Of a stretch of DNA of 64,000 bases, positions 1 through 64,000 are shown piece by piece. Made by a program: the position numbers and the translations under genes. The notes under the pieces are model-generated. The model did not search any database. It saw nothing but the letters and a program-made list of their open reading frames with translations, and was not told the origin of the DNA. The stretch's first letter is position 1. Each line of letters starts with the position of its first letter. Source of the DNA: Oscillatoria sp. CS-180 (GTDB lineage Bacteria; Cyanobacteriota; Cyanobacteriia; Phormidesmidales; Phormidesmidaceae); NCBI RefSeq assembly GCF_028330965.1, contig NZ_JAQMUB010000087.1, positions 1-64,000 of the forward strand. Reading direction: 5' to 3'.

Positions 1-834
1 AAAAACAAAATCCACGACGAGGTCTCAATGGAGGCGATCGCGCGTCGCACGCCGGGCTTTTCCGGAGCAGAGCTAGCTAACCTACTGAATGAAGCAGCTA
101 TTCTCACAGCACGGCGACGCAAAGAAGCGATTACCATGCAGGACGTGGAAGACGCGATCGACCGTTTGACCATTGGCTTAAGCCTAACGCCGCTGCTGGA
201 CAGCAATCGGAAGAAAATGACGGCCTATCACGAAGTGGGTCACGCCTTGCTGACTACACTACTGAAGCACGCCGATGCGCTCAATAAAGTCACTATCATT
301 CCGCGCTCCGGTGGCATCGAAGGCTTCACCCAGTCGCTACCCGATGAGGACGTTATTGATAGTGGGCTCTATACTCGCAACTGGCTGTTAGACCGCATCA
401 CAGTGGCGCTGGGGGGGTTGGCCGCTGAGGCCGAGGTCTTTGGCGATTTAGAGGTGAGCACAGGCGCAGGTGGCGACATCAAACAGGTGACGAATTTGGC
501 GCGGCAGATGGTCACGCTCTACGGCATGTCAGACCTGGGCCCTGTTGCTCTCGAAAGCATGGGCAATGAGGTGTTTTTAGGCCGCAACATGATGCCCCGC
601 TCGGAATACTCCGAAGAAATGGCCTCTAAGATTGATCGACAGGTGAGGGCGATCGCCAACTTCGGCTATAACCGCGCCCGCGAAATCCTGCGAGACAACC
701 GTGCTCTAATTGATTATCTGGTTGATCGCCTGCTGGAAGTTGAAACGATGGAAGGCGACGAATTCAGGCAGATTGTCAGACAATACACTGACATTCCTGA
801 AAAGCGGGCAACGCCCACCGAAGTGACGGCCTAG
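1..834 (+). CDS. ftsH: FtsH ATP-dependent zinc metalloprotease, C-terminal part (5' end outside window)
   Basis: The reading frame is open from base 1, so only the C-terminal half of the protein is present; the methionine at 28 is internal. The first residues ([17 protein letters not shown]) are the end of the AAA+ module, the lid helix region of FtsH. The peptidase domain follows, with the zinc site HEVGH encoded near 229-243 and the conserved STGAGGD segment around 457-480 that leads to the third metal ligand. FtsH proteases are membrane-anchored hexamers; in cyanobacteria they degrade damaged photosystem II subunits and other membrane proteins. The peptidase part looks complete and ends at a tandem TAG TAG. 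Which of the several cyanobacterial FtsH paralogues this is cannot be decided without the N-terminus. Confidence 0.95.
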
Positions 835-1109
835 TAGACTATGGCAGAAGTAGGCTCACCCTATAAAACGCTCGGAAAGCTTATCTGCCTCAATTTTGTA
901 GAGCTTTGCTCTTCTCGTAGAGTATTTTGAATTCCGCGTAGCGGTACTAGGCTATTGCCGAGAAGCTCTCGGTCAGGTCACCTCAGGACATGGCTTTGGC
1001 AACGAAGTTTGTTGAACTTCAGCAACAAATTAGGCTGGGAATTCACAGAACCCTTTAGTGTGGAGTGGTGGGGAGCTGGCCTAGGTTCGCTGAATAACTA
1101 TTCAAAATA

Positions 1110-1781
1110 ATGCCGCTAACTATCCTAGTAGTGGAAGACGATGAGGGAACGCGAATATCTTTGCAAGATTATCTCGAATTAGAGGGATACCTTGTTGTCG
1201 TCGCGGAGGACGGCTGGAAAGCTCTACAGGCTGTCAGTGAGTTTCAGCCGCAGCTCATCATCACAGACATCAGCATGCCTCGGATTGACGGCTATGCTTT
1301 TCTGAAAAGCCTGCGTCAACAGCCTGCTTGGCGGTTGCTGCCTGTTATCTTGCTGACCGCTCGAACGGCTACTCAGTCTAAGGTGCAAGGCTATCAGGTA
1401 GGCTGCGATGTCTACATTGAAAAGCCCTTTGAGCTAGATGAAATTGGTGCCGTGGTGAAAAACCTGCTGGCGCGATCGCAGCTCATCCAAACCGCCTGGA
1501 TGCAGTACCAAACCCTTCCCGAACCTGTTCCACCCGCCGATCAGACGCCAACTATCCCCAATGAGCCGCTGGAACCCGTCCTCAATTTTTCTTTCACCGA
1601 TCGCGAACGATCCGTGCTAGACCTGCTGACAGAAGGCATGTCAAACGCACAAATTGCCGCCACACTGTTCTTGAGTCCCCGCACCATCGAAAAGTACGTG
1701 ACTAGCCTGCTCCGTAAAACCGACACCAGCAACCGAGCAGAACTCGTCCGATTCGCCATGGATCATCATTTGGTGGATTGA
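1110..1781 (+). CDS. Two-component response regulator, receiver + LuxR-type HTH
   Basis: The 223-residue protein has an N-terminal receiver domain (about 1-120) with the acidic pair in VVEDDEG, a phosphoacceptor Asp in IITDISMPRIDGY (about residue 53), a Thr in LLTART and the conserved Lys in EKPF. A Pro-rich linker (about 130-155) leads to a C-terminal LuxR/NarL helix-turn-helix (about 158-220) with TDRERSVLDLLTEGMSNAQIA and the recognition-helix stretch LSPRTIEKYV. It should bind DNA as a phosphorylation-controlled dimer. No histidine kinase is adjacent, so partner and regulon are unknown. It is separated from ftsH by 275 bases and is probably transcribed on its own. Confidence 0.9.
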   Translation: MPLTILVVEDDEGTRISLQDYLELEGYLVVVAEDGWKALQAVSEFQPQLIITDISMPRIDGYAFLKSLRQQPAWRLLPVILLTARTATQSKVQGYQVGCDVYIEKPFELDEIGAVVKNLLARSQLIQTAWMQYQTLPEPVPPADQTPTIPNEPLEPVLNFSFTDRERSVLDLLTEGMSNAQIAATLFLSPRTIEKYVTSLLRKTDTSNRAELVRFAMDHHLVD

Positions 1782-2341
1782 AGCTTAATCTTGAGGTGAT
1801 TGGGTCACTCTGACCTGAAAGTCACTGCCTGAAATTCCCCAAATTGTTATCCGTTCCATGCAAATTGTTCTATTGAGGGTATGCCACAGGTCTCAAGCAC
1901 CGGTTGTGGAAGGAAAGGGGGAAATACTGCCCAAAGCTTGAAAAGACCCAACTGAACCCTCTTTCTGCGAGGTCCAGGACGGCGGATTCGTCCTGGTCGT
2001 AGGCCGAAGGACGCGCGAAGCTGGGGGGCTGAGAAAAAGAAATTTCCCCCAGTCGCCCGCTATAACGAAGCCGGTAGAGTCGTCGTATGACCCATTGTAA
2101 GCAGCAGCCAGAAGCCCTACCGTCGTCAACTTTGACTGACTTTATCAATGGATAGCAGACTGGGGGATTTTAGGGGCTATATCGAACTGGCTATCGGGTT
2201 AATTGTCTCTGAACTTAGCCATACCGAACAGCGAATTACGCTGCTCTGAACAGGACCAAAATTTAATGAACCGTTCCTGAGATAATGGTCAGTAGCCACA
2301 ATGGCGTCATAGCGCGATCGCCCCACTCCGAATATTTCTCA
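1782..2341. other. 560-base intergenic region upstream of rubisco activase
   Basis: No convincing gene is present. Short open frames on the minus strand (for example 1870-2148) have no family resemblance, no ribosome site and no codon pattern like the neighbours. The interval must contain the rca promoter and the end of the response-regulator transcript, but no clear -10/-35 pair or T-tailed hairpin was recognised. Confidence 0.5.
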
Positions 2342-3646
2342 ATGGCCTACTACATCTCCCCTCGTTTCCTCGACAAGCTTGCCGTTCACATCACCAAAAA
2401 TTACTTGAACTTAGACGGCGTGCGCGTGCCGCTCATTCTAGGCATCCACGGACGCAAAGGAGAAGGCAAGACCTTTCATTGTGAACTGGTGTATGAGCGC
2501 ATGGGCATTGAGGTTGTGAATATCTCGGGGGGCGAACTGGAGAGTCCTGATGCAGGAGATCCGGCCCGACTGATCCGCTTGCGCTATCGAGAAGCCGCTG
2601 AACTCGTGCGCGTGCGCGGCGTTATGGCTGTTCTAATGATCAACGATTTGGACGCTGGGGCTGGGCGATTTGACGCCATGACCCAATACACCGTCAACAC
2701 TCAGCTCGTCAACAACACGCTGATGAACATTGCGGACAACCCCACTAATGTTCAACTCCCAGGCAGCTACGACGACAAGCCCATCCAGCGAGTACCCATC
2801 ATTGTCACCGGGAATGATTTTGCCACCCTCTACGAACCCCTCGTCAGAGATGGCCGCATGGAGAAGTTTTATTGGCAGCCAGACCGCAGCGATCGCATCG
2901 GCATTGTCGGCGGCATTTTTGCACCCGATAACCTCGGTCAGGGGGCTATCGAGCAGCTCGTCGATACCTTCCCCCAGCAGGCGATCGACTTCTATGGGGC
3001 ACTGCGTGCCCGCATCTACGACGAACAGGTTCGCGACTTTATCCACTCCGTCGGCATCAGCAGCGTCTCCAGCAAAGTGGTCAATTCCGATAAACCACTT
3101 CAGTTTGCCAAACCTACCTTTACCCTGTCTCATCTCCTCGACGTGGGACAGCAAATGGTCAGCGAACAGCGTTATCTGCAAGAGATGCGGCTAGCCGATC
3201 AGTACAATCGTGCCCTGCGGGAGCGATCGCTGCCTACCCACAGCCAACCTGCTAGCCCGCCGACCCAACCGTTCTATCGTGCCTACGACGCCCCGACCAG
3301 CAACGGCAATTCCCAGTCCTCTCAATCCTCCGAATCCCAACCCGTCAGCTTCCGAGTTAATCCGCAATCCAGCAGCAAACTCTCCACCGAAACCGTCAAC
3401 CACGTACAGTCCTTGCTAAATCAGGGCTACCGTGTTGGCTTGGAACACGTCGATCAGCGCCGCTTCCGCACCAATGCCTGGAAAAGTTGCTCAACCGTTC
3501 ACGCCCAGGACTCCAACGAGGCGATCGCAACCCTAGAACAGTGCCTAGTCCACTACCCCGACGAATATGTGCGCTTAATCGGCATCGACCCCAAAAACAA
3601 ACAGCGCGTTTTAGAACACATCATTCAAAGACCCCATCAAACATGA
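2342..3646 (+). CDS. rca: Cyanobacterial rubisco activase with C-terminal rubisco small-subunit-like (SSUL) domain
   Basis: AAA+ ATPase of 434 residues. The start at 2342 (MAYYISPRFLDKLAVHITKN) matches the usual beginning of cyanobacterial Rca; an upstream in-frame start at 2285 would add 19 residues of unrelated character. Walker A is GRKGEGKT (about 37-44) and Walker B VLMINDLD (about 97-104). After the AAA+ core (to about 290) comes a Pro/Ser/Gln-rich linker (about 300-350), then a domain containing NQGYRVGLEHVDQRRFRT that resembles RbcS. In related proteins the SSUL domain docks on rubisco and helps bring activase into carboxysomal condensates, while the AAA+ motor removes inhibitory sugar phosphates. 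No rbcL or rbcS is adjacent. Family assignment is firm; in vivo role is inferred from the family. Confidence 0.93.
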   Translation: MAYYISPRFLDKLAVHITKNYLNLDGVRVPLILGIHGRKGEGKTFHCELVYERMGIEVVNISGGELESPDAGDPARLIRLRYREAAELVRVRGVMAVLMINDLDAGAGRFDAMTQYTVNTQLVNNTLMNIADNPTNVQLPGSYDDKPIQRVPIIVTGNDFATLYEPLVRDGRMEKFYWQPDRSDRIGIVGGIFAPDNLGQGAIEQLVDTFPQQAIDFYGALRARIYDEQVRDFIHSVGISSVSSKVVNSDKPLQFAKPTFTLSHLLDVGQQMVSEQRYLQEMRLADQYNRALRERSLPTHSQPASPPTQPFYRAYDAPTSNGNSQSSQSSESQPVSFRVNPQSSSKLSTETVNHVQSLLNQGYRVGLEHVDQRRFRTNAWKSCSTVHAQDSNEAIATLEQCLVHYPDEYVRLIGIDPKNKQRVLEHIIQRPHQT

Positions 3647-3763
3647 GGGAGGACGTGACTCTGTTGTTCCTCTTTCTACCCTCTACCCTCATCCTGCTTG
3701 CCCAAGACTCAGCGCAGCCTTTTAGAATAGACAAACGTGATTGTTAAGGGTCAGCGAACGACT

Positions 3764-5107
3764 ATGCCAACGCTTCAAGAAATTGCGGGTTACGCCGCAG
3801 ACAGTGCAAAGAAACAAGGCATTCAAAAATACGACGTGTATGGGTCCTCGGTGGACGAAACGAGTGTTCAGGTCGATAGGGGAGAACCCAAACAGGTCAA
3901 GGCATCGCAGCGATCAAGCGTCATTGTGCGGGTGTGGAACGAGCAGGGTTTAGTCGGCGTGACAACCACCACGGATGTTGACCCCAATGGAATTGACCTA
4001 GCGCTACAGACTGCCGCCGATGCCAGCACTTTTGGCGCTAAAGATCACGTTCCCGACTTTAGTCCCGAGGCCACCGCGCCCGTGGCTGCATTGGAGTATG
4101 AGAAGGCTGCCCCTGCCGACGTTCAAAAGCTAATCCAGACCCTCGTGGATGCTGAGCGAGAGTTGTTGGAAGCTCATCCCGCGATCGCTTCAGTGCCCTA
4201 CAACGGCATTGCCCAGCGCGATGTGGACCGCTTCTACCTCAACAGCGAGGGGGCGCTCCGGCAAGAGGGACGCAGCTACGCATCGGTCTATCTCTACAGC
4301 AAAACAGAACAAGACAATCGCAAGCCGCGATCGGCTGGAGCCATGCAGTTTGATCGCGGTCTCAACAGTTTGGACGTTCAAGCCTGCATTGATGAGGCCA
4401 GCGAAAAAACGATCAGCCACCTGGATTATCACAAGATTGATTCGGGTAAATACACCGTCGTTTTCTCGGCAGAAGCCTTTTTAAGTCTGTTTGATGCCTT
4501 CTCCAACCTGTTCAATGCCCAGAGCATTTTGGACAATCGCAGCCTGTCTACGGCAGAGTCCCTAGGAGAGCAGGTCGCTGTTCCTCTACTCACCGTCTAC
4601 GACGATGCTCTCCACGCCGAGAACATCAGCGCTGAGACCTTTGATGGCGAAGGCACCCCCACCCGACGACTGCCCATCATCACAGACGGCGTTTTACGCA
4701 ATTTCATTCACAGCGCAGGCACCGCTAAACGCATGGGAGCCGAGCCGACCGGACATGCCAGCATTGGTGCCAAGGTCAGCGTCGATGCCAACTTCTATCA
4801 CATTATGGCCGGACAGCCTTCGAGTGAGACGCTGAGTCTGGATACCGCTGAAAACGTTGTCTTTATTGATGACGTACAGGCACTTCACGCGGGCGTCAAT
4901 GCTTTGCAAGGCTCTTTCTCACTGCCTTTTGACGGCTGGTTGGTCAACAAAGGCGAGAAAACCAGCATCGAATCAGCCACCGTTGCAGGCGACTTCCGCG
5001 ATTTGCTGAAATCCATCATTCACGTCGAAGCCGAAGCCGAAGTCACTCCCGGCGGTGTCTGTCCCCGCATTTGGGTTGAATCGCTCTCCATTACCGGAGA
5101 AGGCTAA
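3764..5107 (+). CDS. pmbA: TldE/PmbA-family metalloprotease homologue
   Basis: The 447-residue product has the PmbA/TldE layout: an N-terminal alpha/beta region with VDRGEPKQVKASQRSS and a C-terminal half with FDGEGTPTRRLPIITDGVLRNFIHSAGTAKR and the final GGVCPRIWVESL. TldD and TldE form a heterodimeric protease that cleaves unfolded peptides and matures some modified peptides. The E subunit lacks the HExxxH zinc motif of TldD, and none is visible here, so the protein is assigned to the TldE/PmbA side. The start at 3764 (MPTLQEIAGYAADSAKKQG) is preferred; GTG at 3737 would add nine residues. A tldD partner is not in the window, which is common when the genes are unlinked. Confidence 0.9.
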   Translation: MPTLQEIAGYAADSAKKQGIQKYDVYGSSVDETSVQVDRGEPKQVKASQRSSVIVRVWNEQGLVGVTTTTDVDPNGIDLALQTAADASTFGAKDHVPDFSPEATAPVAALEYEKAAPADVQKLIQTLVDAERELLEAHPAIASVPYNGIAQRDVDRFYLNSEGALRQEGRSYASVYLYSKTEQDNRKPRSAGAMQFDRGLNSLDVQACIDEASEKTISHLDYHKIDSGKYTVVFSAEAFLSLFDAFSNLFNAQSILDNRSLSTAESLGEQVAVPLLTVYDDALHAENISAETFDGEGTPTRRLPIITDGVLRNFIHSAGTAKRMGAEPTGHASIGAKVSVDANFYHIMAGQPSSETLSLDTAENVVFIDDVQALHAGVNALQGSFSLPFDGWLVNKGEKTSIESATVAGDFRDLLKSIIHVEAEAEVTPGGVCPRIWVESLSITGEG

Positions 5108-5123
5108 ACCTGAGACGTCTGCG

Positions 5124-5819
5124 TCATTCTTTTAGGGCTAAATCAACAGCGGCAGCGGCGTGGAGTGCTGTGGTGTCGAGCAGGGGAATCGACAAATCAG
5201 CTTGCTGAATCAGCAGGGTGATCTCGGTGCAGCCGGCAATAATGCCTTCTGCGCCTGCCGCTTTCAGCCGGTTGATGATGGTCAAGTATTCCTGGCGGGA
5301 GGCGGGGCTGATTTTACCTAGACAAAGTTCGTCGTAGATGATGCGGTGAATCGTAGCGCGATCGCCCGCTTCTGGCACCAGCACGCTCAGTCCATGCTGC
5401 TCCATCAGTCGATCTTTGTAAAACGCCTGCTCCATCGTGAACTGAGTTCCTAACAGGCCAACGGTCTGTAATCCTTGAGCTTTAATGGCCGCAGCGGTAG
5501 CGTCGGCAATGTGCAAAATGGGCATATCGATGGCGGCGGCAATCTCAGGCACGACCTTGTGCATCGTGTTGGTGCAGATGACCAGAAAGTCACCTCCCGC
5601 CGCCTGTAGCGATCGCGCCGCTGTGGCCAACGCCTTTCCGGCGGCAGCCCAATCCCCTTGGTGTTGCAGTACCTCAATCTCGTGAAAATCGACGCTGTGG
5701 AGCACAATCTTGGCAGAATGCAGTCCACCCAGCCGCGTTTTCACCCCTTCGTTAATCTGCTGGTAGTACAGCACCGTACTTTCCCAGCTCATTCCGCCTA
5801 ACAGCGCGATCGTCCTCAT
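5124..5819 (-). CDS. Aspartate/glutamate racemase family protein
   Basis: The 231-residue protein belongs to the cofactor-independent Asp/Glu racemase superfamily. The N-terminus is IALLGGMSWESTVLYYQQIN, and the two catalytic cysteines lie in CTNTMHK (about residue 83) and GCTEITLL (about residue 196), one in each half of the pseudo-symmetric fold. The GMSWEST motif is typical of the aspartate-racemase (YgeA-like) branch rather than of MurI. It would interconvert L- and D-amino acids; the substrate cannot be read from sequence. It converges on the tldE-like gene with 16 bases between the stops. Confidence 0.88.
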   Translation of the reverse strand: MRTIALLGGMSWESTVLYYQQINEGVKTRLGGLHSAKIVLHSVDFHEIEVLQHQGDWAAAGKALATAARSLQAAGGDFLVICTNTMHKVVPEIAAAIDMPILHIADATAAAIKAQGLQTVGLLGTQFTMEQAFYKDRLMEQHGLSVLVPEAGDRATIHRIIYDELCLGKISPASRQEYLTIINRLKAAGAEGIIAGCTEITLLIQQADLSIPLLDTTALHAAAAVDLALKE

Positions 5820-5837
5820 ATCTCGATCTCCATTCTC

Positions 5838-6158
5838 CTACCGACGCAAAATCTGACAAACGAGAGCGCCAACTCCGTCCGCCTCAAATTCTACCGTCAC
5901 GTCTTTGAATGGACCGGCCATGGGAGTTTGGGTGCGATCGCGGCAGTCATATCGGGTCAGCGGTTGTCGCTTGCCATCTATTGTTGCGTCCACTCGATAG
6001 CGCCAGTGATACTTAGCGCTGCGCTTGACCCTTTCCAGGCAGATGTCCTGTCCGGCAGATTGACGACAGGTCGCTGCTTGAGCCACGTCTGCAAAGGACA
6101 GCAGGCAACTACACCCCACCGCTAAAGCTATGCCAAAACCCAATACTCGCGTCATCAT
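5838..6158 (-). CDS. Small secreted protein of unknown function
   Basis: About 106 residues. The N-terminus is a clear signal peptide: a hydrophobic core (FGIALAVGCSCLLSF) followed by a likely signal-peptidase site at AQA-A. The mature part (about 80 residues) contains four or five cysteines, so disulfides are plausible, and is basic with a YHWRYRVDATIDGKRQPL stretch. The double ATG at 6158/6155 is preferred to a TTG at 6188, which would put ten charged residues ahead of the signal. It lies 18 bases upstream of the racemase gene on the same strand. No family was recognised. Confidence 0.65.
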   Translation of the reverse strand: MMTRVLGFGIALAVGCSCLLSFADVAQAATCRQSAGQDICLERVKRSAKYHWRYRVDATIDGKRQPLTRYDCRDRTQTPMAGPFKDVTVEFEADGVGALVCQILRR

Positions 6159-6190
6159 CACGGGAACCGGTTTCTCTTTTCTACTCAACT

Positions 6191-6225
6191 ACTCCCCACT
6201 CCCTATTCCCCACTCTTCACTCCCT
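6191..6225. repeat. Heptanucleotide tandem repeat (STRR-like), five units
   Basis: Five degenerate 7-base units in register: ACTCCCC, ACTCCCT, ATTCCCC, ACTCTTC, ACTCCCT. Short heptad arrays like this are a known feature of many cyanobacterial intergenic regions. Related arrays occur at 32381-32415 and 43884-43918. Confidence 0.75.
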
Positions 6226-6288
6226 TCAGACTTGACCCAAACAATATGAGCAAAGCGATATTTGAGCGATCGCAACTCCAAAATGTGA

Positions 6289-7815
6289 TTAGTTTGCACT
6301 ACCGCCCAATAGAAACAACCCCAGCATCGTGATACTGTTCCAGGCGCTATGGAGCAGCATGGGAGCGAGTAAATTCCGAGATCGCGTATACACGACACCT
6401 AAAATCATGCCCAACACCATCAAGGGCAAAACCTCTGACAGACTGAGGTGGGCGATCGCAAATACGAAACTGCTCAGCACAATGGCATTGCCGACCGACA
6501 TGTATCGGGTCAAAGAGGGAAGCAAAAACCCTCTAAACAGAAATTCTTCGAACAGAGGCGCAGCGACAGAAGCAGTGATGAAGAAGATCGTGAGGGCCGC
6601 TGGATCTTGGGCCTCAAGGACCGTTTGCAATAGGGGATTGCTGCCGCCTTGCCCCTGCCAAATCTGCTGATTCAGAACCGAGACCGTCAGCATTAAAGGG
6701 AGCGCCACAATGTAGCCGCCAATTCCCCATAGAAACCAGTTACTTCGAAAATTGAACCGGAACCAGCCTTTGGGGAGAGGGCGATAGGACCGGAGGGCAA
6801 AAAAGAGAACCGCGATCGCCCCGACTGACATGGTTAAGTAATAGGCCAAAGCAAATAGAGCCTGACCGCGAATACCCTGGGTAGCTAACGGTCCTCTAAG
6901 GGGACTGATCAGCAAGGGGACAACCAGTTGCCCCATAAACAAAAATCCGCCGACCACCACCAGCCAGATCGTTTCAGCCGACCACGGCGTTTCCCAACGC
7001 TGATCGCGATTTCGGGCAAGCAGGGAATCAGCACCTTTCACCAATCGCTGCAAGCCAATGAAGATGAGTAAGCCGATTCCTAAAAGAGAGCCAATCGCGG
7101 GCAGAACACCGACAGTTGCCAAGGTGATCAGCAGGCCCTCCGCGTTCTCCGTCTCTGCGGCCTGAATCTGCGCCAGCTTTTCGGAGGCTTGGGTGCGATC
7201 GTACAGTTCTTCCAACGCCCGATTGCGAAACCAGCCCTGTAAGGTTTGGTCGAGCAGCACCTCGCTATCGGCAGGTACAGCATCACCCTGCCAAAGCTGA
7301 GTCAGTGTATCAGCAGTGAGCCAAAGCTGACTGCCTCTCGCCTGTCGCTCTTTCACCGCCTGCCAATGGGTCAGGGCCTCTGAGACGTTCCCCTGTTCCG
7401 CTTCGAGAATTCCCAATCGCAAGTCCAGCAAGTCCAGGAGTTCGGCCTGTCCCTCCAAAGCCGTCTGTAAGCGAGGGGAAGACTGTTCGGGGGCGATTGC
7501 TGTAGTCTCTTCCAGGGTTGCCAGCGCCGTTTTACGGACCGACTCATAGGTCTTTTGAGCTTCCCGCAAGGGTTCTTCCCCAAGCAGATTGCGGCGGAGT
7601 AGTGTGACCTGCTCTTCGGAGAAGCCGTCCCCCTCCCACGCAGTGGCCTGCAACAGCAAATCGGTTTGATACAGTTCCAATCGGCTAGCGACCTGGGGTT
7701 CATTCCAACTAGCAACGAGCGCACCGCCCATGAGGACGCTGACAATCACCGTCATGAGGATCAGCAAGATGCGACGAATTGTCGTAGGAAACTGAGGTGA
7801 AATTTCGGTATCCAT
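6289..7815 (-). CDS. CPBP-family (CAAX prenyl protease/Abi-type) intramembrane metalloprotease with long N-terminal soluble region
   Basis: The 508-residue protein has one N-terminal membrane anchor (about 15-35), a soluble, largely helical region rich in Gln, Glu and Leu (about 40-220), then about eight membrane segments. The CPBP signature is complete: EEFLFRGFLLPSL (motif 1, EE and R), FAIAHLS (motif 2, His) and HSAWNSITMLGLF (motif 3, His/Asn). Members are intramembrane glutamate-type proteases; in bacteria some mature peptides or confer self-immunity. The helical N-terminal domain resembles a substrate or partner platform. It follows lpxB by 80 bases on the same strand and may be read through from the lipid A operon. 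Confidence 0.88.
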   Translation of the reverse strand: MDTEISPQFPTTIRRILLILMTVIVSVLMGGALVASWNEPQVASRLELYQTDLLLQATAWEGDGFSEEQVTLLRRNLLGEEPLREAQKTYESVRKTALATLEETTAIAPEQSSPRLQTALEGQAELLDLLDLRLGILEAEQGNVSEALTHWQAVKERQARGSQLWLTADTLTQLWQGDAVPADSEVLLDQTLQGWFRNRALEELYDRTQASEKLAQIQAAETENAEGLLITLATVGVLPAIGSLLGIGLLIFIGLQRLVKGADSLLARNRDQRWETPWSAETIWLVVVGGFLFMGQLVVPLLISPLRGPLATQGIRGQALFALAYYLTMSVGAIAVLFFALRSYRPLPKGWFRFNFRSNWFLWGIGGYIVALPLMLTVSVLNQQIWQGQGGSNPLLQTVLEAQDPAALTIFFITASVAAPLFEEFLFRGFLLPSLTRYMSVGNAIVLSSFVFAIAHLSLSEVLPLMVLGMILGVVYTRSRNLLAPMLLHSAWNSITMLGLFLLGGSAN

Positions 7816-7895
7816 ATCGGAAATATTGAGTCAGCAAGGCACTGCTTTTCAGCGTACCTGCTATTTTGCCTTAGCGACAGGGTTCCGGCAGGTTG

Positions 7896-9128
7896 TCAGC
7901 GGGAACAGGCTGCCGGCAACAGTTGTCGATGCTGAAGTGCGAAGTCCAGCAGGTGAGCTGCCACGCGATCGCACACCCCCGGCTGCCCCATACGCTCTCG
8001 CAGTTTGCCATAGCCTACCAGCATGGCCTGACGAGCGTCGGTGTCCTCCAATAGCCTCAGACTGGCAGCGGTAATGCTTTCGACGGTCGCTTCCCACTGA
8101 ATGAACTCCGGCACAATCTGTTCATTGAGAAATAGATTAACCGGGGAAACAAAATCGACTTTGAAGTTGAGCAAATAGTAGGCAACACGGGCGGTAATAG
8201 GATTGAGGCGATAAATGACAATCTGCGGCACGTTCATCAAAGCGACTTCTAGATTAACGGTGCCAGATTTGTTGAGCACCAGATCAGCCGCCGCGATCGC
8301 CTGCAAGCTATCGTTGTCGATCAGGCGAGCGTTGATCGATGAACGAGCGATCGCGGCCTCAATTCTAGAGCGGAGCTGATTCATCGAAAGGGGAATCAGG
8401 AATTCGACTTGCGGCTGCGATCGTTGAATCTGTTCAGCTACCGATAGCATCAGCGGCAGAATATAGTTCACTTCCTGATAACGAGACGCTGGCAGCAGCG
8501 TCACGACTTGAGCATCGGGTGCTATTCCCAGCTTTTGCCGGGCGACAGCTCGTTCTGGAGGCGACTCCAACTTGTCTACCAAGGGATGGCCAAAATAGCT
8601 TACGTCAGCACCATATCGACGATAGTATTCGGCTTCTTGTGGAAAAACCGCTACCATTCGGTCCGAAATGTCGACTAACGCCTGAGTGTCCTTCTGATTA
8701 AAAGCCCATACCCACTGTTGAGGAGCAATGTAGTAAGCCGTGGGTACACTCGGAAAGTGTTTTTGTAGAAACTTTCCCAAGGATAAATTGGACACCATGT
8801 AATCAATGAAGACCAGCAAATCCGGTTGCGTCTCTCGCAAAAACTGATGTGTCCGCCGCTGCATGAGAAAACTAGGAATGGCATGGGGGAGCGCCTCCAG
8901 CAGGCCAACAGAACCGATTGGCGTGGTGTCTCCAATCAGCTTAGCTCCCGCTGTTGCCATACGATTTCCGCCCAACGCAGACACTTCCAGGGATACACCC
9001 AAAGCGTTTGCTTGGCGATGCAAGGCCTGAACCAAGTAGCTGCCCTGTAGATCACCGGAAACTTCTCCAGTACTCACCAAAATGTGGAGAGGAGGGCACT
9101 GGACTGAGCGATCGCGCGAATTCTCCAT
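7896..9128 (-). CDS. lpxB: Lipid-A-disaccharide synthase
   Basis: The 410-residue GT19 glycosyltransferase opens with HILVSTGEVSGDLQGSYLVQAL, the family's N-terminal signature (usually GExSGD). PQQWVWAF and the region VLNKSGTVNLEVALMNVPQIV are also typical. LpxB joins UDP-2,3-diacylglucosamine to lipid X to make the disaccharide core of lipid A at the inner face of the cytoplasmic membrane. Its ATG overlaps the lpxA stop as TAATG, suggesting translational coupling. It is the last gene of the bamA-lpxC-fabZ-lpxA-lpxB run. Confidence 0.95.
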   Translation of the reverse strand: MENSRDRSVQCPPLHILVSTGEVSGDLQGSYLVQALHRQANALGVSLEVSALGGNRMATAGAKLIGDTTPIGSVGLLEALPHAIPSFLMQRRTHQFLRETQPDLLVFIDYMVSNLSLGKFLQKHFPSVPTAYYIAPQQWVWAFNQKDTQALVDISDRMVAVFPQEAEYYRRYGADVSYFGHPLVDKLESPPERAVARQKLGIAPDAQVVTLLPASRYQEVNYILPLMLSVAEQIQRSQPQVEFLIPLSMNQLRSRIEAAIARSSINARLIDNDSLQAIAAADLVLNKSGTVNLEVALMNVPQIVIYRLNPITARVAYYLLNFKVDFVSPVNLFLNEQIVPEFIQWEATVESITAASLRLLEDTDARQAMLVGYGKLRERMGQPGVCDRVAAHLLDFALQHRQLLPAACSR

Positions 9129-9967
9129 TAGCTTGCCGTGCCGGACTTCTTGCTAATATCACCGGCCATTGGACCACGGCGTTTGCCTCCGCTTGCAGAC
9201 GATTGCAGAAACGCCTGAAGATGCTGAACGTGTTCATTATTGGGCCACTGGTCCAAGCTAGAGACGGCTTCTTGCAGTGCCAGGTCCGAACGATACAAAG
9301 CTCGATAGGCTTCCTTCAGTTCTCGATAAAGACGGCCTTCCTTTGAATCTGCAATCCCGCTTCGGCGCAAACCTACCACATTCAGGCCCCGCACTCGGCA
9401 CGGGTTGCCTTCAACAACCATATAAGGAGGAACATCGCGGTCAATACGGCTCATACCGCCTAGCATGGCAAATCGCCCAATTTGGACAAACTGATGAATC
9501 CCCAACACGCCGCCAATGACCGCATTAGACTCAATTTCAACATGGCCAGCCAAAGAGACCGCATTAGCAATGATGACCTGATTACCAATGACGCAGTTGT
9601 GAGCAACATGCACATAAGCCATCAGCAAATTGTCATCCCCAACCACGGTTGCCTCGCCAGCATGAGTGGCGCGGTTGATCGTGACGTACTCCCGAATGCG
9701 GTTGTTGTCGCCAATTTTGACCAGACTGATCGAACCGTCGTACTTCAAGTCCTGCGGTTCGATGCCAATGACCGCCCCTGGAAAAATTTGATTGCCCGCC
9801 CCAATCTCGGTGTGGCCGTCAATCACAACGTGGGCACCAATGTCTGTTTCAGGTCCAATCGTAACTTTTTCGCCAATCACCGCATAGGGACCGACTTTGA
9901 CTGTGGGATGGAGAGTTGCCCCCGAATGAATCACCGCTGTTGGATGAATAAGCGTAGTCAAGGACAT
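9128..9967 (-). CDS. lpxA: Acyl-ACP--UDP-N-acetylglucosamine O-acyltransferase
   Basis: The product (about 279 residues) is a left-handed beta-helix built of hexapeptide repeats such as HPTAVIHSGATLHPTV and VGPYAVIG. The catalytic His lies in the conserved segment around NRATHAG/AYVHVAHN. LpxA transfers a 3-hydroxyacyl chain to UDP-GlcNAc, the first step of lipid A synthesis. The start at 9967 (MSLTTLIHPTAV) is chosen because homology begins there. In-frame ATGs at 10006 and 10039 are possible, and the farthest would overlap fabZ by 11 bases. A GGAGG lies only one base before 9967, tight for a ribosome site, so the start is uncertain. Confidence 0.94.
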   Translation of the reverse strand: MSLTTLIHPTAVIHSGATLHPTVKVGPYAVIGEKVTIGPETDIGAHVVIDGHTEIGAGNQIFPGAVIGIEPQDLKYDGSISLVKIGDNNRIREYVTINRATHAGEATVVGDDNLLMAYVHVAHNCVIGNQVIIANAVSLAGHVEIESNAVIGGVLGIHQFVQIGRFAMLGGMSRIDRDVPPYMVVEGNPCRVRGLNVVGLRRSGIADSKEGRLYRELKEAYRALYRSDLALQEAVSSLDQWPNNEHVQHLQAFLQSSASGGKRRGPMAGDISKKSGTAS

Positions 9968-10028
9968 GCCTCCAGAACCCCGAGTATCAGTAAGACGCAC
10001 AGACATTGTTAACAAATAAAGGGTTTCA

Positions 10029-10544
10029 CTAATCAACAACGGAGAACATTAGGTCTCCTTCACACACCAACTGACCCTCGACTTCCGCTCGGGCATGCAT
10101 TTTGCCAAACCGCTGGCGCTTAACGGTCAGCAAGGTCACCGTCATGACTAACTGATCTCCAGGCACCACGGGCCGCCGGAAACGCACTTTGTCGATGCCT
10201 GCAAACATGCAGAGACCATCAATTCCAGGCAGTTGAGTCAGCACCACACCGCCGACTTGGGCCATAGCCTCGACAATCAGCACACCCGGCATGATAGGAC
10301 GTCCTGGAAAGTGCCCCTGAAAGTGGGGTTCGTTAAACGTCACGTTTTTGATCCCAATCGCCCTTTCCCCTGGAACATAGTCAAGGATGCGATCCACAAG
10401 GGCAAAGGGATAACGATGGGGCAGCAGTTCCTGAATTTCTTCCAGGGTAAACGTTGTTTTGGGGGTAGCTGATGTCACCTCCTCCGGGGGGGCTTGCACG
10501 GCGGAGGTGCCTTGGTTGGAATGAGTGTTTACCACGGTTGTCAT
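10029..10544 (-). CDS. fabZ: 3-hydroxyacyl-[acyl-carrier-protein] dehydratase FabZ
   Basis: The 171-residue hot-dog-fold enzyme carries the active-site His in [14 protein letters not shown] and the catalytic Glu in [14 protein letters not shown]. The [10 protein letters not shown] turn between them is diagnostic for FabZ. It dehydrates 3-hydroxyacyl-ACP in fatty acid elongation. Lying between lpxC and lpxA, it competes for the same 3-hydroxyacyl-ACP pool that LpxA uses, a common arrangement in diderm bacteria. The first about 28 residues (Thr/Ser/Pro-rich) are longer than in many homologues, so the true start may be internal. Confidence 0.95.
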
Positions 10545-10667
10545 CGGTTTCTTCGCAATGGCTGAATAGCCAAATCCTGCTACTGTCTTGAGTCTTTGCT
10601 AATTCTCCCACTTGAGAGCTAATTTACAAAGGAAATCTTAAGGAACAGTCTTCAGCCAGAGCGCAGT

Positions 10668-11552
10668 CTAAATGACGGCGGTAGCCTGCGAAAGTGCCTT
10701 AGCGAGTTGAGTGTGTAAGGCATGGCTAGCCTTGTAGGCCACGACGTGGGCTGTCGGAAGCGCCCCTAGCAGGCTGAGGTCGCCAATCAAGTCCAGCAGC
10801 TTATGACGAGCAGGCTCATTCTCAAACCGTAGGGGAGGATTGACCCAACCTTCGCGATCGCACACCAAAGCATTCTCCAGGCTGCCCCCTTTAATCAATC
10901 CCTGCTGCCGCAGATACTCAATCTGGTGTGCTAGCCCAAAGGTCCGAGCCGGAGCCACCTCATCCACAAAAGACTGGGTATCTGGCGACCAGCTATACCA
11001 CTGATTGCCAATTGCCGGTAAATCAAAGTCGATGCCATAGGTGAACCGGGCTGCTGGAGCAGGCATAGCAACCACAAAGGCATCCTGATCGCGCACCCAA
11101 ATGGGCTCACTGACAGTGATGACCGGGCGATCGCCTGATTGCACCTGACACCCTGCTGCCTGTAAAGCCTCTACCCAAACTTGGGCAGAGCCATCTAATA
11201 GCGGCATTTCCGGACCATCCACTTCAATCCGAGCATTGTCGATCCCCAAACCAGCCATTGCCGCCAGTAGATGCTCAACGGTTCTCACCGTGGCGTCACC
11301 CACCGCCAGTTCCGTCGAGAGCATTGTCTGTCTGACCGCCTCAATCCGAGCTGGAATCACAGGTGCATCTGGCAAATCCGTACGGACAAACACTCGCCCC
11401 GTGTGCGCTGCCGCCGGTTGGATCCGCACCTGAGTTTCAACGCCAGAGTGCAGGCCAATCCCGACTTGGGCCACTGCCTTTTCAACCGTTTGCTGCTGCG
11501 GCAGCGAAGTGCTAACCGCTGTTTTCATTCCGGACGGGATTGTCTGCGTCAT
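10668..11552 (-). CDS. lpxC: UDP-3-O-acyl-N-acetylglucosamine deacetylase
   Basis: Zinc amidase of about 294 residues. It shows the family start QVGIGLHSG, the first metal ligand in [18 protein letters not shown] and the pair [10 protein letters not shown] near the C-terminus, which carries the remaining His and Asp ligands. LpxC performs the committed step of lipid A synthesis. The start at 11552 (MTQTIPSG) lies four bases after the bamA stop; the longer frame from 11615 would overlap bamA by 59 bases and has no homology support. Confidence 0.94.
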
Positions 11553-11556
11553 TGTT

Positions 11557-13953
11557 TTAGAACCGTTCACCAATACCGAAGTGTAATCGTCCGTCACCCT
11601 GATCGCTGAAGCCATAGTCCACCCGAATTGGACCTAGGGGGGTTTGGACTCGGACACCAGCACCATACCCAAAACCGCTACCGGGTTTATCCCGATCAGG
11701 TCCAGGTGAACCAGGAACTGAATCCCCCGTGCCCAGATCGCTGCCCACATCTAGGAACACAGCCCCTCCCAAGAATGAGAAGAGGGGGAAACGATATTCC
11801 ACAGACGCTTGTAGATAGGTCTGCCCGGTTCCCAGTTCGCCTTCCTCGTAGCCCCGGACTGAGTTAGTGCCCCCCAAGGTGAATGCTTCATAGGGTGGGA
11901 AGTCGCCCAAGATGGTTCCCCCCTGAACATTGATAGCAATGGTTTGTGCACCTTCATTGAAGTTCAAGAGAGAAACGGGAATGTAGTAGCTGTAGCTGGC
12001 TCTGAGGCGATTGAAAAAGATACTGCCCTGACCCAAGGGAATCGACTGTTCAGTCCCCAATCGCAGAACGGAGCCACTGGTTGGCGCGAAGGAGTCGTTT
12101 CGTAAATCCTGCACCACCCCAAACTGCACTGTCCACAAGTCATCGGCTCCAGTGCCGCTAGCCGTGAGTGGATTCCCAGCCTCGTCTTCCGTAAAGGTAT
12201 CCCCGTCGCTATCGGTTGTTCGAATCCGCTGGTAGAGCGTCCCTAGAGAGGCCGTCCAGTTATTGCCGAGGGGACGCCGGAAGGTAACACCGCCGCCAAA
12301 CCGTTGAATCCGAACGCGATCGTCATTCGCCAGATTGATTTCGTTATCGCCGCCGTCAAAGACGAGGGAAACGGAGCGACGAGCAAAGCCGCTGAGGGTA
12401 TAGGAGGTGCGGTTAGGATCCCCACCAATCCACGGGTCGGTAAAGCTAACGTCGAACAGAATATCTCGGGTACTGAGCTGCGCCTCAGCTGAAAACTTCT
12501 GGTTGTTGCCACCAAAGTTGTCTTGGCGATAGCTCAACGTCCCAAACAAGTCACCAGTGAAGTTGAAGCCCACACCCGCAGCAACGGATCCTGTGTTGCG
12601 CTCAACAACGTTAACGGTGACATCCACCTGCCGGGGATCTTTCTCACCCGGATTCAACGTCAGACTAATATCATCAAAAATGCCTAACCCAAAGGCTCGC
12701 TGTAGATCCGTTTGAATTTGATTTTGCTGGAACACGTCCCCTGGCTCGGTTTCAAATTCACGCAGGATGATGAAGTCTCGGGTCTTCCCAGCAATGGGGT
12801 CACCCTCCTCGTTTTCAGTGAGTCCCTCTTGTGTCATAAACCGAATGTTGATGTCTTCGATGACCCCTTCAGCGACTTGTAGCGTGACAACACCGTCCTC
12901 GCCAATGGCTGGAGCGGCGATCACCTGCGCCAACACATAGCCGTTGTCCTGATACCAGTTGTTGAGTTCGAGGATGCCCTCCTGGAATTCCAGAAGGTTG
13001 ATGATTTCTCCGTACTGGGGCTCGAAGATGTCATCGACGATTTCAGTGGGCAGAACTTCGCTCCCCTCGATTTCGACTCGACTGAGTATCGGGTTCGGTT
13101 CTACCACGTAAGTCACTCGGACCCCGAGCGGCGTATCCGAGGGAACCGCCCGCACGTTAGCAAAGAAGCCAGTGGCAAAAATATTGTTGATGTCTTGCTG
13201 AATTTGCGATCGCGTCGTGGTCTGCCCAGGACGAGTACCAATCGCATCATAGACCGTATCTTCTAGCTCCAATTCAATGGGCTGTCCGGTAGGGTCGGCC
13301 ACTGCTACCTCAGCCACCAGCACCTGAGTCTCAGCAGTCGCCTCGTCCTCCGCCTCATCCGTCTCCTCGTCGTCTAGCGCCTCATCCGCTTCGTCGTCCT
13401 CTGCCTCATCTATAACATCAGGCGTCTCGACCTCTGGCGCTACCTCTTCGGGGCTATCGGCAGGGACATCGTCCGGTTGCTCAGGCAATTCCTCAGTTTG
13501 AGCCAGATTGAACCGGACATCAAAGCCAACAGCCTCGGTTGAGATATCAGCGGCTGATGTCGCGATATCAGCCGCACTTTCGCTAGCGGCATCACTGACT
13601 TGGTTTAGCTGATCAATGCTGACAAACGTCGAAGTCGTTTCAGAACTATCACCGCTCGGGAAAGACAGATCGACTTGAGTGTCTGCGCTTGCTGCGGATG
13701 AAACAGGCTCCTCAAGGGTTTCCTCAGAAGCGGCAGATGCTTCGGTTTCAGCGATCGCTGGCTCCCGCTCAACCTCAAGGGGAGCGATCGTGGTGGCCGG
13801 CTGCTCAGGAGAATTAACCAGCTCAGCAACGCTAACTGTACGGGCACCGATCTCTTCTGCCAGGATTGGCAAGGTTTCGCCGCGAGCTTGAGAGGCAATT
13901 CCCAATGTCGCTGAAAGAGTCAGAAGTGCTATGAGGCTAGGGGATTGACGCAT
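11557..13953 (-). CDS. bamA: Omp85/BamA-family outer membrane protein assembly factor
   Basis: The 798-residue precursor has a signal peptide ending near SQARGE. Next come an unusually long, very acidic low-complexity region (about 165-215, runs of Asp and Glu), three POTRA domains (about 230-480) and a 16-strand beta-barrel (about 485-798). The barrel includes [12 protein letters not shown] and ends in the typical aromatic residue (GIGERF). BamA inserts beta-barrel proteins into the outer membrane; cyanobacterial homologues are ancestors of chloroplast Toc75 and usually have three POTRA domains, as here. It heads the lpxC-fabZ-lpxA-lpxB series. The acidic linker is described separately as unusual. 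Confidence 0.94.
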
Positions 13954-14079
13954 ACTGGCTACGACTAAAGTAAATGGAAAGTACAGAAAAGCGCTAGCTG
14001 AGGTGTTGAAACGGATGACGTTTCAACAGTTTCTGCTGACCTTTGCGATAAACGGAAAGATTTTACCGCATTGGGCGAA

Positions 14080-14811
14080 CTACTTTAGGCTGATCTGGGC
14101 CAGAATTCTTTGAAGGACTTCTTGATAAGCTTCAGCAACTTGACCTAAATCTTTTCGAAATCGGTCTTTATCTAAAATGCGAGCAGAAGCGTCTGTTTCT
14201 ACTCGATCCCAAAGGCGGCAAGTATCCGGGCTGATTTCGTCGGCCAAAATAATGCTCCCTTGATCATCAAGGCCAAACTCAAGCTTGAAGTCAACTAAGA
14301 TGATTTGACACTTTTCAAAGAAAATCCGCAAAGCAGTGTTTATTTGATTAGCTAGACGAATCAAGTCTTTTATTTGTGCCTCGTCAGCCAGTTGCAGGGC
14401 TCGAATGCGATCGCGGGTCAGCAGCGGATCGCCCAGTTCGTCATTTTTGTAATAGAACTCCACTAAACTCGGCTTCAGCGGAGTCCCCAACGCTATCCCG
14501 GTCTGTTTACACAAACTTCCCGCTGCCACATTCCTAACGACCACTTCTAGAGGAATGATGTCAACTCGGCGGACTTGCATTTCGCGATCGCTGATCGTCT
14601 CGATCCAGTGCGTCGAAATGCCCTGAGATTCAAGGAGTCGAAACAGATGGGTTGCGATCGTGCAGTTGAGCTTGCCCTTATCGGCAATTTGGCCCTTTTT
14701 TTGAGCGTTAAACGCCGTTGCATCATCTTTGAAATAGCTAACTAGAACGCCGGGATCCTCCGTTGAATACAGGACCTTAGCCTTACCTTCATAAACCTGC
14801 TGGCGTTCCAT
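14080..14811 (-). CDS. purC: Phosphoribosylaminoimidazole-succinocarboxamide synthase (SAICAR synthetase)
   Basis: The 243-residue ATP-grasp-type enzyme begins QVYEGKAKVLYSTEDPG and contains DDATAFNAQKKGQ, EVVVRNVAAGS and LADEISPDTCRLWD, all PurC signatures. It condenses CAIR with aspartate in de novo purine synthesis. Full length. Its ATG lies 12 bases after the stop of the upstream adenylate cyclase gene, so the two are probably co-transcribed; bamA follows after 126 bases. Confidence 0.96.
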   Translation of the reverse strand: MERQQVYEGKAKVLYSTEDPGVLVSYFKDDATAFNAQKKGQIADKGKLNCTIATHLFRLLESQGISTHWIETISDREMQVRRVDIIPLEVVVRNVAAGSLCKQTGIALGTPLKPSLVEFYYKNDELGDPLLTRDRIRALQLADEAQIKDLIRLANQINTALRIFFEKCQIILVDFKLEFGLDDQGSIILADEISPDTCRLWDRVETDASARILDKDRFRKDLGQVAEAYQEVLQRILAQISLK

Positions 14812-14823
14812 CGTGAATCGTCT

Positions 14824-17391
14824 CTACTTCGTTGTCATCGTGTGCACCCCATCCCAGTCAGGCGGCGGTGGGTTGTTCAGATAAGCTCGGGCACGGTTGA
14901 TATGAATACCGACAGCGCGATCAGTTTTCAACTCAGCCGCCTTCTCGAAAATTTTAATCGCCTTCTTGAACTGCATACTGGTATAGGCAGTACGACCCTC
15001 TTGATACAGTTCCAAAAAGTCTTGCATGGTCTGGTCGAGGGGATTCTTTTTGAAATCCAGCAGTTCAAAAATGCTGACAGGCTGAGTTTTGCCTTTCACA
15101 CGGGTTTTATCGAGTTCACGCACCCATATTTTGTCTTTGCAAAGCTCGTAGGTGTGTTCACTTAACACGATGTCACAGCCGTACTGTTTCGTGACGCCTT
15201 CTAGACGCGAGCTGAGGTTAACACCATCGCCAATCACGGTGTATTCCATCTTGCGCTGCGACCCAATGTTTCCAGAAACGACTTCCCCAGAGCTGATGCC
15301 GATACCAATACGAACTTTGGGCTGACTCTGAGCGACACGCTCCTCGTTGAAGGTGACCAACCGCTGACGCATATCTAAGGCAGATTGGACGGCTGCCCAA
15401 GCATGATTTTGTAACGGCAAAGGAGCACCATAGACCGCCATGATGGCATCTCCAATGAACTTATCCAGGGTGCCTTCAAAGGTAAAAACGGCTTCCACCA
15501 TCGTCTCGAAATAGGCATTGAGCATCTCCACCACTTTGTCGGCTTCCAGATTCTCGGTAAGCGTTGTGTAGCCTCGAATATCTGAAAAGAGAACCGTGAC
15601 CTCTCGCCGCTCGCCCCGCATCAGCATGTCCTCACCCAATGCCATCACTCGCTCAGCCACGCCCGGCGTCATGTAGCGATAGAGCGTTGTCTTCATCCGC
15701 TTCTCTTGGCTGATATCTTCCAATACCAACAGACCGCCACGCACCCCACCTTCAGGATTCGTGAGGGGATTAACCGTTAAATTGATGCTCCGCTCCAGGA
15801 TCTGCACCTGTCTACGATTGAAGGGAACTGTGTCGTGCTTGTGACCCCAAGGCCAGAACTGATCGGGATCACTCAAGTCGGGTAGCAGCAGCAGCGCATC
15901 GGCGGGAGCTGGAGGCTGATTCGCCAGCATCGCTGTTGTAATCGGCGCTGCCATCTTCAGCGTTTGTTCTGGCACATAGTGCTTAGCCCCCGTCTCTAGG
16001 CTGTCTTCTAAGCGAAACTGGAGTTTTTCAATCGGAATGATCTCCCAGACATAGCGATTGACGAGCTGTTGCTCCCAAGCATCTCGCAGGGTGCGATCGC
16101 TATCATCGGTTGATTCAGGACAGCCCAAAAGTTCCAGAGCCGCGTCATTGATTGTGACAACTCGACCACTCATGTCCGTGGAAATAACAGCGTCTGACAG
16201 GCTTTGCAGAATGTCTTTCTGGTACTGCTTTTCCACCAGAACATTCTCAAACAGCTGAGCATTCTCCAGCGCAATCCCTGCCTGAATGTTGAACGCCCGC
16301 ATAAATTCCTCATCAGAGCTGTTGAAAGACCCTTGCTTCTTGTTGATTAGCTGAGTGACCGCTATCAGCTTGCTAGAGGAATCAAACACAGGCATACAGA
16401 GAATATTGCGAGTTTGATAGCCCGTTATCTTATCTGAGGAGGGGTCAAATCGGGGATCTTGGTACGCATGGGGAATGTTCAGCGTCTCCCCGGTAGAGGC
16501 GACAAATCCCACAATGCCTCGATCCGCTGGAATACGTAACTCCATCAGCGTCTGTTCATCGCCCGACTTCACCTTCGACCACAGCTCATTCTTGGCCTCA
16601 TCGATAAGCCAAAGCGTGCTCCGGTCTGCATTCATCAAATCTCGGGCCTCTGCCATAACGGACTGGAGGGTCTTCTCCAGTTCCAAACTTTGCTCCAAAG
16701 AAGAGATCGCCTTCAACAGCGAAGACACGCCCTTCTGATTTCGAGCTGCAATGTAGAAAGAATTGCAGCTTTCCAAGATGATCCCAATAGACGAGGCAAA
16801 CTCCCGAAAGCTGCGCTCATCCTGGCTGTCGAAAGGGATCGGCTTACCGTTGGAGTCCAGCTTATTCAACAGCTGAACGACGGCAACAACCGTTTCCTCG
16901 GTTTTATTGAAAACGGGAATACAGAGGATGCTATGGGTCCGATAGCCCGTCTCCTGATCCGTTTTACTGCTAAATAGACTGCTCGAATAAGCATCAGCAA
17001 TATTAAGACATTCCCCTGAAGCGGCAGCATGTCCAGCGACGCCTCTTCCTAACGGAATGCGAATTTCTAAGCGTCCTTCACCGTCTCCCTGAGCAATTTT
17101 GGACCAAAGTTCTTGTTTATCCCAATCCACCATAAAAATGGTCGTGCGATCAGCGTGGAGAATCTGACCAATTTTCAGAGTGAACGCCTCCAGGATTTGC
17201 TCCAGCATCGTCTCCAAGGCTTCGTTGTTGATCATGTCGATCGCCCGGAGAAAATGCTCAAACTCTCGTGTGATCTGCTCTAAGAGATTAATGAATTGCG
17301 GAGCGGGCAAATCTTTTACCCGATGGGTCAGACTCCCTTGCCGATTCGCTTGGGAGAAGGTCGCCAACATGCTTGAGTTAGACGGTGCCAT
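14824..17391 (-). CDS. Class III adenylate cyclase with two GAF domains and a PAS domain
   Basis: The 855-residue protein has two GAF domains (about 50-215 and 235-385), a PAS-like region (about 390-560) and a class III cyclase catalytic domain (about 595-775). The metal-binding Asps are in FSDIRGYTT (about 604) and IGDAIMAVYG (about 648). The Lys in TLDKFIGD and the Thr in EYTVIGDGVN fit adenine specificity, and VNLSSRLEG carries the transition-state Asn and Arg. All catalytic residues appear present. The C-terminus has a TPR-like stretch. The architecture resembles cyanobacterial CyaB1/CyaB2, whose GAF domains bind cyclic nucleotides; here that is an inference. A CRP-like cNMP-binding protein is encoded at 52070. 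Confidence 0.9.
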   Translation of the reverse strand: MAPSNSSMLATFSQANRQGSLTHRVKDLPAPQFINLLEQITREFEHFLRAIDMINNEALETMLEQILEAFTLKIGQILHADRTTIFMVDWDKQELWSKIAQGDGEGRLEIRIPLGRGVAGHAAASGECLNIADAYSSSLFSSKTDQETGYRTHSILCIPVFNKTEETVVAVVQLLNKLDSNGKPIPFDSQDERSFREFASSIGIILESCNSFYIAARNQKGVSSLLKAISSLEQSLELEKTLQSVMAEARDLMNADRSTLWLIDEAKNELWSKVKSGDEQTLMELRIPADRGIVGFVASTGETLNIPHAYQDPRFDPSSDKITGYQTRNILCMPVFDSSSKLIAVTQLINKKQGSFNSSDEEFMRAFNIQAGIALENAQLFENVLVEKQYQKDILQSLSDAVISTDMSGRVVTINDAALELLGCPESTDDSDRTLRDAWEQQLVNRYVWEIIPIEKLQFRLEDSLETGAKHYVPEQTLKMAAPITTAMLANQPPAPADALLLLPDLSDPDQFWPWGHKHDTVPFNRRQVQILERSINLTVNPLTNPEGGVRGGLLVLEDISQEKRMKTTLYRYMTPGVAERVMALGEDMLMRGERREVTVLFSDIRGYTTLTENLEADKVVEMLNAYFETMVEAVFTFEGTLDKFIGDAIMAVYGAPLPLQNHAWAAVQSALDMRQRLVTFNEERVAQSQPKVRIGIGISSGEVVSGNIGSQRKMEYTVIGDGVNLSSRLEGVTKQYGCDIVLSEHTYELCKDKIWVRELDKTRVKGKTQPVSIFELLDFKKNPLDQTMQDFLELYQEGRTAYTSMQFKKAIKIFEKAAELKTDRAVGIHINRARAYLNNPPPPDWDGVHTMTTK

Positions 17392-17979
17392 AGTGGATCG
17401 CTGCTATAAGCAATGAAGATGAGAGGGAAAAAATAAGAGCAGGTTGGGACGCCGGCGATCGTGACAAAGTTTGACTCAATTTTCAATCGTCCAACTCAAT
17501 TCCAGCCAGACGTCTTATGCACAGAGAAAACTCTGAGTGACAGCCCGATACCTACTACTCTACCGCTAAGTGATTTGAACAGACGTACTAAGGGCGTGTG
17601 CTCTACAGATTAACCAGTGACTCAATTAAATACACAAACATAGATGCCAATATGAATTAAAAAATAAGGTGTTTTAATTCATAATGACCTATTGGTTTGC
17701 CTGAGTCTACCCGCATATCATCAAGAGACGACACTCAAGTGAGCAGCCTGATTCTACAAAAGCGAGCAGGGATTCACAAGACAACATACAGAGGAAAGAA
17801 ATCATTTTCCGAAATAACCGAGACAAAAACGATTTATTGTTACTCAGACTGACACGAAATATCTATAAGTTGACGTCTCCTGAGGGTTTAGAGTGCCTGT
17901 CTAAACGACAAGACATCAGCTCTGCAAGTCCGATGCCCTATGAGATGATGTTTGGGAATTGTTCGTATAACTTCTCCGT
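17392..17979. other. 588-base divergent intergenic region, AT-rich
   Basis: This interval separates the minus-strand cyclase gene from the plus-strand symporter and must hold both promoters. It is richer in A and T than the surrounding coding DNA. A stretch at about 17560-17625 looks like a decayed tRNA on the minus strand (see findings). No protein-coding gene was recognised. Confidence 0.5.
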
Positions 17980-19905
17980 ATGATTTGGATCGACTGGCTG
18001 ATTGTTCTGGCGTATCTCGTTCTCACCCTTTGGTTAGGGCTGTACCTTTCCCGCCGAGCATCCAGGTCGTTAGTGGATTTTTTTGTGTCGGGGCGATCGC
18101 TCCCTTGGTGGCTCGCGGGCACCAGCATGGCAGCCACCACCTTCTCTATTGATACTCCGCTCTATATTGCAGGTGTCGTTGGCACTCGGGGCATTGCCGG
18201 CAACTGGGAATGGTGGAGCTTTGGCATCGCTCACGTTGTGATGATCTATGTCTTCTCGCGACTGTGGCGGCGATCAGAGATTGTGACCGATGCTGAACTG
18301 ACAGAACTGCGATACGGCGGACGCACAGGAGCCGCTTTACGGGGCATCAAAGCCTTCTTGTTCGCAGTCCCCATTAACTGTATTGGCATTGGTTATGCCA
18401 TGCTAGCGATGGTCAAAGTCATCACAGCACTAGAGCTTTGGGAGAGTTTAGGAGTCGCTCTGGGCGACAACACCAAACTTTGGAGCGTCATTGGCGTCAG
18501 CATATTTGTTTTGGTCTATGCTGGGTTTTCCGGCCTTTGGGGCGTCGTCGCAACGGACTTTTTCCAGTTCTTTCTAGCCTTGTTTGGGGCGATCGTGGTT
18601 GCCGGAGCAGCCTTGATCCATATCGGTGGCATGCCCGTTTTGATTGATCAGATCAAGACCCAGTTCGGACCAGACACCTTAGCGTTAGTGCCCATGAATT
18701 GGGGAGAGGGCGGACTGCGGTGGAGTGAAACCGCCGGTATCTCGGCTAATACGTTTTTGGCTTATATCGCCCTACAGTGGTGGGCGTTTCGCCGTAGCGA
18801 CGGCGGTGGCGAGTTTATTCAACGCTTAGCGGCTTCCAAAAACGAAGCGGAAGCCGAAAAAGCAGCCTGGTTTTTCAACATTCTGCACTATGTGGTACGG
18901 ACATGGCCTTGGGTGGTGGTAGCGCTCGTCGCGTTGGTCGTTTATCCCGGTCTCGAAGACCGAGAGCTGGGCTATCCGAAACTGATGCTCGATTTTTTGC
19001 CCCCTGTTTTGCTGGGACTAGTGGTTGCATCGTTGATTGCAGCCTTCATGAGCACAGTGTCTACGCTGATTAACTGGGGCGCGTCTTATCTCACGAATGA
19101 CCTCTACGCCCGGTTCATCGCGCCGGATGCCAGCGGGGAGCAGTTGGTCTTTGCGGGCCGAGTGGCCTCAGTTTTGGTAACCGTCTTGGGCGCGATCGCC
19201 GCCTTCTACTCTGACAATGTAACGACCCTTTTTCGCCTGGTGATTGCGATCGGGACTGGCCCCGGTCTGGTTCTCATCCTGCGCTGGTTTTGGTGGCGCA
19301 TCAACGCCGCCGCCGAACTCGCCTCAATGCTGGCCGGCTTTCTCATGGGTCTGCTCACCATGCCCGTAGCCGATCCCAATGCCATTCAGAATCCCTTAGT
19401 TGCTCTTTTGTATGGCATCCAAACCGAAATTCCCATCTTGGAAACGCGCGATTTCGGCGAACGGCTGTTGCTGATTACCAGCGTGACGACCGTCATTTGG
19501 GTCGCAACTATGTTGCTGACCTCCTCAGAAAGTCCCGAAATCCTTGATCGCTTCTATCGCAAAGTCCATCCCGCTGGTCCAGGCTGGAACCCTCAGCGAG
19601 TTCGGGCTGGAGAAGCCCCAATTCGATACCTCACCTTTTCCGGTAGACTCCCTCATCTATTTCTAGAACCCCCCGGCGTTTTGCCTGAGCAGAACATTTT
19701 TCTTCAGCTACAGCAGGTACTTGCAGCACTCTGTCTGCTGTTTGGCAGCATGTTTGCTGTGGGAGGCTTCCTATTGTTGCAGCCTAATATTGGCTGGTTA
19801 AGTTTGCTTTTCGCCGCCGCCGGCAGCCTTTGGTTACGCCAGCTTAGGCGATCGCGCATCACACCCATGCCTCGTCCAGGGCTAGAGGATGTCAGCGGCG
19901 GTTAG
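17980..19905 (+). CDS. Sodium:solute symporter (SSS) family transporter
   Basis: The 641-residue protein has about 13 membrane segments in the LeuT-like SSS arrangement. It starts directly with a hydrophobic helix (IDWLIVLAYLVLTLWLGLYLSRRA). SGRSLPWWLAGTSMAATTFSIDTPLYIAG matches the conserved first transmembrane region of the family, including the sodium-site Ala/Ser/Thr residues, and IAAFMSTVSTLINWGASYLTNDLY is the conserved TM8 Na2-site region. The C-terminal about 110 residues form a further soluble loop and two helices. Substrate is not predictable. It appears monocistronic or loosely linked to the next small gene. Confidence 0.87.
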   Translation: MIWIDWLIVLAYLVLTLWLGLYLSRRASRSLVDFFVSGRSLPWWLAGTSMAATTFSIDTPLYIAGVVGTRGIAGNWEWWSFGIAHVVMIYVFSRLWRRSEIVTDAELTELRYGGRTGAALRGIKAFLFAVPINCIGIGYAMLAMVKVITALELWESLGVALGDNTKLWSVIGVSIFVLVYAGFSGLWGVVATDFFQFFLALFGAIVVAGAALIHIGGMPVLIDQIKTQFGPDTLALVPMNWGEGGLRWSETAGISANTFLAYIALQWWAFRRSDGGGEFIQRLAASKNEAEAEKAAWFFNILHYVVRTWPWVVVALVALVVYPGLEDRELGYPKLMLDFLPPVLLGLVVASLIAAFMSTVSTLINWGASYLTNDLYARFIAPDASGEQLVFAGRVASVLVTVLGAIAAFYSDNVTTLFRLVIAIGTGPGLVLILRWFWWRINAAAELASMLAGFLMGLLTMPVADPNAIQNPLVALLYGIQTEIPILETRDFGERLLLITSVTTVIWVATMLLTSSESPEILDRFYRKVHPAGPGWNPQRVRAGEAPIRYLTFSGRLPHLFLEPPGVLPEQNIFLQLQQVLAALCLLFGSMFAVGGFLLLQPNIGWLSLLFAAAGSLWLRQLRRSRITPMPRPGLEDVSGG

Positions 19906-19971
19906 GATAAGAGTGGATGAGTTTCAAGCTCTAAACGACTTTAAAGCGCTCTGACCTGTTGCTCTTATCCT
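19904..19971. repeat. Inverted repeat after the symporter gene
   Basis: Arms AGGATAAGAG (19904-19913) and CTCTTATCCT (19962-19971) are perfectly complementary with a 48-base loop, overlapping the symporter stop codon. It could end or process the symporter transcript before the next small gene. The long loop makes it a weak terminator candidate. Confidence 0.4.
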
Positions 19972-20000
19972 TCTTTTGCCTTCATTCTTTCCTTATCCTT

Positions 20001-20225
20001 ATGGCTTTCTTTCGGTCTTATATTGCTCCATTGCTAATTGTGCTCACCTTCTTGATTGCCATGCTGGCAGTGAGTGCGCGGATCTTTTTGCCGAACGACA
20101 TGATGGCTCCTGCCCCCATTGAAGAACCCATTGGACAAGCAGATACCGATGTCTTCTCAGCAGCAGACGATGTGGTTCCAGACGTATCTTGGCTAATACA
20201 AGGATTGCCGGATCAAGCGTCATAG
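20001..20225 (+). CDS. Small single-span membrane protein, unknown function
   Basis: About 74 residues from ATG 20001 (MAFFRSYIAPLLIVL). One transmembrane helix (about 8-28, PLLIVLTFLIAMLAVSARIF) is followed by an acidic, Pro/Asp/Val-rich tail of about 45 residues. A start at 19959 would add 14 hydrophobic residues. It lies between the symporter and the acetyltransferase on the same strand. No family was recognised. Confidence 0.5.
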   Translation: MAFFRSYIAPLLIVLTFLIAMLAVSARIFLPNDMMAPAPIEEPIGQADTDVFSAADDVVPDVSWLIQGLPDQAS

Positions 20226-20249
20226 TCGTTGAACTAGAGAGGCTTCTGA

Positions 20250-20720
20250 ATGTCGTTCGAGATCCCCGGCTATCAGCTAAGGCGAGGGTCGCGCCTGGAC
20301 AGAGCGCTGCTACTGAAATTCCTCAGTCAAACTTACGAGGAAACAGCTGGGACGCGGACGTTTTTCCATCTAGAGCAGCAGGTAGAGCGACATTTTTCTA
20401 ACCAAACGCCGCTATGGTGGGTTGATCCTGAACAGGAAACTCTGAGTCCAATTGCCTGTCTGTGGTTAGGGAATGCCGTGGATCAACAGCAAGGCGATCG
20501 CCATAGCTATGTGCTCATGCTGTACGTTGCACCCGAGCATCGACGGCAAGGCATTGCAACAGCTCTGATGCACCATGCTCAAGACTGGGCCAACGCGAGA
20601 GGCGATCACCAAATTGGGTTACAGGTCTTTGCCAATAATCCGGGGGCGATCGCGCTCTATCGCAAACTGGGCTATCACACCCACTCGCTATGGTTGACTA
20701 AACCGTTGACAAAAACCTGA
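20250..20720 (+). CDS. GNAT-family N-acetyltransferase
   Basis: The 156-residue protein has the GNAT acetyl-CoA-binding motif A in VLMLYVAPEHRRQGIATALMHHA (about residues 87-109, RRQGIA being the pyrophosphate loop). The following NPGAIALYRKLGYHT segment is typical of RimI-like enzymes. It would acetylate an amine substrate or protein N-terminus; the target is unknown. The start ATG is 24 bases after the preceding small gene. Confidence 0.88.
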   Translation: MSFEIPGYQLRRGSRLDRALLLKFLSQTYEETAGTRTFFHLEQQVERHFSNQTPLWWVDPEQETLSPIACLWLGNAVDQQQGDRHSYVLMLYVAPEHRRQGIATALMHHAQDWANARGDHQIGLQVFANNPGAIALYRKLGYHTHSLWLTKPLTKT

Positions 20721-20768
20721 AGCCAATCCTCTCAGCTATTTATACTGTGGAGGAATGCTGAATCAGCT

Positions 20769-21368
20769 ATGGTGACTGCAATGAGTACGCCCACGGTGTC
20801 GCTTCCTACTCCTCTCATTCTGGAACTCACACTAACGGATGAACAGTACTATCAGCTCTGTCAACACCACCGCGATCTGAAGTTTGAGCGTACTGCTACG
20901 GGAGAGTTGATTGTGATGTCACCCATAGGGGGAAACACGGGCAGGTACAACGTCAAACTCACGACTCAACTCGATCTATGGAATACCCGAACTCAGCTAG
21001 GTGAGGTGTTTGATTCATCAACAGGGTTTAAGCTGCCGAACGGCGCTGATCGCTCACCTGATGTTGCTTGGGTGAGAGGCGATCGCTGGCATACACTTAC
21101 CCCTGAGCAGCAAGAAAAATTTGTTCCCCTCTGCCCTGATTTTGTCATTGAGCTAATGTCGCCTAGTGATTCCTTAGAGCGTACTCGTCAAAAGATGAAT
21201 GAGTACCTTGAAAATGGAACTCAACTGGGCTGGCTTATCAACCGAAAAGCAAAGCAGCTAGAGGTTTTCCGTCCCCGTCAATCTCCAGAGATACTCAACG
21301 CACCTAACATCATCTCTGGAGAAACTGTTCTGCCCGAATTTCAATTGAATTTGAGCGTAATTTGGTAA
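20769..21368 (+). CDS. Uma2-family (DUF820) putative endonuclease
   Basis: The 199-residue protein belongs to the large cyanobacterial Uma2 family, which has a PD-(D/E)xK nuclease fold. Features: TDEQYYQLCQHHRDLKFERTATGELIVMSPIGG, SPDVAWV (catalytic Asp), PDFVIELMSPSD (catalytic Glu) and NGTQLGWLINRKAKQLEVFRP. Such genes occur in tens of copies in cyanobacteria, often near mobile or decaying DNA, and their role is unproven. ATG 20781 (residue 5) is an alternative start. It sits at the left edge of the toxin-antitoxin zone. Confidence 0.88.
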   Translation: MVTAMSTPTVSLPTPLILELTLTDEQYYQLCQHHRDLKFERTATGELIVMSPIGGNTGRYNVKLTTQLDLWNTRTQLGEVFDSSTGFKLPNGADRSPDVAWVRGDRWHTLTPEQQEKFVPLCPDFVIELMSPSDSLERTRQKMNEYLENGTQLGWLINRKAKQLEVFRPRQSPEILNAPNIISGETVLPEFQLNLSVIW

Positions 21369-21454
21369 TGGTTTTTCCTAATTAGATCTTGAGTCAGCGT
21401 CCCACAAGGCATCGATTTGAAAAATGTTAGGTGGCGTCATCACGGTTTACGTTT

Positions 21455-21694
21455 TGCGAGACGAGCATTTCTAGGGTAAGTTTAACCAACAGCACATTCG
21501 CCATACGGTTCTGGAAGGCAGATTTTCAATACAGCCGTTGATTTCTTCAGCATTCAACCCTCGCTTGTATAAATCGAGAGGATTAATCGCTCAGTAGGCA
21601 ACGCGATTAATATCAGTCTTTGTGAAATCATTTCCTTTGAACAGCAAAGGTTATTTTGAGATTCTGGCAAGGGCATAAGAACAGCAATCGCCAT
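21455..21694 (-). pseudogene. Decayed DUF433 antitoxin-like gene (copy 1)
   Basis: The minus strand at about 21520-21575 encodes LYKRGLNAEEINGCIENL, matching YKRGLNAEEICDRIGNLTL of the intact DUF433 gene at 23885-24190. The presumed start around 21694 shares the leader AACAAATGGCGAT with the other copies, and the 3' part resembles the intact C-terminus. Between them the frame is lost. The core match is clear; the outer limits are estimates. Confidence 0.55.
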
Positions 21695-21703
21695 TTGTTC
21701 CTT

Positions 21704-21988
21704 CTACTTTTTCAGCCTCAATCTCGCTGAAAGCGTCCTCTTTAGAGCTACCCTCAGCCGGATAACTTGAACAAGCCAAGATTCTATAGTGTCTGCATTG
21801 TGAAGGTTAGTGAAGAATGAGGCTTTCTCGACAATTTCTTCTGGCAAAACCAAAAAGGCAGTTTGCCTATTCACTGCGATAGGTGCTTCCCAAGCCGTGT
21901 CGTCATCGGCTTGCTGCTCAACGATGTCATCAATTTCTACTTCGGATAGTTCTCTGCTTCGGTTAGGGCGGATACTCATAGTGGCCAT
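21704..21988 (-). CDS. Small antitoxin-like protein, unknown family
   Basis: The 94-residue product starts MATMSIRPNRSRELSEVEIDDIVEQQADDD. It has an acidic N-terminal half and a C-terminal segment (ESWLVQVIRLRVALKRTLSARLRLKK) rich in basic residues. Size and the pattern 'RSRELSEVEIDDIV' recall small cyanobacterial proteins found beside toxin genes, so an antitoxin role is suspected but unproven. It is divergent from the vapBC-like pair, with 85 bases between starts, and lies directly beside a DUF433 relic. Confidence 0.55.
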   Translation of the reverse strand: MATMSIRPNRSRELSEVEIDDIVEQQADDDTAWEAPIAVNRQTAFLVLPEEIVEKASFFTNLHNADTIESWLVQVIRLRVALKRTLSARLRLKK

Positions 21989-22073
21989 CCAGTGATGATG
22001 CGAACAACGTTACGTTCTTTGAGCTGAAAGATTATCTTGAGGAGACGTCCCTTAAGCTACAGCAACCAACACC

Positions 22074-22343
22074 ATGAACACTAAGCTGATCGATTCTCTA
22101 ATTCACATCATTCAATCCCTTACCGTTGAAGAGCGTCAGGCCCTAGAGGCTGAACTTCTCAATGCAAATTCTGCACCAATGCACACTGCAGAAGCTGACC
22201 AACTCCCTGACTTGAATAGTGAACCTGTGTTGCAAGGTTCTAAAGCCTCGGACCTCCTGCGATTTGCTGGTACCTGGACCGGCAATGACTTCGAAGAATG
22301 CTTAGAACTCGTTCATGAAACCCGTTCTAAGGCTGAGTTTTAA
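22074..22343 (+). CDS. Putative VapB-type antitoxin partner of the following PIN toxin
   Basis: The 89-residue protein begins MNTKLIDSLIHIIQSLTVEERQALEAELL, a helical segment common in cyanobacterial antitoxins, and ends with LLRFAGTWTGNDFEECLELVHETRSKAEF, the type of tail that occupies a PIN active-site groove. Its stop overlaps the next start as TAATG, the tight coupling expected of a type II toxin-antitoxin operon. The role is inferred from position and size. Confidence 0.75.
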   Translation: MNTKLIDSLIHIIQSLTVEERQALEAELLNANSAPMHTAEADQLPDLNSEPVLQGSKASDLLRFAGTWTGNDFEECLELVHETRSKAEF

Positions 22344-22795
22344 TGGTATATCTCCTTGATACCAATCATTGCAGCCGCATCATTAATGGTGATACCACTC
22401 TAATCGACCGTCTACAGCAGAATGCTAATGTCGGTGTGTCTACCAGCGTTATCGTTCGAGGTGAACTTATCTTCATGGCTCAAAATTCTCAACAGCGAGC
22501 TAGTAATCTTCAGCGAGTTCAAGCCTTTCTTACAGCCATTGACCTGTATCCAATAAATAAGAGCATCGGCGATCGCTACGGCGAACTCAAGGCTAAGCTC
22601 TACGAACAATTTGCCCCTAAAAAGCGCGATCAACGCCGACGCACCAAAATTCAAGACCTCGGCTTCGATGACAATGATCTTTGGATAGCCGCTACAGCCC
22701 TTGCGTATAATCTCACCGTAGTTTCTGCAGACAGCGATTTTTCCCGCATTCAACAGGTACAACCTTTGCAATTAGAAACTTGGTTTTCCCCTTGA
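22343..22795 (+). CDS. vapC: VapC-like PIN-domain ribonuclease toxin
   Basis: The 150-residue PIN domain has all four acidic positions: Asp in LLDTNHCSRI (about 6), Glu in VIVRGELIF (about 35), Asp in FDDNDLWIAATAL (about 113) and Asp in VVSADSDFSRI (about 131). Members are Mg-dependent RNases that cut specific tRNAs or rRNA when free of antitoxin. Translationally coupled to the gene upstream. The reading frame is intact, so this pair is probably functional, in contrast to its neighbours. Confidence 0.88.
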   Translation: MVYLLDTNHCSRIINGDTTLIDRLQQNANVGVSTSVIVRGELIFMAQNSQQRASNLQRVQAFLTAIDLYPINKSIGDRYGELKAKLYEQFAPKKRDQRRRTKIQDLGFDDNDLWIAATALAYNLTVVSADSDFSRIQQVQPLQLETWFSP

Positions 22796-22912
22796 TCTTT
22801 GTTCTTTCGTTTGGCTGCTTTGTAGGGACGTTCTGATTTATTCAAGTTTTCTTCAAATGACGCTTTCGACAAGAGATTACACTTCTGTAAACGTCAAACT
22901 TTTGTCAAAGTT

Positions 22913-23056
22913 GCTGATTTCTTCGGCATTCAACCCTCGTTTGTCCCAAATGACAATACGACGAACAGTAATGCCTCTTCCGCGACATGAGGACTTCCTC
23001 CATGCAATCTAGGTGTGTGTAACCAGCGTGCCGATGTCAATTGATGCGATCGCCAT
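22913..23056 (-). pseudogene. Decayed DUF433 antitoxin-like gene (copy 2)
   Basis: From ATG 23056 the minus strand encodes MAIASIDIGTLVT, nearly identical to MTIASIDIGTLVT of the intact gene at 24190. It then loses frame (two bases missing near HTP/LHG) and loses one more base a little further on. After correction it reads LHGGSPH, GITVRRIV and KRGLNAEEI, ending abruptly near 22913. This is a truncated, frameshifted paralogue of the 101-residue DUF433 gene. About 110 bases on its left (22796-22912) hold nothing recognisable. Confidence 0.75.
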
Positions 23057-23109
23057 TTGTTTCTTCTCAGATTTATACAAACTTTTCAGAGAGGCAATTA
23101 CAGTGCTAA

Positions 23110-23349
23110 TTACCTACTGGCATTGAGCACAGTGAGACCCACAATTTCATCTTCATCGTCATAGCGAATCACGATATCTTCATCAGTTAACTCGCTATCA
23201 CTGGAGGATTTGGGAAGATTGTAGAAATCGATGTAGAGAACATCTGCTTCTGAGTCATAAAGCATCGAGAACGGACGCTTGGGCAAATCATGGAGCACAG
23301 GTAAGAATTTTAGGTAGTCTCGTGCTTCTCTGAGGTTTGCTATGGCCAT
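23110..23349 (-). CDS. DUF2283-family small protein (putative antitoxin)
   Basis: The 79-residue protein has the DUF2283 pattern SMLYDSEADVLYIDFYN followed by an acidic region and IVIRYDDEDEIVGLTVLNAS. DUF2283 proteins are often the partner of small nuclease-like toxins. The ribosome site AGGAGG sits eight bases before ATG 23349. The ATG lies inside the last codons of a frameshifted toxin-like gene upstream (10-base overlap), so the two were an operon. It may now be an orphan antitoxin. Confidence 0.75.
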   Translation of the reverse strand: MAIANLREARDYLKFLPVLHDLPKRPFSMLYDSEADVLYIDFYNLPKSSSDSELTDEDIVIRYDDEDEIVGLTVLNASR

Positions 23350-23640
23350 CGTTGTTGCCTCCTATTGAGAGAGTTGATTCTGCGGGTTGAGAAGGCAGTG
23401 ATTATAAAACCATCTTCATTTTCTTCCCGGTAAACGACAACTAGCCATCGTTCTGACTCTAGCTGTTTAACTGCCATCAAAGCATTCATTACCCGCTAAG
23501 ATGCGATCAGGATTTGTAAGGGTCTCTAGAACAAGCTGCTGCTTATCCGCAAGAATGCTGTGGCGAACAACAATATGCTGCCAGCGTTCGTCTAGTAAAC
23601 GGATGAAAACGCCATTACGAGAAATTGCTTTCTTCGGCAT
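23340..23640 (-). pseudogene. Frameshifted small toxin-like nuclease upstream of the DUF2283 gene
   Basis: From ATG 23640 the frame encodes 52 residues (RWQHIVVRHSILADKQ, ETLTNPDRILAGNE) and then stops at 23467. Dropping one base (T on the minus strand at 23484) restores a continuous frame: ALMAVKQLESERWLVVVYREENEDGF, then IITAFSTRR, ending at TAG 23340-23342, about 99 residues in all. The pattern HIVxRH...NPDxIxxG...VVVYRE..DGFIITAF is that of a small family usually paired with DUF2283 antitoxins and thought to be a nuclease toxin. Either a real inactivating insertion or a sequencing error explains the shift. Confidence 0.7.
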
Positions 23641-23760
23641 TCACTCCTCGCTGCGATCGCCCTTATCGTTGCATAGAATAGTAGGCTGTACGTCAGCAAT
23701 AACCCGTTCAATTAATCCGTCAAGGTCTTATTCGGCCTGTTTGGTCGTGATTGCATCCAT
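23641..23760 (-). pseudogene. Remnant of a Phd/YefM-type antitoxin gene
   Basis: From ATG 23760, with a good GGAG ribosome site, the minus strand reads MDAITTKQAE, an in-frame TAA, then DLDGLIERVIADVQPTILCNDKGDRSEE and a stop. MDAIT..QA..DLDxLIERV is the N-terminus of YefM/Phd antitoxins, normally about 80-90 residues. The stop most simply came from CAA to TAA, and the C-terminal half is missing. The stop abuts the ATG of the frameshifted toxin-like gene (TGA ATG), near a GCGATCGC palindrome. Confidence 0.65.
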
Positions 23761-23884
23761 CAAAATCTCCTTCGAACTGCTGTCGTTCAACTGTCGTTCA
23801 TTGACCTGATTGGCTGAGAGGAGAAAAATCGCCTCGGGACAGCGTGTGACTTCAAGAGCGCAAATACTGGCCCAAAAATATCAA

Positions 23885-24190
23885 CTAGTTTTGCATCTCC
23901 GCGGCAGAGTGAGTGAAGGTTAACTCTAGACGCTTTGCTTCCGCAGCTTGCATGGCCAAATCAGTCTCTACCTCGGTTTTGTTGGCGTGGTAGTAAGTAA
24001 GAGCTGCATAAGCTTCTGCAAGCGTTAAATTCCCGATGCGATCGCAGATTTCCTCTGCATTCAACCCTCGCTTGTACCAGGCAACAATGCGACGCACGGT
24101 AATGCCTTTACTTGCAATATGGGGACTCCCGCCATGTAGGCCAGGTGTACGTGTAACCAGTGTGCCGATGTCAATTGATGCGATCGTCAT
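23885..24190 (-). CDS. DUF433-family protein (VapB-like antitoxin), intact copy
   Basis: The 101-residue protein has the DUF433 core GLHGGSPHIASKGITVRRIVAWYKRGLNAEE (written here as landmarks GGSPHIASKGITVRRIV and YKRGLNAEEI), a winged-helix-like DNA-binding fold found in antitoxins that pair with PIN-like DUF5615 toxins. No toxin frame follows; the next 125 bases are degenerate. Two decayed paralogues lie at 21455 and 22913, so this is the surviving member of a local family. It is 68 bases downstream of the STAND gene on the same strand. Confidence 0.82.
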   Translation of the reverse strand: MTIASIDIGTLVTRTPGLHGGSPHIASKGITVRRIVAWYKRGLNAEEICDRIGNLTLAEAYAALTYYHANKTEVETDLAMQAAEAKRLELTFTHSAAEMQN

Positions 24191-24258
24191 TTGTTTCTCT
24201 TTATATTTATGTAAGCCCTTCAGAAAAATCGTTATGGTGCAACGCTTGTTATTCGTAC

Positions 24259-27200
24259 TTACTCATTCTCTATTGCACCAAGAGACTTCAAGGTATTTTT
24301 GACAGTTTCAGTCAAACCTTTTGTTCCAGTAATATTCATTTCTTGATATGGTTTGATACGCTTCAAAGTCCTAATACAAGAACCATCTCGAATATTCCAT
24401 ATCTTAATTAATCCGTTTTCATCAGCACTAATAATCTTATCTCCTTTAGCATTAAATTGAATTGAACGAATAGATGAAAGATGGCCCTCGAATGTTGCTA
24501 AACATTTTCCATTCTTGCTGTTCCACATCTTCACTAGACAATCATCACTACCAGTTACAAGAATCTGACCATCATTGTTAAAATTGACTTTTTTGATCTG
24601 GGCACTATGACCTTGAAAGGTTTGTGTACAATCACCAGTACCAATATTCCAAATTCTTGCGATATAGTCATCGCTAGCGGCTGCAAAAGAACTACCGCTT
24701 GGATGTAGTGAAAAAGATCGGATCCAATTCGAATTGCCTTTAACTGTCCTTAAACATTCCCAGGATTCGCAATCCCATATTCTTAGAACAAAATCTTCGC
24801 TGGTGCTAAAAAGCAACTTTGAAGTCGAAGCAAATCTTACTGTCTTGATCTGCCCCATATGCCCATACAGTGTTCTGATGCAGTCTCCAGTATTGAAATC
24901 CCATATTTTGACTGTTTCATCTTCACTTCCCGTAGCCAGAATCTTGTCCGTGCATGAAAAATTCAGTGTATTTACGACATCATTATGACCATGTAGTGTT
25001 CTTATGCACTTTTTAGTTTCGATATTCCATATTTTAGTCGTGTGATCAGAGCTCCCGCTAGCGAGAAACTTACCATCACGAGTAAAATCGATAGAAAGTA
25101 TCGGATTGGCATGTCCACTTAAGCGATATACGCTACTTTCTTTGCATATGTTCCACAGTTCTATGTCGTAGTTTTGCAAAGGAAAAGTTTGAGAACTAAC
25201 TGCTATTGTTTGTCCGTCTGGACTTGGTTTTATCGCCTCAATCCAATCTATATGACTCTGGAGTATATCTATACATTTTCCTTCGTAAACATCCCAAAGT
25301 CGGATTGAATTGTCTTGACTGCCACTAGCTAAGATACGATTTTCAGTATGAAAACTTATAGATTGCACCCAAGTAGTATGTCCCTTTAAAAGTCGAAAGC
25401 ATTGTTCTGATTCGATATTCCATACCCTGACTATAGAGTCACTACCTGCGCTAGCGAAAAGATTTCCATCTCTACTAAAATCAACTGAATTGATCTGCCC
25501 TTTATGCCCAGTAAAAGTTCGAATGCATTCTCCCGTAGATATATCCCATAGTTTCGCAGTACCATCTTGACTACCACTAACGAGCAAATTCTTGTAGGGA
25601 TGAAAGTCAATTGATTTTACCCAATTCTTATGGCCAGATAGTTTCTTTAATATGTTTCCAGTTTGAAAATTCCAGAGAATGACCGTGTAATCATCTCCAC
25701 TGCTAGCGATGATGTTTCCATCCTTACTAAAAGTTGCAGAACGCATGTATCCAAAAGTGCCTAAGGATAACTTTCTGAGGCATTCACCAGTTTCGATATT
25801 CCAGAGTGCTAAAGTGTGATCCTCACTTCCGCTAGCAAGAATTTTTCCGTCAGGACTGAAAGATACAGAGCGTACTGGTCTGTCATGCCCTTTCAATATC
25901 GTAATGCAATTGTCTTCAAGCAAAACCCTGTTCGAAATATCCCAGAGTTTAATGCTTCTATCATAGCTTCCAGTTGCAAGAAGCCTACTATCAGGACTAA
26001 ATGCAACTGCTCGAACAAGATCTGCATGACCTGAATGACTTGTAAGTTTTCGAGCATCGCTGTCCCAAAGGCAAATTTCTCCGTTCAAATGACCCGTTGC
26101 CAACAAAGAACTATCTACATTAAATGTGACTGAGAATACAGCACCAAAAGATTGAGCAAAATTGTTGCGGCTAAAAGTTGCATAAGAAAAATTGGTTTCC
26201 CTCAAGATAGCGCGAGTGAAGTCGCCACCAACAATAATAGTCCTGCTCAAATCTAATTTGGCTAAAGCTGCATGGTTAAATCTTAAGAGAAGCGTTGCGG
26301 CATTACCGGCAATGCTTCTAACTTCTGAAATAGACTGATTGCGAGTATTTAGAATTAGATGTAGTAGTTTTTTTTGAATTGACTCCTTCAAATCCAACAT
26401 TGGCAAAATAAGTTCGATTACTGCCTTTTCTAAAACTTCCTTTCCGAATGTGCTGTTCAAGTTGACGTGATCTTTGAAGTATGCCAAATCAGCCATTTCG
26501 GAAAAGTCAGGTGCGAGAATGTCTAGTTCAGCAGCAAATTTGTAAGCAACAAAAAACTCAAGTAAAGATCGGTGGGCTGGGGTGTAGTCGCCTTCGGCGT
26601 TGCGGATGAGCATGGTTTGGCCCATCATGTCGTAGTGCCAGTGATCGAGGTCTTTTTGTTCTTCCACGGCGGGGCCGAATAGCTTGCGGATGCGATCGGG
26701 GAATTCGCGATAGTTGATGCTCATACGATCGCTGCTCAGCATTTCCCAGGACAGCTCACACATAAAATAGAGCTTGTCGGCCATTGAGGTGAAGGTGCGT
26801 TCGGCTTTGATGTCGCGCTCCATTTTGTGGCGGACGGCGTAGAGGTAGACGCGGGACATGTCTACGGGTTTGCCAGCTTCGATGTCGGGAAGGGCTTCTA
26901 GGATTAACTCTGTAAGGACGGGGCGGCGGGCCAGGTCAAGCAGCTCGGGATTGCCCATGATTTGCTCGACGGTGGCGGGTTGGGCTTGGTGGGAAAGGAC
27001 TTGATGAATCTGCTCGTCGTCGAATTTTTCTAGCTCCAGCACTTCAAACTGAGGGGTTTCTCCAGTCAAGTCCTTCGTGGAGGCTTGCAGTTCGGCGTTA
27101 AGCAAAGCACGGCCTTCTTTGGCTTCGGGGAAGTGTTCGGTGCGGCAGGTGAGGATGACTTTGGCTCCGGGCACGACGACCTTTGCCAGTTCCCAGAAGT

Positions 27201-28617
27201 TGTTGATCATCTGCTGGCGATCGACCCGAGCCGCCATTTCGTCAAAGCCATCGAAGATCAGCAGCAGCTTACCCATACGATTGAGCTGTTCAAATGCTGA
27301 ATAGCCGGGAATGGGAATCTCATGCTTGCGGAAAAAGAACTCGGAGAACAGAGACTCGACGCTGACGGCTTTGGCGTAGTCTCGTAGGGGCACGACGAGG
27401 GGCAGTCGCGGACGCTCTAAGCCTCGCTGCTGGGCTTCGCGATACCGCTGTAGGGCTTGCCAAGCATAGTGGAAGGCGAACCAGGTTTTGCCCGTGCCAA
27501 ATTCGCCCAGCACCGAGATGTGCTCTTTGGCCGGATCGTCGAGCCAGAGGTCAATGTAGCCGTCTATCCAGCCGTCGCGATCGCCATAACGACTCACCCC
27601 AATCCGCTGCCGCGTATCCGGATCAATCTCATCTTTGAGGCAGGCCAGGGGCACGTATTTCTGGTCAATCCCTCGCTTTTGAATTTCCGCCTCCAACCAG
27701 GTGAGGTAGCCGCTGAAGTCAGCATCCTGGTCGAGCAATTCATCTAGGGTGTAGCAGCCCAAGCCGTCATTGTCCGCTTTTTCTACCTCATCGCGGGCGG
27801 CTCGGCTAATGCGACGGGCAGTGACGAGCCAGCCTTCATCCGTTTGGTGTGTCTCAACGGATGCCTTCAGGTCTTCCACATCGCTCAAGCCCGCTTCGCC
27901 ATCGATACCGCGCACCAGGATGCGATCGTATCGCCCCCGGCGAATTGGAATGTTGATAATCCACTCAAAGTGGTCATCCTGCCAAACGTCATGAGATTCA
28001 AAGCGAAAGCCTAGGGTCTCAAACCAGCCGCGTATTTGTTGTGCTAGTGCAAAGGCTTTGCACTGCTCGGCGCTGAAGGGTTCGGTTGCTGCTGCTCCAG
28101 GCAGGGCGGCATAGTCTTGAGCGGCCAGCCGCGCCATTTCAGTCCGCATCCCCTCAATAGTCGGCAGGCGATTCAGACGCTCTTGCAGACTGCCGATTTG
28201 CCGATGCATGGAGTCCAGCTTTTGCTCAGCCAAAATTTCAGCGGGGGTGCGGGTGCGTTTGGCCACTTCGATAAAAACGGCGGCAAAGGCGTAGAACTCC
28301 CGTCGAACATCAACATTATTGGCTTGGAGATCGGACTGGAGGGGGTGACTGGCGAGAAAATCTTCGCCGTTCTTCAGCAAAATCGAGGGGGTGTTGCGGT
28401 CTAGGGCTTCGCGAAAAAGGGCTTGAATTGGGGTTTGGCGAAAGATTTCGAGCACAGGACGGGGTTTGCCGACGCCGTATTCCACCAAGGCGTATTGATA
28501 TACCCCGATAAAATCCTTGGGGGGATGGTCAGGATCGAGGTTGAGCCGTTTGAGGAGCTGAATGACGCGCTCGTTGCGATTGATGCTCTCCATAGCAGTC
28601 TCAAAGAGCAGATTCAT
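24259..28617 (-). CDS. STAND NTPase: nuclease-like domain, NACHT, pentapeptide segment and 14 WD40 repeats
   Basis: About 1,450 residues. The N-terminal helical domain (about 1-135) is followed by a region with RGRYDRILVRGIDGEAGLSD and EGWLVTARRISRAARDEV (about 190-290), resembling a restriction-endonuclease-like domain. The NACHT module has Walker A GEFGTGKT (about 371-378) and Walker B LLLIFDGFDEMA (about 451-462), then a winged-helix region ending in PAHRSLLEFF. A short pentapeptide stretch (LDLSRTIIVGGDFTRA) precedes 14 WD40 repeats, enough for two seven-bladed propellers. The C-terminus (YQEMNITGTKGLTE) is a common tail of cyanobacterial WD40-STAND proteins. Such proteins act as ATP-switched sensors in antiphage defence or cell death. 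Starts at 28653 (GTG) and 28593 are alternatives. Confidence 0.88.
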   Translation of the reverse strand: MNLLFETAMESINRNERVIQLLKRLNLDPDHPPKDFIGVYQYALVEYGVGKPRPVLEIFRQTPIQALFREALDRNTPSILLKNGEDFLASHPLQSDLQANNVDVRREFYAFAAVFIEVAKRTRTPAEILAEQKLDSMHRQIGSLQERLNRLPTIEGMRTEMARLAAQDYAALPGAAATEPFSAEQCKAFALAQQIRGWFETLGFRFESHDVWQDDHFEWIINIPIRRGRYDRILVRGIDGEAGLSDVEDLKASVETHQTDEGWLVTARRISRAARDEVEKADNDGLGCYTLDELLDQDADFSGYLTWLEAEIQKRGIDQKYVPLACLKDEIDPDTRQRIGVSRYGDRDGWIDGYIDLWLDDPAKEHISVLGEFGTGKTWFAFHYAWQALQRYREAQQRGLERPRLPLVVPLRDYAKAVSVESLFSEFFFRKHEIPIPGYSAFEQLNRMGKLLLIFDGFDEMAARVDRQQMINNFWELAKVVVPGAKVILTCRTEHFPEAKEGRALLNAELQASTKDLTGETPQFEVLELEKFDDEQIHQVLSHQAQPATVEQIMGNPELLDLARRPVLTELILEALPDIEAGKPVDMSRVYLYAVRHKMERDIKAERTFTSMADKLYFMCELSWEMLSSDRMSINYREFPDRIRKLFGPAVEEQKDLDHWHYDMMGQTMLIRNAEGDYTPAHRSLLEFFVAYKFAAELDILAPDFSEMADLAYFKDHVNLNSTFGKEVLEKAVIELILPMLDLKESIQKKLLHLILNTRNQSISEVRSIAGNAATLLLRFNHAALAKLDLSRTIIVGGDFTRAILRETNFSYATFSRNNFAQSFGAVFSVTFNVDSSLLATGHLNGEICLWDSDARKLTSHSGHADLVRAVAFSPDSRLLATGSYDRSIKLWDISNRVLLEDNCITILKGHDRPVRSVSFSPDGKILASGSEDHTLALWNIETGECLRKLSLGTFGYMRSATFSKDGNIIASSGDDYTVILWNFQTGNILKKLSGHKNWVKSIDFHPYKNLLVSGSQDGTAKLWDISTGECIRTFTGHKGQINSVDFSRDGNLFASAGSDSIVRVWNIESEQCFRLLKGHTTWVQSISFHTENRILASGSQDNSIRLWDVYEGKCIDILQSHIDWIEAIKPSPDGQTIAVSSQTFPLQNYDIELWNICKESSVYRLSGHANPILSIDFTRDGKFLASGSSDHTTKIWNIETKKCIRTLHGHNDVVNTLNFSCTDKILATGSEDETVKIWDFNTGDCIRTLYGHMGQIKTVRFASTSKLLFSTSEDFVLRIWDCESWECLRTVKGNSNWIRSFSLHPSGSSFAAASDDYIARIWNIGTGDCTQTFQGHSAQIKKVNFNNDGQILVTGSDDCLVKMWNSKNGKCLATFEGHLSSIRSIQFNAKGDKIISADENGLIKIWNIRDGSCIRTLKRIKPYQEMNITGTKGLTETVKNTLKSLGAIENE

Positions 28618-28653
28618 CAGATTATCCAGACCAAACACAGGCTCTCTCCCCAC

Positions 28654-28973
28654 GCTTTTCTCTAGTGAAAGTCAGGTTGCTCAAAAATGCTCGAAATCTT
28701 ACAAATTGGTCAACAAAACCTCAATGAGACACCGACAGGTCTGATGTCAGTTAGTCCCTGATCCAGCACTATTCCGGGCATGGGAGCGTGAGGGCATGGG
28801 AGCGCAAGAGTGGCTGTCGTCCTATACAAAACACATAAAAACGTTAATACTGGTAACAGGAAGTTAACGGGCGTTTGTAAACAGTAGTGGGTGCTACTGC
28901 TGCGATCGCCTCACCAGCAAAAGGCCAAGATTCTTCTTAATGCTCCCTTCGGTGCCGTATCGCTAGTTGCCGC
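28654..28973. other. 320-base intergenic region with a 16-base tandem repeat
   Basis: Divergent interval between the STAND gene and a small membrane protein gene, so it should hold both promoters. Two direct repeats of about 16 bases (GGGCATGGGAGCGTGA and GGGCATGGGAGCGCAA) lie at 28776-28791 and 28792-28807. No gene was recognised. Confidence 0.5.
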
Positions 28974-29366
28974 ATGATTACAGAACTGTTTCCGTTTTCC
29001 TTCGCTGTGGATCGAGTTGTTGTTGCCGGTGCAACGTTGTGGGCGCTTGCCTTATATCTGGCCTTTTCCCCTCTAAGCGATTGGGTAACCGAGCAGTTGA
29101 CTCGCTGGTTTAATTTTGCAGAGCGCTCTCTTTACATGTCTCAGGAAGAATTTGAGAAGACGCGCAAAGGACGAGAGTCTCAGAATGCATTCTGGGCGTC
29201 AATGTTCAGCGTTCTACCGTTTGTGGCAGTCGGTGCGCTGCTTCACTACGGAGTCGTCCTCAGTCTCGGAGACAGTTGGTCCATCAGTTTGGGGCTGTTA
29301 TTTGCTGTTGGCAGCGGCGTCTATGAGCTGGGCCGTCGTGACAGTCAGACGTCTGATTCTGAATAG
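28974..29366 (+). CDS. Small membrane protein, unknown function
   Basis: The 130-residue protein has an N-terminal hydrophobic segment (about 12-34), an amphipathic charged middle (LTRWFNFAERSLYMSQEEFEKTRKGRESQ) and two C-terminal membrane helices (about 74-112), with a short acidic tail. The organisation is consistent throughout and codon use matches the neighbours, so it is probably a real gene. No family was recognised. It precedes the MscS gene by about 220 bases. Confidence 0.6.
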   Translation: MITELFPFSFAVDRVVVAGATLWALALYLAFSPLSDWVTEQLTRWFNFAERSLYMSQEEFEKTRKGRESQNAFWASMFSVLPFVAVGALLHYGVVLSLGDSWSISLGLLFAVGSGVYELGRRDSQTSDSE

Positions 29367-29586
29367 TTTTTGGGGCAACGGAGTGTTTTTTCTTATCCTC
29401 TGCTAGATTTTATGGACGGTAAGCAGAGTATCATTCATCAACATTTGCCATCTAAATCATCTACCGTGCCAAGCAAAGGGATAAAGGCAGCGGGATAAAA
29501 CTCCCTGTAATAGGGCGTAGCGTTGTCGGTTGCCTCAGCGATGTCGGCTGCAACTACCTGTCGTTAAACTCAGTCAATTTAGCTCC

Positions 29587-31326
29587 ATGTTCAGAAGGCC
29601 GTACATCCGTGAGGGGTTTCGATCGCTCATCTCGCTCATAGCAATTGCGATCGTTTGCCTGTCATTGATGGCCAATTCATCTCAGGCACAAACCGAAACG
29701 ACTCCTGAGCGATCGCCGCAAGGATTTCCAGTCACCCTCCAGGACCAAACCCTGTTCTACATCGAGGCAAGAGTGGGTTCGTTCCCGCCCAGCTTTCGGG
29801 CAAGGACAATTTCTGAGCGCATCGAAGCTTTCGCTAGAGATGTAGAACAAGAGCCTGACAGTTTGAGGATTGTCGTCAACGAGCTAGCCGATACGGTTGA
29901 CATCACAGCGGGCGACGAAGTGCTGATGACGATCGCGGATGTCGATGCTGAAGCCGCCAACGCCACAGAGCGGGCAATGGCACAAGACTACGTTGACATT
30001 ATCCAAGCAGCGGTTGAAGAGTATCGGCGCTCCTACAGTCTTCAGAGCATTCTCCTGGGGCTTATCTACACGCTGATTTTGACCGTTGTTTTGGTTCTGA
30101 GTTTTGCGTTTTCAAATCAACTGGTCGCATTCTGTAGCCGCAAGCTGAAGACGTGGCAGGGCGATCGCATTCGAGGACTGCGCTTATTTGGCACAGAAAT
30201 TATTCCCGCCGATCGCGTGGCCGATTCGTTCATAGAACTGCTGAGAATTGCTCGATTAGCCCTATTCCTGGGACTGCTCTTGATCTACACCAGTTTAGTC
30301 CTGAGCTTTTTTCCGTGGACGAAACGACTTTCGCAAGATATTTTTGGCTATTTCCGCAGAGCGGCATTAACGCTGGGGCAAAACCTGATTGGCTACTTGC
30401 CCAACCTGTTTTTCATCTTTTTCATCATCATCTTCACGGCTTACACCCTACGCCTAATCAAGTTCACTTTTGCTGAAATTCGCCGGGGCACCATCACCAT
30501 TCCAGGCTTTTATCCAGAGTGGGCCAGACCCACTTACAACATTGTTCGCTTTGCCATAATCGCCTTCGCCGCAACGATCGCCTTCCCCTACTTGCCGGGA
30601 TCGGATACGCCGGCCTTTCAAGGCATTTCGGTGTTTTTGGGGATTCTCTTTTCCTTGGGATCCAGTGGCGCAGTGGCTAATTTTGTTGCCGGGATTATCC
30701 TGACCTATAGCCGAGCGTTTGTGGTGGGCGATCGCGTCAAAATTAGTGAAACCATAGGCGATGTGGTGGAGAAGACGCTGTTAGTCACTCGGGTCAATAC
30801 GCCCAAAAACGTTGTGGTGACGATTCCCAACTCAATGGTTTTGGGCAGCCACATTGTTAACTACAGTGGCTCTGTGCGCTATGAAAATACGCCGGCCCTC
30901 GTGCTCCACACCACTATTACCCTGGGCTACGACGTTCCCTGGCCCAAGGTTCACAAGGTCATGATTGAAGCAGCTCGACGCACCGAGAATATCCTGACAG
31001 AGCCAGAGCCGTTTGTTTTGCAGACTAGTTTGGATGATTTCTACGTCAGTTATGAGCTGAATGCTTACACGGACAAACCCGCAAAAATGCCGCGCACCTA
31101 TTCAGGGCTGCACCAAAATCTGCAAGATGTGCTCAACGAAGCTGAAATTGAAATTCTTTCCCCCCATTACTCAGCCGTGCGCGATGGGCATCAGCTAGCT
31201 GTTCCTGAGAAATATTTTCCTAAGGGCTATACCGTACCTGGATTTCGCGTATCTCCTGTGGATCCCGCTTCGGAAACGAATGGCGACAAGACAAACTCCG
31301 CGCAGTCCCATCACCCTTCGGAATGA
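29587..31326 (+). CDS. MscS-family mechanosensitive ion channel with periplasmic N-terminal region
   Basis: About 579 residues from ATG 29587. A signal peptide ends near NSSQA-QTE. A periplasmic domain follows (about 35-155), then four or five transmembrane segments (about 165-380) and the MscS pore helix and beta domain with GSSGAVANFVAGIILTYSRAF and VVGDRVKISETIGDVVEK (about 360-420). The cytoplasmic vestibule includes TPKNVVVTIPNSMVLGSHIVNYS. The family releases solutes on hypo-osmotic shock. The large N-terminal part places it among the long MscS relatives. A start at 29530 would add 19 residues before the signal peptide. Confidence 0.9.
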   Translation: MFRRPYIREGFRSLISLIAIAIVCLSLMANSSQAQTETTPERSPQGFPVTLQDQTLFYIEARVGSFPPSFRARTISERIEAFARDVEQEPDSLRIVVNELADTVDITAGDEVLMTIADVDAEAANATERAMAQDYVDIIQAAVEEYRRSYSLQSILLGLIYTLILTVVLVLSFAFSNQLVAFCSRKLKTWQGDRIRGLRLFGTEIIPADRVADSFIELLRIARLALFLGLLLIYTSLVLSFFPWTKRLSQDIFGYFRRAALTLGQNLIGYLPNLFFIFFIIIFTAYTLRLIKFTFAEIRRGTITIPGFYPEWARPTYNIVRFAIIAFAATIAFPYLPGSDTPAFQGISVFLGILFSLGSSGAVANFVAGIILTYSRAFVVGDRVKISETIGDVVEKTLLVTRVNTPKNVVVTIPNSMVLGSHIVNYSGSVRYENTPALVLHTTITLGYDVPWPKVHKVMIEAARRTENILTEPEPFVLQTSLDDFYVSYELNAYTDKPAKMPRTYSGLHQNLQDVLNEAEIEILSPHYSAVRDGHQLAVPEKYFPKGYTVPGFRVSPVDPASETNGDKTNSAQSHHPSE

Positions 31327-31694
31327 TTCTGCTGACACGGCAGAAGACACCGTTAGAACAATTAGGGGTCGGCGTCGAACCTTGGGGGCAGGCCCCCAAA
31401 CCCCCGATGTGGGACCTGACGTCCCCACACCCCTCGCAGGATAGACTCCAATATCGGCAGGTTGTAGGGAGCCGCGATCGCCTGGATGAGATTGAATTTT
31501 GACCATCTCAATACCAGCGACTATTTGGAAAACATCTTGCCGCACCGCATTCCGAGCAATGTCTCAACGGGCTTTACGCTTGCAGTATCGCGGCCAAAAC
31601 GACGAAAGGGAGCTGTGAGAATCCCCACAGCTCCCTTTCAAAAAAGCTTTGCACAGTACCGCCATGGACTTCTCAAGAGAAGTAACAGCCGCCC
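31327..31694. other. 368-base convergent intergenic region with strong hairpins
   Basis: Lies between the 3' ends of the MscS gene and trxA. It contains a GC-rich hairpin with arms TTGGGGGC and GCCCCCAA (31382-31399), a second weaker one (GTGGGAC/GTCCCCAC, 31409-31428) and the long hairpin annotated as the trxA terminator. No gene was recognised. Confidence 0.55.
31606..31640 (-). terminator. Long-stem hairpin at the 3' side of trxA, likely bidirectional terminator
   Basis: Arms AAAGGGAGCTGTG and CACAGCTCCCTTT form a perfect stem of about 13 base pairs around an eight-base loop, ending in a short T run on each strand. It sits about 55 bases past the trxA stop and 280 bases past the MscS stop, in a convergent interval. 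Confidence 0.7.
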
Positions 31695-32015
31695 TTAAAG
31701 ATACTTTTCAAGGGTATTCGCCAACGTGGTTTTAGGAACCGCACCAACCACCATATCGACCCGCTGGCCGCCTTTGAAAATCATTAGGGTAGGAATACTA
31801 CGAATCCCATACTGGCTGGCAACACTCGGGTTCTCATCAGTATTGAGCTTAACGACCTTAACCTGCCCGTCGTACTGTTCTGAAATTTCGTCTACAACCG
31901 GAGCGACCATTCTGCAAGGCCCACACCAGGGTGCCCAAAAATCGACTAGAACAGGGAGTTCGCTTTCAAGCACGTCTTGCTTGAACGTAGAGTCTGTTAC
32001 TTGTGCGGCTGCCAT
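31695..32015 (-). CDS. trxA: Thioredoxin
   Basis: The 106-residue single-domain thioredoxin has the active site [10 protein letters not shown] (CGPC at about residues 31-34), the buried Asp in VLVDFWAPW and the cis-Pro in [12 protein letters not shown]. It is full length and typical of m-type cyanobacterial thioredoxins that pass electrons from ferredoxin- or NADPH-thioredoxin reductase to metabolic enzymes. A second thioredoxin lies 445 bases away on the same strand. Confidence 0.95.
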
Positions 32016-32460
32016 GCCTCAGATGTCCTTACCTTTCCTAATTACCAGAATATTACCATAGCCAATATCGAGTCTATTCTGTGAGAGGTTTTGCATTCGG
32101 ACATACTCTGTTGCAGGTTTCTACCTTTCTCAGGATTTACAGCATCAATTTCGGCTTTGATCTAGACCTCGCCATTTTACGAATCAGCCTTTGAAAGGCT
32201 TGCAGGATTAGAACTTAAGCACTCCAGCCTACAGAGTTTATAGTTAAATACCGCTCGACTGCGTCTCTTCCTAAAGCCAAGGATTGTCCTCAATAGATCA
32301 AGTATTAGTCAAATATTCTTCCCAAAAGCGCAATTTTGAATTGCTTATACCGGTCTTCAAGTCAAACCAGTACGCCCTGTCCCCACTCCCTCTTCCCCAT
32401 TCCTCACTCCCTCCTAACCCCACTCAAATAACAAAGCCTGTATTGAACTGAACCCTAGTC
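32016..32460. other. 445-base intergenic region between two thioredoxin genes
   Basis: No gene was recognised. The right end carries a C/T-rich heptad repeat annotated separately at 32381-32415. The region next to 32016 must hold the trxA promoter. Confidence 0.5.
32381..32415. repeat. Heptanucleotide tandem repeat (STRR-like), five units
   Basis: Five 7-base units in register: CCCCACT, CCCTCTT, CCCCATT, CCTCACT, CCCTCCT. It is the same motif as at 6191-6225, read from a different phase, and lies just past the 3' end of the second thioredoxin gene. Confidence 0.75.
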
Positions 32461-32781
32461 CTAGCCAAGATGGGGACGCAAACGCTGCACGAGCTGATCC
32501 GCGACAAGCACCCCTTCAATACGTTCTACCGGCTGAGCATTCTTGAACAAAACCAGTGTTGGCAGCGCATGAATCTGATACTGCGACGCAAGCTGAGGGT
32601 AGCGATCAGTATCGATTTTGACCACTTTGATCTGGCCTTTGAGCTGAGCATTCACCTGTTCCAAAATGGGAGCCATCATCTGACAGGGACCGCACCAAGT
32701 CGCATAAAAATCTACCAGAGTGGGTAATTCGCTCTGGGTCAGCAAATCAGCAAAGCTGGTGAACTGTTGTTTGGTAGCCAT
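32461..32781 (-). CDS. Thioredoxin-family protein
   Basis: About 106 residues from ATG 32781. The active site is YATWCGPCQM and the cis-Pro lies in HALPTLVLFKNAQ, so it is a complete thioredoxin fold. It differs from the neighbouring trxA in much of its surface (VEQVNAQLKGQIKVVKIDTDRYPQLASQY region). The frame extends to 32871, but the extra N-terminal residues are basic and lack homology. It is divergent from fabG; the two starts are 126 bases apart. Confidence 0.92.
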   Translation of the reverse strand: MATKQQFTSFADLLTQSELPTLVDFYATWCGPCQMMAPILEQVNAQLKGQIKVVKIDTDRYPQLASQYQIHALPTLVLFKNAQPVERIEGVLVADQLVQRLRPHLG

Positions 32782-32865
32782 CAAACCCGAACCAAAAATC
32801 GACGATTCCATCCTAAGCGCCATTCGTAGAGCTCGGGGTCGGAGATCCGAAACCTTTTGATATAA

Positions 32866-33654
<789 letters not shown>

Positions 33655-33969
33655 TGGGGTTTCTGCCAAGAGCTTGACGACAACAATAGGGACTACTTGA
33701 CCGCCTTTGGTATCAATTCTGACTTGCCTCCGGGAACCAAATCGACTATTATCAGCAACCATAGCTGCCTCCGTGCAGCTTGCTCCCCGAAAATTTGGTC
33801 GGCGGCACTGGCAAGTGATACCAGCACAAACCAGCGCCTAACCCATAGACAGAAACAGGCTGTCGTATAGGCTGCACCTATTTTAGGTCGCCCTACCGAA
33901 GCGCTTCGTCTAAGGGCGATCGAATCTTCGGGGATTCACCCAAACTGATTCTTGTTGGAGGAATCCCCC

Positions 33970-34254
33970 GTGATTACAATTCAATACGTCCTGCCGTCTC
34001 ACCACACCGAGGCGGCACCGCCGTCGTTGCCGAGCCAGCCCGCTCATCCCCAACGACGACATAAACGCCTGCGCCTCTATCTTGTCGGCACCGAAGCGGA
34101 TACCCAAAGCGCGATCGACCTCTTCCACCTGCGGAACTGTATTGAGCGCATCGAGTGGAGTCCCAAAATCGACGTCCCTGAAAACGGCGTGCTGATCCGG
34201 CAGGATCCCGGCGATGTGTTGCGATACTTACAGCGCGACAGACTGTTCGAGTAG
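33970..34254 (+). CDS. Small conserved-looking protein, unknown function
   Basis: About 94 residues starting at GTG 33970. A GGAGG ribosome site eight bases upstream (33957-33961) favours this start over the TTG at 33952. The N-terminus (MITIQYVLPSH) leads to a His/Pro/Arg-rich segment and a compact part with RLRLYLVGTEADTQSAIDLFHLRNCIERIEW. The gene has normal codon use and a good start site. No domain was recognised, and the neighbours do not suggest a role. Confidence 0.6.
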   Translation: MITIQYVLPSHHTEAAPPSLPSQPAHPQRRHKRLRLYLVGTEADTQSAIDLFHLRNCIERIEWSPKIDVPENGVLIRQDPGDVLRYLQRDRLFE

Positions 34255-34261
34255 CGGAGTG

Positions 34262-34331
34262 ACCCGAACCCCGGTTTCTTGGCAAAGTGGTAAAGACTGA
34301 TTTGCTTCTCGATAGAAACCGGGGTTCGGGT
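34262..34331. repeat. 70-base element with perfect 18-base terminal inverted repeats
   Basis: The arms ACCCGAACCCCGGTTTCT (34262-34279) and AGAAACCGGGGTTCGGGT (34314-34331) are exact reverse complements around a 34-base centre. Sequences with an AGAAACCGGG core occur widely in cyanobacterial intergenic DNA, so this is likely a palindromic REP- or MITE-like element. It lies just before the antitoxin gene and could also fold in its transcript. Confidence 0.75.
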
Positions 34332-34376
34332 AAAGGAGAGCTATACTCAAACCAACTCATAAACCCTCCAAAGACT

Positions 34377-34616
34377 ATGCTCCAAGAACTCGAAGCCGTA
34401 TTCGATGGAACAGTTCTTCAACTTGACGGTCCCCTCGATTTAGCTGCGGGGACAAGGGTAAGAATTATTGTCGAAAGCGTTTTGCCTGATGAGACTAAGA
34501 AGCAGCCAAAAACGTTTCTTCAAACTGCTCAGTCTCTGAAGCTAAAGGGTAATCCTGATTGGTCAGAGAATATTGATCAATATCTGTACGGGGAAACGCT
34601 TTCTGACAATGACTGA
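34377..34616 (+). CDS. Putative antitoxin (AF2212/DUF104-like) paired with a PIN protein
   Basis: The 79-residue protein begins MLQELEAVFDGTVLQLDGPLDL and has AAGTRVRIIVES, the beta-strand pattern of small AF2212/DUF104-type antitoxins. The C-terminus (FLQTAQSLKLKGNPDWSENIDQYLYG) is a likely toxin-neutralising tail. Its stop lies eight bases inside the next gene, whose product is a PIN nuclease, the usual type II toxin-antitoxin arrangement. Function is inferred from family and position. Confidence 0.78.
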   Translation: MLQELEAVFDGTVLQLDGPLDLAAGTRVRIIVESVLPDETKKQPKTFLQTAQSLKLKGNPDWSENIDQYLYGETLSDND

Positions 34617-35019
34617 AGTTTTTATGGATACTTCTTTTGCGATCGCATTGTCTTCCGTAACCGATCAAAATCATCCAAAAGCTATTGAGCTTGCTGGACA
34701 AATCCAGACAGATCAAACTCGTTTAACAACTACCCAAGCAATTTTGCTGGAAATCGGTAATGCACTTTCTAAAGCACGGTATAGAGCCGCTGCCATTCAA
34801 CTTTTAGAATCTCTGGAAGCCGATCCTACCGTCGAAGTTATTTCGTTAACCGATAGCCTGTATGAATCAGCATTCAATTTGTTTAGACAGCGAGAAGATA
34901 AGGAATGGGGATTGGTAGATTGCATATCATTCGTTGTTATGCAGGAACGGGGAATGACTGACGCACTAACTGCCGACACGCACTTTCAGCAAGCAGGTTT
35001 TCGGGCACTGCTCAAGTAA
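34609..35019 (+). CDS. PIN-domain ribonuclease toxin (VapC-like)
   Basis: About 136 residues from ATG 34609, overlapping the antitoxin gene by eight bases. The acidic PIN residues are visible: Asp in FMDTSFAIAL (about 7), Glu in AILLEIGNAL (about 45), Asp in WGLVDCISF (about 101) and Asp in LTADTHFQQAGF (about 119). This branch resembles cyanobacterial PIN proteins partnered with AF2212-type antitoxins. The frame is intact. An upstream in-frame start at 34573 is unlikely because it would lie deep in the antitoxin gene. Confidence 0.85.
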   Translation: MTEVFMDTSFAIALSSVTDQNHPKAIELAGQIQTDQTRLTTTQAILLEIGNALSKARYRAAAIQLLESLEADPTVEVISLTDSLYESAFNLFRQREDKEWGLVDCISFVVMQERGMTDALTADTHFQQAGFRALLK

Positions 35020-35141
35020 CTGAAAGCCTCGTTACTCAGCCACTCTCAAATCCAAAACGCCAATCCACAATCTGCAGCGGCAGGCATTTGAGTCAAACAT
35101 ACCCCATTCCCTGCCCCTGCTGCACAGAACGCTAAAATGCC

Positions 35142-36740
35142 TTACTTCATCGCGGCGAAATGCTCCAGCACCAGCCTGTGAATAAACCGATACCGTCCCC
35201 CCACCCGCTGCTGCAGCAACCGCTCGGTACAGTGATTCAGGAAACGAGCATAGTCCCAAGGAATAGCATTCGCGCGATGAAGCACAACACGTAAAGCAAA
35301 GTGCTGTACGAGACTATACCAGCCCGCCAGTCCGCCTCCGACCAGAAAGGCGAACGCAACTCCTTGGAGAAAGGCGATCTGTAGATCGAAGGTCCAGGCT
35401 TCAGGATTGAACCCATTCTCTGCCACTGAGTTGGCAAACTGGCTTCCCAAATTAACCAAAATTCCACCTGGGTAAGACAGTAGCGAGACAGGCACAATGT
35501 TTTTTGCGGCTTGAATGATGCCTTGATTAGGAGTGACTCGCGATGTAATGTCAGTCCTCAGCCCGCCAATCAGCCCAAAAATCAGCCCTAAAATCAGCCC
35601 GCCAATCAGCCCGTAAAACAATCGCTGACTGCGCGTAGCCAGCATCGTGGGCTGCATCTTCTCAATCAAAAACTCATCTTCTGATTGAGCCTGGAGCTGC
35701 TTAGCTAACCACACGAGCCAGTGCCGTGTTTGTCTGGCGGTGGGCTGTTGCCCCGGTGGGTATTCCCGGCTTTTAATCGTCTCGTGGAGACGCTGCTCTA
35801 CATAAGCATCCAGCAGGTAACTCATGCGGGCCTGGGTCGTCTGCTGTCGCTGCCATTGTTTCAAGTCAATGCCGTCTTTCGCCAAAATCGACACGCTCAG
35901 CAGCAGCGGGGTCCGCACCAGCTCCAGCAGCGCCGCGTCCCCGTTCAAAGAGGTCCACAGGCTCTCCGCTTTCAGGGAGCGTAAGTACGTCTCCAACTGC
36001 GAGTCAGTTAGCGGTTCCAGGCACACGGCTCCGTTTAGCGCCAGCTTGGTGGCATACAGCTCATACTCCTCCCGCCGACTGCACACCAGCAGGCGACTCG
36101 GCCCCTCCCCAGAAATCAGCCAATCGTTGATCGCCTGCACGACAGGCTCCTGTCGGGTTGCGGGCAGCTCGTCCAGGCCGTCCAGCAGGGGCAGCAGCGT
36201 TTTGGTTTGGAGCCAGGTTTGTCCTAGCTTGGGCGATACACCATACTTCTCCTTAAGTTCGCTGAGTAGCCAATCCGTAATGCTCTGGTTTGCCCGCTGC
36301 CACGACGACACATTAAACATCACCGGAATGGGGTGGTCTGGCTGGTCATTGGCCCGCTGAATCAGGACGGCAGCCAGGTCCAGCATTGTGGTGGTTTTGC
36401 CCGAGCCGGGATTCCCCAAGATCAGCAGCTTGCCGCCCACATCCGAGCGGTCAAAGATATCGGCAATGGAGGTGTTGGCGTCTAGCTTTCGTGTGCCCTG
36501 GTCAGGAATACGGAGTTCCCGGTCCCAGGGGCGGCTGACCTGACTGCACTGCTCCGTCATGCCCAGGCGAATCAAGATCGCATTGTGTAGCGACAGGCGT
36601 AGCCGATACACCACCTCCGTCCACACGGCATCGACCAAAATTCGCTCGTTGGCATCTGGGCGGTTGCTTTTAGGCTTGTTGTCCGGCAGGCCAAACTGAC
36701 CAGCATCCGTGGGTTCCGAAGCCTGATCGGTTGATGGCAC
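35142..36740 (-). CDS. NACHT-domain STAND ATPase with C-terminal membrane segments
   Basis: The 532-residue protein has Walker A GNPGSGKT (about 109-116), Walker B LLPLLDGLDEL (about 182-192) and SRREEYE, a sensor-1-like Arg region. A winged-helix-like part and glycine-rich hydrophobic segments (about 374-394 and 452-482) follow, and the protein ends YRFIHRLVLEHFA. It lacks WD40, TPR or LRR sensor repeats, so the membrane part is the likely C-terminal module. The start is GTG 36740; no ATG exists between it and the preceding in-frame stop near 36822. It follows, by 47 bases, a hydrolase carrying an effector-associated domain. The pair is likely an effector and its signalling ATPase; this is inference. 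Confidence 0.85.
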   Translation of the reverse strand: MPSTDQASEPTDAGQFGLPDNKPKSNRPDANERILVDAVWTEVVYRLRLSLHNAILIRLGMTEQCSQVSRPWDRELRIPDQGTRKLDANTSIADIFDRSDVGGKLLILGNPGSGKTTTMLDLAAVLIQRANDQPDHPIPVMFNVSSWQRANQSITDWLLSELKEKYGVSPKLGQTWLQTKTLLPLLDGLDELPATRQEPVVQAINDWLISGEGPSRLLVCSRREEYELYATKLALNGAVCLEPLTDSQLETYLRSLKAESLWTSLNGDAALLELVRTPLLLSVSILAKDGIDLKQWQRQQTTQARMSYLLDAYVEQRLHETIKSREYPPGQQPTARQTRHWLVWLAKQLQAQSEDEFLIEKMQPTMLATRSQRLFYGLIGGLILGLIFGLIGGLRTDITSRVTPNQGIIQAAKNIVPVSLLSYPGGILVNLGSQFANSVAENGFNPEAWTFDLQIAFLQGVAFAFLVGGGLAGWYSLVQHFALRVVLHRANAIPWDYARFLNHCTERLLQQRVGGRYRFIHRLVLEHFAAMK

Positions 36741-36787
36741 CGCAGCCTGCCCCTCCGACTTGGTGCCGGGTTCAGATGGAGGGGCAT

Positions 36788-37930
36788 CTAAGGGCGCTGG
36801 AGAAACTCCGAGAGAATGTCGTCAACCTGCTCCAGGGTGTAGCCAGAGGACGATCCTTCCACCCAATCCAAAAACTCGGAAACCCGTTTGCCTTGGGGCG
36901 CTTCTCTGCCGGAGAGGGTGCCAGCGGGCAAATTCAGGCCAAACAAAAGCTGTTCAAATTGCGGAGACGGCAGCCGCGCCAGGGTATCGAACAGTTCATC
37001 TCGAAAGCCTCGACTAGAGGCTGTTTTGAGGGTTTGTCCATTTGCTGTTGGTTCACCTGCTGCCTGCCCACTGATAGCCTGCGCTCCCTGCAAGAGGGTT
37101 TCTTCTAGAAAAATTGTGACGCTATTGTATATCAGACTATCGGCCTTCTTGTCTGGTGCGATTTTGCAGATGGTGATGTGGTCAGCATCGACTCCGACGG
37201 GTACCGCGCCTGGAATGCCGGGGTCAGCGCTGGTTTGATCCACCACTAGACCAATGGGCTTGTAGGGTCGAGTTTCAAAATAGACTTCGATGGGGATCTC
37301 TCGTAACCGGGGCTGGTTGCGGTAAACGTTGTTGAGTTCTCGCAGGCGAGCGTGATTGTCTTCCAGCTCTTCGACACTGACACTCAGGTTGAGCGCCCCT
37401 TGCAGCGTCCGATTGATGAACTGCATCCAGTTGGAGAGGTTCGCGCCGGAGTGGGGCGTTGCCAAAAAGACAATGCCTTGGGTGTTGTCAGCGATCGCCT
37501 TCCAGCGAGGATTGCCAAAATCCAACGCACTGCGGAGCATCTGTTTAACCACCAAACCGCCCATGCTGTGGGTAATAAACGCGATCGGCTTGCGACCGAT
37601 GCGTTTATTCGAGAGGACTTGCAGAATATTGTTGGCGCGATCGGCCAGGGGCATGGTGCCGCCCCGCCAAGCAGAGGGTTCAATGTCGTAATCCAAAGAC
37701 CAAATATTTAACTGAGGATAGTCCGTCCCTAACCAAGCTGGCCAAAAGTTGAGATCTTGCGGCGGCAGTTCGCCATTCTGAGCCTGCTTTAGCTTGCTGT
37801 TACGGGTATCGGTAGGGTCGGCATACCAAGTCCCCAAAGCGCTGCCGCCGAGACCATGCACAAAAATGACATCGCCCACAGGATTGGGGCTGTTGTTCTG
37901 TTGAATAGAAATGAGCTTGGGATCTGGCAT
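36788..37930 (-). CDS. SERAC1-like alpha/beta hydrolase with C-terminal effector-associated (death-like) domain
   Basis: 380 residues. The hydrolase domain (about 1-280) has the oxyanion-hole motif VIFVHGLGGS, the nucleophile elbow THSMGG (Ser about 122), a candidate Asp near 231 and a His in DADHITI (about 251), so the triad looks complete. Such SERAC1/PGAP1-like proteins are lipases or esterases. Residues about 309-378 (DELFDTLARLPSPQFEQLLF, SEFLDWVEG, LEQVDDILSEFL) match the pattern of small helical effector-associated/death-like domains that recruit effectors to STAND ATPases. The next gene encodes such a NACHT ATPase, so this is probably the effector. Cutting of membrane lipid on activation is a hypothesis. 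Confidence 0.85.
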   Translation of the reverse strand: MPDPKLISIQQNNSPNPVGDVIFVHGLGGSALGTWYADPTDTRNSKLKQAQNGELPPQDLNFWPAWLGTDYPQLNIWSLDYDIEPSAWRGGTMPLADRANNILQVLSNKRIGRKPIAFITHSMGGLVVKQMLRSALDFGNPRWKAIADNTQGIVFLATPHSGANLSNWMQFINRTLQGALNLSVSVEELEDNHARLRELNNVYRNQPRLREIPIEVYFETRPYKPIGLVVDQTSADPGIPGAVPVGVDADHITICKIAPDKKADSLIYNSVTIFLEETLLQGAQAISGQAAGEPTANGQTLKTASSRGFRDELFDTLARLPSPQFEQLLFGLNLPAGTLSGREAPQGKRVSEFLDWVEGSSSGYTLEQVDDILSEFLQRP

Positions 37931-38350
37931 TAGGTTGAGCAGAATACAGTCTTAAACATAAGAACCCTAAAAAGCTGCGATCACTCAGCAGCGATCGCAA
38001 AAAGTTGATTCCACTGTATGCGCTGTCCCCGAAATGTGCCAGTAATTACGTAGCCAGTAATTACGTAGGGTGGGCAACGACCTGTCAAAGCAGTCATCAC
38101 ACTACACCGATCGCTTCCTTGCCCACCATCCCGAGTGTCCGTAGGACGGGGTGTGCCTTTCCGAGAGATTAACCCACCCCGTTAGCCCCTCCCCGGAGGG
38201 GAAAATAACGGGTTCTTCCTTAGCTCGAACTGACATTAAGAAACGTGGGAGGGGCTGAAAGGAAGAGGCGATCGCCACCACGCCTCCCGATCCCGAGGTC
38301 TGTTTTCAGCCTAAGCTGAGACTATTGTTTAAGTGTCATTGGGTGTTGCC
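37931..38350. other. 420-base intergenic region packed with short repeats
   Basis: No gene was recognised. It contains a 15-base direct repeat GCCAGTAATTACGTA twice in tandem (38038-38067). It also holds an inverted pair GGTGGGCAA/TTGCCCACC (38069-38077 and 38119-38127) of the common cyanobacterial type, and a 73-base element with perfect 10-base ends (38184-38256). Confidence 0.6.
38184..38256. repeat. 73-base element with 10-base terminal inverted repeats
   Basis: Ends AGCCCCTCCC (38184-38193) and GGGAGGGGCT (38247-38256) are perfect inverted repeats. A second small hairpin CCCCTCCCCGGAGGGG lies inside the left end. Size and ends suggest a MITE-like or palindromic dispersed repeat; no target duplication was confirmed. 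Confidence 0.5.
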
Positions 38351-38770
38351 ATGAAGACTTTCTCCGCTAACATCAACATCGCTCGCCCCCCCGAAGCAGT
38401 CTGGGCTGTCCTCATGGATACCAGCAGCTACTCAGAATGGGCGACAGGGGTTCACCGGCTGGAAGGGCAAATTGAGAATGGCGCATTACTAAAGCTGTCC
38501 ACAGTTTCCAAACCTCAAAATTTCATGGATCTTCGGGTTAGCAAAGTAGAGAGTCCCAAGACATTTACGGTCAGTGGCGGGCTGCCGCTCAATCTGTTTA
38601 GAGGCGATCGCACCGTCACCTTGACTCCCCAACCGGACGGCACAACTGAATTCGAGATGCGTGAAGTATTCAGCGGCCTCCTCGAACCGATACTAGGCCG
38701 AATGCTGCCCGACCTGACCGAGTCATTTGAATCCTATGCGGCTGGTCTCAAGCAAATGTGTGAGGGCTAG
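38351..38770 (+). CDS. SRPBCC (START/Bet v1-like) domain protein
   Basis: The 139-residue protein fits the polyketide-cyclase/SRPBCC fold: an N-terminal strand and helix (FSANINIARPPEAVWAVLMDTSSYSEWATG), a central sheet with PKTFTVSGGLPLNLFRGDRTVTLTPQPDGTTEFE and a long C-terminal helix. These proteins bind hydrophobic ligands or act as small cyclases; the ligand is unknown. ATG 38351 is preferred over the GTG at 38333. It stands alone on the plus strand. Confidence 0.85.
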   Translation: MKTFSANINIARPPEAVWAVLMDTSSYSEWATGVHRLEGQIENGALLKLSTVSKPQNFMDLRVSKVESPKTFTVSGGLPLNLFRGDRTVTLTPQPDGTTEFEMREVFSGLLEPILGRMLPDLTESFESYAAGLKQMCEG

Positions 38771-38809
38771 AGGTGAACAGCACAGCAGTAAACCGTAACG
38801 CTGTCGGGT

Positions 38810-39031
38810 TCACTCCTCCAGTTGCTCTTGGTAAAAACCGTTCAGCAAATTCTCCAATTTCTCAGGCTGGGTGCAGTCAACCACGCCATCAAACGCATCG
38901 ACTAAACGAGCAGCGGTTTCCCCCAGCGTGGGACTCAGCGCCCACACGTCCTGAACCCACTCGTCAGACGGGCTATCGCCGAAGATTAAACGTTTGAGGA
39001 GGTCTTTGGTTTCGTCGTGGGAAAGAGACAT
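38810..39031 (-). CDS. Small protein of unknown function
   Basis: About 73 residues from ATG 39031 (MSLSHDETKDLLKRLIFGDSPSDEWVQDVW). It is acidic and mostly helical, without signal or membrane segments. The frame is open further upstream, but that part is Arg/His-rich and unlike a protein. It converges on the SRPBCC gene with 39 bases between stops. Probably real because of regular codon use, but no family was recognised. Confidence 0.5.
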   Translation of the reverse strand: MSLSHDETKDLLKRLIFGDSPSDEWVQDVWALSPTLGETAARLVDAFDGVVDCTQPEKLENLLNGFYQEQLEE

Positions 39032-39229
39032 GGGCAAAGATGACAATAGTAAAGATAAATGGATTTTGGGGTGAGGGCGATCGCGACAGCCGCGCCGATA
39101 GTGGGCCACAGCACTCATGGCGCACTCATGGAATGGCGATCGCGCTTTACTGGACAAGCCTTAGCGTCAAAGCAAAGCGGGCAATGCCTCCAGCACTCCA
39201 TAGTAGGACGAAAACTGCTGTTTGCTGAA

Positions 39230-39302
39230 TCCAGGGTACAGGAGTCGAACCTGTCTAAGGCGAATTATGAGTTCGCTGCCTAATCCGCTCGGCCAACCCT
39301 GG
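39230..39302 (-). tRNA. tRNA with CAU anticodon (elongator Met or Ile2)
   Basis: A 73-base canonical cloverleaf on the minus strand: acceptor CCAGGGT pairs with ACCCTGG, discriminator A; the anticodon stem GCGAA/TTCGC encloses the loop CTCATAA (anticodon CAT); the T arm ACAGG-TTCGACT-CCTGT is perfect. CCA is not encoded. The acceptor begins with a paired C1-G72 and lacks initiator features. CAU may mean elongator Met or lysidine-modified Ile; sequence alone did not settle it. Confidence 0.93.
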
Positions 39303-39373
39303 TAAGTTCCCCCATTCTATGCGACAAAAGAGAGTTTCGCGACGCTGTTTACATTCCCTTCGCTATTGCGGGG

Positions 39374-40411
39374 TTACAGGCCCATCAGGTTGCACAGCTT
39401 GTAAACAATGCGAGCACCGACATTGCCATCCCACTCGCTGCCGCCAACTTCAGAGACATCAAAACCAATGATTTGGCAATCGCTCCTCACCAGTTCTCGC
39501 AGCAGACAAAATGCCTCTTCCAGCTCCAGTCCACCAGGAACGGGAGTGCCTGTACTGGGGCAAAGCTTGGGATCAAGGCCATCCACATCAAAACTGACAT
39601 AGACCTGCCGAGGCAGGGGGGCAATAATTTGTCGGCACAGGTCCAGCCAGGGAACACCGCTGTACTGCTTCTCTTTCAAAACAGCGTCGTAGTGAACCCA
39701 AATACGGTCGGGGGACTGCCGAATTTTGGCAACCTCGCTGTGAGAGATATCGCGAATGCCGACTTGGACGAGCCGCGAGACCTGAGGCAGCGCCAGCACG
39801 TTACTCATGATCGAGGCGTGGGAGTATTGAAATCCCTGATAGGCATCCCGCAAGTCAGCGTGGGCATCAATGTGCAGGATGCCGAAATTGGGGTGATGTT
39901 CTGCCAGCGATCGCAATAGACCCAGCGGAATGCTGTGGTCACCACCGATTGCCCCCACTCGTTTACCGAGGGCGATCGCTCGGTTGGCCTGGTCATACAG
40001 CCAGTGATTCACACCTTCGCAGGCAGTGTTGATCGTGGCTAAAGTCGCGGACAGCTCAGCATCTGTGGCAATGTTAATCCCCTGCTCAGTGGCCCTAACG
40101 ATGCTGGCAGCGAGGGGGCGCAGTTCATTGTTTTTAGGCAGCATCCAGTCCGGTATTGGCGGCATAAAAATGCCCTGCTGCCAGCCATCGGAATTGTCTA
40201 GATCATACAGGTCGAGTTGGGGTGATGCCTCCAGAATGGCCGAGGGGCCAGCGGCAGTCCCGTCGTGATAAGACACCGTCACCTCCCAAGGTACCCCCAG
40301 GAGGATGATTCCAGCAGTGTCATAATCAAACGGCAGCCCACAAAAGTTGCCGTTTTCTAGACCAACACCGCTGGGATCAAAATTGCGGACAATCTCTTCG
40401 CGACTAGCCAT
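39374..40411 (-). CDS. speB: Agmatinase / ureohydrolase (SpeB-like)
   Basis: About 345 residues from ATG 40411. The binuclear manganese site of the arginase family is present: GGDHSIPLG (about 160), DAHADLRD (about 184-191) and SFDVDGLDP (about 270). The N-terminal [17 protein letters not shown]-like segment is also typical. Agmatinase hydrolyses agmatine to putrescine and urea; related cyanobacterial enzymes may act on other guanidino compounds. Its start overlaps the speD-speE fusion stop by eight bases, so the two are coupled in one polyamine operon. The frame is open to 40498, but homology starts after 40411. Confidence 0.92.
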
Positions 40412-41687
40412 CGAGCATGGTTTGAATAGAGGTGGGCAGACAAAAGGCCGCTTGGTGAATGCCAGCGTTGTAATACTGGAGCTGATGCGCTTGGGCAAAT
40501 TCGACGGCGCGATCGTGCTCCAGCGCCTTCACCGGATGCAGGCCGGCTTTGGAACAGAATGAAAATCCCCACATTCCTGTCGGATAGGTTGGAATAAAGG
40601 CCAAGTAACAGTGAACAAACTCTGCGCCAAAAATGGCCTTCAAACAGTGATTGAGATCCACAAAGGCCCGCTGATTAAAACGGGGAGATTCGCTTTGGGC
40701 CGTCATCAGACCATCGGGACGCAGACAGCGATAAACGTCTTGATAAAACGCCTTGCTGAAAAGCCCTTCTGAAGGCCCAACTGGATCCGATGAATCCACC
40801 ACAATCAGATCATAGGATTCGGCTGGAGCATTTTTGACAAACTCAATACCGTCCCCAATGATGAGGTTGAGTTTGGGATCATCGAGACCGGAGGACAGGG
40901 TTGGCAAAAACTTTCGGGATGCGCGCACAACGGCTTCATCAATTTCGACCATGGTGAGAGACTTCACCTGCTCGTGTTTGAGGATTTCTCGAACGCTGCC
41001 GCCATCGCCCCCGCCGATAACCAACACCTCCTCAATCTGGGGCTGCACCAACATCGGCACATGGATAATCATTTCGTGATACGCCTTTTCGTCTTTCTCC
41101 GAGCACATCACCATGCTGTCTACCGTCAGCATTTTGCCGTACTCGAAGGTGTCGAAAATTTCGACGGTTTGATAGGGCGACTTTTCGTAAAAGACGCGAT
41201 CGCCCTTGTGACGAATTGATAGGGCAATATTCTCGTTGCGATCGGTAAACCAAACGCTGCGGCTATGACGGGGCGTGACTAGCTTTTGAGTCGCAGTATC
41301 TCGTAGATCGCCCAAATCAATGTCCGACTTTTCCAGCAGCTCTAGCTGACCTCGGTTGAGTTCCACGGCTGATCCATGATGGGCCTCAAACTCAGCTTTC
41401 AAAATCTCGTAAGAGGTCCAGGGATTGACTGAATAGCCACACGTGAACAGATCAACTGCGGCATATCGATATTCAGGCCAGGTATGAATGGCGAGATGAC
41501 TTTCTTGAATGACCACCACCCCAGACACCCCAAAGGGCGAAAAATGGTGAAAGACCGAACTAATGATAGTAGCCCCCGACTCTTTGGCCGCTTTCAACAT
41601 GCTGCTCTCAATGTGGGGGACATCGTTAAGAATTTCGCCAGAACAGCCGTGGAACTCCACGAGAATATGACGCCCGAGTGAATTCAT
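40404..41687 (-). CDS. Fused S-adenosylmethionine decarboxylase - spermidine synthase (SpeD-SpeE)
   Basis: One 427-residue frame holds two enzymes. Residues 1 to about 120 are a class 1b AdoMet decarboxylase: [12 protein letters not shown] contains the Glu62-Ser63 self-cleavage site that makes the pyruvoyl cofactor, with His68 and Cys83 (FTCGYS) also conserved, the same numbers as in the Thermotoga maritima enzyme. Residues about 140-427 are an aminopropyltransferase with [16 protein letters not shown], the acidic VEIDEAV and the catalytic [13 protein letters not shown]. After self-cleavage the alpha chain would stay attached to SpeE. The product makes decarboxylated AdoMet and uses it to convert putrescine to spermidine. 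agmatinase follows with an eight-base overlap. Confidence 0.92.
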
Positions 41688-42050
41688 GGTGGTGACACTC
41701 CCCAATGGTTATCGACAAGGAACAGGTGGCTGGAGACGGTTATTCATGCATTGCCTCCAAGAGGTCAAATCAACAACGCCGTCTAGGGTGTCCAGAAAAC
41801 AACGCGACTGGATGTCCTGATGAGGTTTTTTCTATTGACTAGAGGATGCTGCGATCGCGATATAGCCGTCGCCAGTTCCGTTAGGACAAGACGGCGAAGC
41901 CATCTGGCTATGGGCTAAGGATCTGGATGTTATTAGATGCACAAGCCTAAGATGGCTAAAGCTATCAATACCAAGCCACAGTTCATTGTGGACCAATTCT
42001 GAGTCGTTCCCATCTCACGGTAGGAGAGATTCTAGGATGAGAACACCAGT
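41688..42050. other. 363-base intergenic region upstream of the polyamine operon
   Basis: It lies between the 3' end of the MATE gene and the start of speD-speE, both minus strand, so it must contain the polyamine promoter. It carries one copy of the 48-base dispersed repeat (41861-41908). No gene was recognised. Confidence 0.5.
41861..41908. repeat. Dispersed repeat, copy 1 (second copy at 59936)
   Basis: About 48 bases starting TATAGCCGTCGCC and ending CATCTGGC, with internal inverted arms GCCGTC and GACGGC. A close copy (about 85 % identical by eye) is at 59936-59982. Such a pair in one window suggests a multicopy element in the genome, perhaps a transposon end or MITE. Confidence 0.7.
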
Positions 42051-43409
42051 TTAGGGAAAACGTCCCTGAATTCTTTGACGCAAAAGCTGCTGCACCCTAC
42101 CGCCTAACAGCACAGCCGCAAACACCTGTCCCAAAACCAAGCCCCACCATAGTCCGACGCCCTGCCAGTGGAGCCACTGCCCCAACCAATATCCCCCGCC
42201 CAACCCGATTAGCCAATGAGCCACAACGTCGATGGTCGCAAGAAGATGGGTGTCCCTCAGGCCCTGCAATGTGCCTAAACTAATCAACCGAAAGCCTTGA
42301 AAGATTTGAAAAATGACACCAATCCTGAAGATTGTCACTGCGGCCTGAAGAGTCGCCTGATTCTCAACCAGTTGCGTATCCAGATAGAACCCAACAATCA
42401 ACTTGGGCAACAGCCAAAGGGGGATGGCGAGAACGCAGGCGAGAACACAGTTTAAGATCAGGCTAACGTCCATGATTCGTTTGGCCGTATCAGGTCTGCC
42501 TTCCCCAATCTTGTGAGCCGTCCGCATGGCAGTGGCGTATGACATGCCCCAAGACACCATCAGCAGCAGTTCAGTCGTAGTCATCACAATGCGATGGGCT
42601 GCCAGCAGGTCAGTACTCCAGGTTCCCATGAGCAGAGCCGCCGCCGTGAGCGCTCCATACTCAGTGCCATAGTCCACCGACAGCGGCCAGCCAAGATGCA
42701 CAATCTCTCTAAAAACAGGGGGATTGAGCCGCCTGACTGAGCGAAAAAGCTGCCACTGTCTCAAATCTCGGCGCTGCGATAGAGAGAGGGTAGCAATGCC
42801 AAACATCAGCCAAAAGACCAGAGCACTGCTCCAGCCAATGCCCGTCAGTCCCAGCTGCGGCAGTCCCCAACGGCCATACATCAGAGCATCGTTGAGAAAA
42901 ACATTCAGCGGAATGCTGACTATCATTAGCAGGGTCAACAGACGAGGCTCCATCAGGGCACTGGTGATTTCTTTAAAGGTGAACAATCCCAGAGCAGCCG
43001 GTAATCCCCACGAGATCGCCCTCAAATAACCCACCGTTTGAGTCACGATTTGCGGTTCTTGTCCGAGCTGAAGCAAGATACCTTCCAAATTCCAGAACAG
43101 GGCGATCGCCGGAATCGACACCCCCAAACTTAGCCACAGCGCCTGAGCATTGATGATCCCCACTCTGGCATAGTCTTTTGCTCCGTAGGCTTCCGCTGCA
43201 AGTGCTCCCGTCATTTCCAGCAGCCCCGTGAATAGCGCTAGCGACGTCCAGAAAATAATCGCTCCGAGTCCCCCAGCGGCCAAAGCCGAAGTGCCCAACC
43301 AGCCCATCATGAGCGTATCCACAAAGTTCACCATGCCTTCTGCGACCTGGATCAGCGTCAAAGGTATAGCTAGCTGAAATAAGGCTTTGATCTCCTGAGG
43401 GAATTGCAT
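42051..43409 (-). CDS. MATE-family multidrug efflux transporter
   Basis: About 452 residues with 12 membrane helices in the two-bundle MATE layout. IPLTLIQVAEGMVNFVDTLMMGWLG matches the first family signature, and the second half repeats it with HLGWPLSVDYGTEYGALTAAALLMGTW. The NorM-like type exports cationic compounds using a sodium or proton gradient. Start at 43409 (MQFPQEIKALFQLA); an upstream GTG/ATG at 43457 would add 16 residues. Confidence 0.92.
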   Translation of the reverse strand: MQFPQEIKALFQLAIPLTLIQVAEGMVNFVDTLMMGWLGTSALAAGGLGAIIFWTSLALFTGLLEMTGALAAEAYGAKDYARVGIINAQALWLSLGVSIPAIALFWNLEGILLQLGQEPQIVTQTVGYLRAISWGLPAALGLFTFKEITSALMEPRLLTLLMIVSIPLNVFLNDALMYGRWGLPQLGLTGIGWSSALVFWLMFGIATLSLSQRRDLRQWQLFRSVRRLNPPVFREIVHLGWPLSVDYGTEYGALTAAALLMGTWSTDLLAAHRIVMTTTELLLMVSWGMSYATAMRTAHKIGEGRPDTAKRIMDVSLILNCVLACVLAIPLWLLPKLIVGFYLDTQLVENQATLQAAVTIFRIGVIFQIFQGFRLISLGTLQGLRDTHLLATIDVVAHWLIGLGGGYWLGQWLHWQGVGLWWGLVLGQVFAAVLLGGRVQQLLRQRIQGRFP

Positions 43410-43526
43410 CGGCAGTGCCTCTGATTTGCAATATCGATAGCCAAAAGGATTACCCACTGAATGCAGTGTTGGCGCGAATGCATCCTATGCTGTGGCAAGA
43501 GCTATTTGCAAATCGGAGAAGTCTGT

Positions 43527-43829
43527 ATGTCCCCCGCTACCCTCATGACCTTTATCTACGGAGTCCTATCGATTGTTGGCGGCATTATCGGGTATGTGCA
43601 AGCGGGTAGCAAACCCTCCCTCATTTCAGGCATCATTACCGGAATTTTGCTGCTGATTGCAGGCGTAGGGCTATTACAAGCGCAGGTCTGGGGATTCTGG
43701 CTAGCGATCGCCGTGACGCTGCTACTGGTCATCGTCTTCATCTTCCGCCTCATCAAAACCCGTAAGTTCTTCCCCGCTGGCTTAATGGTGGCAGTGGGAA
43801 TCGGCACAGCGATCGCCTTGTTTGCCTAG
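43527..43829 (+). CDS. TMEM14-like small membrane protein
   Basis: About 100 residues from ATG 43527 with three or four short membrane helices rich in Gly (YGVLSIVGGIIGYVQAGSKPSLISG). GGxxGYxxAGSxxSLxxG is the TMEM14 signature, shared with chloroplast FAX fatty-acid exporters. A role in fatty-acid or small-molecule transport is inferred from the family. It is divergent from the MATE gene (starts 117 bases apart). Confidence 0.85.
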   Translation: MSPATLMTFIYGVLSIVGGIIGYVQAGSKPSLISGIITGILLLIAGVGLLQAQVWGFWLAIAVTLLLVIVFIFRLIKTRKFFPAGLMVAVGIGTAIALFA

Positions 43830-43843
43830 TGCCCCTAAGCAGA

Positions 43844-43918
43844 ATTCAAACTGCAAAATTAAGAATTCAAAACGGTTCACTACACACCCTACACCCCACT
43901 CCCCCTTCCCAAACTCCC
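43844..43918. repeat. Composite heptad repeat: A-rich and C-rich 7-base units
   Basis: 43844-43871 holds four 7-base units (ATTCAAA, CTGCAAA, ATTAAGA, ATTCAAA) and 43884-43918 holds five C-rich units (ACACCCT, ACACCCC, ACTCCCC, CTTCCCA, AACTCCC). The two kinds lie together between the convergent ends of the TMEM14-like and MFS-HEAT genes. Confidence 0.65.
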
Positions 43919-43920
43919 CC

Positions 43921-46896
43921 TTACACCATCTGCAATTCCGCCATAAGATGCTCAATTTGGTTCGTAACAAGGTCATTCGGATCATTCCGCATCAAGGGAA
44001 GCAGCTCCCGCAGTACACGAGGAGAGGCAATGCGCAGGTAAGACAAAACCGCTTCTCGCACAAACCCCGTGGGATGCTTGAGACTAGCAACCGTGTTTTC
44101 GGCACTCACACTCCAGCGCTGAGATCGCGCCAGATGAAAACAACAGGCTAAAGCCCAATCAGACAGAAAATAGCGAAGATCTAATAGATGGCGCAGGCGA
44201 TCGCTCGGCGACATAGGCTGGTAGACAAAGAGATGACTACTAGCCAGCTCCTGAATCTTATCTTGTCGGCTACGACGATCTAGAACCGTGAGAATAGCTC
44301 GTTTGCTAGGAATATCGAGAATATTGTCAAGAATCTCGATGCCTCTAGCGCGATTGGAGGCTGTTGCTCCCTGCCAACTCACCTGAGCAGCTTGAATGGC
44401 GCTGGGGGGTGAAATGAAACGAAGTAGCATAAAGATCCGTTCCAGCGCATCAGTCTGCAATTCCTTCAGTGCTCGCTGCAACAGTTCCGTCTCACGCCCC
44501 TGAATCGCATCATTGTCCAAATCGAGCAGAGCACCGTAAATTTGACCAATAAAGGTCAGTTCTTGGTTGATCAAATTCTCGACTCCATCCCGGCCAAAGC
44601 GATCAAGAGCCGAGTCAATTTCCTGCGATCGCTTCAGTCCAGATTCTTGGGACAGACGCAGCAAAATGCGAAGGATGGTGCGGCGGGTGCTGCCCCAAGA
44701 GGTAATCAGATTTTTCAGCAGGCAGTCAATCGCCTCACTGCTATCAATGTTGCCGATCGCCTGCCAGGCTTGACTGCGCGAACTGTCTGGTTTGTAGATG
44801 TCCAACGCGACCGACTCCAGCATAGGCAGCGCATCGTTGCCCAACCTCGTCAAAGCCTGACTTGCCGCTTCGCGAGTGGATTTGTACTGCAATGCTTTGA
44901 GCAAAGACGGGTAGTACTCCTTAAGATTGGTGGCCGCGATCGCCTCCAAGAGTGCTCGCCGGACCCGCAGAGACTCATCCTGCAAAAGACTCGGAATATA
45001 CAATCGCAGAGACTGCATATAGTCGGCTTCCCCTAAAGCCCGGCAGCCCATCACGCGCTCTCGTTCTCGATCATGAGTCAGCATTTGCCGCAGCGTATTG
45101 ATCGCCTCTGTCTTTTCCCGGGGATTGCCGTGCTTCAACATCAGGGAAGCCGCAGTTCCCCGCACAACAGGATCGATTTCGGGCTTGAGATAGACTCGCA
45201 GTCGGCTGATGTCCAAGTCATCATCCGTCAACCAAATATAGCGAAGCGATAGCGCCAATATTTCTGGCGCGGGATCGGTATTGATGAGTTGGCGAACTTC
45301 CTCAGCATGTTCCCGTCTGGGATGATCCAGCATGGCCTCTAGGCTCTGTCGCTGTAAGACAGGTGACAGGGTTGCCAGCCGGGGTGCCAACACCTCTCCG
45401 ACGCCTCGGGGATCAAGATGCCCCAAGAGTTCAATACACGATCGCTTATCAGCCTCAGGTCCCGGTTTTTCCAGCTGATCGACAAAAGCCTTCTTAAGCA
45501 CCCGCAGACTGGCATCCGTCATACTGAGGAGTCCTCGCTGAGCACTTTTAACCAACAGCTCTAAGTACTGCGATCGCAAGAAATAGATAGCCCCCAGCCA
45601 GACTCCAGCCAGCACCACCGTCACCGCTAGAAAGAACTGCGTTTGGAATACCTCGCCCGTAAATCCCAGCCAGTTCAGCACCCCAATCGTCACTAGAACA
45701 AAAACGCCTGTCCCCCCCATAGACAGGGGTTCAGCAATTCCCCCTACCAAAGACTGAAAGATTGTTCGCTGGCTATCTGGAATCGGTTGAAACAGTAGGG
45801 GGCGGGTACTCGCCACCACCGTATAGCGCAGCCATTCGTCGAAGAACTTAAGAATGACCATGCCCAGGAATAGAGCACCTGCCCCTAGGAAGACGGGATA
45901 GCTGCTGAAAAGGGTCAGCGTACTCACAGCCACAGTGACCAGCGGCAAAATAGACAGAACGGCAAAAACGCCCTGACGTTCGATTAAACGACTGGATGTG
46001 AACCATTGGGTCAGCAGTTCAATCAGCCCCAACAGGCCGCTAAAAATTCCTAGGAAAACAGCAATCTCATCGGCTTCGAGTTCAGCTTCAAGCTGTGTCA
46101 GATACCCGAACTCAATCAGATACATCAAAATTTGAGCTAGCACGAAGAAGCTGAACAGCATCACGACGTAGCGCCCCATCGTACCGCGCGATCGCTGAGC
46201 ACTATGGGCTTCTTCTGCGGCTTCTGCTTGGCGCTTTAGGGAGTCTGGAAAAGCATGGTTGTAATTACGGCTGATGATCAGCAAAACGCCTGCGCCTGCC
46301 ATCATGACGATGAAAGACAGCAGCAGCACGTTCTCCAATCCCACAAGCGTGATCAGCAAATAGACTGAAAAACCACTTAGGACATCGGCTACCAAGTTCC
46401 CACTGGTGATGAGCGGAAAGGTTCGCTTGATTTCGCGAATATTGAATAGCTGATTAGCGGCAATGGAAACATTTAGGTCATTCAACCCGTAAATAGCCTC
46501 CATCCACAGCCGCATGGCAAAAACCGTGATCGGCAACAGCGGCTCAATCGCCAGTCCCCATCGAAACAGCAGAACTGGAATGGCCATCAGAATAGCGATC
46601 AGGACAATGACTCGACGTAGCGGAAAAAATCGCTGCATCCAAGAATAAATCACGCTGAGGCCGAAGCCGATCATCGCACTAAAGATATAAATCCACGGCA
46701 GAGAAGACGCTCCATACTCGTCTAAGAACAGCGCCGCAGAACTGACCTCTAGCCACAAGATCCCCATTGAGGTCGCTGTGTAAAACGCAAACATTAACAG
46801 CGTGCGTTCTGCCTCATTAGGACGGAGATTGATAATGCGAAATAGCTTTTGCTGCCAGGGAGGGATTAAGGGAGATGCAGTCCGGCTGGATTTCAT
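43921..46896 (-). CDS. MFS/ADP-ATP translocase-like membrane protein with C-terminal HEAT repeats
   Basis: The 991-residue protein has an N-terminal half of about 12 membrane helices (about 30-475). It resembles the nucleotide-transporter-like (NTT) branch of the MFS superfamily, with YGLNDLNVSIAANQLFNIREIKRTFPLITSGN and IFQSLVGGIAEPLSMGGTG. The C-terminal half (about 480-990) is built of helical HEAT-like repeats with blocks such as LLKALQYKSTREAASQAL. Transport substrate is unknown; the HEAT part is a likely protein-interaction or regulatory platform. Similar large fusions occur in other cyanobacteria. Single long gene preceding infC by strand order, 50 bases from it. Confidence 0.82.
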   Translation of the reverse strand: MKSSRTASPLIPPWQQKLFRIINLRPNEAERTLLMFAFYTATSMGILWLEVSSAALFLDEYGASSLPWIYIFSAMIGFGLSVIYSWMQRFFPLRRVIVLIAILMAIPVLLFRWGLAIEPLLPITVFAMRLWMEAIYGLNDLNVSIAANQLFNIREIKRTFPLITSGNLVADVLSGFSVYLLITLVGLENVLLLSFIVMMAGAGVLLIISRNYNHAFPDSLKRQAEAAEEAHSAQRSRGTMGRYVVMLFSFFVLAQILMYLIEFGYLTQLEAELEADEIAVFLGIFSGLLGLIELLTQWFTSSRLIERQGVFAVLSILPLVTVAVSTLTLFSSYPVFLGAGALFLGMVILKFFDEWLRYTVVASTRPLLFQPIPDSQRTIFQSLVGGIAEPLSMGGTGVFVLVTIGVLNWLGFTGEVFQTQFFLAVTVVLAGVWLGAIYFLRSQYLELLVKSAQRGLLSMTDASLRVLKKAFVDQLEKPGPEADKRSCIELLGHLDPRGVGEVLAPRLATLSPVLQRQSLEAMLDHPRREHAEEVRQLINTDPAPEILALSLRYIWLTDDDLDISRLRVYLKPEIDPVVRGTAASLMLKHGNPREKTEAINTLRQMLTHDRERERVMGCRALGEADYMQSLRLYIPSLLQDESLRVRRALLEAIAATNLKEYYPSLLKALQYKSTREAASQALTRLGNDALPMLESVALDIYKPDSSRSQAWQAIGNIDSSEAIDCLLKNLITSWGSTRRTILRILLRLSQESGLKRSQEIDSALDRFGRDGVENLINQELTFIGQIYGALLDLDNDAIQGRETELLQRALKELQTDALERIFMLLRFISPPSAIQAAQVSWQGATASNRARGIEILDNILDIPSKRAILTVLDRRSRQDKIQELASSHLFVYQPMSPSDRLRHLLDLRYFLSDWALACCFHLARSQRWSVSAENTVASLKHPTGFVREAVLSYLRIASPRVLRELLPLMRNDPNDLVTNQIEHLMAELQMV

Positions 46897-46946
46897 AGAC
46901 TCGGGAGGAATGGAGAGTAGCGATCGCCATGCTGACAGGACAGCAG

Positions 46947-47471
46947 TTATTTCTTGGGCGACAACAGCATCATCATATTCCGACCTTCCTGTTTGGGAGC
47001 CTGTTGAATCTCAGCAAAATCCTCTAAATCACCGGCCATCCGCATTAGAAGTTTGCGAGCAAGGTCTGAATGCTGAATTTCACGACCACGAAACATCACA
47101 GTCGCTTTGACTTTATCGCCTGACTTCAAGAAACGCTGGGCATTCTTGACGCGTACATTGTAGTCATGGTCGTCAATTTTGTAACGCATCTTGACTTCCT
47201 TGACCTCAACATTGTGCTGTCGCTTACGCGCCTCCCGTGCCCGCTTTTCCTGCTCAAACTTGTACTTGCCATAGTCAATAATCCGACAGACCGGCGGGGT
47301 CGCTTTGTCACTAACAAGCACCAAATCTAACTCTTTCTCTTCTGCCATTTTGAGGGCATCACCCGGCGGCATCACCCCAAGTTGGGTTCCATCAGCATCA
47401 ATGAGACGAATTTCGGGGAAACGAATATTCTCATTAATAGGGGGAACATTTCGAGGATTTCGGCTTCGCAT
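46947..47471 (-). CDS. infC: Translation initiation factor IF-3
   Basis: The 174-residue protein has the two IF-3 domains: an N-terminal part with [21 protein letters not shown] and [15 protein letters not shown], and a C-terminal part with [21 protein letters not shown] and [14 protein letters not shown]. It binds the 30S subunit and controls start-codon selection. The start is ATG 47471; infC in many bacteria uses AUU for autoregulation, which is not seen here. rpmI and rplT are not adjacent, as usual in cyanobacteria. Confidence 0.96.
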
Positions 47472-47861
47472 GCTCAGCGTGGAATGAAACAGAAACGTGA
47501 AACAGTGGACCCTAAGCTTTCAGATGTCCGATAGGTAATCGATAAGTGCGGGCCTTTCTGGAGGGCATTACCCCATAGCCGACACCTCGTCTTAGACTTT
47601 GACCTCAACCACATCTCTAACGATATTAAAAGCGAACTCTTAATTTGCACATCCATTCGTTGCGAAGTAAAAAAAAATATTTACATATGACAATTAGCGA
47701 GGCTGAGGAGCCATTCTGTGATGGGTGCCTTGGCGGTATACTGCCATACTTTTTCGCATCGTCTCCAATGCCTTCTAGCTCTTAACAAGAACCTAGAGTC
47801 AGGCTAAGATTAGCTCTTGTCTGTTAAGGAAAGTGGGCCTGAGGTAGGTGCCGTCAAGATT
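47472..47861. other. 390-base divergent intergenic region (infC / ilvH)
   Basis: It should contain the infC promoter and leader on the left and the ilvH promoter on the right. An A-run with TATTTACATATGACAATT near 47670-47695 is the most AT-rich part and a plausible promoter zone. No gene or clear attenuator was recognised. Confidence 0.5.
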
Positions 47862-48383
47862 ATGAAACACACACTGTCAGTTCTAGTGGAAGATGAAGCT
47901 GGCGTTCTGACACGCATCGCTGGACTGTTTGCACGACGCGGCTTCAATATTGAGAGCTTGGCAGTGGGACCCGCTGAGCAGGTCGGTATTTCTCGGATCA
48001 CCATGATCGTGCCGGGAGACGATCAGGTGATTGAACAAATTACTAAACAGCTTTACAAGCTAATTAACGTCCTCAAGGTGCAGGACATTACGGAGACCCC
48101 CTGCGTTGAACGGGAGCTGATGCTGATCAAAGTCAACGCAACAAGTACCAACCGCTCGGAAATTTTGGAGCTGGTACAGATTTTTAGAGCTCGCGTTGTA
48201 GACGTTTCTGAAGATTCCTTGACCATTGAGGTCGTTGGGGATCCTGGCAAAATGGTGGCGATCGTTCAGGTTCTCACTCGTTTTGGTTTACGAGAAGTGG
48301 CTCGGACGGGCAAAATCGCGCTCACTCGTGAATCTGGCGTCAACACAGAATATCTGAAATCGCTGCAAAGTAAGCTGCAGTAG
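47862..48383 (+). CDS. ilvH: Acetolactate synthase small (regulatory) subunit
   Basis: The 173-residue protein begins [27 protein letters not shown], the N-terminal ACT domain that binds valine, followed by [11 protein letters not shown] and [15 protein letters not shown]. The second ferredoxin-like domain includes [14 protein letters not shown]. It activates the catalytic subunit of acetolactate synthase and confers feedback inhibition by valine in branched-chain amino acid synthesis. ATG 47862 is the family start. The catalytic gene ilvB is not in the window. Confidence 0.96.
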
Positions 48384-48411
48384 CCTCCCAGACGGATGGT
48401 CGGCATCTCCG

Positions 48412-49617
48412 TTAAACAAGAGGCGGTACGGTCAGTCCTTTAAGCTGCCTTTGGGCCTCCGTCGCCAATCCTTTACCCTGCACAAGAACGCTGAACTTCC
48501 CCAGCCCCAGTGGATTCATGAGCTGATGAAGTGCTTGGCGGCGGCGAATCGCATAGTTCACAGTAGCGCTGTCGGTGCCTTGGAGTTGTGCCAGTTCATT
48601 GAGGCGATCGCCCAGCCCCAACGCCATTAAAAATAGCTCTTGAGGAACGTTTCCCAACGTCTCTAGCCCACACTGCTCACCCCGCCGACTGAGGGTCGTG
48701 AAGTCTACATGGGCAGTAATATCCTGCTGACCAATGTTGATGAAGGGATCATTGTGATGAGCGTGCTGGGTATAGCACTGAAGCGTTCCCTGCGATCGCA
48801 GTGGACTGTAATAGCGATCGGCAGAATAACCGTAATCGATGGTCAGCACATATCCCTGCTGAAGCTTCTGCGCCACCTGTGTCATCCAGTCCAAGGCGGC
48901 CAGGTTGACCTCGGTGGTGTAGCCCTGCGGGTAAGGCGGCGAAGCTATTTGGATATCGAGAGCGTCAAAATACGCGGTTAATCTTGAAGTCGAGAGCGGC
49001 CCCAAAAGTGATTTGAAGGGACGACTCGGATCCTCAGACAGCGTGACATAGTCTTCTTGCAGGCCGTTCTCCGTAACTGTGACGCGATGTACTGGAAAAG
49101 CGTCCACCAACTCGTTTGAAAAGACACAGCCTGTAATGGTTTCTTGCGGAATTTCTTCCCAGGTAGACCAGCGGATATCGAAGCCCTGAATCCTCCAAGA
49201 TTCCAGTCGTTGTTGCTGGGCACTCCGAAGTGCTGGGGAGGTTTCAATTAGCGTGTAGTGGAGAGCCGCTAGACAGTCGGGATGACGCTCATGCAGATAA
49301 GTTAATATCGTGTGCGCCAGTAGCCCTTGTCCGGCTCCCATTTCAACCCAGTGAAAGGCTTGGGGCATCCCCAACCGCCGCCACAGGTCAACTAACTGCT
49401 CTGCCAACAGTTCAGCAAAGTCATTGCCCAGGTGAGCCGAGGTCACAAAATCCCCTGACTTCCCCAACTGTGAGGCACTCGTCGTGTAATAACCGTGCTG
49501 CGGATGATACAGCGCCAGTTCCATAAATGAGCAAAAGGTGAGCCGGCGCTGGGGCGATCGCTCGATGCGATCGCGAATCACGGCACACAGCTCAGCCACT
49601 CCAATCTGAGTCTGCAT
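48412..49617 (-). CDS. MidA/NDUFAF7-like class I SAM-dependent methyltransferase (DUF185)
   Basis: The 401-residue protein has the MidA signature: FCSFMELALYHPQHGYYTT, GDFVTSAHLGNDFAELLAEQL, then the SAM-binding motif WVEMGAGQGLLAHTIL and later CVFSNELVDAFPVHRV and TIDYGYSADRYY. Mitochondrial NDUFAF7 methylates an arginine of a complex I subunit; a similar role on cyanobacterial NDH-1 is plausible but unproven. It converges on ilvH (28 bases between stops). Confidence 0.9.
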   Translation of the reverse strand: MQTQIGVAELCAVIRDRIERSPQRRLTFCSFMELALYHPQHGYYTTSASQLGKSGDFVTSAHLGNDFAELLAEQLVDLWRRLGMPQAFHWVEMGAGQGLLAHTILTYLHERHPDCLAALHYTLIETSPALRSAQQQRLESWRIQGFDIRWSTWEEIPQETITGCVFSNELVDAFPVHRVTVTENGLQEDYVTLSEDPSRPFKSLLGPLSTSRLTAYFDALDIQIASPPYPQGYTTEVNLAALDWMTQVAQKLQQGYVLTIDYGYSADRYYSPLRSQGTLQCYTQHAHHNDPFINIGQQDITAHVDFTTLSRRGEQCGLETLGNVPQELFLMALGLGDRLNELAQLQGTDSATVNYAIRRRQALHQLMNPLGLGKFSVLVQGKGLATEAQRQLKGLTVPPLV

Positions 49618-49622
49618 ATGAC

Positions 49623-50471
49623 CTACAGCTGAATCCGAATAGCTCGAACCTCAGGGTGCTCAAAAAACGCTTCCGTATCCGCTATTAGTTGAGGCCCCCA
49701 CAGATTGTCGATCAGAAACTGAATTTCAGCGTAGCGACTATCTTTTTCGAGGGCAGGGATGCCTAGTTCTAATGCTTTTGCTTCATTGCCGCGAGCGAAT
49801 TCTGCGACGGCGATCGCCAATTCCGGTTCCGGTTCCATAGGCGCGATTGCCAATGATTCTTGCCATCGCGAGATTGCCGCATCAACCTCGCCCTGCTCGT
49901 ATTGCACCAGGCCAATGTTGTTGACAGACGGCCAGAACTCCGGATCAAGCTCAATGGATTTTTGATACTGGGCGATCGCGGTTTCAAATTGATTTAGCTT
50001 GAAATAGGTGTTTCCCAAATCAAACAGCGCCCCCGCGTTATCGGGTTCCAGCGACAGCCCGTTTTCTAAGAAATCAGAAGCCTTTTGATAGTCGCCTTTA
50101 CGGAAGTGAGCAGTCCCTAAAGCGAACAAAACAGCTGAATTATCCGACTCCAGCACCTGAGCACGGCTGAGAGCCTCGATGGATGCATCAAAATCTTCGA
50201 CTTGCAGATAGAGAGTCCCCAACAGCCCCCAAATAGCTGCATTATCAGGAAGCAGTTGAGAAGCCAGTTGAGCCTGAGCCAGGGCTAGGTCATACTGCTG
50301 GAGCTGAGCTAGTTGAGCTGCATCCTGCGCCAAAATCAACCCTTGTTCCTCTAACCGCTCATAGTCTAGCGGCAGCACATAAGGCAACAGAGCTTGAGCG
50401 TTCACAGGCGGGGCCATGATCCCCAAACCCACAGCCGCCAGCGCAGAAAATAAAGATATTCGAGTCAGCAC
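49623..50471 (-). CDS. Secreted tetratricopeptide-repeat protein
   Basis: The 282-residue protein has an N-terminal signal peptide (LFSALAAVGLGIMAPPVNAQA) followed by about five TPR units, for example NAAIWGLLGTLYLQVEDFDASIEAL and NAGALFDLGNTYFKLNQFETAIAQY. It probably acts as a periplasmic scaffold. Stop is five bases before the MidA-like start on the same strand, so the two are likely co-transcribed. Specific function is unknown. Confidence 0.85.
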   Translation of the reverse strand: MLTRISLFSALAAVGLGIMAPPVNAQALLPYVLPLDYERLEEQGLILAQDAAQLAQLQQYDLALAQAQLASQLLPDNAAIWGLLGTLYLQVEDFDASIEALSRAQVLESDNSAVLFALGTAHFRKGDYQKASDFLENGLSLEPDNAGALFDLGNTYFKLNQFETAIAQYQKSIELDPEFWPSVNNIGLVQYEQGEVDAAISRWQESLAIAPMEPEPELAIAVAEFARGNEAKALELGIPALEKDSRYAEIQFLIDNLWGPQLIADTEAFFEHPEVRAIRIQL

Positions 50472-50605
50472 GAATCCCTCTGTGTCCTTACAGCATCGTC
50501 ATAAGCCAGCTTAGCTTACTCGTTCAGCAGTGGATTTTCAAATCACTTCTGTCAATTTTATCGCTCACTACAACTAGCTATCCGGAACTAGTACCGCCAT
50601 GCGGA

Positions 50606-50633
50606 ATTCAAAATTCAGAACTCAAAACTCAAA
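50606..50633. repeat. Heptad repeat (A-rich), four units
   Basis: Four tandem 7-base units ATTCAAA, ATTCAGA, ACTCAAA, ACTCAAA, the A-rich kind also found at 43844-43871. Located in the 225-base gap between the MinD-like gene and the TPR gene. Confidence 0.7.
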
Positions 50634-50696
50634 ACTAAGGCAGATGGGCTTTCGCAATGTTTTGAATGGTGAGCCTATTTCTGCCGTAGTAGTGTA

Positions 50697-51458
50697 CTAG
50701 CTTAATAAAAGATTTGCGATGCCGATGTAGATTTGAGTTAATGGATGCTCTGGAAATCGCAAGCTAAAAATATCACTACTGCCGAGCTGAATCATTTCTT
50801 CCGTAAGCGGCAAAATGGCAGCCACAGGCGCATTATAGGTCGCTTCAACCTCGGACTTCAGTGCGTCAAAGTCAAAAGAAGATAGCGCCTTGTTGACCAA
50901 TAACAGCATTTTAGGCACTTCCAGACGACGGGCAATATCAACGGTCACAGCTGTGCCTTGAAAATCCTGACGGTCTGGACGCATGATGAGCAGCAGGACG
51001 TCCGAAATAGTAATTGATAGTAGCGTTTCCTCATTGAGTCCAGGATGGGTGTCGATGAAGAGGTAGTCCAGATTAAGCTGCTGAATCAGGCCCTGAAAGC
51101 CATCGTTTAAAAGCCCGACATCATAGCCCTCTCGCAAGACTCGGGCAATTTCGCCTGCTTTCAAACTAGAGGGAATAAGGTAGATAGCGCTCTGACTGGT
51201 ACCAGCCCCTTCGAGGACATGGCTAACGTCATAAGCAGCCTCTTCCACTGAACAGCGTCCCCAAAGGTAGTCATTGAGAGCCAAGTCCATGCGACTCTCG
51301 TCAAAGCCAAACAAAACATGGATGCCAGGAGACTGAATATCAGTGTCAACAATACCAACACGTTTGCCCTGTCGCGCTACGGATGCCGCTAAGTTGGCCG
51401 TTGTATTCGATTTTCCGGTGCCTCCTCGAAAGGAGTGGACAGACACCACTTTGACCAT
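50697..51458 (-). CDS. MinD/ParA-family P-loop ATPase
   Basis: The 253-residue protein has the deviant Walker A motif FRGGTGKSNTTANLA (about 10-24), the switch region GIVDTDIQSPG and the Walker B LDYLFIDTHPGLNEETLLS. It lacks a clear C-terminal amphipathic MinD targeting helix, so it is closer to the general MinD/ParA-like group than to the division-site protein. Cargo is unknown, and no parB, minC or minE is adjacent. The FRGGTGKSNT variant occurs in a cyanobacterial subgroup. It appears to be a single gene. Confidence 0.87.
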   Translation of the reverse strand: MVKVVSVHSFRGGTGKSNTTANLAASVARQGKRVGIVDTDIQSPGIHVLFGFDESRMDLALNDYLWGRCSVEEAAYDVSHVLEGAGTSQSAIYLIPSSLKAGEIARVLREGYDVGLLNDGFQGLIQQLNLDYLFIDTHPGLNEETLLSITISDVLLLIMRPDRQDFQGTAVTVDIARRLEVPKMLLLVNKALSSFDFDALKSEVEATYNAPVAAILPLTEEMIQLGSSDIFSLRFPEHPLTQIYIGIANLLLS

Positions 51459-52069
51459 ATGTCTACCTTCCAGTGCAGTAGCACAACAACTTAGCAGCTA
51501 TTCTATGCGGTTCAGAAGCAGTGCCATGACTGTTAGCGCAGGTCTAATCGTCTTTTGCTTCGGCACGCATGCCCTCTTAGAGTGCTGCGGATACTTAATG
51601 GATTAAGTGTATGAGAAACCTTACATTTATCCCAGCAACAGACTAAACCACTGGATAGTTAATTGGCAAAGAGGAATTCATACAGCCTGAAAAGCTACTA
51701 AAGGTCGGCGAACTTAATTGTTGAGCAGTATGCCCTAGAATTCTCAGCTTTTACCTTCAGGCTTTCAGCATTTCCATTTCGAATGCAATTTGGATGAACT
51801 GAAAGGGAAATCTAGAGACCTACTCTGATAGGGTTTTCTTAGATACCTTTAGGTTTAAGAAATACACTTAATTTTGACAGTATCCGCGATCGCACCCGTG
51901 AGGATCACAGACGATTCCACCTAGTCCGTTGATTTTGACGTATCCTTGGGTGTTTATTGCAGGCTTCAGAATTGCAGGCTTTTAGATTACGGGCTTCAGA
52001 ATCAAGAGTGGAGGTCTAGAGCTTGCTTTGCCAGTCATTACTTAGATTTTTCGTTCACTATCTACCTCT
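51459..52069. other. 611-base intergenic region with a 15-base triple tandem repeat
   Basis: No gene was recognised. It holds the divergent promoters of the MinD-like gene and the cNMP-binding gene. Three tandem 15-base units (TTGCAGGCTTCAGAA, TTGCAGGCTTTTAGA, TTACGGGCTTCAGAA) occupy 51957-52001, about 70 bases before the cNMP-binding protein's start. Confidence 0.55.
51957..52001. repeat. Three tandem 15-base repeats
   Basis: Consensus TTGCAGGCTTCAGAA with two to four changes per unit, upstream of the cNMP-binding protein gene. Could be operator-like or simply a slipped duplication. Confidence 0.75.
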
Positions 52070-52657
52070 ATGCTGACGAGTGTTGACCGATTGCTATTTG
52101 TAAGGGGCGTTCCCATCTTTAAGGAGTTGAGGGATGATTTCCTGGTTCGGTTGGCCTCTATCATGGACGAACTGTCTTTTCCCAACAACCACACCATCTT
52201 CACAGAGGGACAAGAAGGCAGAGCGCTATACATTGTCGTCTCAGGACGAGTGAGTGTTCATCTTCGCGATCAGGAACTAGCGCAGCTCGAAAAAGGCGCT
52301 TGTTTTGGGGAGATGTCGCTGTTTGATGCCGAACCTCGATCCGCTTCAGTCACAACGCTGGATCCTTGCGATTGTCTAATGTTGACCCAACAGCAGCTCT
52401 ACGAGGCGATCGATGAAACACCCGGAATTGCGATTAACATCATTCGCCTTTTGTCTCGCCGTATTCGTGAGCTAAACAACGACCTGAACAAGCGACAGCA
52501 GGAAGTGAGAGAGCTGTCTCAGCGCACTGGACTCATTTACACCCCGGTTCCTATGCGATCGCCAGTAGAAGCCAGACAGCATTCAGAACCAGAAGAGGCT
52601 GCCTACGGAGTCAACGATGCCACCGGCAGTTTTCCCTATGGCAGTCTTCCTTACTAA
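52070..52657 (+). CDS. Cyclic nucleotide-binding domain protein without DNA-binding domain
   Basis: The 195-residue protein has one cNMP-binding domain: FTEGQEGRALYIVVSGRVSVHL and the phosphate-binding cassette CFGEMSLFDAEPRSASV, in which the Glu and Arg that bind cyclic phosphate ribose are present. After the C-helix region (INIIRLLSRRIRELNNDLNK) come a short charged segment and a low-complexity tail, but no helix-turn-helix, so it is not a CRP-type transcription factor. It may be a cAMP-responsive regulator of a partner. tenA begins 11 bases later, so the two are in one transcript. Confidence 0.87.
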   Translation: MLTSVDRLLFVRGVPIFKELRDDFLVRLASIMDELSFPNNHTIFTEGQEGRALYIVVSGRVSVHLRDQELAQLEKGACFGEMSLFDAEPRSASVTTLDPCDCLMLTQQQLYEAIDETPGIAINIIRLLSRRIRELNNDLNKRQQEVRELSQRTGLIYTPVPMRSPVEARQHSEPEEAAYGVNDATGSFPYGSLPY

Positions 52658-52668
52658 TTCAGTGGCCT

Positions 52669-53295
52669 ATGTCTTTGTCCCAGCGCCTTTGGAACGACAA
52701 TCAAGATCTCGCTCAAGCCTCTCTTACTCATCCCTTTGTGCAGGGCATTTACAATGGCACTTTGGCTAAAGCCAAGTTTGCCTACTACGTGGGACAAGAT
52801 GCCTTTTTTCTTGAAGCATTTGCCAGAGCCTACAGCATCGCAGCGGCTAAAGCACTCGACTGGCAAGGCTTTACAACCTTCCATAATCTGGCAGGGGGAG
52901 TTCTACAAGAACTGAATCTGCATGAGGAATACGCCAAACAATGGGGCGTCTCTCTACGGAACGTGCAGCCCGGTAGCGCCACCCGACGCTACACTGACTT
53001 TCTGCTGGCAACGGCTTGGTCGCAAGAGGTTGGAGTAACGGCTGTAGCTATGTCACCCTGCATGCGGCTATACGCTTTTATCGGCCAATCACTCGCAGCC
53101 CAAGGAATACCCGACCACGATTACAGTGATTGGATCCGCACCTATAGTAGCGATGAATTTGAACCTTTGGCCCAGCAGCTAGAAGCACTAGTTGATCAGT
53201 ACAGCTCCGAGAGTGAGCGAGTCACCAACACGTTCCGCTATGCCATGGTCTGTGAGCGAGATTTCTTTGAAGCTGCTTGGGCAATTGAAGGATGA
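52669..53295 (+). CDS. tenA: TenA-family thiaminase II / aminopyrimidine aminohydrolase
   Basis: The 208-residue all-helical protein has FVQGIYNGTLAKAKFAYYVGQDAFFLEAFARAY (landmarks FAYYVGQDAFFL), the catalytic Cys region MSPCMRLYAFIG and the C-terminal TFRYAMVCERDFFEAAW with the conserved Glu. The Cys places it in the TenA_C class, which salvages the aminopyrimidine of degraded thiamine. No other thiamine gene or TPP riboswitch is visible nearby. It is coupled to the cNMP-binding gene upstream, an unusual neighbour. Confidence 0.9.
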   Translation: MSLSQRLWNDNQDLAQASLTHPFVQGIYNGTLAKAKFAYYVGQDAFFLEAFARAYSIAAAKALDWQGFTTFHNLAGGVLQELNLHEEYAKQWGVSLRNVQPGSATRRYTDFLLATAWSQEVGVTAVAMSPCMRLYAFIGQSLAAQGIPDHDYSDWIRTYSSDEFEPLAQQLEALVDQYSSESERVTNTFRYAMVCERDFFEAAWAIEG

Positions 53296-53322
53296 AGGAT
53301 TAGGGGATCTCCAGGCGTGACC

Positions 53323-54552
53323 CTAGTGTTTCTCTCCTACATCGCCACTTCGCTTGAGAACCCGCTCTGTCTGAAACGGAGGCGCTGTAGAAGAATCAAT
53401 AGTAATGCGGGGTAGGCGATGCTTAAAGCTGCAAAGAATTTCCCAAGAAATTGTTTTGGTCAGGGTGGCCCAATGGTTTGCTGTCAAGCTGTTTTCGCCT
53501 TCCCTACCTAGCAGTGTGACCTCGTTACCCTCCCGCAAGTTAGGAACGTCAGTCACATCAATCATCATCTGATCCATGGTGATGTTGCCGATCTGAGAGA
53601 CCCGTTGTCCGTTAACCAAGACAGATATGCAGTTGGAAAGGGCACGGGGTACGCCATCGGCATAACCGATACCAACTACCGCTATTCGCATGGGACGCTC
53701 AGCAACAAACGTATGGCCGTAGCTGACTCCGGTCCCTGGCTGGATGTCTTTGAGATGAGTAATACGGGCCTTAACTTGCATCACGGGCTTTAGGGATACC
53801 GTCGATTCAAGATGAGGGGCTGGATAGAGACCATACAGCGACAGGCCAACTCGCACCATGTCATAGTGCAGGTCGGGATAACCCAGGGTGGCTGCGGAGT
53901 TGGCCAAATGACGTTTGGGCAGGGCGGGAAACTGCTGAGCGACCTGAGCGATCGCCGCCTCATAACGCTGATGTTGCTGCCGCAGGATAGTGGGATCGGG
54001 ATCATCCGCTGTCGCTAGGTGCGAATAAATGCTCTTAATCTGCAAACCTGGTAATCGCTGCACAAACCGGACAAATTCAGCTGCCGATTGCCAAGGAAAT
54101 CCTAATCTCGACATGCCGGTATCAATTTTTAGGTGCACAGGAAGTGTGGTTCCAAAGCGCTGGGCTAGCGCTTCGGAAAAAACGAGGGCCTGCTTAGGAG
54201 AGACTAAAGTCGGTTGAAGATTCCAATGGGCGATCGCGTCAACCTCTTCAAGACTATTCACTGCCCCCATAATCAAGATGGGCGCAGCAATTCCCGACTC
54301 TCGTAGCTCTACGCCTTCCGGCACCGTAGCGACACCCAGCCATCGTGCCCCCGTGGATAGCGCCACCTGAGCCACGGTTACAGCTCCATGTCCATAAGCA
54401 TCAGCTTTCACGACTGCCATCAGCGTTGACTGTGCATTCAGGTGCCTAGCCAGCTGCTGAACGTTGTGCTTCAACGCTCCTAAATCAATTTCCACCCAGG
54501 CTCGACAGCGCCGCATTGGGTGCAGGGCAGGCGTTTTGTCCCAACTCAACAT
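53323..54552 (-). CDS. alr: Alanine racemase
   Basis: About 409 residues from ATG 54552 (MLSWDKTPALHPMRRCRAWVEID). The PLP-binding lysine is in MAVVKADAYGHGAVTVA and the catalytic Tyr in GVSYGHTFVAE, with MRVGLSLYGLYP and DQMMIDVTDVP typical of the family. It makes D-alanine for peptidoglycan. The frame extends 57 codons further upstream, but that segment is basic and lacks homology. It converges on tenA with 28 bases between stops. Confidence 0.93.
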   Translation of the reverse strand: MLSWDKTPALHPMRRCRAWVEIDLGALKHNVQQLARHLNAQSTLMAVVKADAYGHGAVTVAQVALSTGARWLGVATVPEGVELRESGIAAPILIMGAVNSLEEVDAIAHWNLQPTLVSPKQALVFSEALAQRFGTTLPVHLKIDTGMSRLGFPWQSAAEFVRFVQRLPGLQIKSIYSHLATADDPDPTILRQQHQRYEAAIAQVAQQFPALPKRHLANSAATLGYPDLHYDMVRVGLSLYGLYPAPHLESTVSLKPVMQVKARITHLKDIQPGTGVSYGHTFVAERPMRIAVVGIGYADGVPRALSNCISVLVNGQRVSQIGNITMDQMMIDVTDVPNLREGNEVTLLGREGENSLTANHWATLTKTISWEILCSFKHRLPRITIDSSTAPPFQTERVLKRSGDVGEKH

Positions 54553-55556
54553 CTCATCACTCCTTAACCACACCGTAAGTTGAGCTAATTGTGCATCAAC
54601 TTCAAGCTTGTACCAACCTTTCCGGAGACAAACGTCAGTGCAGTTAGAGTGTGACCCTTTAACATCATGGGCTTTTGAGATCCGACGCCTCAGCGTGTTG
54701 CCTTGCCGGCTCGCATGGACCAAATTGAGCTGTGGTAGCCATACTGAGTCAGAGTATTTTTAGAAAATGGCATCAAGATGAGGCGCTCTTTACAGTTTTA
54801 AGCAAAACCAAATTCAACGAATCCGGCAAAATACCATCAGATATTCTGATAATTTCTTTTTCAATCACACCTTAATCCATGTATTTTGAAAGCTATGATC
54901 AAATGTCAGGGATGCTTCGAATTTTTGCTCAGTTTGTATGCACTATTGACATCAGTAAGCATGCACTGAGAGTAGTCAGAAGAGTTCCTCAATCCAGACA
55001 ATCTTCAACTGGAGAACATATGGATAGAGTGCCCACGTTTAAGCATTTTTAGCATCCAGAAAAGAGTGCTAAAGTCTGCTTTATGACTATTTCGGGACTA
55101 ATAGTTTGTCAGAAATTGTCATCTATCACGACCTTATTGTCATCTATCAGCACCTTAAAGAAGCGTTTTTCTTTCGCTATAGGATGCGGATAGCTTCACC
55201 GAAAATCCACAAAAGCACACAAGTTATTGTCAGTCGTTTAAGAGTTGCTGAAGTTGACTCAATTAAGAACTGAATAAATCCTTTCAGTTTAGAAAGCGAT
55301 CAAAGCTAAGCTGATTCTCTAAGACTAAAAATGCTATTGTTAACTTCTATAACATAGCGAGCTTTTCTTCAGTTTTAGGTTTCGACGCTGGTTCTAGTTG
55401 AGGCTGATTTGACCCAATCAGAGCTTTGAGTAGTCAAGGTTTTGTTATTTCGAAACTTTGAATCCATCAATTTGCTCTGTGTTATGACAGTCTTCTCCTT
55501 GAAATAGTGCTTCGAAGCACGCTTGACTCAGGTGCTGTTTAGGAATAAACCACTCC
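54553..55556. other. About 1 kb AT-rich intergenic region upstream of a desaturase
   Basis: The longest gene-free stretch of the window and clearly more AT-rich than its flanks. No protein or RNA gene was recognised. Two tandem 21-base units (TTGTCATCTATCACGACCTTA-like) lie at 55116-55157. It must contain the alr and desaturase promoters. Confidence 0.5.
55116..55157. repeat. Two tandem 21-base repeats upstream of the desaturase gene
   Basis: The units at 55116-55136 and 55137-55157 share TTGTCATCTATCA followed by CGACCTTA or GCACCTTA, two adjacent base changes only. Twenty-one bases is two helical turns, so two proteins could sit on the same face. Confidence 0.75.
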
Positions 55557-56660
55557 ATGGAAAACGTGATTAAGAAATCTGATTTCGTACTATCGCCGTA
55601 TATGAAGCGTGACAATGTTCGAGCAGCTTTTCAGATTTTAAACACTCTTGGCCCTTACATTTTTCTTTGGTTCCTGGCAGCTGAGGCAACCAAGTTCTCT
55701 ATCTTTTTACTACCTCCTGTAGTCCTCTTGCTGGTTCTTTTCTCCCTCAGATGCTTTTCACTGATGCATGACTGCGGTCACTATTCGTTGTTTGAATCTA
55801 AGAAAGTTAATCGGGTTGTGGGATTCATATTGGGTTTAGTAAATGCAATTCCACAATATTGGTGGTCTAGAGATCATGCTTTCCACCATAAAACGAATGG
55901 TGACTGGGAGCGATATCGCAGCATTGGTGATTTTCTGTCCACGATCGAATTCGCCCAGTTGAGCCCGTTTGATCAAAAGCTATATGGCATTTTGAGGCAC
56001 CCCTGGATGATTTTTCCAGGTGGTTTTTTCTACCTTGCCTTCAAACCTAGACTCATTCTCATTGATGAGACGTTTAGATTCATTGCTCATGCTGTCTCCT
56101 GCTGGCGCAAAAATTCGGCTATGACAAGAAGCGAGATAATTAGAACTTACAAACCTCAAAACTGGACGACAGCAGGGGAGTTTTGGGATGTTCTGTTGAA
56201 TAATGTGTGCGTTATTAGCAGCTGGATCCTTCTGTGTCGATGGTTAGGAACAGGTTTCTTCTTAGGCACCTACTCGGTTGTGCTCATGCTCTCAGCCGCT
56301 ATCTTTATCTGCGTCTTCTTTGTCCAGCATAATTTTGAAGGAGCCTATGCCCACAAAACAGAGGGCTGGGACTACCTACAAGGGGCTATTGAAGGCAGTA
56401 GCTATCTCGATATCCCCGAAATTCTCAAGTGGTTCACTGCGGATATCAGCTATCACAGCATTCATCACCTTTCTGAGAAAATCCCCAACTACAATCTCAG
56501 GGCTTGTCACCAAAGGAATCACCACTTGCTCACTCAGACCAAGACGATTCGGATTCGCGACATGCTGGCCTGCTCCAAACTCATTCTTTGGGATTCAGAG
56601 GACGATCGCCTCGTATCAATTCAGACGTTCTATCGGCAGCAAAGCAGGTCTAGCTTCTAG
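55557..56660 (+). CDS. Membrane fatty acid desaturase
   Basis: The 367-residue membrane protein has the three histidine boxes of acyl-lipid desaturases: HDCGH (71-75), HAFHH (107-111) and a third in SYHSIHHLSE (about 297-306), with four membrane helices. The pattern is nearest the omega-3/omega-6 (DesA/DesB-like) type; beta-carotene ketolase and other members of the superfamily are less likely. It would introduce a double bond into membrane lipids, using ferredoxin. Its upstream region is long, AT-rich and has a 21-base tandem repeat. Confidence 0.87.
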   Translation: MENVIKKSDFVLSPYMKRDNVRAAFQILNTLGPYIFLWFLAAEATKFSIFLLPPVVLLLVLFSLRCFSLMHDCGHYSLFESKKVNRVVGFILGLVNAIPQYWWSRDHAFHHKTNGDWERYRSIGDFLSTIEFAQLSPFDQKLYGILRHPWMIFPGGFFYLAFKPRLILIDETFRFIAHAVSCWRKNSAMTRSEIIRTYKPQNWTTAGEFWDVLLNNVCVISSWILLCRWLGTGFFLGTYSVVLMLSAAIFICVFFVQHNFEGAYAHKTEGWDYLQGAIEGSSYLDIPEILKWFTADISYHSIHHLSEKIPNYNLRACHQRNHHLLTQTKTIRIRDMLACSKLILWDSEDDRLVSIQTFYRQQSRSSF

Positions 56661-56679
56661 CAGCCTGATATTAGCTGCT
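56659..56679 (+). terminator. Weak hairpin after the desaturase gene
   Basis: AGCAGC and GCTGCT pair around a nine-base loop and are followed by TTATT, overlapping the desaturase stop codon. It may act as the terminator between the two convergent genes. Confidence 0.35.
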
Positions 56680-56707
56680 TTATTGTCGGTCGATGAGCTG
56701 ATGTGCC

Positions 56708-57334
56708 CTAGCGTAAGAAACTGCTGATTGCCCATAGGACAATCATGGTGACAATGGCAGCCACGCTCTGAACAACAGCATCAGAACTAGCACCCGACAT
56801 AGCGGCTCCTTGAGGGCCTAGAATTTGGCCTAGCAAGATGCCTAGCGTCAACCCTGCGCTCAATCCCAAGATTGTGAGAAGAATGGCACGCCAGAAGCGA
56901 TATTCTTTACGGTTGAGGAAATAAATAGCCGCCCCTACGCCGACTGCAAGCGCTAGGGAGGGAGCCGCCAAACTGACAATAGCAAGAATGCCGAAAACAC
57001 CCGCTGGCAGCAAAACATCGTTGCGGGACGGTGTATCTAACAAACCTGACATCCAAGCAGGTCTAGAAATGTCTTCACCGCTCGACTTGGGTGCTGGTTT
57101 CTCGGGCACCTCTTCAGCAAATCGAATCCGGTCAGGAACCTTGATTTTGCCTTCCTGACGAAGCCGCAACCGCTCCATCAAGATGGCATCATAGGCAGCC
57201 TCAATCGCATCCATTTTCTTGCGATCGTCTCCACACTCATTCATGAGGCGATCCTTAGCCTCCTGAATTTCTTCAAAAGAAGAGGTCTCATCAAGACCTA
57301 GCGTATCGTAGTAGTTTTGGTCAGTCATCGACAT
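56708..57334 (-). CDS. CPP1-like J-domain membrane protein (DUF3353)
   Basis: The 208-residue protein has an N-terminal J-like domain (NYYDTLGLDETSSFEEIQEAKDRLM, about 6-60) without the HPD motif, a linker and three membrane helices (about 105-125, 130-150 and 180-205). This is the cyanobacterial relative of plant CPP1/CDF1, a chaperone-like protein that stabilises protochlorophyllide oxidoreductase in chloroplasts. The cyanobacterial function is inferred. It converges on the desaturase gene. Confidence 0.88.
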   Translation of the reverse strand: MSMTDQNYYDTLGLDETSSFEEIQEAKDRLMNECGDDRKKMDAIEAAYDAILMERLRLRQEGKIKVPDRIRFAEEVPEKPAPKSSGEDISRPAWMSGLLDTPSRNDVLLPAGVFGILAIVSLAAPSLALAVGVGAAIYFLNRKEYRFWRAILLTILGLSAGLTLGILLGQILGPQGAAMSGASSDAVVQSVAAIVTMIVLWAISSFLR

Positions 57335-57860
57335 CCCTTCGGTAGCCTGGCGAGTCTACTATCCCATTTACACTTTAGCCAGCAACTAGTCCTACTGACT
57401 TAGATGACCGTTTCTAGGGCGTGTCATCAATTCGGTACAGAACGCTTCGAGGACGCACATTACTGCGCCTACCCATGAAATCAGCTAAGAACTGAGCTGC
57501 CATTTTGCCGCTCTGAGACGGGTTAATGACGGTGAGGTCCTAGTGATTACGTTGCCAATAATTTAACTATACTAAGCGCACGATTAGGAAACTTGTTTGA
57601 CTTAATGAAGAACTTTGTGGACAGACTGGGTACTCTTCATAAAGAGTCAACAGGATTAGTCTCGAAATTTTCCAGCTTTACCAATACTTCACAGAAAGTA
57701 TTGATTCAGTCTAGGAAAAGCTCGGTACAGTTTTTGCTGATTCCTTGAGCTCTCCTGGAAAAGAGTTCTGAAGAAACATTGCCGATGTGACTATCCCCCT
57801 AGTGCGATCGGTCTAATGTTAACAAAACCATCTGTGTCCTTCTGGTAAGACGTTTGCGCT
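57335..57860. other. 526-base intergenic region with a possible coding relic
   Basis: At 57418-57540 the minus strand reads a 41-codon frame (INPSQSGKMAAQFLADFMGRR..., ending in IDDTP and a stop) that has protein-like composition but no start or ribosome site. The remainder, AT-rich, should hold the divergent promoters. No clear NtcA-type GTA-N8-TAC site was found. Confidence 0.45.
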
Positions 57861-58571
57861 ATGGCTACCGCCAAGATCCTCGTTGTTGACGATGACCCCG
57901 CTGTTCGTAACCTCGTATTTCGCTTCCTGTCTAAACAGGACTATCAAGTTGAGTCCGCTCAAGATGGAAAAAGCGCATTAGCCGTTTTTGAGCAACTCAA
58001 TCCTGATCTGGTTGTATTGGACGTTAATCTGCCAGATGCGAACGGTTATGACCTGTGTAAAGAAATGCAGACACGTACGGGTGTTTTCGTACTGATGCTC
58101 ACAAGTCGCAGCGACGAAGCCGACAAAATTCGAGGATTTACTGAGGGAGCTGACGACTATCTCACCAAACCATTCAGCTTAGGCGAACTGGAGGTCAGAG
58201 TTGGAGCAATTCTGAAACGCCAACGTCCTGTCACAACAGCAGAACAGCAGCGCCTTAGCTTCAATAGCTTAGAAATTGACCCGGTGCGCCGCGAGGTGAC
58301 TCTGGCTGAGGAGATTGTTCCACTGACAGCACTAGAGTTTGACCTGCTGCATTTCTTAGCCAGTCACCCAGGTCGGGTATGGCGCCGAGCTGAGCTAATT
58401 CAAAAGGTCTGGGATTACGAATACGTTGGCGATCAGCGAGTTGTTGACGTACATATCGGACAAATTCGTAAAAAGATTGAAATCGATACCAGCCAACCCG
58501 CAATGATTCAGACCGTACGCGGCGTGGGATATAAATTTGAGCCACCCGCTACCGTTGTCACATCGAATTAA
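57861..58571 (+). CDS. OmpR-family response regulator
   Basis: The 236-residue protein has a receiver domain (acid pair in VVDDDPA, phosphoacceptor Asp in VVLDVNLPDANGY about 54, Thr in MLTSRSD, Lys in TKPFS) and a C-terminal winged helix (about 130-230: LTALEFDLLHFLASHPGRVWRR and VVDVHIGQIRKKIE). The overall sequence recalls the NrrA/Rre37-type nitrogen-responsive regulators, but this was not confirmed, so no symbol is given. No histidine kinase is adjacent. Confidence 0.92.
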   Translation: MATAKILVVDDDPAVRNLVFRFLSKQDYQVESAQDGKSALAVFEQLNPDLVVLDVNLPDANGYDLCKEMQTRTGVFVLMLTSRSDEADKIRGFTEGADDYLTKPFSLGELEVRVGAILKRQRPVTTAEQQRLSFNSLEIDPVRREVTLAEEIVPLTALEFDLLHFLASHPGRVWRRAELIQKVWDYEYVGDQRVVDVHIGQIRKKIEIDTSQPAMIQTVRGVGYKFEPPATVVTSN

Positions 58572-58577
58572 TTCATT

Positions 58578-58638
58578 GCGCTTGGCGAGTCCGTCCAGAT
58601 TGGGGCGTAATAATCTGTCGCGGATCTCCGCCAAGCGC
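58578..58638. repeat. Inverted repeat between convergent genes
   Basis: Perfect 10-base arms GCGCTTGGCG (58578-58587) and CGCCAAGCGC (58629-58638) with a 41-base loop, between the stops of the response regulator and the Nudix gene. It may be a bidirectional terminator, though no T run follows. Confidence 0.45.
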
Positions 58639-58664
58639 TCGGCCAACTCGTTTCGAGGAGTACC

Positions 58665-59216
58665 TCAAGAAGAGAAATAGGGTTTGGCAATGAAATAACT
58701 GGCAATGGATTTGGCATCGACGCCTTCACCTTTGAAGATGGCGCGTTCAAACTCCTCACAGGTCATGTGAACGACGTCAATATCCTCATCGACGTCTCCC
58801 TCTGGTGGATTGTCTACCGCTTCTAAATTAGTTGCCAAAAAGGCATAGATAAACTCGTCAGAATATCCGGGAGCTAGAGGAAAGTTACCCAGAGATTGCC
58901 AAGTATTAGCCCGATATCCAACTTCCTCTTCAATTTCTCGCTGAATGGTTTGTGCTGGCGTTTCATTCGGTTCCACTGTGCCCGCTGGAAACTCTAGCAA
59001 GCGTCCTTGGACGGCAAACCGATACTGACGGGTCAACACCAATTTTCCCTCAGCCGTCACAGGAATAGCCAGGGCACCCCCTGGATGACGAATACATTCC
59101 CAATCGCCTTCGGACTTGTTGGGAAGGCGCAGACTATTAATTTCAAAATTGAATTTACGTCCTCTGAACAGCAAGCGCTGCTTCAGCAACTGAGGGGGTT
59201 CATTACCAAGGGGCAT
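58665..59216 (-). CDS. NUDIX hydrolase, ADP-ribose pyrophosphatase-like
   Basis: The 183-residue protein has the Nudix box G-TVEPNETPAQTIQREIEEEVGY (G-x5-E-x7-REUxEExGU, about 84-106), an upstream KLVLTRQYRFAVQGRLLEFPAGT strand typical of ADP-ribose pyrophosphatases and a C-terminal part with DEDIDVVHMTCEEFE. It would hydrolyse ADP-ribose or a related nucleoside diphosphate sugar. folK lies 110 bases upstream on the same strand. Confidence 0.9.
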   Translation of the reverse strand: MPLGNEPPQLLKQRLLFRGRKFNFEINSLRLPNKSEGDWECIRHPGGALAIPVTAEGKLVLTRQYRFAVQGRLLEFPAGTVEPNETPAQTIQREIEEEVGYRANTWQSLGNFPLAPGYSDEFIYAFLATNLEAVDNPPEGDVDEDIDVVHMTCEEFERAIFKGEGVDAKSIASYFIAKPYFSS

Positions 59217-59326
59217 AGGGGTTCAGCAATATCAGTAGCATCAGCCTACAGAGTGTCCTGCAGAATCTTCTCCGACGGCCCGTATGGATGCTACCGTACC
59301 ATACTGAAGATTCTTCTCTAGTCATC

Positions 59327-59830
59327 TCAAGCCAAGAGAGTGACTCCGGGCAATTTTTTAACGCCCTGATGGGAAATAGCCGCAGCAATCTGAGCGATCG
59401 CCTTACCTGAAATGGGATCCCGCCAGTCACCAGCCACCTCTGCCAACGGCACTAGAACGAATGCCCGCTCATGCATTCTGGGATGGGGAATTTGCAGGGT
59501 TGGGGTAGTCATCACAACATCCCCAAACAGCAATAAATCCAAATCCAGCAGCCGAGGTCCCCATCGCTGGCGCCGTACCCGTCCGAATTGGGCCTCTATG
59601 CGCAAGAGGGTACGCAGCAATTCCTCAGGGGCTAGATCGGTTTCTAAGAGGGCACAAGCATTGTAATAGTCGGGCTGAGGAGGACCAATAGGAGCAGTCG
59701 TGTAGACACTAGAACACAAGACTGTTGAGATATTGGGGTGTCGCCCTAGGGCCGTAACAGCTCCCTTCAATATGATCAGAGACTCTCCTAGGTTGCTACC
59801 CAACGCGATCGCGCTAGAAACAGTTGGCAT
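59327..59830 (-). CDS. folK: 2-amino-4-hydroxy-6-hydroxymethyldihydropteridine pyrophosphokinase
   Basis: About 167 residues from ATG 59830 (MPTVSSAIALGSNLGES). The HPPK signatures are all present: ALGSNLG, RRQRWGPRLLDLDLLLFGD and IPHPRMHERAFVLVPLAEV. It transfers pyrophosphate to the pterin precursor of folate. The frame is open to 59860, but the extra ten residues lack homology. It is followed downstream on the same strand by the Nudix gene. Confidence 0.95.
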   Translation of the reverse strand: MPTVSSAIALGSNLGESLIILKGAVTALGRHPNISTVLCSSVYTTAPIGPPQPDYYNACALLETDLAPEELLRTLLRIEAQFGRVRRQRWGPRLLDLDLLLFGDVVMTTPTLQIPHPRMHERAFVLVPLAEVAGDWRDPISGKAIAQIAAAISHQGVKKLPGVTLLA

Positions 59831-59935
59831 TCGACACCACAGCAAAAACTGGTCAGGCAATTATCCTAACGCTCACGGCATTGGGGAGAAGACAAAGGAT
59901 GATGTTTTCCTAACATTACGTCTCAGAATGCTGTC

Positions 59936-59982
59936 TATAGCCGTCGCCAATTCCATTAAGACAAGACGGCGAGTCATCTGGC
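59936..59982. repeat. Dispersed repeat, copy 2
   Basis: About 47 bases from TATAGCCGTCGCC to CATCTGGC, matching 41861-41908 with six or seven differences. The internal GCCGTC/GACGGC arms are conserved in both copies. Confidence 0.7.
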
Positions 59983-60065
59983 AAGGATTTAGGGTGAGGG
60001 CTACAAAGGTGAGGTGTACCCAAGACAAAGCGCTCAATAGCTGAAGTCATAGTAAACTCCCAGCT

Positions 60066-60104
60066 AAAAACAGGCTTTCATCCAACCTAGACGAAGCCTG
60101 TTTT
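60066..60104 (-). terminator. Intrinsic terminator of the small secreted protein gene
   Basis: On the minus strand AAAACAGGCTT and AAGCCTGTTTT form an 11-base-pair stem around a 16-base loop, ending in a run of five T. It lies about 130 bases beyond the stop at 60233. Confidence 0.7.
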
Positions 60105-60232
60105 AGTAAAAGCTTTGAAGTGTGCTGAGCAGATTTGAGGAAGTGAGGTACCAAATGGATTCAGAGCAACCGCCAGGAAGCTATGAAGTGCCCTGCAAAC
60201 GATAACTTCTTTTTGAAATCTCGTCGAGGCAT

Positions 60233-60640
60233 CTACTCAAAGATGAATTCGCTACCAGAAATGGCGCCTATTGGAGACGTCTCCGGCAAGAAGAGGATGG
60301 ATGTGTCGTAGGGATTGATTAAGTCAGGGACACGAATCGTATCGTCTGACCGAGTTTGCTGCTCCATCAAATAGTTGTAGACATCAAACACAGCATAAGC
60401 GTCATCTACAACGGCTTGCTCAGGGAAACCAAGAACCCCAAACATCGTTCCTAGCTGGCCGCCAACAGTCCGATTGATGGCATAAGAGCCCGTATTCGAA
60501 AAGAAAATATCGTTTACTGCATCGGGAACGTAGGCTGATCTAGCAATAGGAGGTTCGTCGGCCTGAGCCGTAGACGCGATCGCGACGGTTGCAGCGATCG
60601 CCGCCAATGCGCTGACAGAGCATACTAAAAATTTAGACAT
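60233..60640 (-). CDS. Small secreted protein, unknown function
   Basis: The 135-residue protein has a signal peptide (VSALAAIAATVAIASTAQA-DEP) and a mature part of about 107 residues, acidic and without cysteines, with SNTGSYAINRTVGGQLGTMFGVLGFPEQAVVDD as its most ordered-looking segment. A good terminator follows. Family and role are unknown, but the signal peptide, terminator and regular codon use support a real gene. Confidence 0.7.
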   Translation of the reverse strand: MSKFLVCSVSALAAIAATVAIASTAQADEPPIARSAYVPDAVNDIFFSNTGSYAINRTVGGQLGTMFGVLGFPEQAVVDDAYAVFDVYNYLMEQQTRSDDTIRVPDLINPYDTSILFLPETSPIGAISGSEFIFE

Positions 60641-60821
60641 CTCACTTCCTCACTCCACTGAATCCACAAGCAACGCAGAATGGTTTTTAATGCCGCCCTG
60701 CCTTGACGAAGGCGTACACTAAGTTCCACGTCGTACGGCTGATAATGAATATTATCTTGGCCGCACGTCATTTATAGCGCATACCTGCAAAAGCGGTACA
60801 TCTTTTCTTCATTTTTTCCCT

Positions 60822-61439
60822 ATGGACTTCACCACAAAATCCTCCATCTTGTCTCTGACTACGTTGCAGTTGTCAAATCTTCGCGATCGTCTGCTCGATC
60901 TGTTCTGCGAGGTAGCTTACAAAGAAGGCGATTTCACATTGTCTTCGGGGCAAAAGAGCAGCTATTACATCAACGGCAAACAAGTTACCCTCCATGCCGC
61001 AGGCGGCATCATGGTCGGACGATTGCTGCTGGACAAACTTCCGACAACAATAACAGCGGTAGCAGGACTCACGCTGGGGGCTGATCCAATAGTGACAGCA
61101 GTCAGCATCGTGGGGGCCTATTGCAATCGCCGCATCACTCCGCTTATTGTTCGCAAAGAGGCGAAGGGACATGGTACCCAGGCTTACATTGAGGGACCTG
61201 TACTGCCACCTGGTGCATCTGTAATCGTGCTAGAGGATGTGGTGACAACGGGGCAATCTGCTTGGAAAGCCGTCGAACGATTACGCGGTGCCGGATACGC
61301 CGTAGATACGGTGCTGGCGCTTGTAGACCGACAGCAGGGTGGCAGCGAGTTTTATGCGGAGAAAGGATTGACCTTCGAAGCGCTACTGACGATCGCCGAT
61401 ATCCAAGCGCGATATGCAGAACAACAGACATCAACATGA
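60822..61439 (+). CDS. pyrE: Orotate phosphoribosyltransferase
   Basis: The 205-residue type I phosphoribosyltransferase has FTLSSGQKSSYYINGKQVTLHA and the PRPP motif VIVLEDVVTTGQSAWKAVERL. It adds phosphoribose to orotate in pyrimidine synthesis. The N-terminal about 15 residues (DFTTKSSILSLTTLQ) are slightly longer than usual. It converges on cruG (23 bases between stops). Confidence 0.94.
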   Translation: MDFTTKSSILSLTTLQLSNLRDRLLDLFCEVAYKEGDFTLSSGQKSSYYINGKQVTLHAAGGIMVGRLLLDKLPTTITAVAGLTLGADPIVTAVSIVGAYCNRRITPLIVRKEAKGHGTQAYIEGPVLPPGASVIVLEDVVTTGQSAWKAVERLRGAGYAVDTVLALVDRQQGGSEFYAEKGLTFEALLTIADIQARYAEQQTST

Positions 61440-61462
61440 CCATCTAAGAACGGTGTAACGCT

Positions 61463-62665
61463 TCAGGTCATATCGTATTGCCGACCACGCCAAGAGGTTG
61501 GGGTCTGCACAGAAGACAGCCAGATACGCAGGACTGCCAGCGGATCGGCCAAGGGTGAGAGCCAGAACGCCCAGCGACTTTGGGCTTGACTGAGGTCATA
61601 AGACGGCAGAATCGCAAACTGCAAGGCAATACGAGCGGCAATCAAACTAGCATTGAGGCCGAGACTGAGCTGCACTGGCAGAGTTGGGTTTTCAACGGTT
61701 AGCCCCATCAGCAGAAACGGCAAACCGAGCCAGGGTAGCGCCTGCACACAAGTCAAGAACCAGAGGTCGCCACAGACCTGGCTAGAAGACGAAGCGTCCT
61801 TCAGGTCAAGCGATCGCCCCCATTCTCTCCATGTTTCCTGAAGCCCTTCATACATTCGCACTTTCAACACTGCTGAGCCATCCCAAAAGCCGACTTTGGC
61901 ACCTATTTGAGCTGCCTGCCGGGCCAAAGTGACATCGTCGCAAAAGGACATCCGGGCAACGGTGTATCCCCCCAGTTGATCGAGCAGTTCCCGCCGACAG
62001 AGAAAACACTGGCCGTTTGCCATAACCCGCTCTGCGCCACTCTCAGAAGCCCCGGTCGGCCCAAACCGATACACCAGCGTCATCAACAAAGCAGGCTGTA
62101 GCCAGATCTCCCCAAGACTTTTCAGAATAAAGCGTGGAGACAGCGAAACCAGGTCATAGCCTTCGGCCTCAGCAGCGGCAATGAGAGCCGGAACCAGACC
62201 GGGTTGAGGTTGGGTATCGGCGTCAATGCCTAGAATCCAGCGGCTTTTGTCTGAGCTATGGGTGTAACCATAATGCAGGGCCCAAGGTCTACCGACCCAG
62301 TTGTCAGGCAATGGATCGTCCGTGAGCAATCGCAGTCGGGTATCCGTTTCCTGGGCCTTTTGCACCAGTTCGCGCGTACCATCCTGGGAACGACTGTCAA
62401 CCACCAAGATTTCTCTGACCTCATAGGTCTGCTTGGAGAGACCGTCTAGACACGGAGAAAGTCGGGCAACTTCATTGAGGGTCGGCACTACAACGCTCAC
62501 AGTCCCTAACTGGTCAGGCTGGGCTCGCTGGGGTTGCAAAGGCGGACGACGTGTTGGCCCCTTTAACAAACGAGACATCAACACCATCACCGCAGGCAGC
62601 TGAAGCGCCAGCAAAATCAAAGAAACAGCACTGCTGAGCACCGAGGATGTATCAGTCGTGATCAT
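61463..62665 (-). CDS. cruG: Carotenoid 2'-O-glycosyltransferase CruG
   Basis: The 400-residue GT2-family enzyme has an N-terminal membrane helix, the catalytic domain with VVPTLNEVARL, the DxD motif IDADTQPQ and the acceptor-base region SFCDDVTLARQA, then C-terminal membrane helices. Order and family match cruG, which glycosylates the 2' hydroxyl in myxol glycoside (myxoxanthophyll) synthesis. cruF lies 21 bases upstream on the same strand, the arrangement known from Synechococcus. Identity rests on family plus neighbour. Confidence 0.88.
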   Translation of the reverse strand: MITTDTSSVLSSAVSLILLALQLPAVMVLMSRLLKGPTRRPPLQPQRAQPDQLGTVSVVVPTLNEVARLSPCLDGLSKQTYEVREILVVDSRSQDGTRELVQKAQETDTRLRLLTDDPLPDNWVGRPWALHYGYTHSSDKSRWILGIDADTQPQPGLVPALIAAAEAEGYDLVSLSPRFILKSLGEIWLQPALLMTLVYRFGPTGASESGAERVMANGQCFLCRRELLDQLGGYTVARMSFCDDVTLARQAAQIGAKVGFWDGSAVLKVRMYEGLQETWREWGRSLDLKDASSSSQVCGDLWFLTCVQALPWLGLPFLLMGLTVENPTLPVQLSLGLNASLIAARIALQFAILPSYDLSQAQSRWAFWLSPLADPLAVLRIWLSSVQTPTSWRGRQYDMT

Positions 62666-62686
62666 TCAAATCGGCCCTATTCAATG

Positions 62687-63613
62687 CTATTTGGAAGCAG
62701 CAGCAGGGGTTGCAGCCATTTCAACGATAGGCACCTTTGCCTGGCTGGCAGTAGCCGTCTCCAAAGATGCATCAGTCTTATCCGGAGCCAGCAACCAGCA
62801 CACGATCGCGGGAATTGCGCCAACGATAAGACCTAACAGGATGGGCGTGAAAATGCCGCCTCCCATACTCATGAACATGGCGAAAGCAAAGTTAGCGAGA
62901 TACATGACTAACGGCAGCGTCAATCGTCTGCGAGTGAGGCCCTGTACTTGCTCATTGCGGCGCCAGAAAGTAGCTGCAACAGCCATGAAAATCATGCCTG
63001 TGAAAAACCATCCGGCGAAATTCTCATAGGGCATGCCGAAAAAGGCACCCGGCTGATGCCAATACCAAAACGGCATCGCCGTCTGACTCATCGCCGGATC
63101 GAGAACGAAATCCCAGGACATGAGGAGTAGCGCGCCTACCGCGATCGCAGCCCCCTGTCGCCATACAGACGACACCCGGTTCATCAACCCTCCCCGAGCC
63201 AAGAGGTAGGACGAAATGCCGAGATAGAACCACGACAGTGGAATTGTGAAGGGAACCAATCCAGCAATTTTGTAGCCAAGGCCATTCAAATAGGTATAGT
63301 CGCCAAAGGGAAAGCCTGTGCTAGTGCCCGACAACTCGCTCGACAAAGAGATGGCGATCGCTGGAACAAGAAATGTCAATAATGCCTTAAGTCCCAATTC
63401 TCGATACGCATAGAGTGAGACTGCTGTCGCTCCAAGCAAAATGTAAATAACACCGCCGCCCGCCATACTCCAGCGATATAGCACGGGACCTGCGGGCAGA
63501 TACTGCAAAATTTCAGGGTGGGGCATTACCCACAAAAGCCCTGCCAAACCAAATGCCATTGAGAGAACGTGGCCCCAAAGACACCACTTTTCTATACGCA
63601 TCAACCGAGTCAT
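62687..63613 (-). CDS. cruF: Carotenoid 1',2'-hydratase CruF
   Basis: The 308-residue membrane protein belongs to the CruF/DUF422 carotenoid biosynthesis family, with about seven or eight hydrophobic helices. Conserved segments include SSELSGTSTGFPFGDYTYLNGLGYKI, SWDFVLDPAMS and YENFAGWFFTGM. It hydrates the psi end of gamma-carotene, the step before 2'-hydroxylation and CruG glycosylation. It heads the cruF-cruG pair. Confidence 0.92.
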   Translation of the reverse strand: MTRLMRIEKWCLWGHVLSMAFGLAGLLWVMPHPEILQYLPAGPVLYRWSMAGGGVIYILLGATAVSLYAYRELGLKALLTFLVPAIAISLSSELSGTSTGFPFGDYTYLNGLGYKIAGLVPFTIPLSWFYLGISSYLLARGGLMNRVSSVWRQGAAIAVGALLLMSWDFVLDPAMSQTAMPFWYWHQPGAFFGMPYENFAGWFFTGMIFMAVAATFWRRNEQVQGLTRRRLTLPLVMYLANFAFAMFMSMGGGIFTPILLGLIVGAIPAIVCWLLAPDKTDASLETATASQAKVPIVEMAATPAAASK

Positions 63614-64000
63614 TTAGATAAACCTCAAACCGCATTTCAAGCTGCCGCTAATTTGCCGCCGCAGGAGAGTTGCAACATTTCTTATTGAAATCGTGCCCCA
63701 CTTCTCAGATTTTGTAAAGTTTCCTGAAAATCGCTTTTGGGGTGACACCAAGTCCATCAACGAAGAACGCATTCACGACTCAGTGTATCCATGCAGGCGC
63801 TGCGTAGCCACTTTGTCGCTGCTCCATCAGTCCCAAAGTTCACGAATCGGCCTGCTTTAATTTCCCAAAATCGAGGACCTACAAAACTTTGAGGCCCCAA
63901 GACTTGGGAAGTCAAGGACACAAATCCAGACTCAATGGCCTAAGTCCTGAGTTGACAGTTCTGCCTATCCTCTGCTGTTCCGTACACGAAGTCAAATGAG
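63614..64000. other. 387-base intergenic region at the window's right end
   Basis: It is upstream of cruF and should contain its promoter. No gene, RNA or clear repeat was recognised before the window ends. Confidence 0.45.

Follow-up and report, generated by a model that had tools for sequence, protein, structure and literature searches.

Apaf-1 combines an N-terminal CARD, an NB-ARC NTPase, and WD40 blades in a 7+8 arrangement, and the antiviral STAND protein Avs4 combines an active nuclease with a TPR sensor. In WRAP, a repetitive WD40 propeller, the blades are nearly identical. A cyanobacterial STAND ATPase carrying WRAP has C-terminal blades that form two separate 7-bladed propellers, and amplification of a single blade is described for highly repetitive propellers (both in passages of PMC9218822) and for fungal NWD proteins.

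Here we describe a gene within a 64,000-nucleotide stretch of DNA from Oscillatoria sp. CS-180 (the window). The gene quite probably encodes a switch protein of the bacterial NLR (STAND) type, with an NNH5/restriction endonuclease (REase)-like/NACHT half that hardly varies and an interchangeable sensor of 14 WD40 repeats. At the level of sequence, the protein has the architecture listed below, with intact NTPase motifs and with the nuclease motif missing.

Domain architecture of the gene

24259..28653, minus strand: whole gene, an intact open reading frame (ORF) of 1464 aa with a GTG start (alternative ATG at 28617)
28243..28623, minus strand: aa 11-137, the helical NNH5 domain (PF22736), which occupies the effector/adaptor slot (Pfam E value of 2e-45)
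27730..28047, minus strand: aa 203-308, NA-iREase1 (PF22722), with the fold of a restriction endonuclease but no ExK (Pfam E value of 1.2e-43)
26989..27519, minus strand: NACHT NTPase (profile PF05729, 37.7 bits versus 26.7)
26494..26988, minus strand: C-terminal end of the switch module, up to aa 720; aa 694-706 read HRSLLEFFVAYKF (conservation)
26182..26493, minus strand: linker, aa 721-824, which opens the exchanged block (identity cliff, GC step, synonymous switch, and breakpoints in relatives)
25288..26181, minus strand: WD40 repeats 1 to 7 (aa 825-1122), which probably form the first propeller (own-repeat HMM, AF2, 2ymu match)
24391..25284, minus strand: WD40 repeats 8 to 14 (aa 1124-1421), which probably form the second propeller (own-repeat HMM, AF2, 2ymu match)
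24262..24342, minus strand: C-terminal tail, aa 1438-1464, including NITGTKGLTETVKNTLKSLGAIENE (in relatives, the conserved sequence that bounds the block on its 3′ side)

A sequence-only reading had described a nuclease-like domain, NACHT, and exactly 14 WD40 repeats in a gene ending at 28617; all of these elements were found in one intact ORF, along with NNH5. The ORF itself stood, but its upper end probably does not: the ATG at 28617 is internal (codon 13 of the 1464-aa ORF), and the GTG at 28653 is the likelier start because the residues upstream of codon 13, GREPVFGLDNLM, are common to the window gene and the G058 homologue.

NNH5 scored 154.5 bits (Pfam cutoff of 27) and is all-helical in the AF2 model of the N module, a model of moderate quality (pLDDT of 64.7) from which no fold is assigned to NNH5. 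NA-iREase1 scored 147.8 bits (cutoff of 27), and the position of both domains N-terminal to NACHT places the protein among the NNH5/NA-iREase1 NACHT proteins. In three relatives (L074, L142, and L154), the NNH5 slot is taken by a caspase, DUF4062, or EAD4 domain. Nine relatives with another N terminus retain the REase-like domain next to NACHT; since it stays with NACHT when the N terminus differs, we assign the effector/adaptor slot to NNH5.

The restriction-endonuclease-like pattern that had been read at residues 190 to 290 was confirmed as NA-iREase1, and the region also matches Mrr_cat (26.4 bits versus a cutoff of 21). In the AF2 model its secondary-structure order is H-E-E-E-H-E-H-E, and VIA-align matched model residues 199-312 to 1y88 with a Z score of 10.7; the title of that entry gives unknown function, and we take its fold to be REase-like. 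Mrr nucleases carry a catalytic [EQ]xK on a strand, within the active PD-(D/E)xK pattern [D/E]...[E/Q]xK. In the window protein, [EQ]xK is absent from the corresponding strand at aa 241-250 (RYDRILVRGI), which has no conserved K; across 32 aligned sequences, R244 and G249 are invariant there and R248 is nearly so, and E230, on the preceding strand, is also invariant. Pfam labels NA-iREase1 inactive. None of the 50 VIA-align matches listed is an active Mrr enzyme, although this does not argue against such a match, and a sequence search of the PDB with the domain gave a single match (E value of 0.23). The fold proposed for residues 190 to 290 is present without the [EQ]xK residues, and a nuclease effector, as first suggested, was rejected: the catalytic motif is missing, and NNH5 holds the effector/adaptor slot.

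The window protein is a NACHT-class STAND NTPase by its profile match and by its Walker A (GEFGTGKT, aa 383-390) and Walker B (LLLIFDGFDE, aa 463-472) motifs, with G383, E384, K389, T390, D468, D471, and E472 invariant. Mean pairwise identity over aa 541-720 is 0.69 to 0.94 per 20-aa block. The likeness to Apaf-1 that had been proposed holds for the general shape and probably no further: the NTPase is identified as NACHT (the Pfam listing covered the 25 top-scoring of 72 matches), NOD2 and NLRP3 head the VIA-align list (Z scores of 15 to 17), and the Apaf-1 blades number 7+8.

Motif counting, Pfam WD40 stretches, and an HMM built from the gene's own repeats (units at aa 825-1421) each gave 14 WD40 repeats, the number originally counted. 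This number is characteristic of the family: 60 of 65 proteins have exactly 14 repeats, 3 have 13, and 2 have 12 (the 65 are the window protein and 64 relatives that extend >700 aa beyond NACHT and are not open at the 3′ end). The 14 repeats probably form two seven-bladed propellers, in agreement with the sequence-only reading; the AF2 model of the sensor consists of all-beta repeats (pLDDT of 88.1), and its best Foldseek match in the PDB is 2ymu, entitled "a highly repetitive propeller structure," which we take to be the propeller of WRAP. The window repeats are not near-identical in the manner of WRAP and fungal NWD proteins: intra-repeat nucleotide identity averages 0.47 (maximum of 0.60), and the gene contains no tandem repeats. 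On these grounds we rejected the idea that blades of this gene were recently amplified.

Sensor exchange among relatives and its proposed role

Because relatives were selected for similarity of the core (the top 80 of 215), part of the difference in conservation between the two halves is due to ascertainment. The full-length set comprised 64 rows (the window and 63 relatives); 25 of 88 relative ORFs were omitted as short, open-ended, or truncated, 10 of them with WD40 matches in a reading frame downstream of the ORF end, and L052 was dropped for lack of a core hit.

Sensor identity was bimodal in the 164 pairs of relatives whose NACHT DNA is >0.85 identical, with 53 pairs at 0.55 to 0.70, none at 0.70 to 0.80, and 111 above. 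Both flanks could be aligned in 31 of the 53 swap pairs, compared with 75 of the 111 same-sensor pairs, and therefore the sensor was replaced in place; 26 of the 31 include L099 or L104, so the swap pairs are not independent, and neither flank aligned in 12 of the 53. L104 and L114, for example, are 0.98 identical in NACHT amino acids (0.84 at 4-fold sites), with flank values of 94% upstream and 93% downstream, but their WD40 halves share amino acid identities of 0.54 and 0.49 and 4-fold identities of 0.32 and 0.28. In the contrasting pair L105 and L113, WD40 4-fold identity stays at 0.83 and 0.90. L115 showed reciprocal incongruence, with the NACHT of L144 (0.98) and the sensor of L111 (0.73 and 0.82).

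As judged from these alignments, the sensor half (after aa ~720) is an exchangeable block in relatives, replaced whole and in place. The block begins after the NACHT module, with 5′ breakpoints from aa ~720 to ~800, and in most cases stops short of the conserved C-terminal tail. The tail keeps nucleotide identities of 0.74 to 0.97 across the 53 swap pairs, and identity over aa 1441-1460 is 0.72 in a set of 64 proteins. No pair among 2,016 scored as mosaic. Two loci, L096 and L103, have a further copy of the tail motif downstream, which may be a scar.

Exchange would proceed by homologous recombination with DNA of other strains through the conserved DNA on both sides. A search of 386 cyanobacterial genomes at a strict limit gave one match, in G396, which carries the same family, and neither there nor on plasmids was a sensor donor from outside the family found. 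Three more distant matches in the family of G396 (64 to 65%) adjoin a second core (75 to 76%). Local silent cassettes of the vlsE/pilE type were rejected, as no WD40 match of >18 bits was present in the flanks of 64 loci (≤6 kb, short for some loci), and viral carriage was rejected because no relative occurred in viral contigs or phages.

In the mechanism that we propose, the two propellers would bind a ligand, either a protein of a phage or other invader or a cell component perturbed by the invader. Binding would free NACHT for ATP binding and oligomerization, and the NNH5 domains, once clustered, would set off or bring in a response that is toxic or kills the cell. Sensor exchange would confer new specificity without rebuilding the switch. 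Variability at positions presumed from fungal NWD work to lie on the top face was significant (P < 0.02) in three of six sensor groups and not in the other three.

A role in phage defence is suggested indirectly, by a weak NCBIfam match to EruA and by structural matches to Avs4 and NLRs. PADLOC gave two matches at E values up to 0.01, HEAT-ARM_XIII at aa 839-997, in the WD40 half, and mad8 (E value of 0.007) at aa 368-406. The exchange could be real and the receptor serve instead in kin or self recognition or in stress-induced death in filaments, which would suit the many host genera of the relatives that are presumably filamentous; we regard this as rather unlikely. The fungal WD40 NLRs HET-D and HET-E do act in self/non-self recognition, according to parts of PMC12222747, but bacterial NACHT proteins defend against phage, according to parts of PMC12169576.

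Sensor types within one genus and possible other origins of the divergence

In one genus, 18 genes carry sensor type A, 3 carry type B, and 3 are unreadable. B as a single clade was rejected (p-AU of 0.001). The three B genes are unequally syntenic with A genes; that of G457 shares its downstream flank with 12 of the 18 A genes and both flanks with only 3. In what we regard as a close call, NLR loci may hold discrete, interchangeable sensor alleles, complete 14-repeat blocks that move between strains, remain polymorphic from one species to another (as A and B within one genus), and have the conserved switch and tail as recombination arms, a prokaryotic counterpart of balanced immune-receptor polymorphism.

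Hidden paralogy, in which ancient copies with different sensors had their NACHT halves homogenized by gene conversion and were then differentially lost, would account for the second core of 75 to 76% identity in several genomes of the same genus and for the upstream flank of the G457 B gene, unlike that of most A genes. It is improbable nonetheless: B is scattered on the core tree, the flanks of 64 loci (≤6 kb) contain no WD40 array, both flanks align in most swap pairs, and recombination at the same border would still be required. Still less probable is that new sensors were made in place by amplifying one blade. The B-type repeats are indeed alike internally (mean identities of 0.75 in L099 and 0.73 in L104), and 8 of 64 proteins contain a repeat pair of >0.9, but in 11 swap pairs no blade matched across sensors at >0.75 (mean best of 0.60 to 0.66), on which basis this source of swapped sensors was rejected, and the window repeats are diverged. 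Faster divergence of the sensor half by point mutation under diversifying selection, without recombination, is barely credible. In its favor, nonsynonymous relative to synonymous differences within type A (a ratio of raw counts per codon rather than dN/dS) stand at 1.26 and 1.72 in the WD40 halves versus 0.21 in NACHT (6- to 8-fold higher). Against it, swapped sensors are no more alike at synonymous sites than expected by chance, whereas those of NACHT are similar, so that only the sensor is saturated; the flanks can be aligned in most swap pairs, sensor identity is bimodal with a gap, and sensors match better across NACHT clades.

The break in the window gene and comparison with known systems

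Block exchange of the sensor, the reading that we favor, has a corresponding break in the window gene. Its 4-fold identity to G058, the closest sensor relative, rises from 0.42 over aa 1-720 (n = 287) to 0.65 over aa 735-1464 (n = 218), with a synonymous switch at aa ~720; synonymous sites of the N module are deeply diverged throughout, and because the rows nearest the window reach only 0.46 to 0.49, G058 at 0.42 is not far off. The sensor tree joined the window and G058 (100/100). The N-module DNA tree, in which the window row was flagged for odd base composition, placed the window with L078 (96/98) and rejected window plus G058 (p-AU of 0.0005), a grouping not rejected in the 15-row N-module protein tree (p-AU of 0.083).

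GC3 steps from 0.61 to 0.67 down to 0.31 to 0.36 in the window gene, but this alone is no proof of recent import, because 58 of 63 relatives also have lower GC3 after the end of NACHT than before it; for the same reason, we rejected a single import of AT-rich DNA as a full account of the step. The window tail has diverged from those of L080 and L081 (0.45 to 0.67 identity with L080). The flanks of the window gene showed no synteny with five congeneric genomes, where no orthologous locus was found, and apart from one 111-bp match they resemble none of L080, L081, and G058; in-place exchange is therefore documented in the relatives only.

The relatives amount to a repeated natural domain swap, with one switch, often the same flanks, and different complete sensors. 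As a natural set, these variants could help find what each sensor detects, and comparison of A and B strains would separate sensing from signaling. Among the open-access papers that our literature search listed, none described, in its title or the opening of its abstract, a bacterial NACHT gene whose sensor is replaced in place.

EruA (NF058535), a NACHT antiphage protein, matches the window protein weakly at aa 464-709 (E value of 6e-5), but at 21.4 bits versus a cutoff of 1000 the window protein is not a member. Avs4 and other antiviral STANDs, matched by both Foldseek and VIA-align, likewise have an REase-like domain beside a STAND NTPase; Avs4, however, has its active nuclease effector and TPR sensor, whereas the window protein lacks the catalytic motif and senses, presumably, through WD40 repeats. 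The WRAP protein is likewise a STAND ATPase, with two 7-bladed propellers such as the window protein probably has, and its propeller is the top Foldseek match of the window sensor, but its blades are near-identical, whereas those of the window gene are diverged and the whole block is exchanged in relatives. Fungal HNWD/NWD proteins (HET-E and HET-D) are also NLRs, with a WD40 double-propeller sensor of the kind that is probable here, conserved in the switch and variable in the sensor, but in the accounts given in parts of PMC12222747 and PMC4986451 their repeats are highly identical through concerted evolution and shuffling; in the window family, the unit is all 14 repeats. NACHT proteins of multicellular bacteria with C-terminal sensors diversified by DGRs are similar in plan, but there, as described in parts of PMC10907252, reverse transcription hypermutates a CLec domain. 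Block exchange would be a route of diversification unlike either DGR hypermutation or blade-by-blade concerted evolution, one in which the window family replaces the whole WD40 block.

Domain layout of the window gene

The window gene and its predicted domains lie as follows.

24259..28653, minus strand: intact ORF with a GTG start, 1464 aa
aa 11-137, minus strand: NNH5 (Pfam)
aa 203-308, minus strand: NA-iREase1 (Pfam)
26989-27519, minus strand: NACHT (domain search)
Sensor half, minus strand: 14 WD40 stretches (Pfam)

The sequence-only reading had placed a nuclease-like domain, a NACHT domain, and exactly 14 WD40 repeats at 24259-28617. The NACHT match and the repeat number hold (14 WD motifs can also be counted), but position 28617 is an internal ATG at codon 13, and the residues upstream of it are shared with the homologue in genome G058. 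The repeat number is a property of the whole family: in a set of 65 proteins (the window protein and 64 relatives with >700 aa after NACHT), 60 had 14 repeats, 3 had 13, and 2 had 12. Directly 5′ of the GTG (28654-28720), 52 to 66 bp are similar to several N-module relatives at 79 to 85%, while further flanking sequence had no match; this segment is perhaps a conserved promoter or leader.

The nuclease-like domain adopts a predicted restriction endonuclease-like fold, as had been proposed. The domain matched Mrr_cat at 26.4 bits (cutoff, 21), the element order of the predicted model was H-E-E-E-H-E-H-E, and VIA-align paired model residues 199 to 312 with 1y88 (Z, 10.7), a structure titled "unknown function" which we take to have a REase-like fold. 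Mrr enzymes carry an [EQ]xK motif. The strand expected to contain it reads RYDRILVRGI, in which R244 and G249 are invariant and R248 is nearly so (32 sequences, window included), and the Pfam family is named inactive; the proposed nuclease activity was therefore not borne out. Nine relatives with another N terminus (L074, L077, L142, L154, L171, L181, L184, L185, and L186) keep the domain before NACHT, which makes it part of the switch core. In the window gene, NNH5 occupies the N-terminal slot; relatives have a caspase in L074, DUF4062 with a subthreshold TIR match in L142, EAD4 in L154, and an HATPase_c_4 match in L184; a Pfam scan of eight such segments of relatives left four without a match. 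ORFs of these relatives were read stop to stop, so their true starts are uncertain. L142, on an Anaerolineales MAG contig, has an 80% identical core and a different, shorter sensor half, which would reflect either transfer out of cyanobacteria or misbinning.

The NACHT Walker A and B motifs are invariant or nearly so, and the top structural matches of this part were NOD2 and NLRP3 (Z, 15 to 17). The sensor half was modeled at a pLDDT of 88.1; its closest PDB match was 2ymu, presumably a cyanobacterial STAND protein's WRAP domain, and chains of Apaf-1, to which the protein had been likened, ranked 18 and 26. An excerpt of PMC9218822 describes WRAP as part of a STAND ATPase and as made up of two distinct propellers with 7 blades each. 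In L073, on Annamia plasmid pANN4383.01, the array is broken after repeat 7, with 7 further repeats in a downstream frame, which puts the interruption at the boundary of the two likely propellers. NB-ARC-annotated proteins on plasmid records H15, H17, and H20 align with 97 to 100% of the window sensor half (36 to 37% identity), indicating a sensor type common to NACHT and NB-ARC switches.

Near the receptor gene are a PIN-domain protein (22343-22792, plus strand) and a DUF433 protein (23888-24190, minus strand); such proteins are often members of toxin-antitoxin pairs. At 35145-37930 (minus strand), a 532-aa NACHT protein adjoins a PGAP1/DUF676-type alpha/beta hydrolase on a common strand, possibly a STAND system of two genes in which the hydrolase would be a separate effector.

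Sensor replacement among relatives

Near 26500, the GC content of the window gene drops from ~0.55 to 0.39 and GC3 from 0.61-0.67 to 0.31-0.36. A paralogue in the same genome with the same domains and 14 repeats (L051; contig C92, 150.5 to 154.8 kb) has a like GC3 step (0.65 to 0.41), as does a WD40 gene on C7 (L060); five other own-genome NACHT-WD40 genes (L054 to L058) are flat, near 0.5. On C77 of this genome, an orphan array (L053, 1094-3154) has at least 13 WD40 matches, one in-frame TGA, a receptor-like tail, and a GC3 of 0.27 to 0.37 in the longer ORF; with no NACHT match on C77, it is probably a relic of a sensor half. The mean identity between pairs of the 64 full-length family members is 0.82-0.94 over aa 561-720 and drops to 0.46 at aa 721. 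This contrast in level is partly ascertainment, since the relatives used were the 80 of 215 with the most similar cores; tests for exchange compare the two halves within each pair.

NACHT nucleotide identity exceeded 0.85 in 164 of 2,016 pairs, and their WD40 identity was bimodal, with 53 pairs at 0.55 to 0.70 (swap pairs), none at 0.70 to 0.80, and 111 above (same-sensor pairs). At 4-fold sites in shared codon boxes, L104 and L114 were 0.84 identical in NACHT and 0.32/0.28 (about chance) in WD40; L105 and L113 retained 0.83/0.90 in WD40. L115 is closest to L144 in NACHT (0.98) and to L111 in its sensor (0.73/0.82), and core and sensor nearest relatives likewise differ for L089, L141, and L153. 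By these sequence comparisons, the sensor half of relatives is replaced rather than fast-evolving.

Flanks were called alignable at ≥200 bp and ≥80%. Both were alignable in 31 of the 53 swap pairs, at least one in 41, and neither in 12; both were alignable in 75 of 111 same-sensor pairs. The 31 pairs are not independent, as 26 include L099 or L104; the remaining five are L071-L133, L115-L144, L115-L147, L144-L147, and L141-L146. L104 and L114 match at 94% upstream (4.7 kb), 0.97 in NACHT, 0.60/0.58 in WD40, 0.87 in the tail, and 93% downstream (1.9 kb). The 5′ exchange border is at aa ~720 or ~800, depending on the pair, and the 3′ border is usually just before the tail. None of the 2,016 pairs was classed as having a mosaic sensor, no blade similarity above 0.75 was found across swapped sensors in 11 swap pairs, and there was no WD40 match in the examined flanks of 64 loci. 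An assembly artifact is unlikely as a general answer, because record titles of L099, L104, L115, and L147 bear no MAG label and L071 is a complete plasmid. At the level of sequence, relatives thus show in-place exchange of a complete sensor. In L103 and L096, the C-terminal tail motif recurs downstream of the gene and may be a remnant of a sensor that was replaced. Excerpts of PMC8195603, PMC10907252, PMC9218822, PMC12222747, PMC4986451, PMC13236601, and PMC7159879, and other search results, describe no bacterial NLR whose sensor was replaced in place.

Two sensor types, A and B (the latter that of L104), occur within one genus, where 24 genes with 92 to 100% core identity comprise 18 A, 3 B, and 3 unreadable. 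A DNA search for the L104 sensor in 61 genomes of its family gave 3 near (82 to 100%) and 3 distant (64 to 65%) matches. Both flanks of the B gene aligned with 13 of 18 A genes for G467, 11 for G396, and 3 for G457, whose downstream flank aligned with 12 and for which <1 kb of upstream sequence was compared; a few A genes (e.g., G461) aligned with none of the B genes in their flanks. Most, not all, A and B genes are therefore at one locus. On an N-module DNA tree of 22 rows, in which 3 of the 19 inner branches were starred, it takes three changes to account for B. The starred branches force at least two of these, and a single B clade was rejected (p-AU, 0.001).

History of the window gene's own halves

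In 63 genomes, including its own (at most 17 candidates scored per genome), the window sensor had one good relative, G058 (76% aa identity); other matches listed were at ≤40%. The pair is 96% identical in NACHT protein with a 4-fold identity of 0.39, versus 76% and 0.63 in the sensor and a 4-fold identity of 0.74 in the linker, a synonymous switch at aa ~720. In larger blocks, 4-fold identity was 0.42 (n = 287) before it versus 0.65 (n = 218) in the sensor half; unrelated sensors are mostly near 0.3. The sensor tree joined window and G058 (100/100). The N-module DNA tree, in which the window row was flagged for odd base composition, joined the window to L078 (96/98), whose linker is only 37% identical, and rejected window plus G058 (p-AU, 0.0005); an N-module protein tree (15 rows, without L078) did not reject that pair (p-AU, 0.083). 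Identity of the window N-module to its nearest rows at 4-fold sites is only 0.46 to 0.49, so deep silent-site divergence is common to all N-modules of its group. Judged on these sites, the sensor pair appears younger than every window N-module pair among the rows compared. As no synteny was found between the window gene flanks and its relatives, we infer exchange here from the histories of the two halves, not from an orthologous locus.

Proposed mechanism and comparison with known systems

The domain predictions show a modular anatomy with intact NTPase motifs and no nuclease motif. In the proposed mechanism, the two propellers would capture a ligand, NACHT would then open and oligomerize, and NNH5 would signal. 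For type A sensors, raw counts gave nonsynonymous-to-synonymous difference ratios of 1.26 and 1.72 in the two WD40 halves versus 0.21 in NACHT, and 3 of 6 sensor groups had excess change at the positions we take to be top-face; both patterns fit a recognition surface but are no proof of one. Bacterial NACHT proteins are reported, in an excerpt of PMC12169576, to defend against phage, but the receptor may instead serve kin recognition or stress-induced death.
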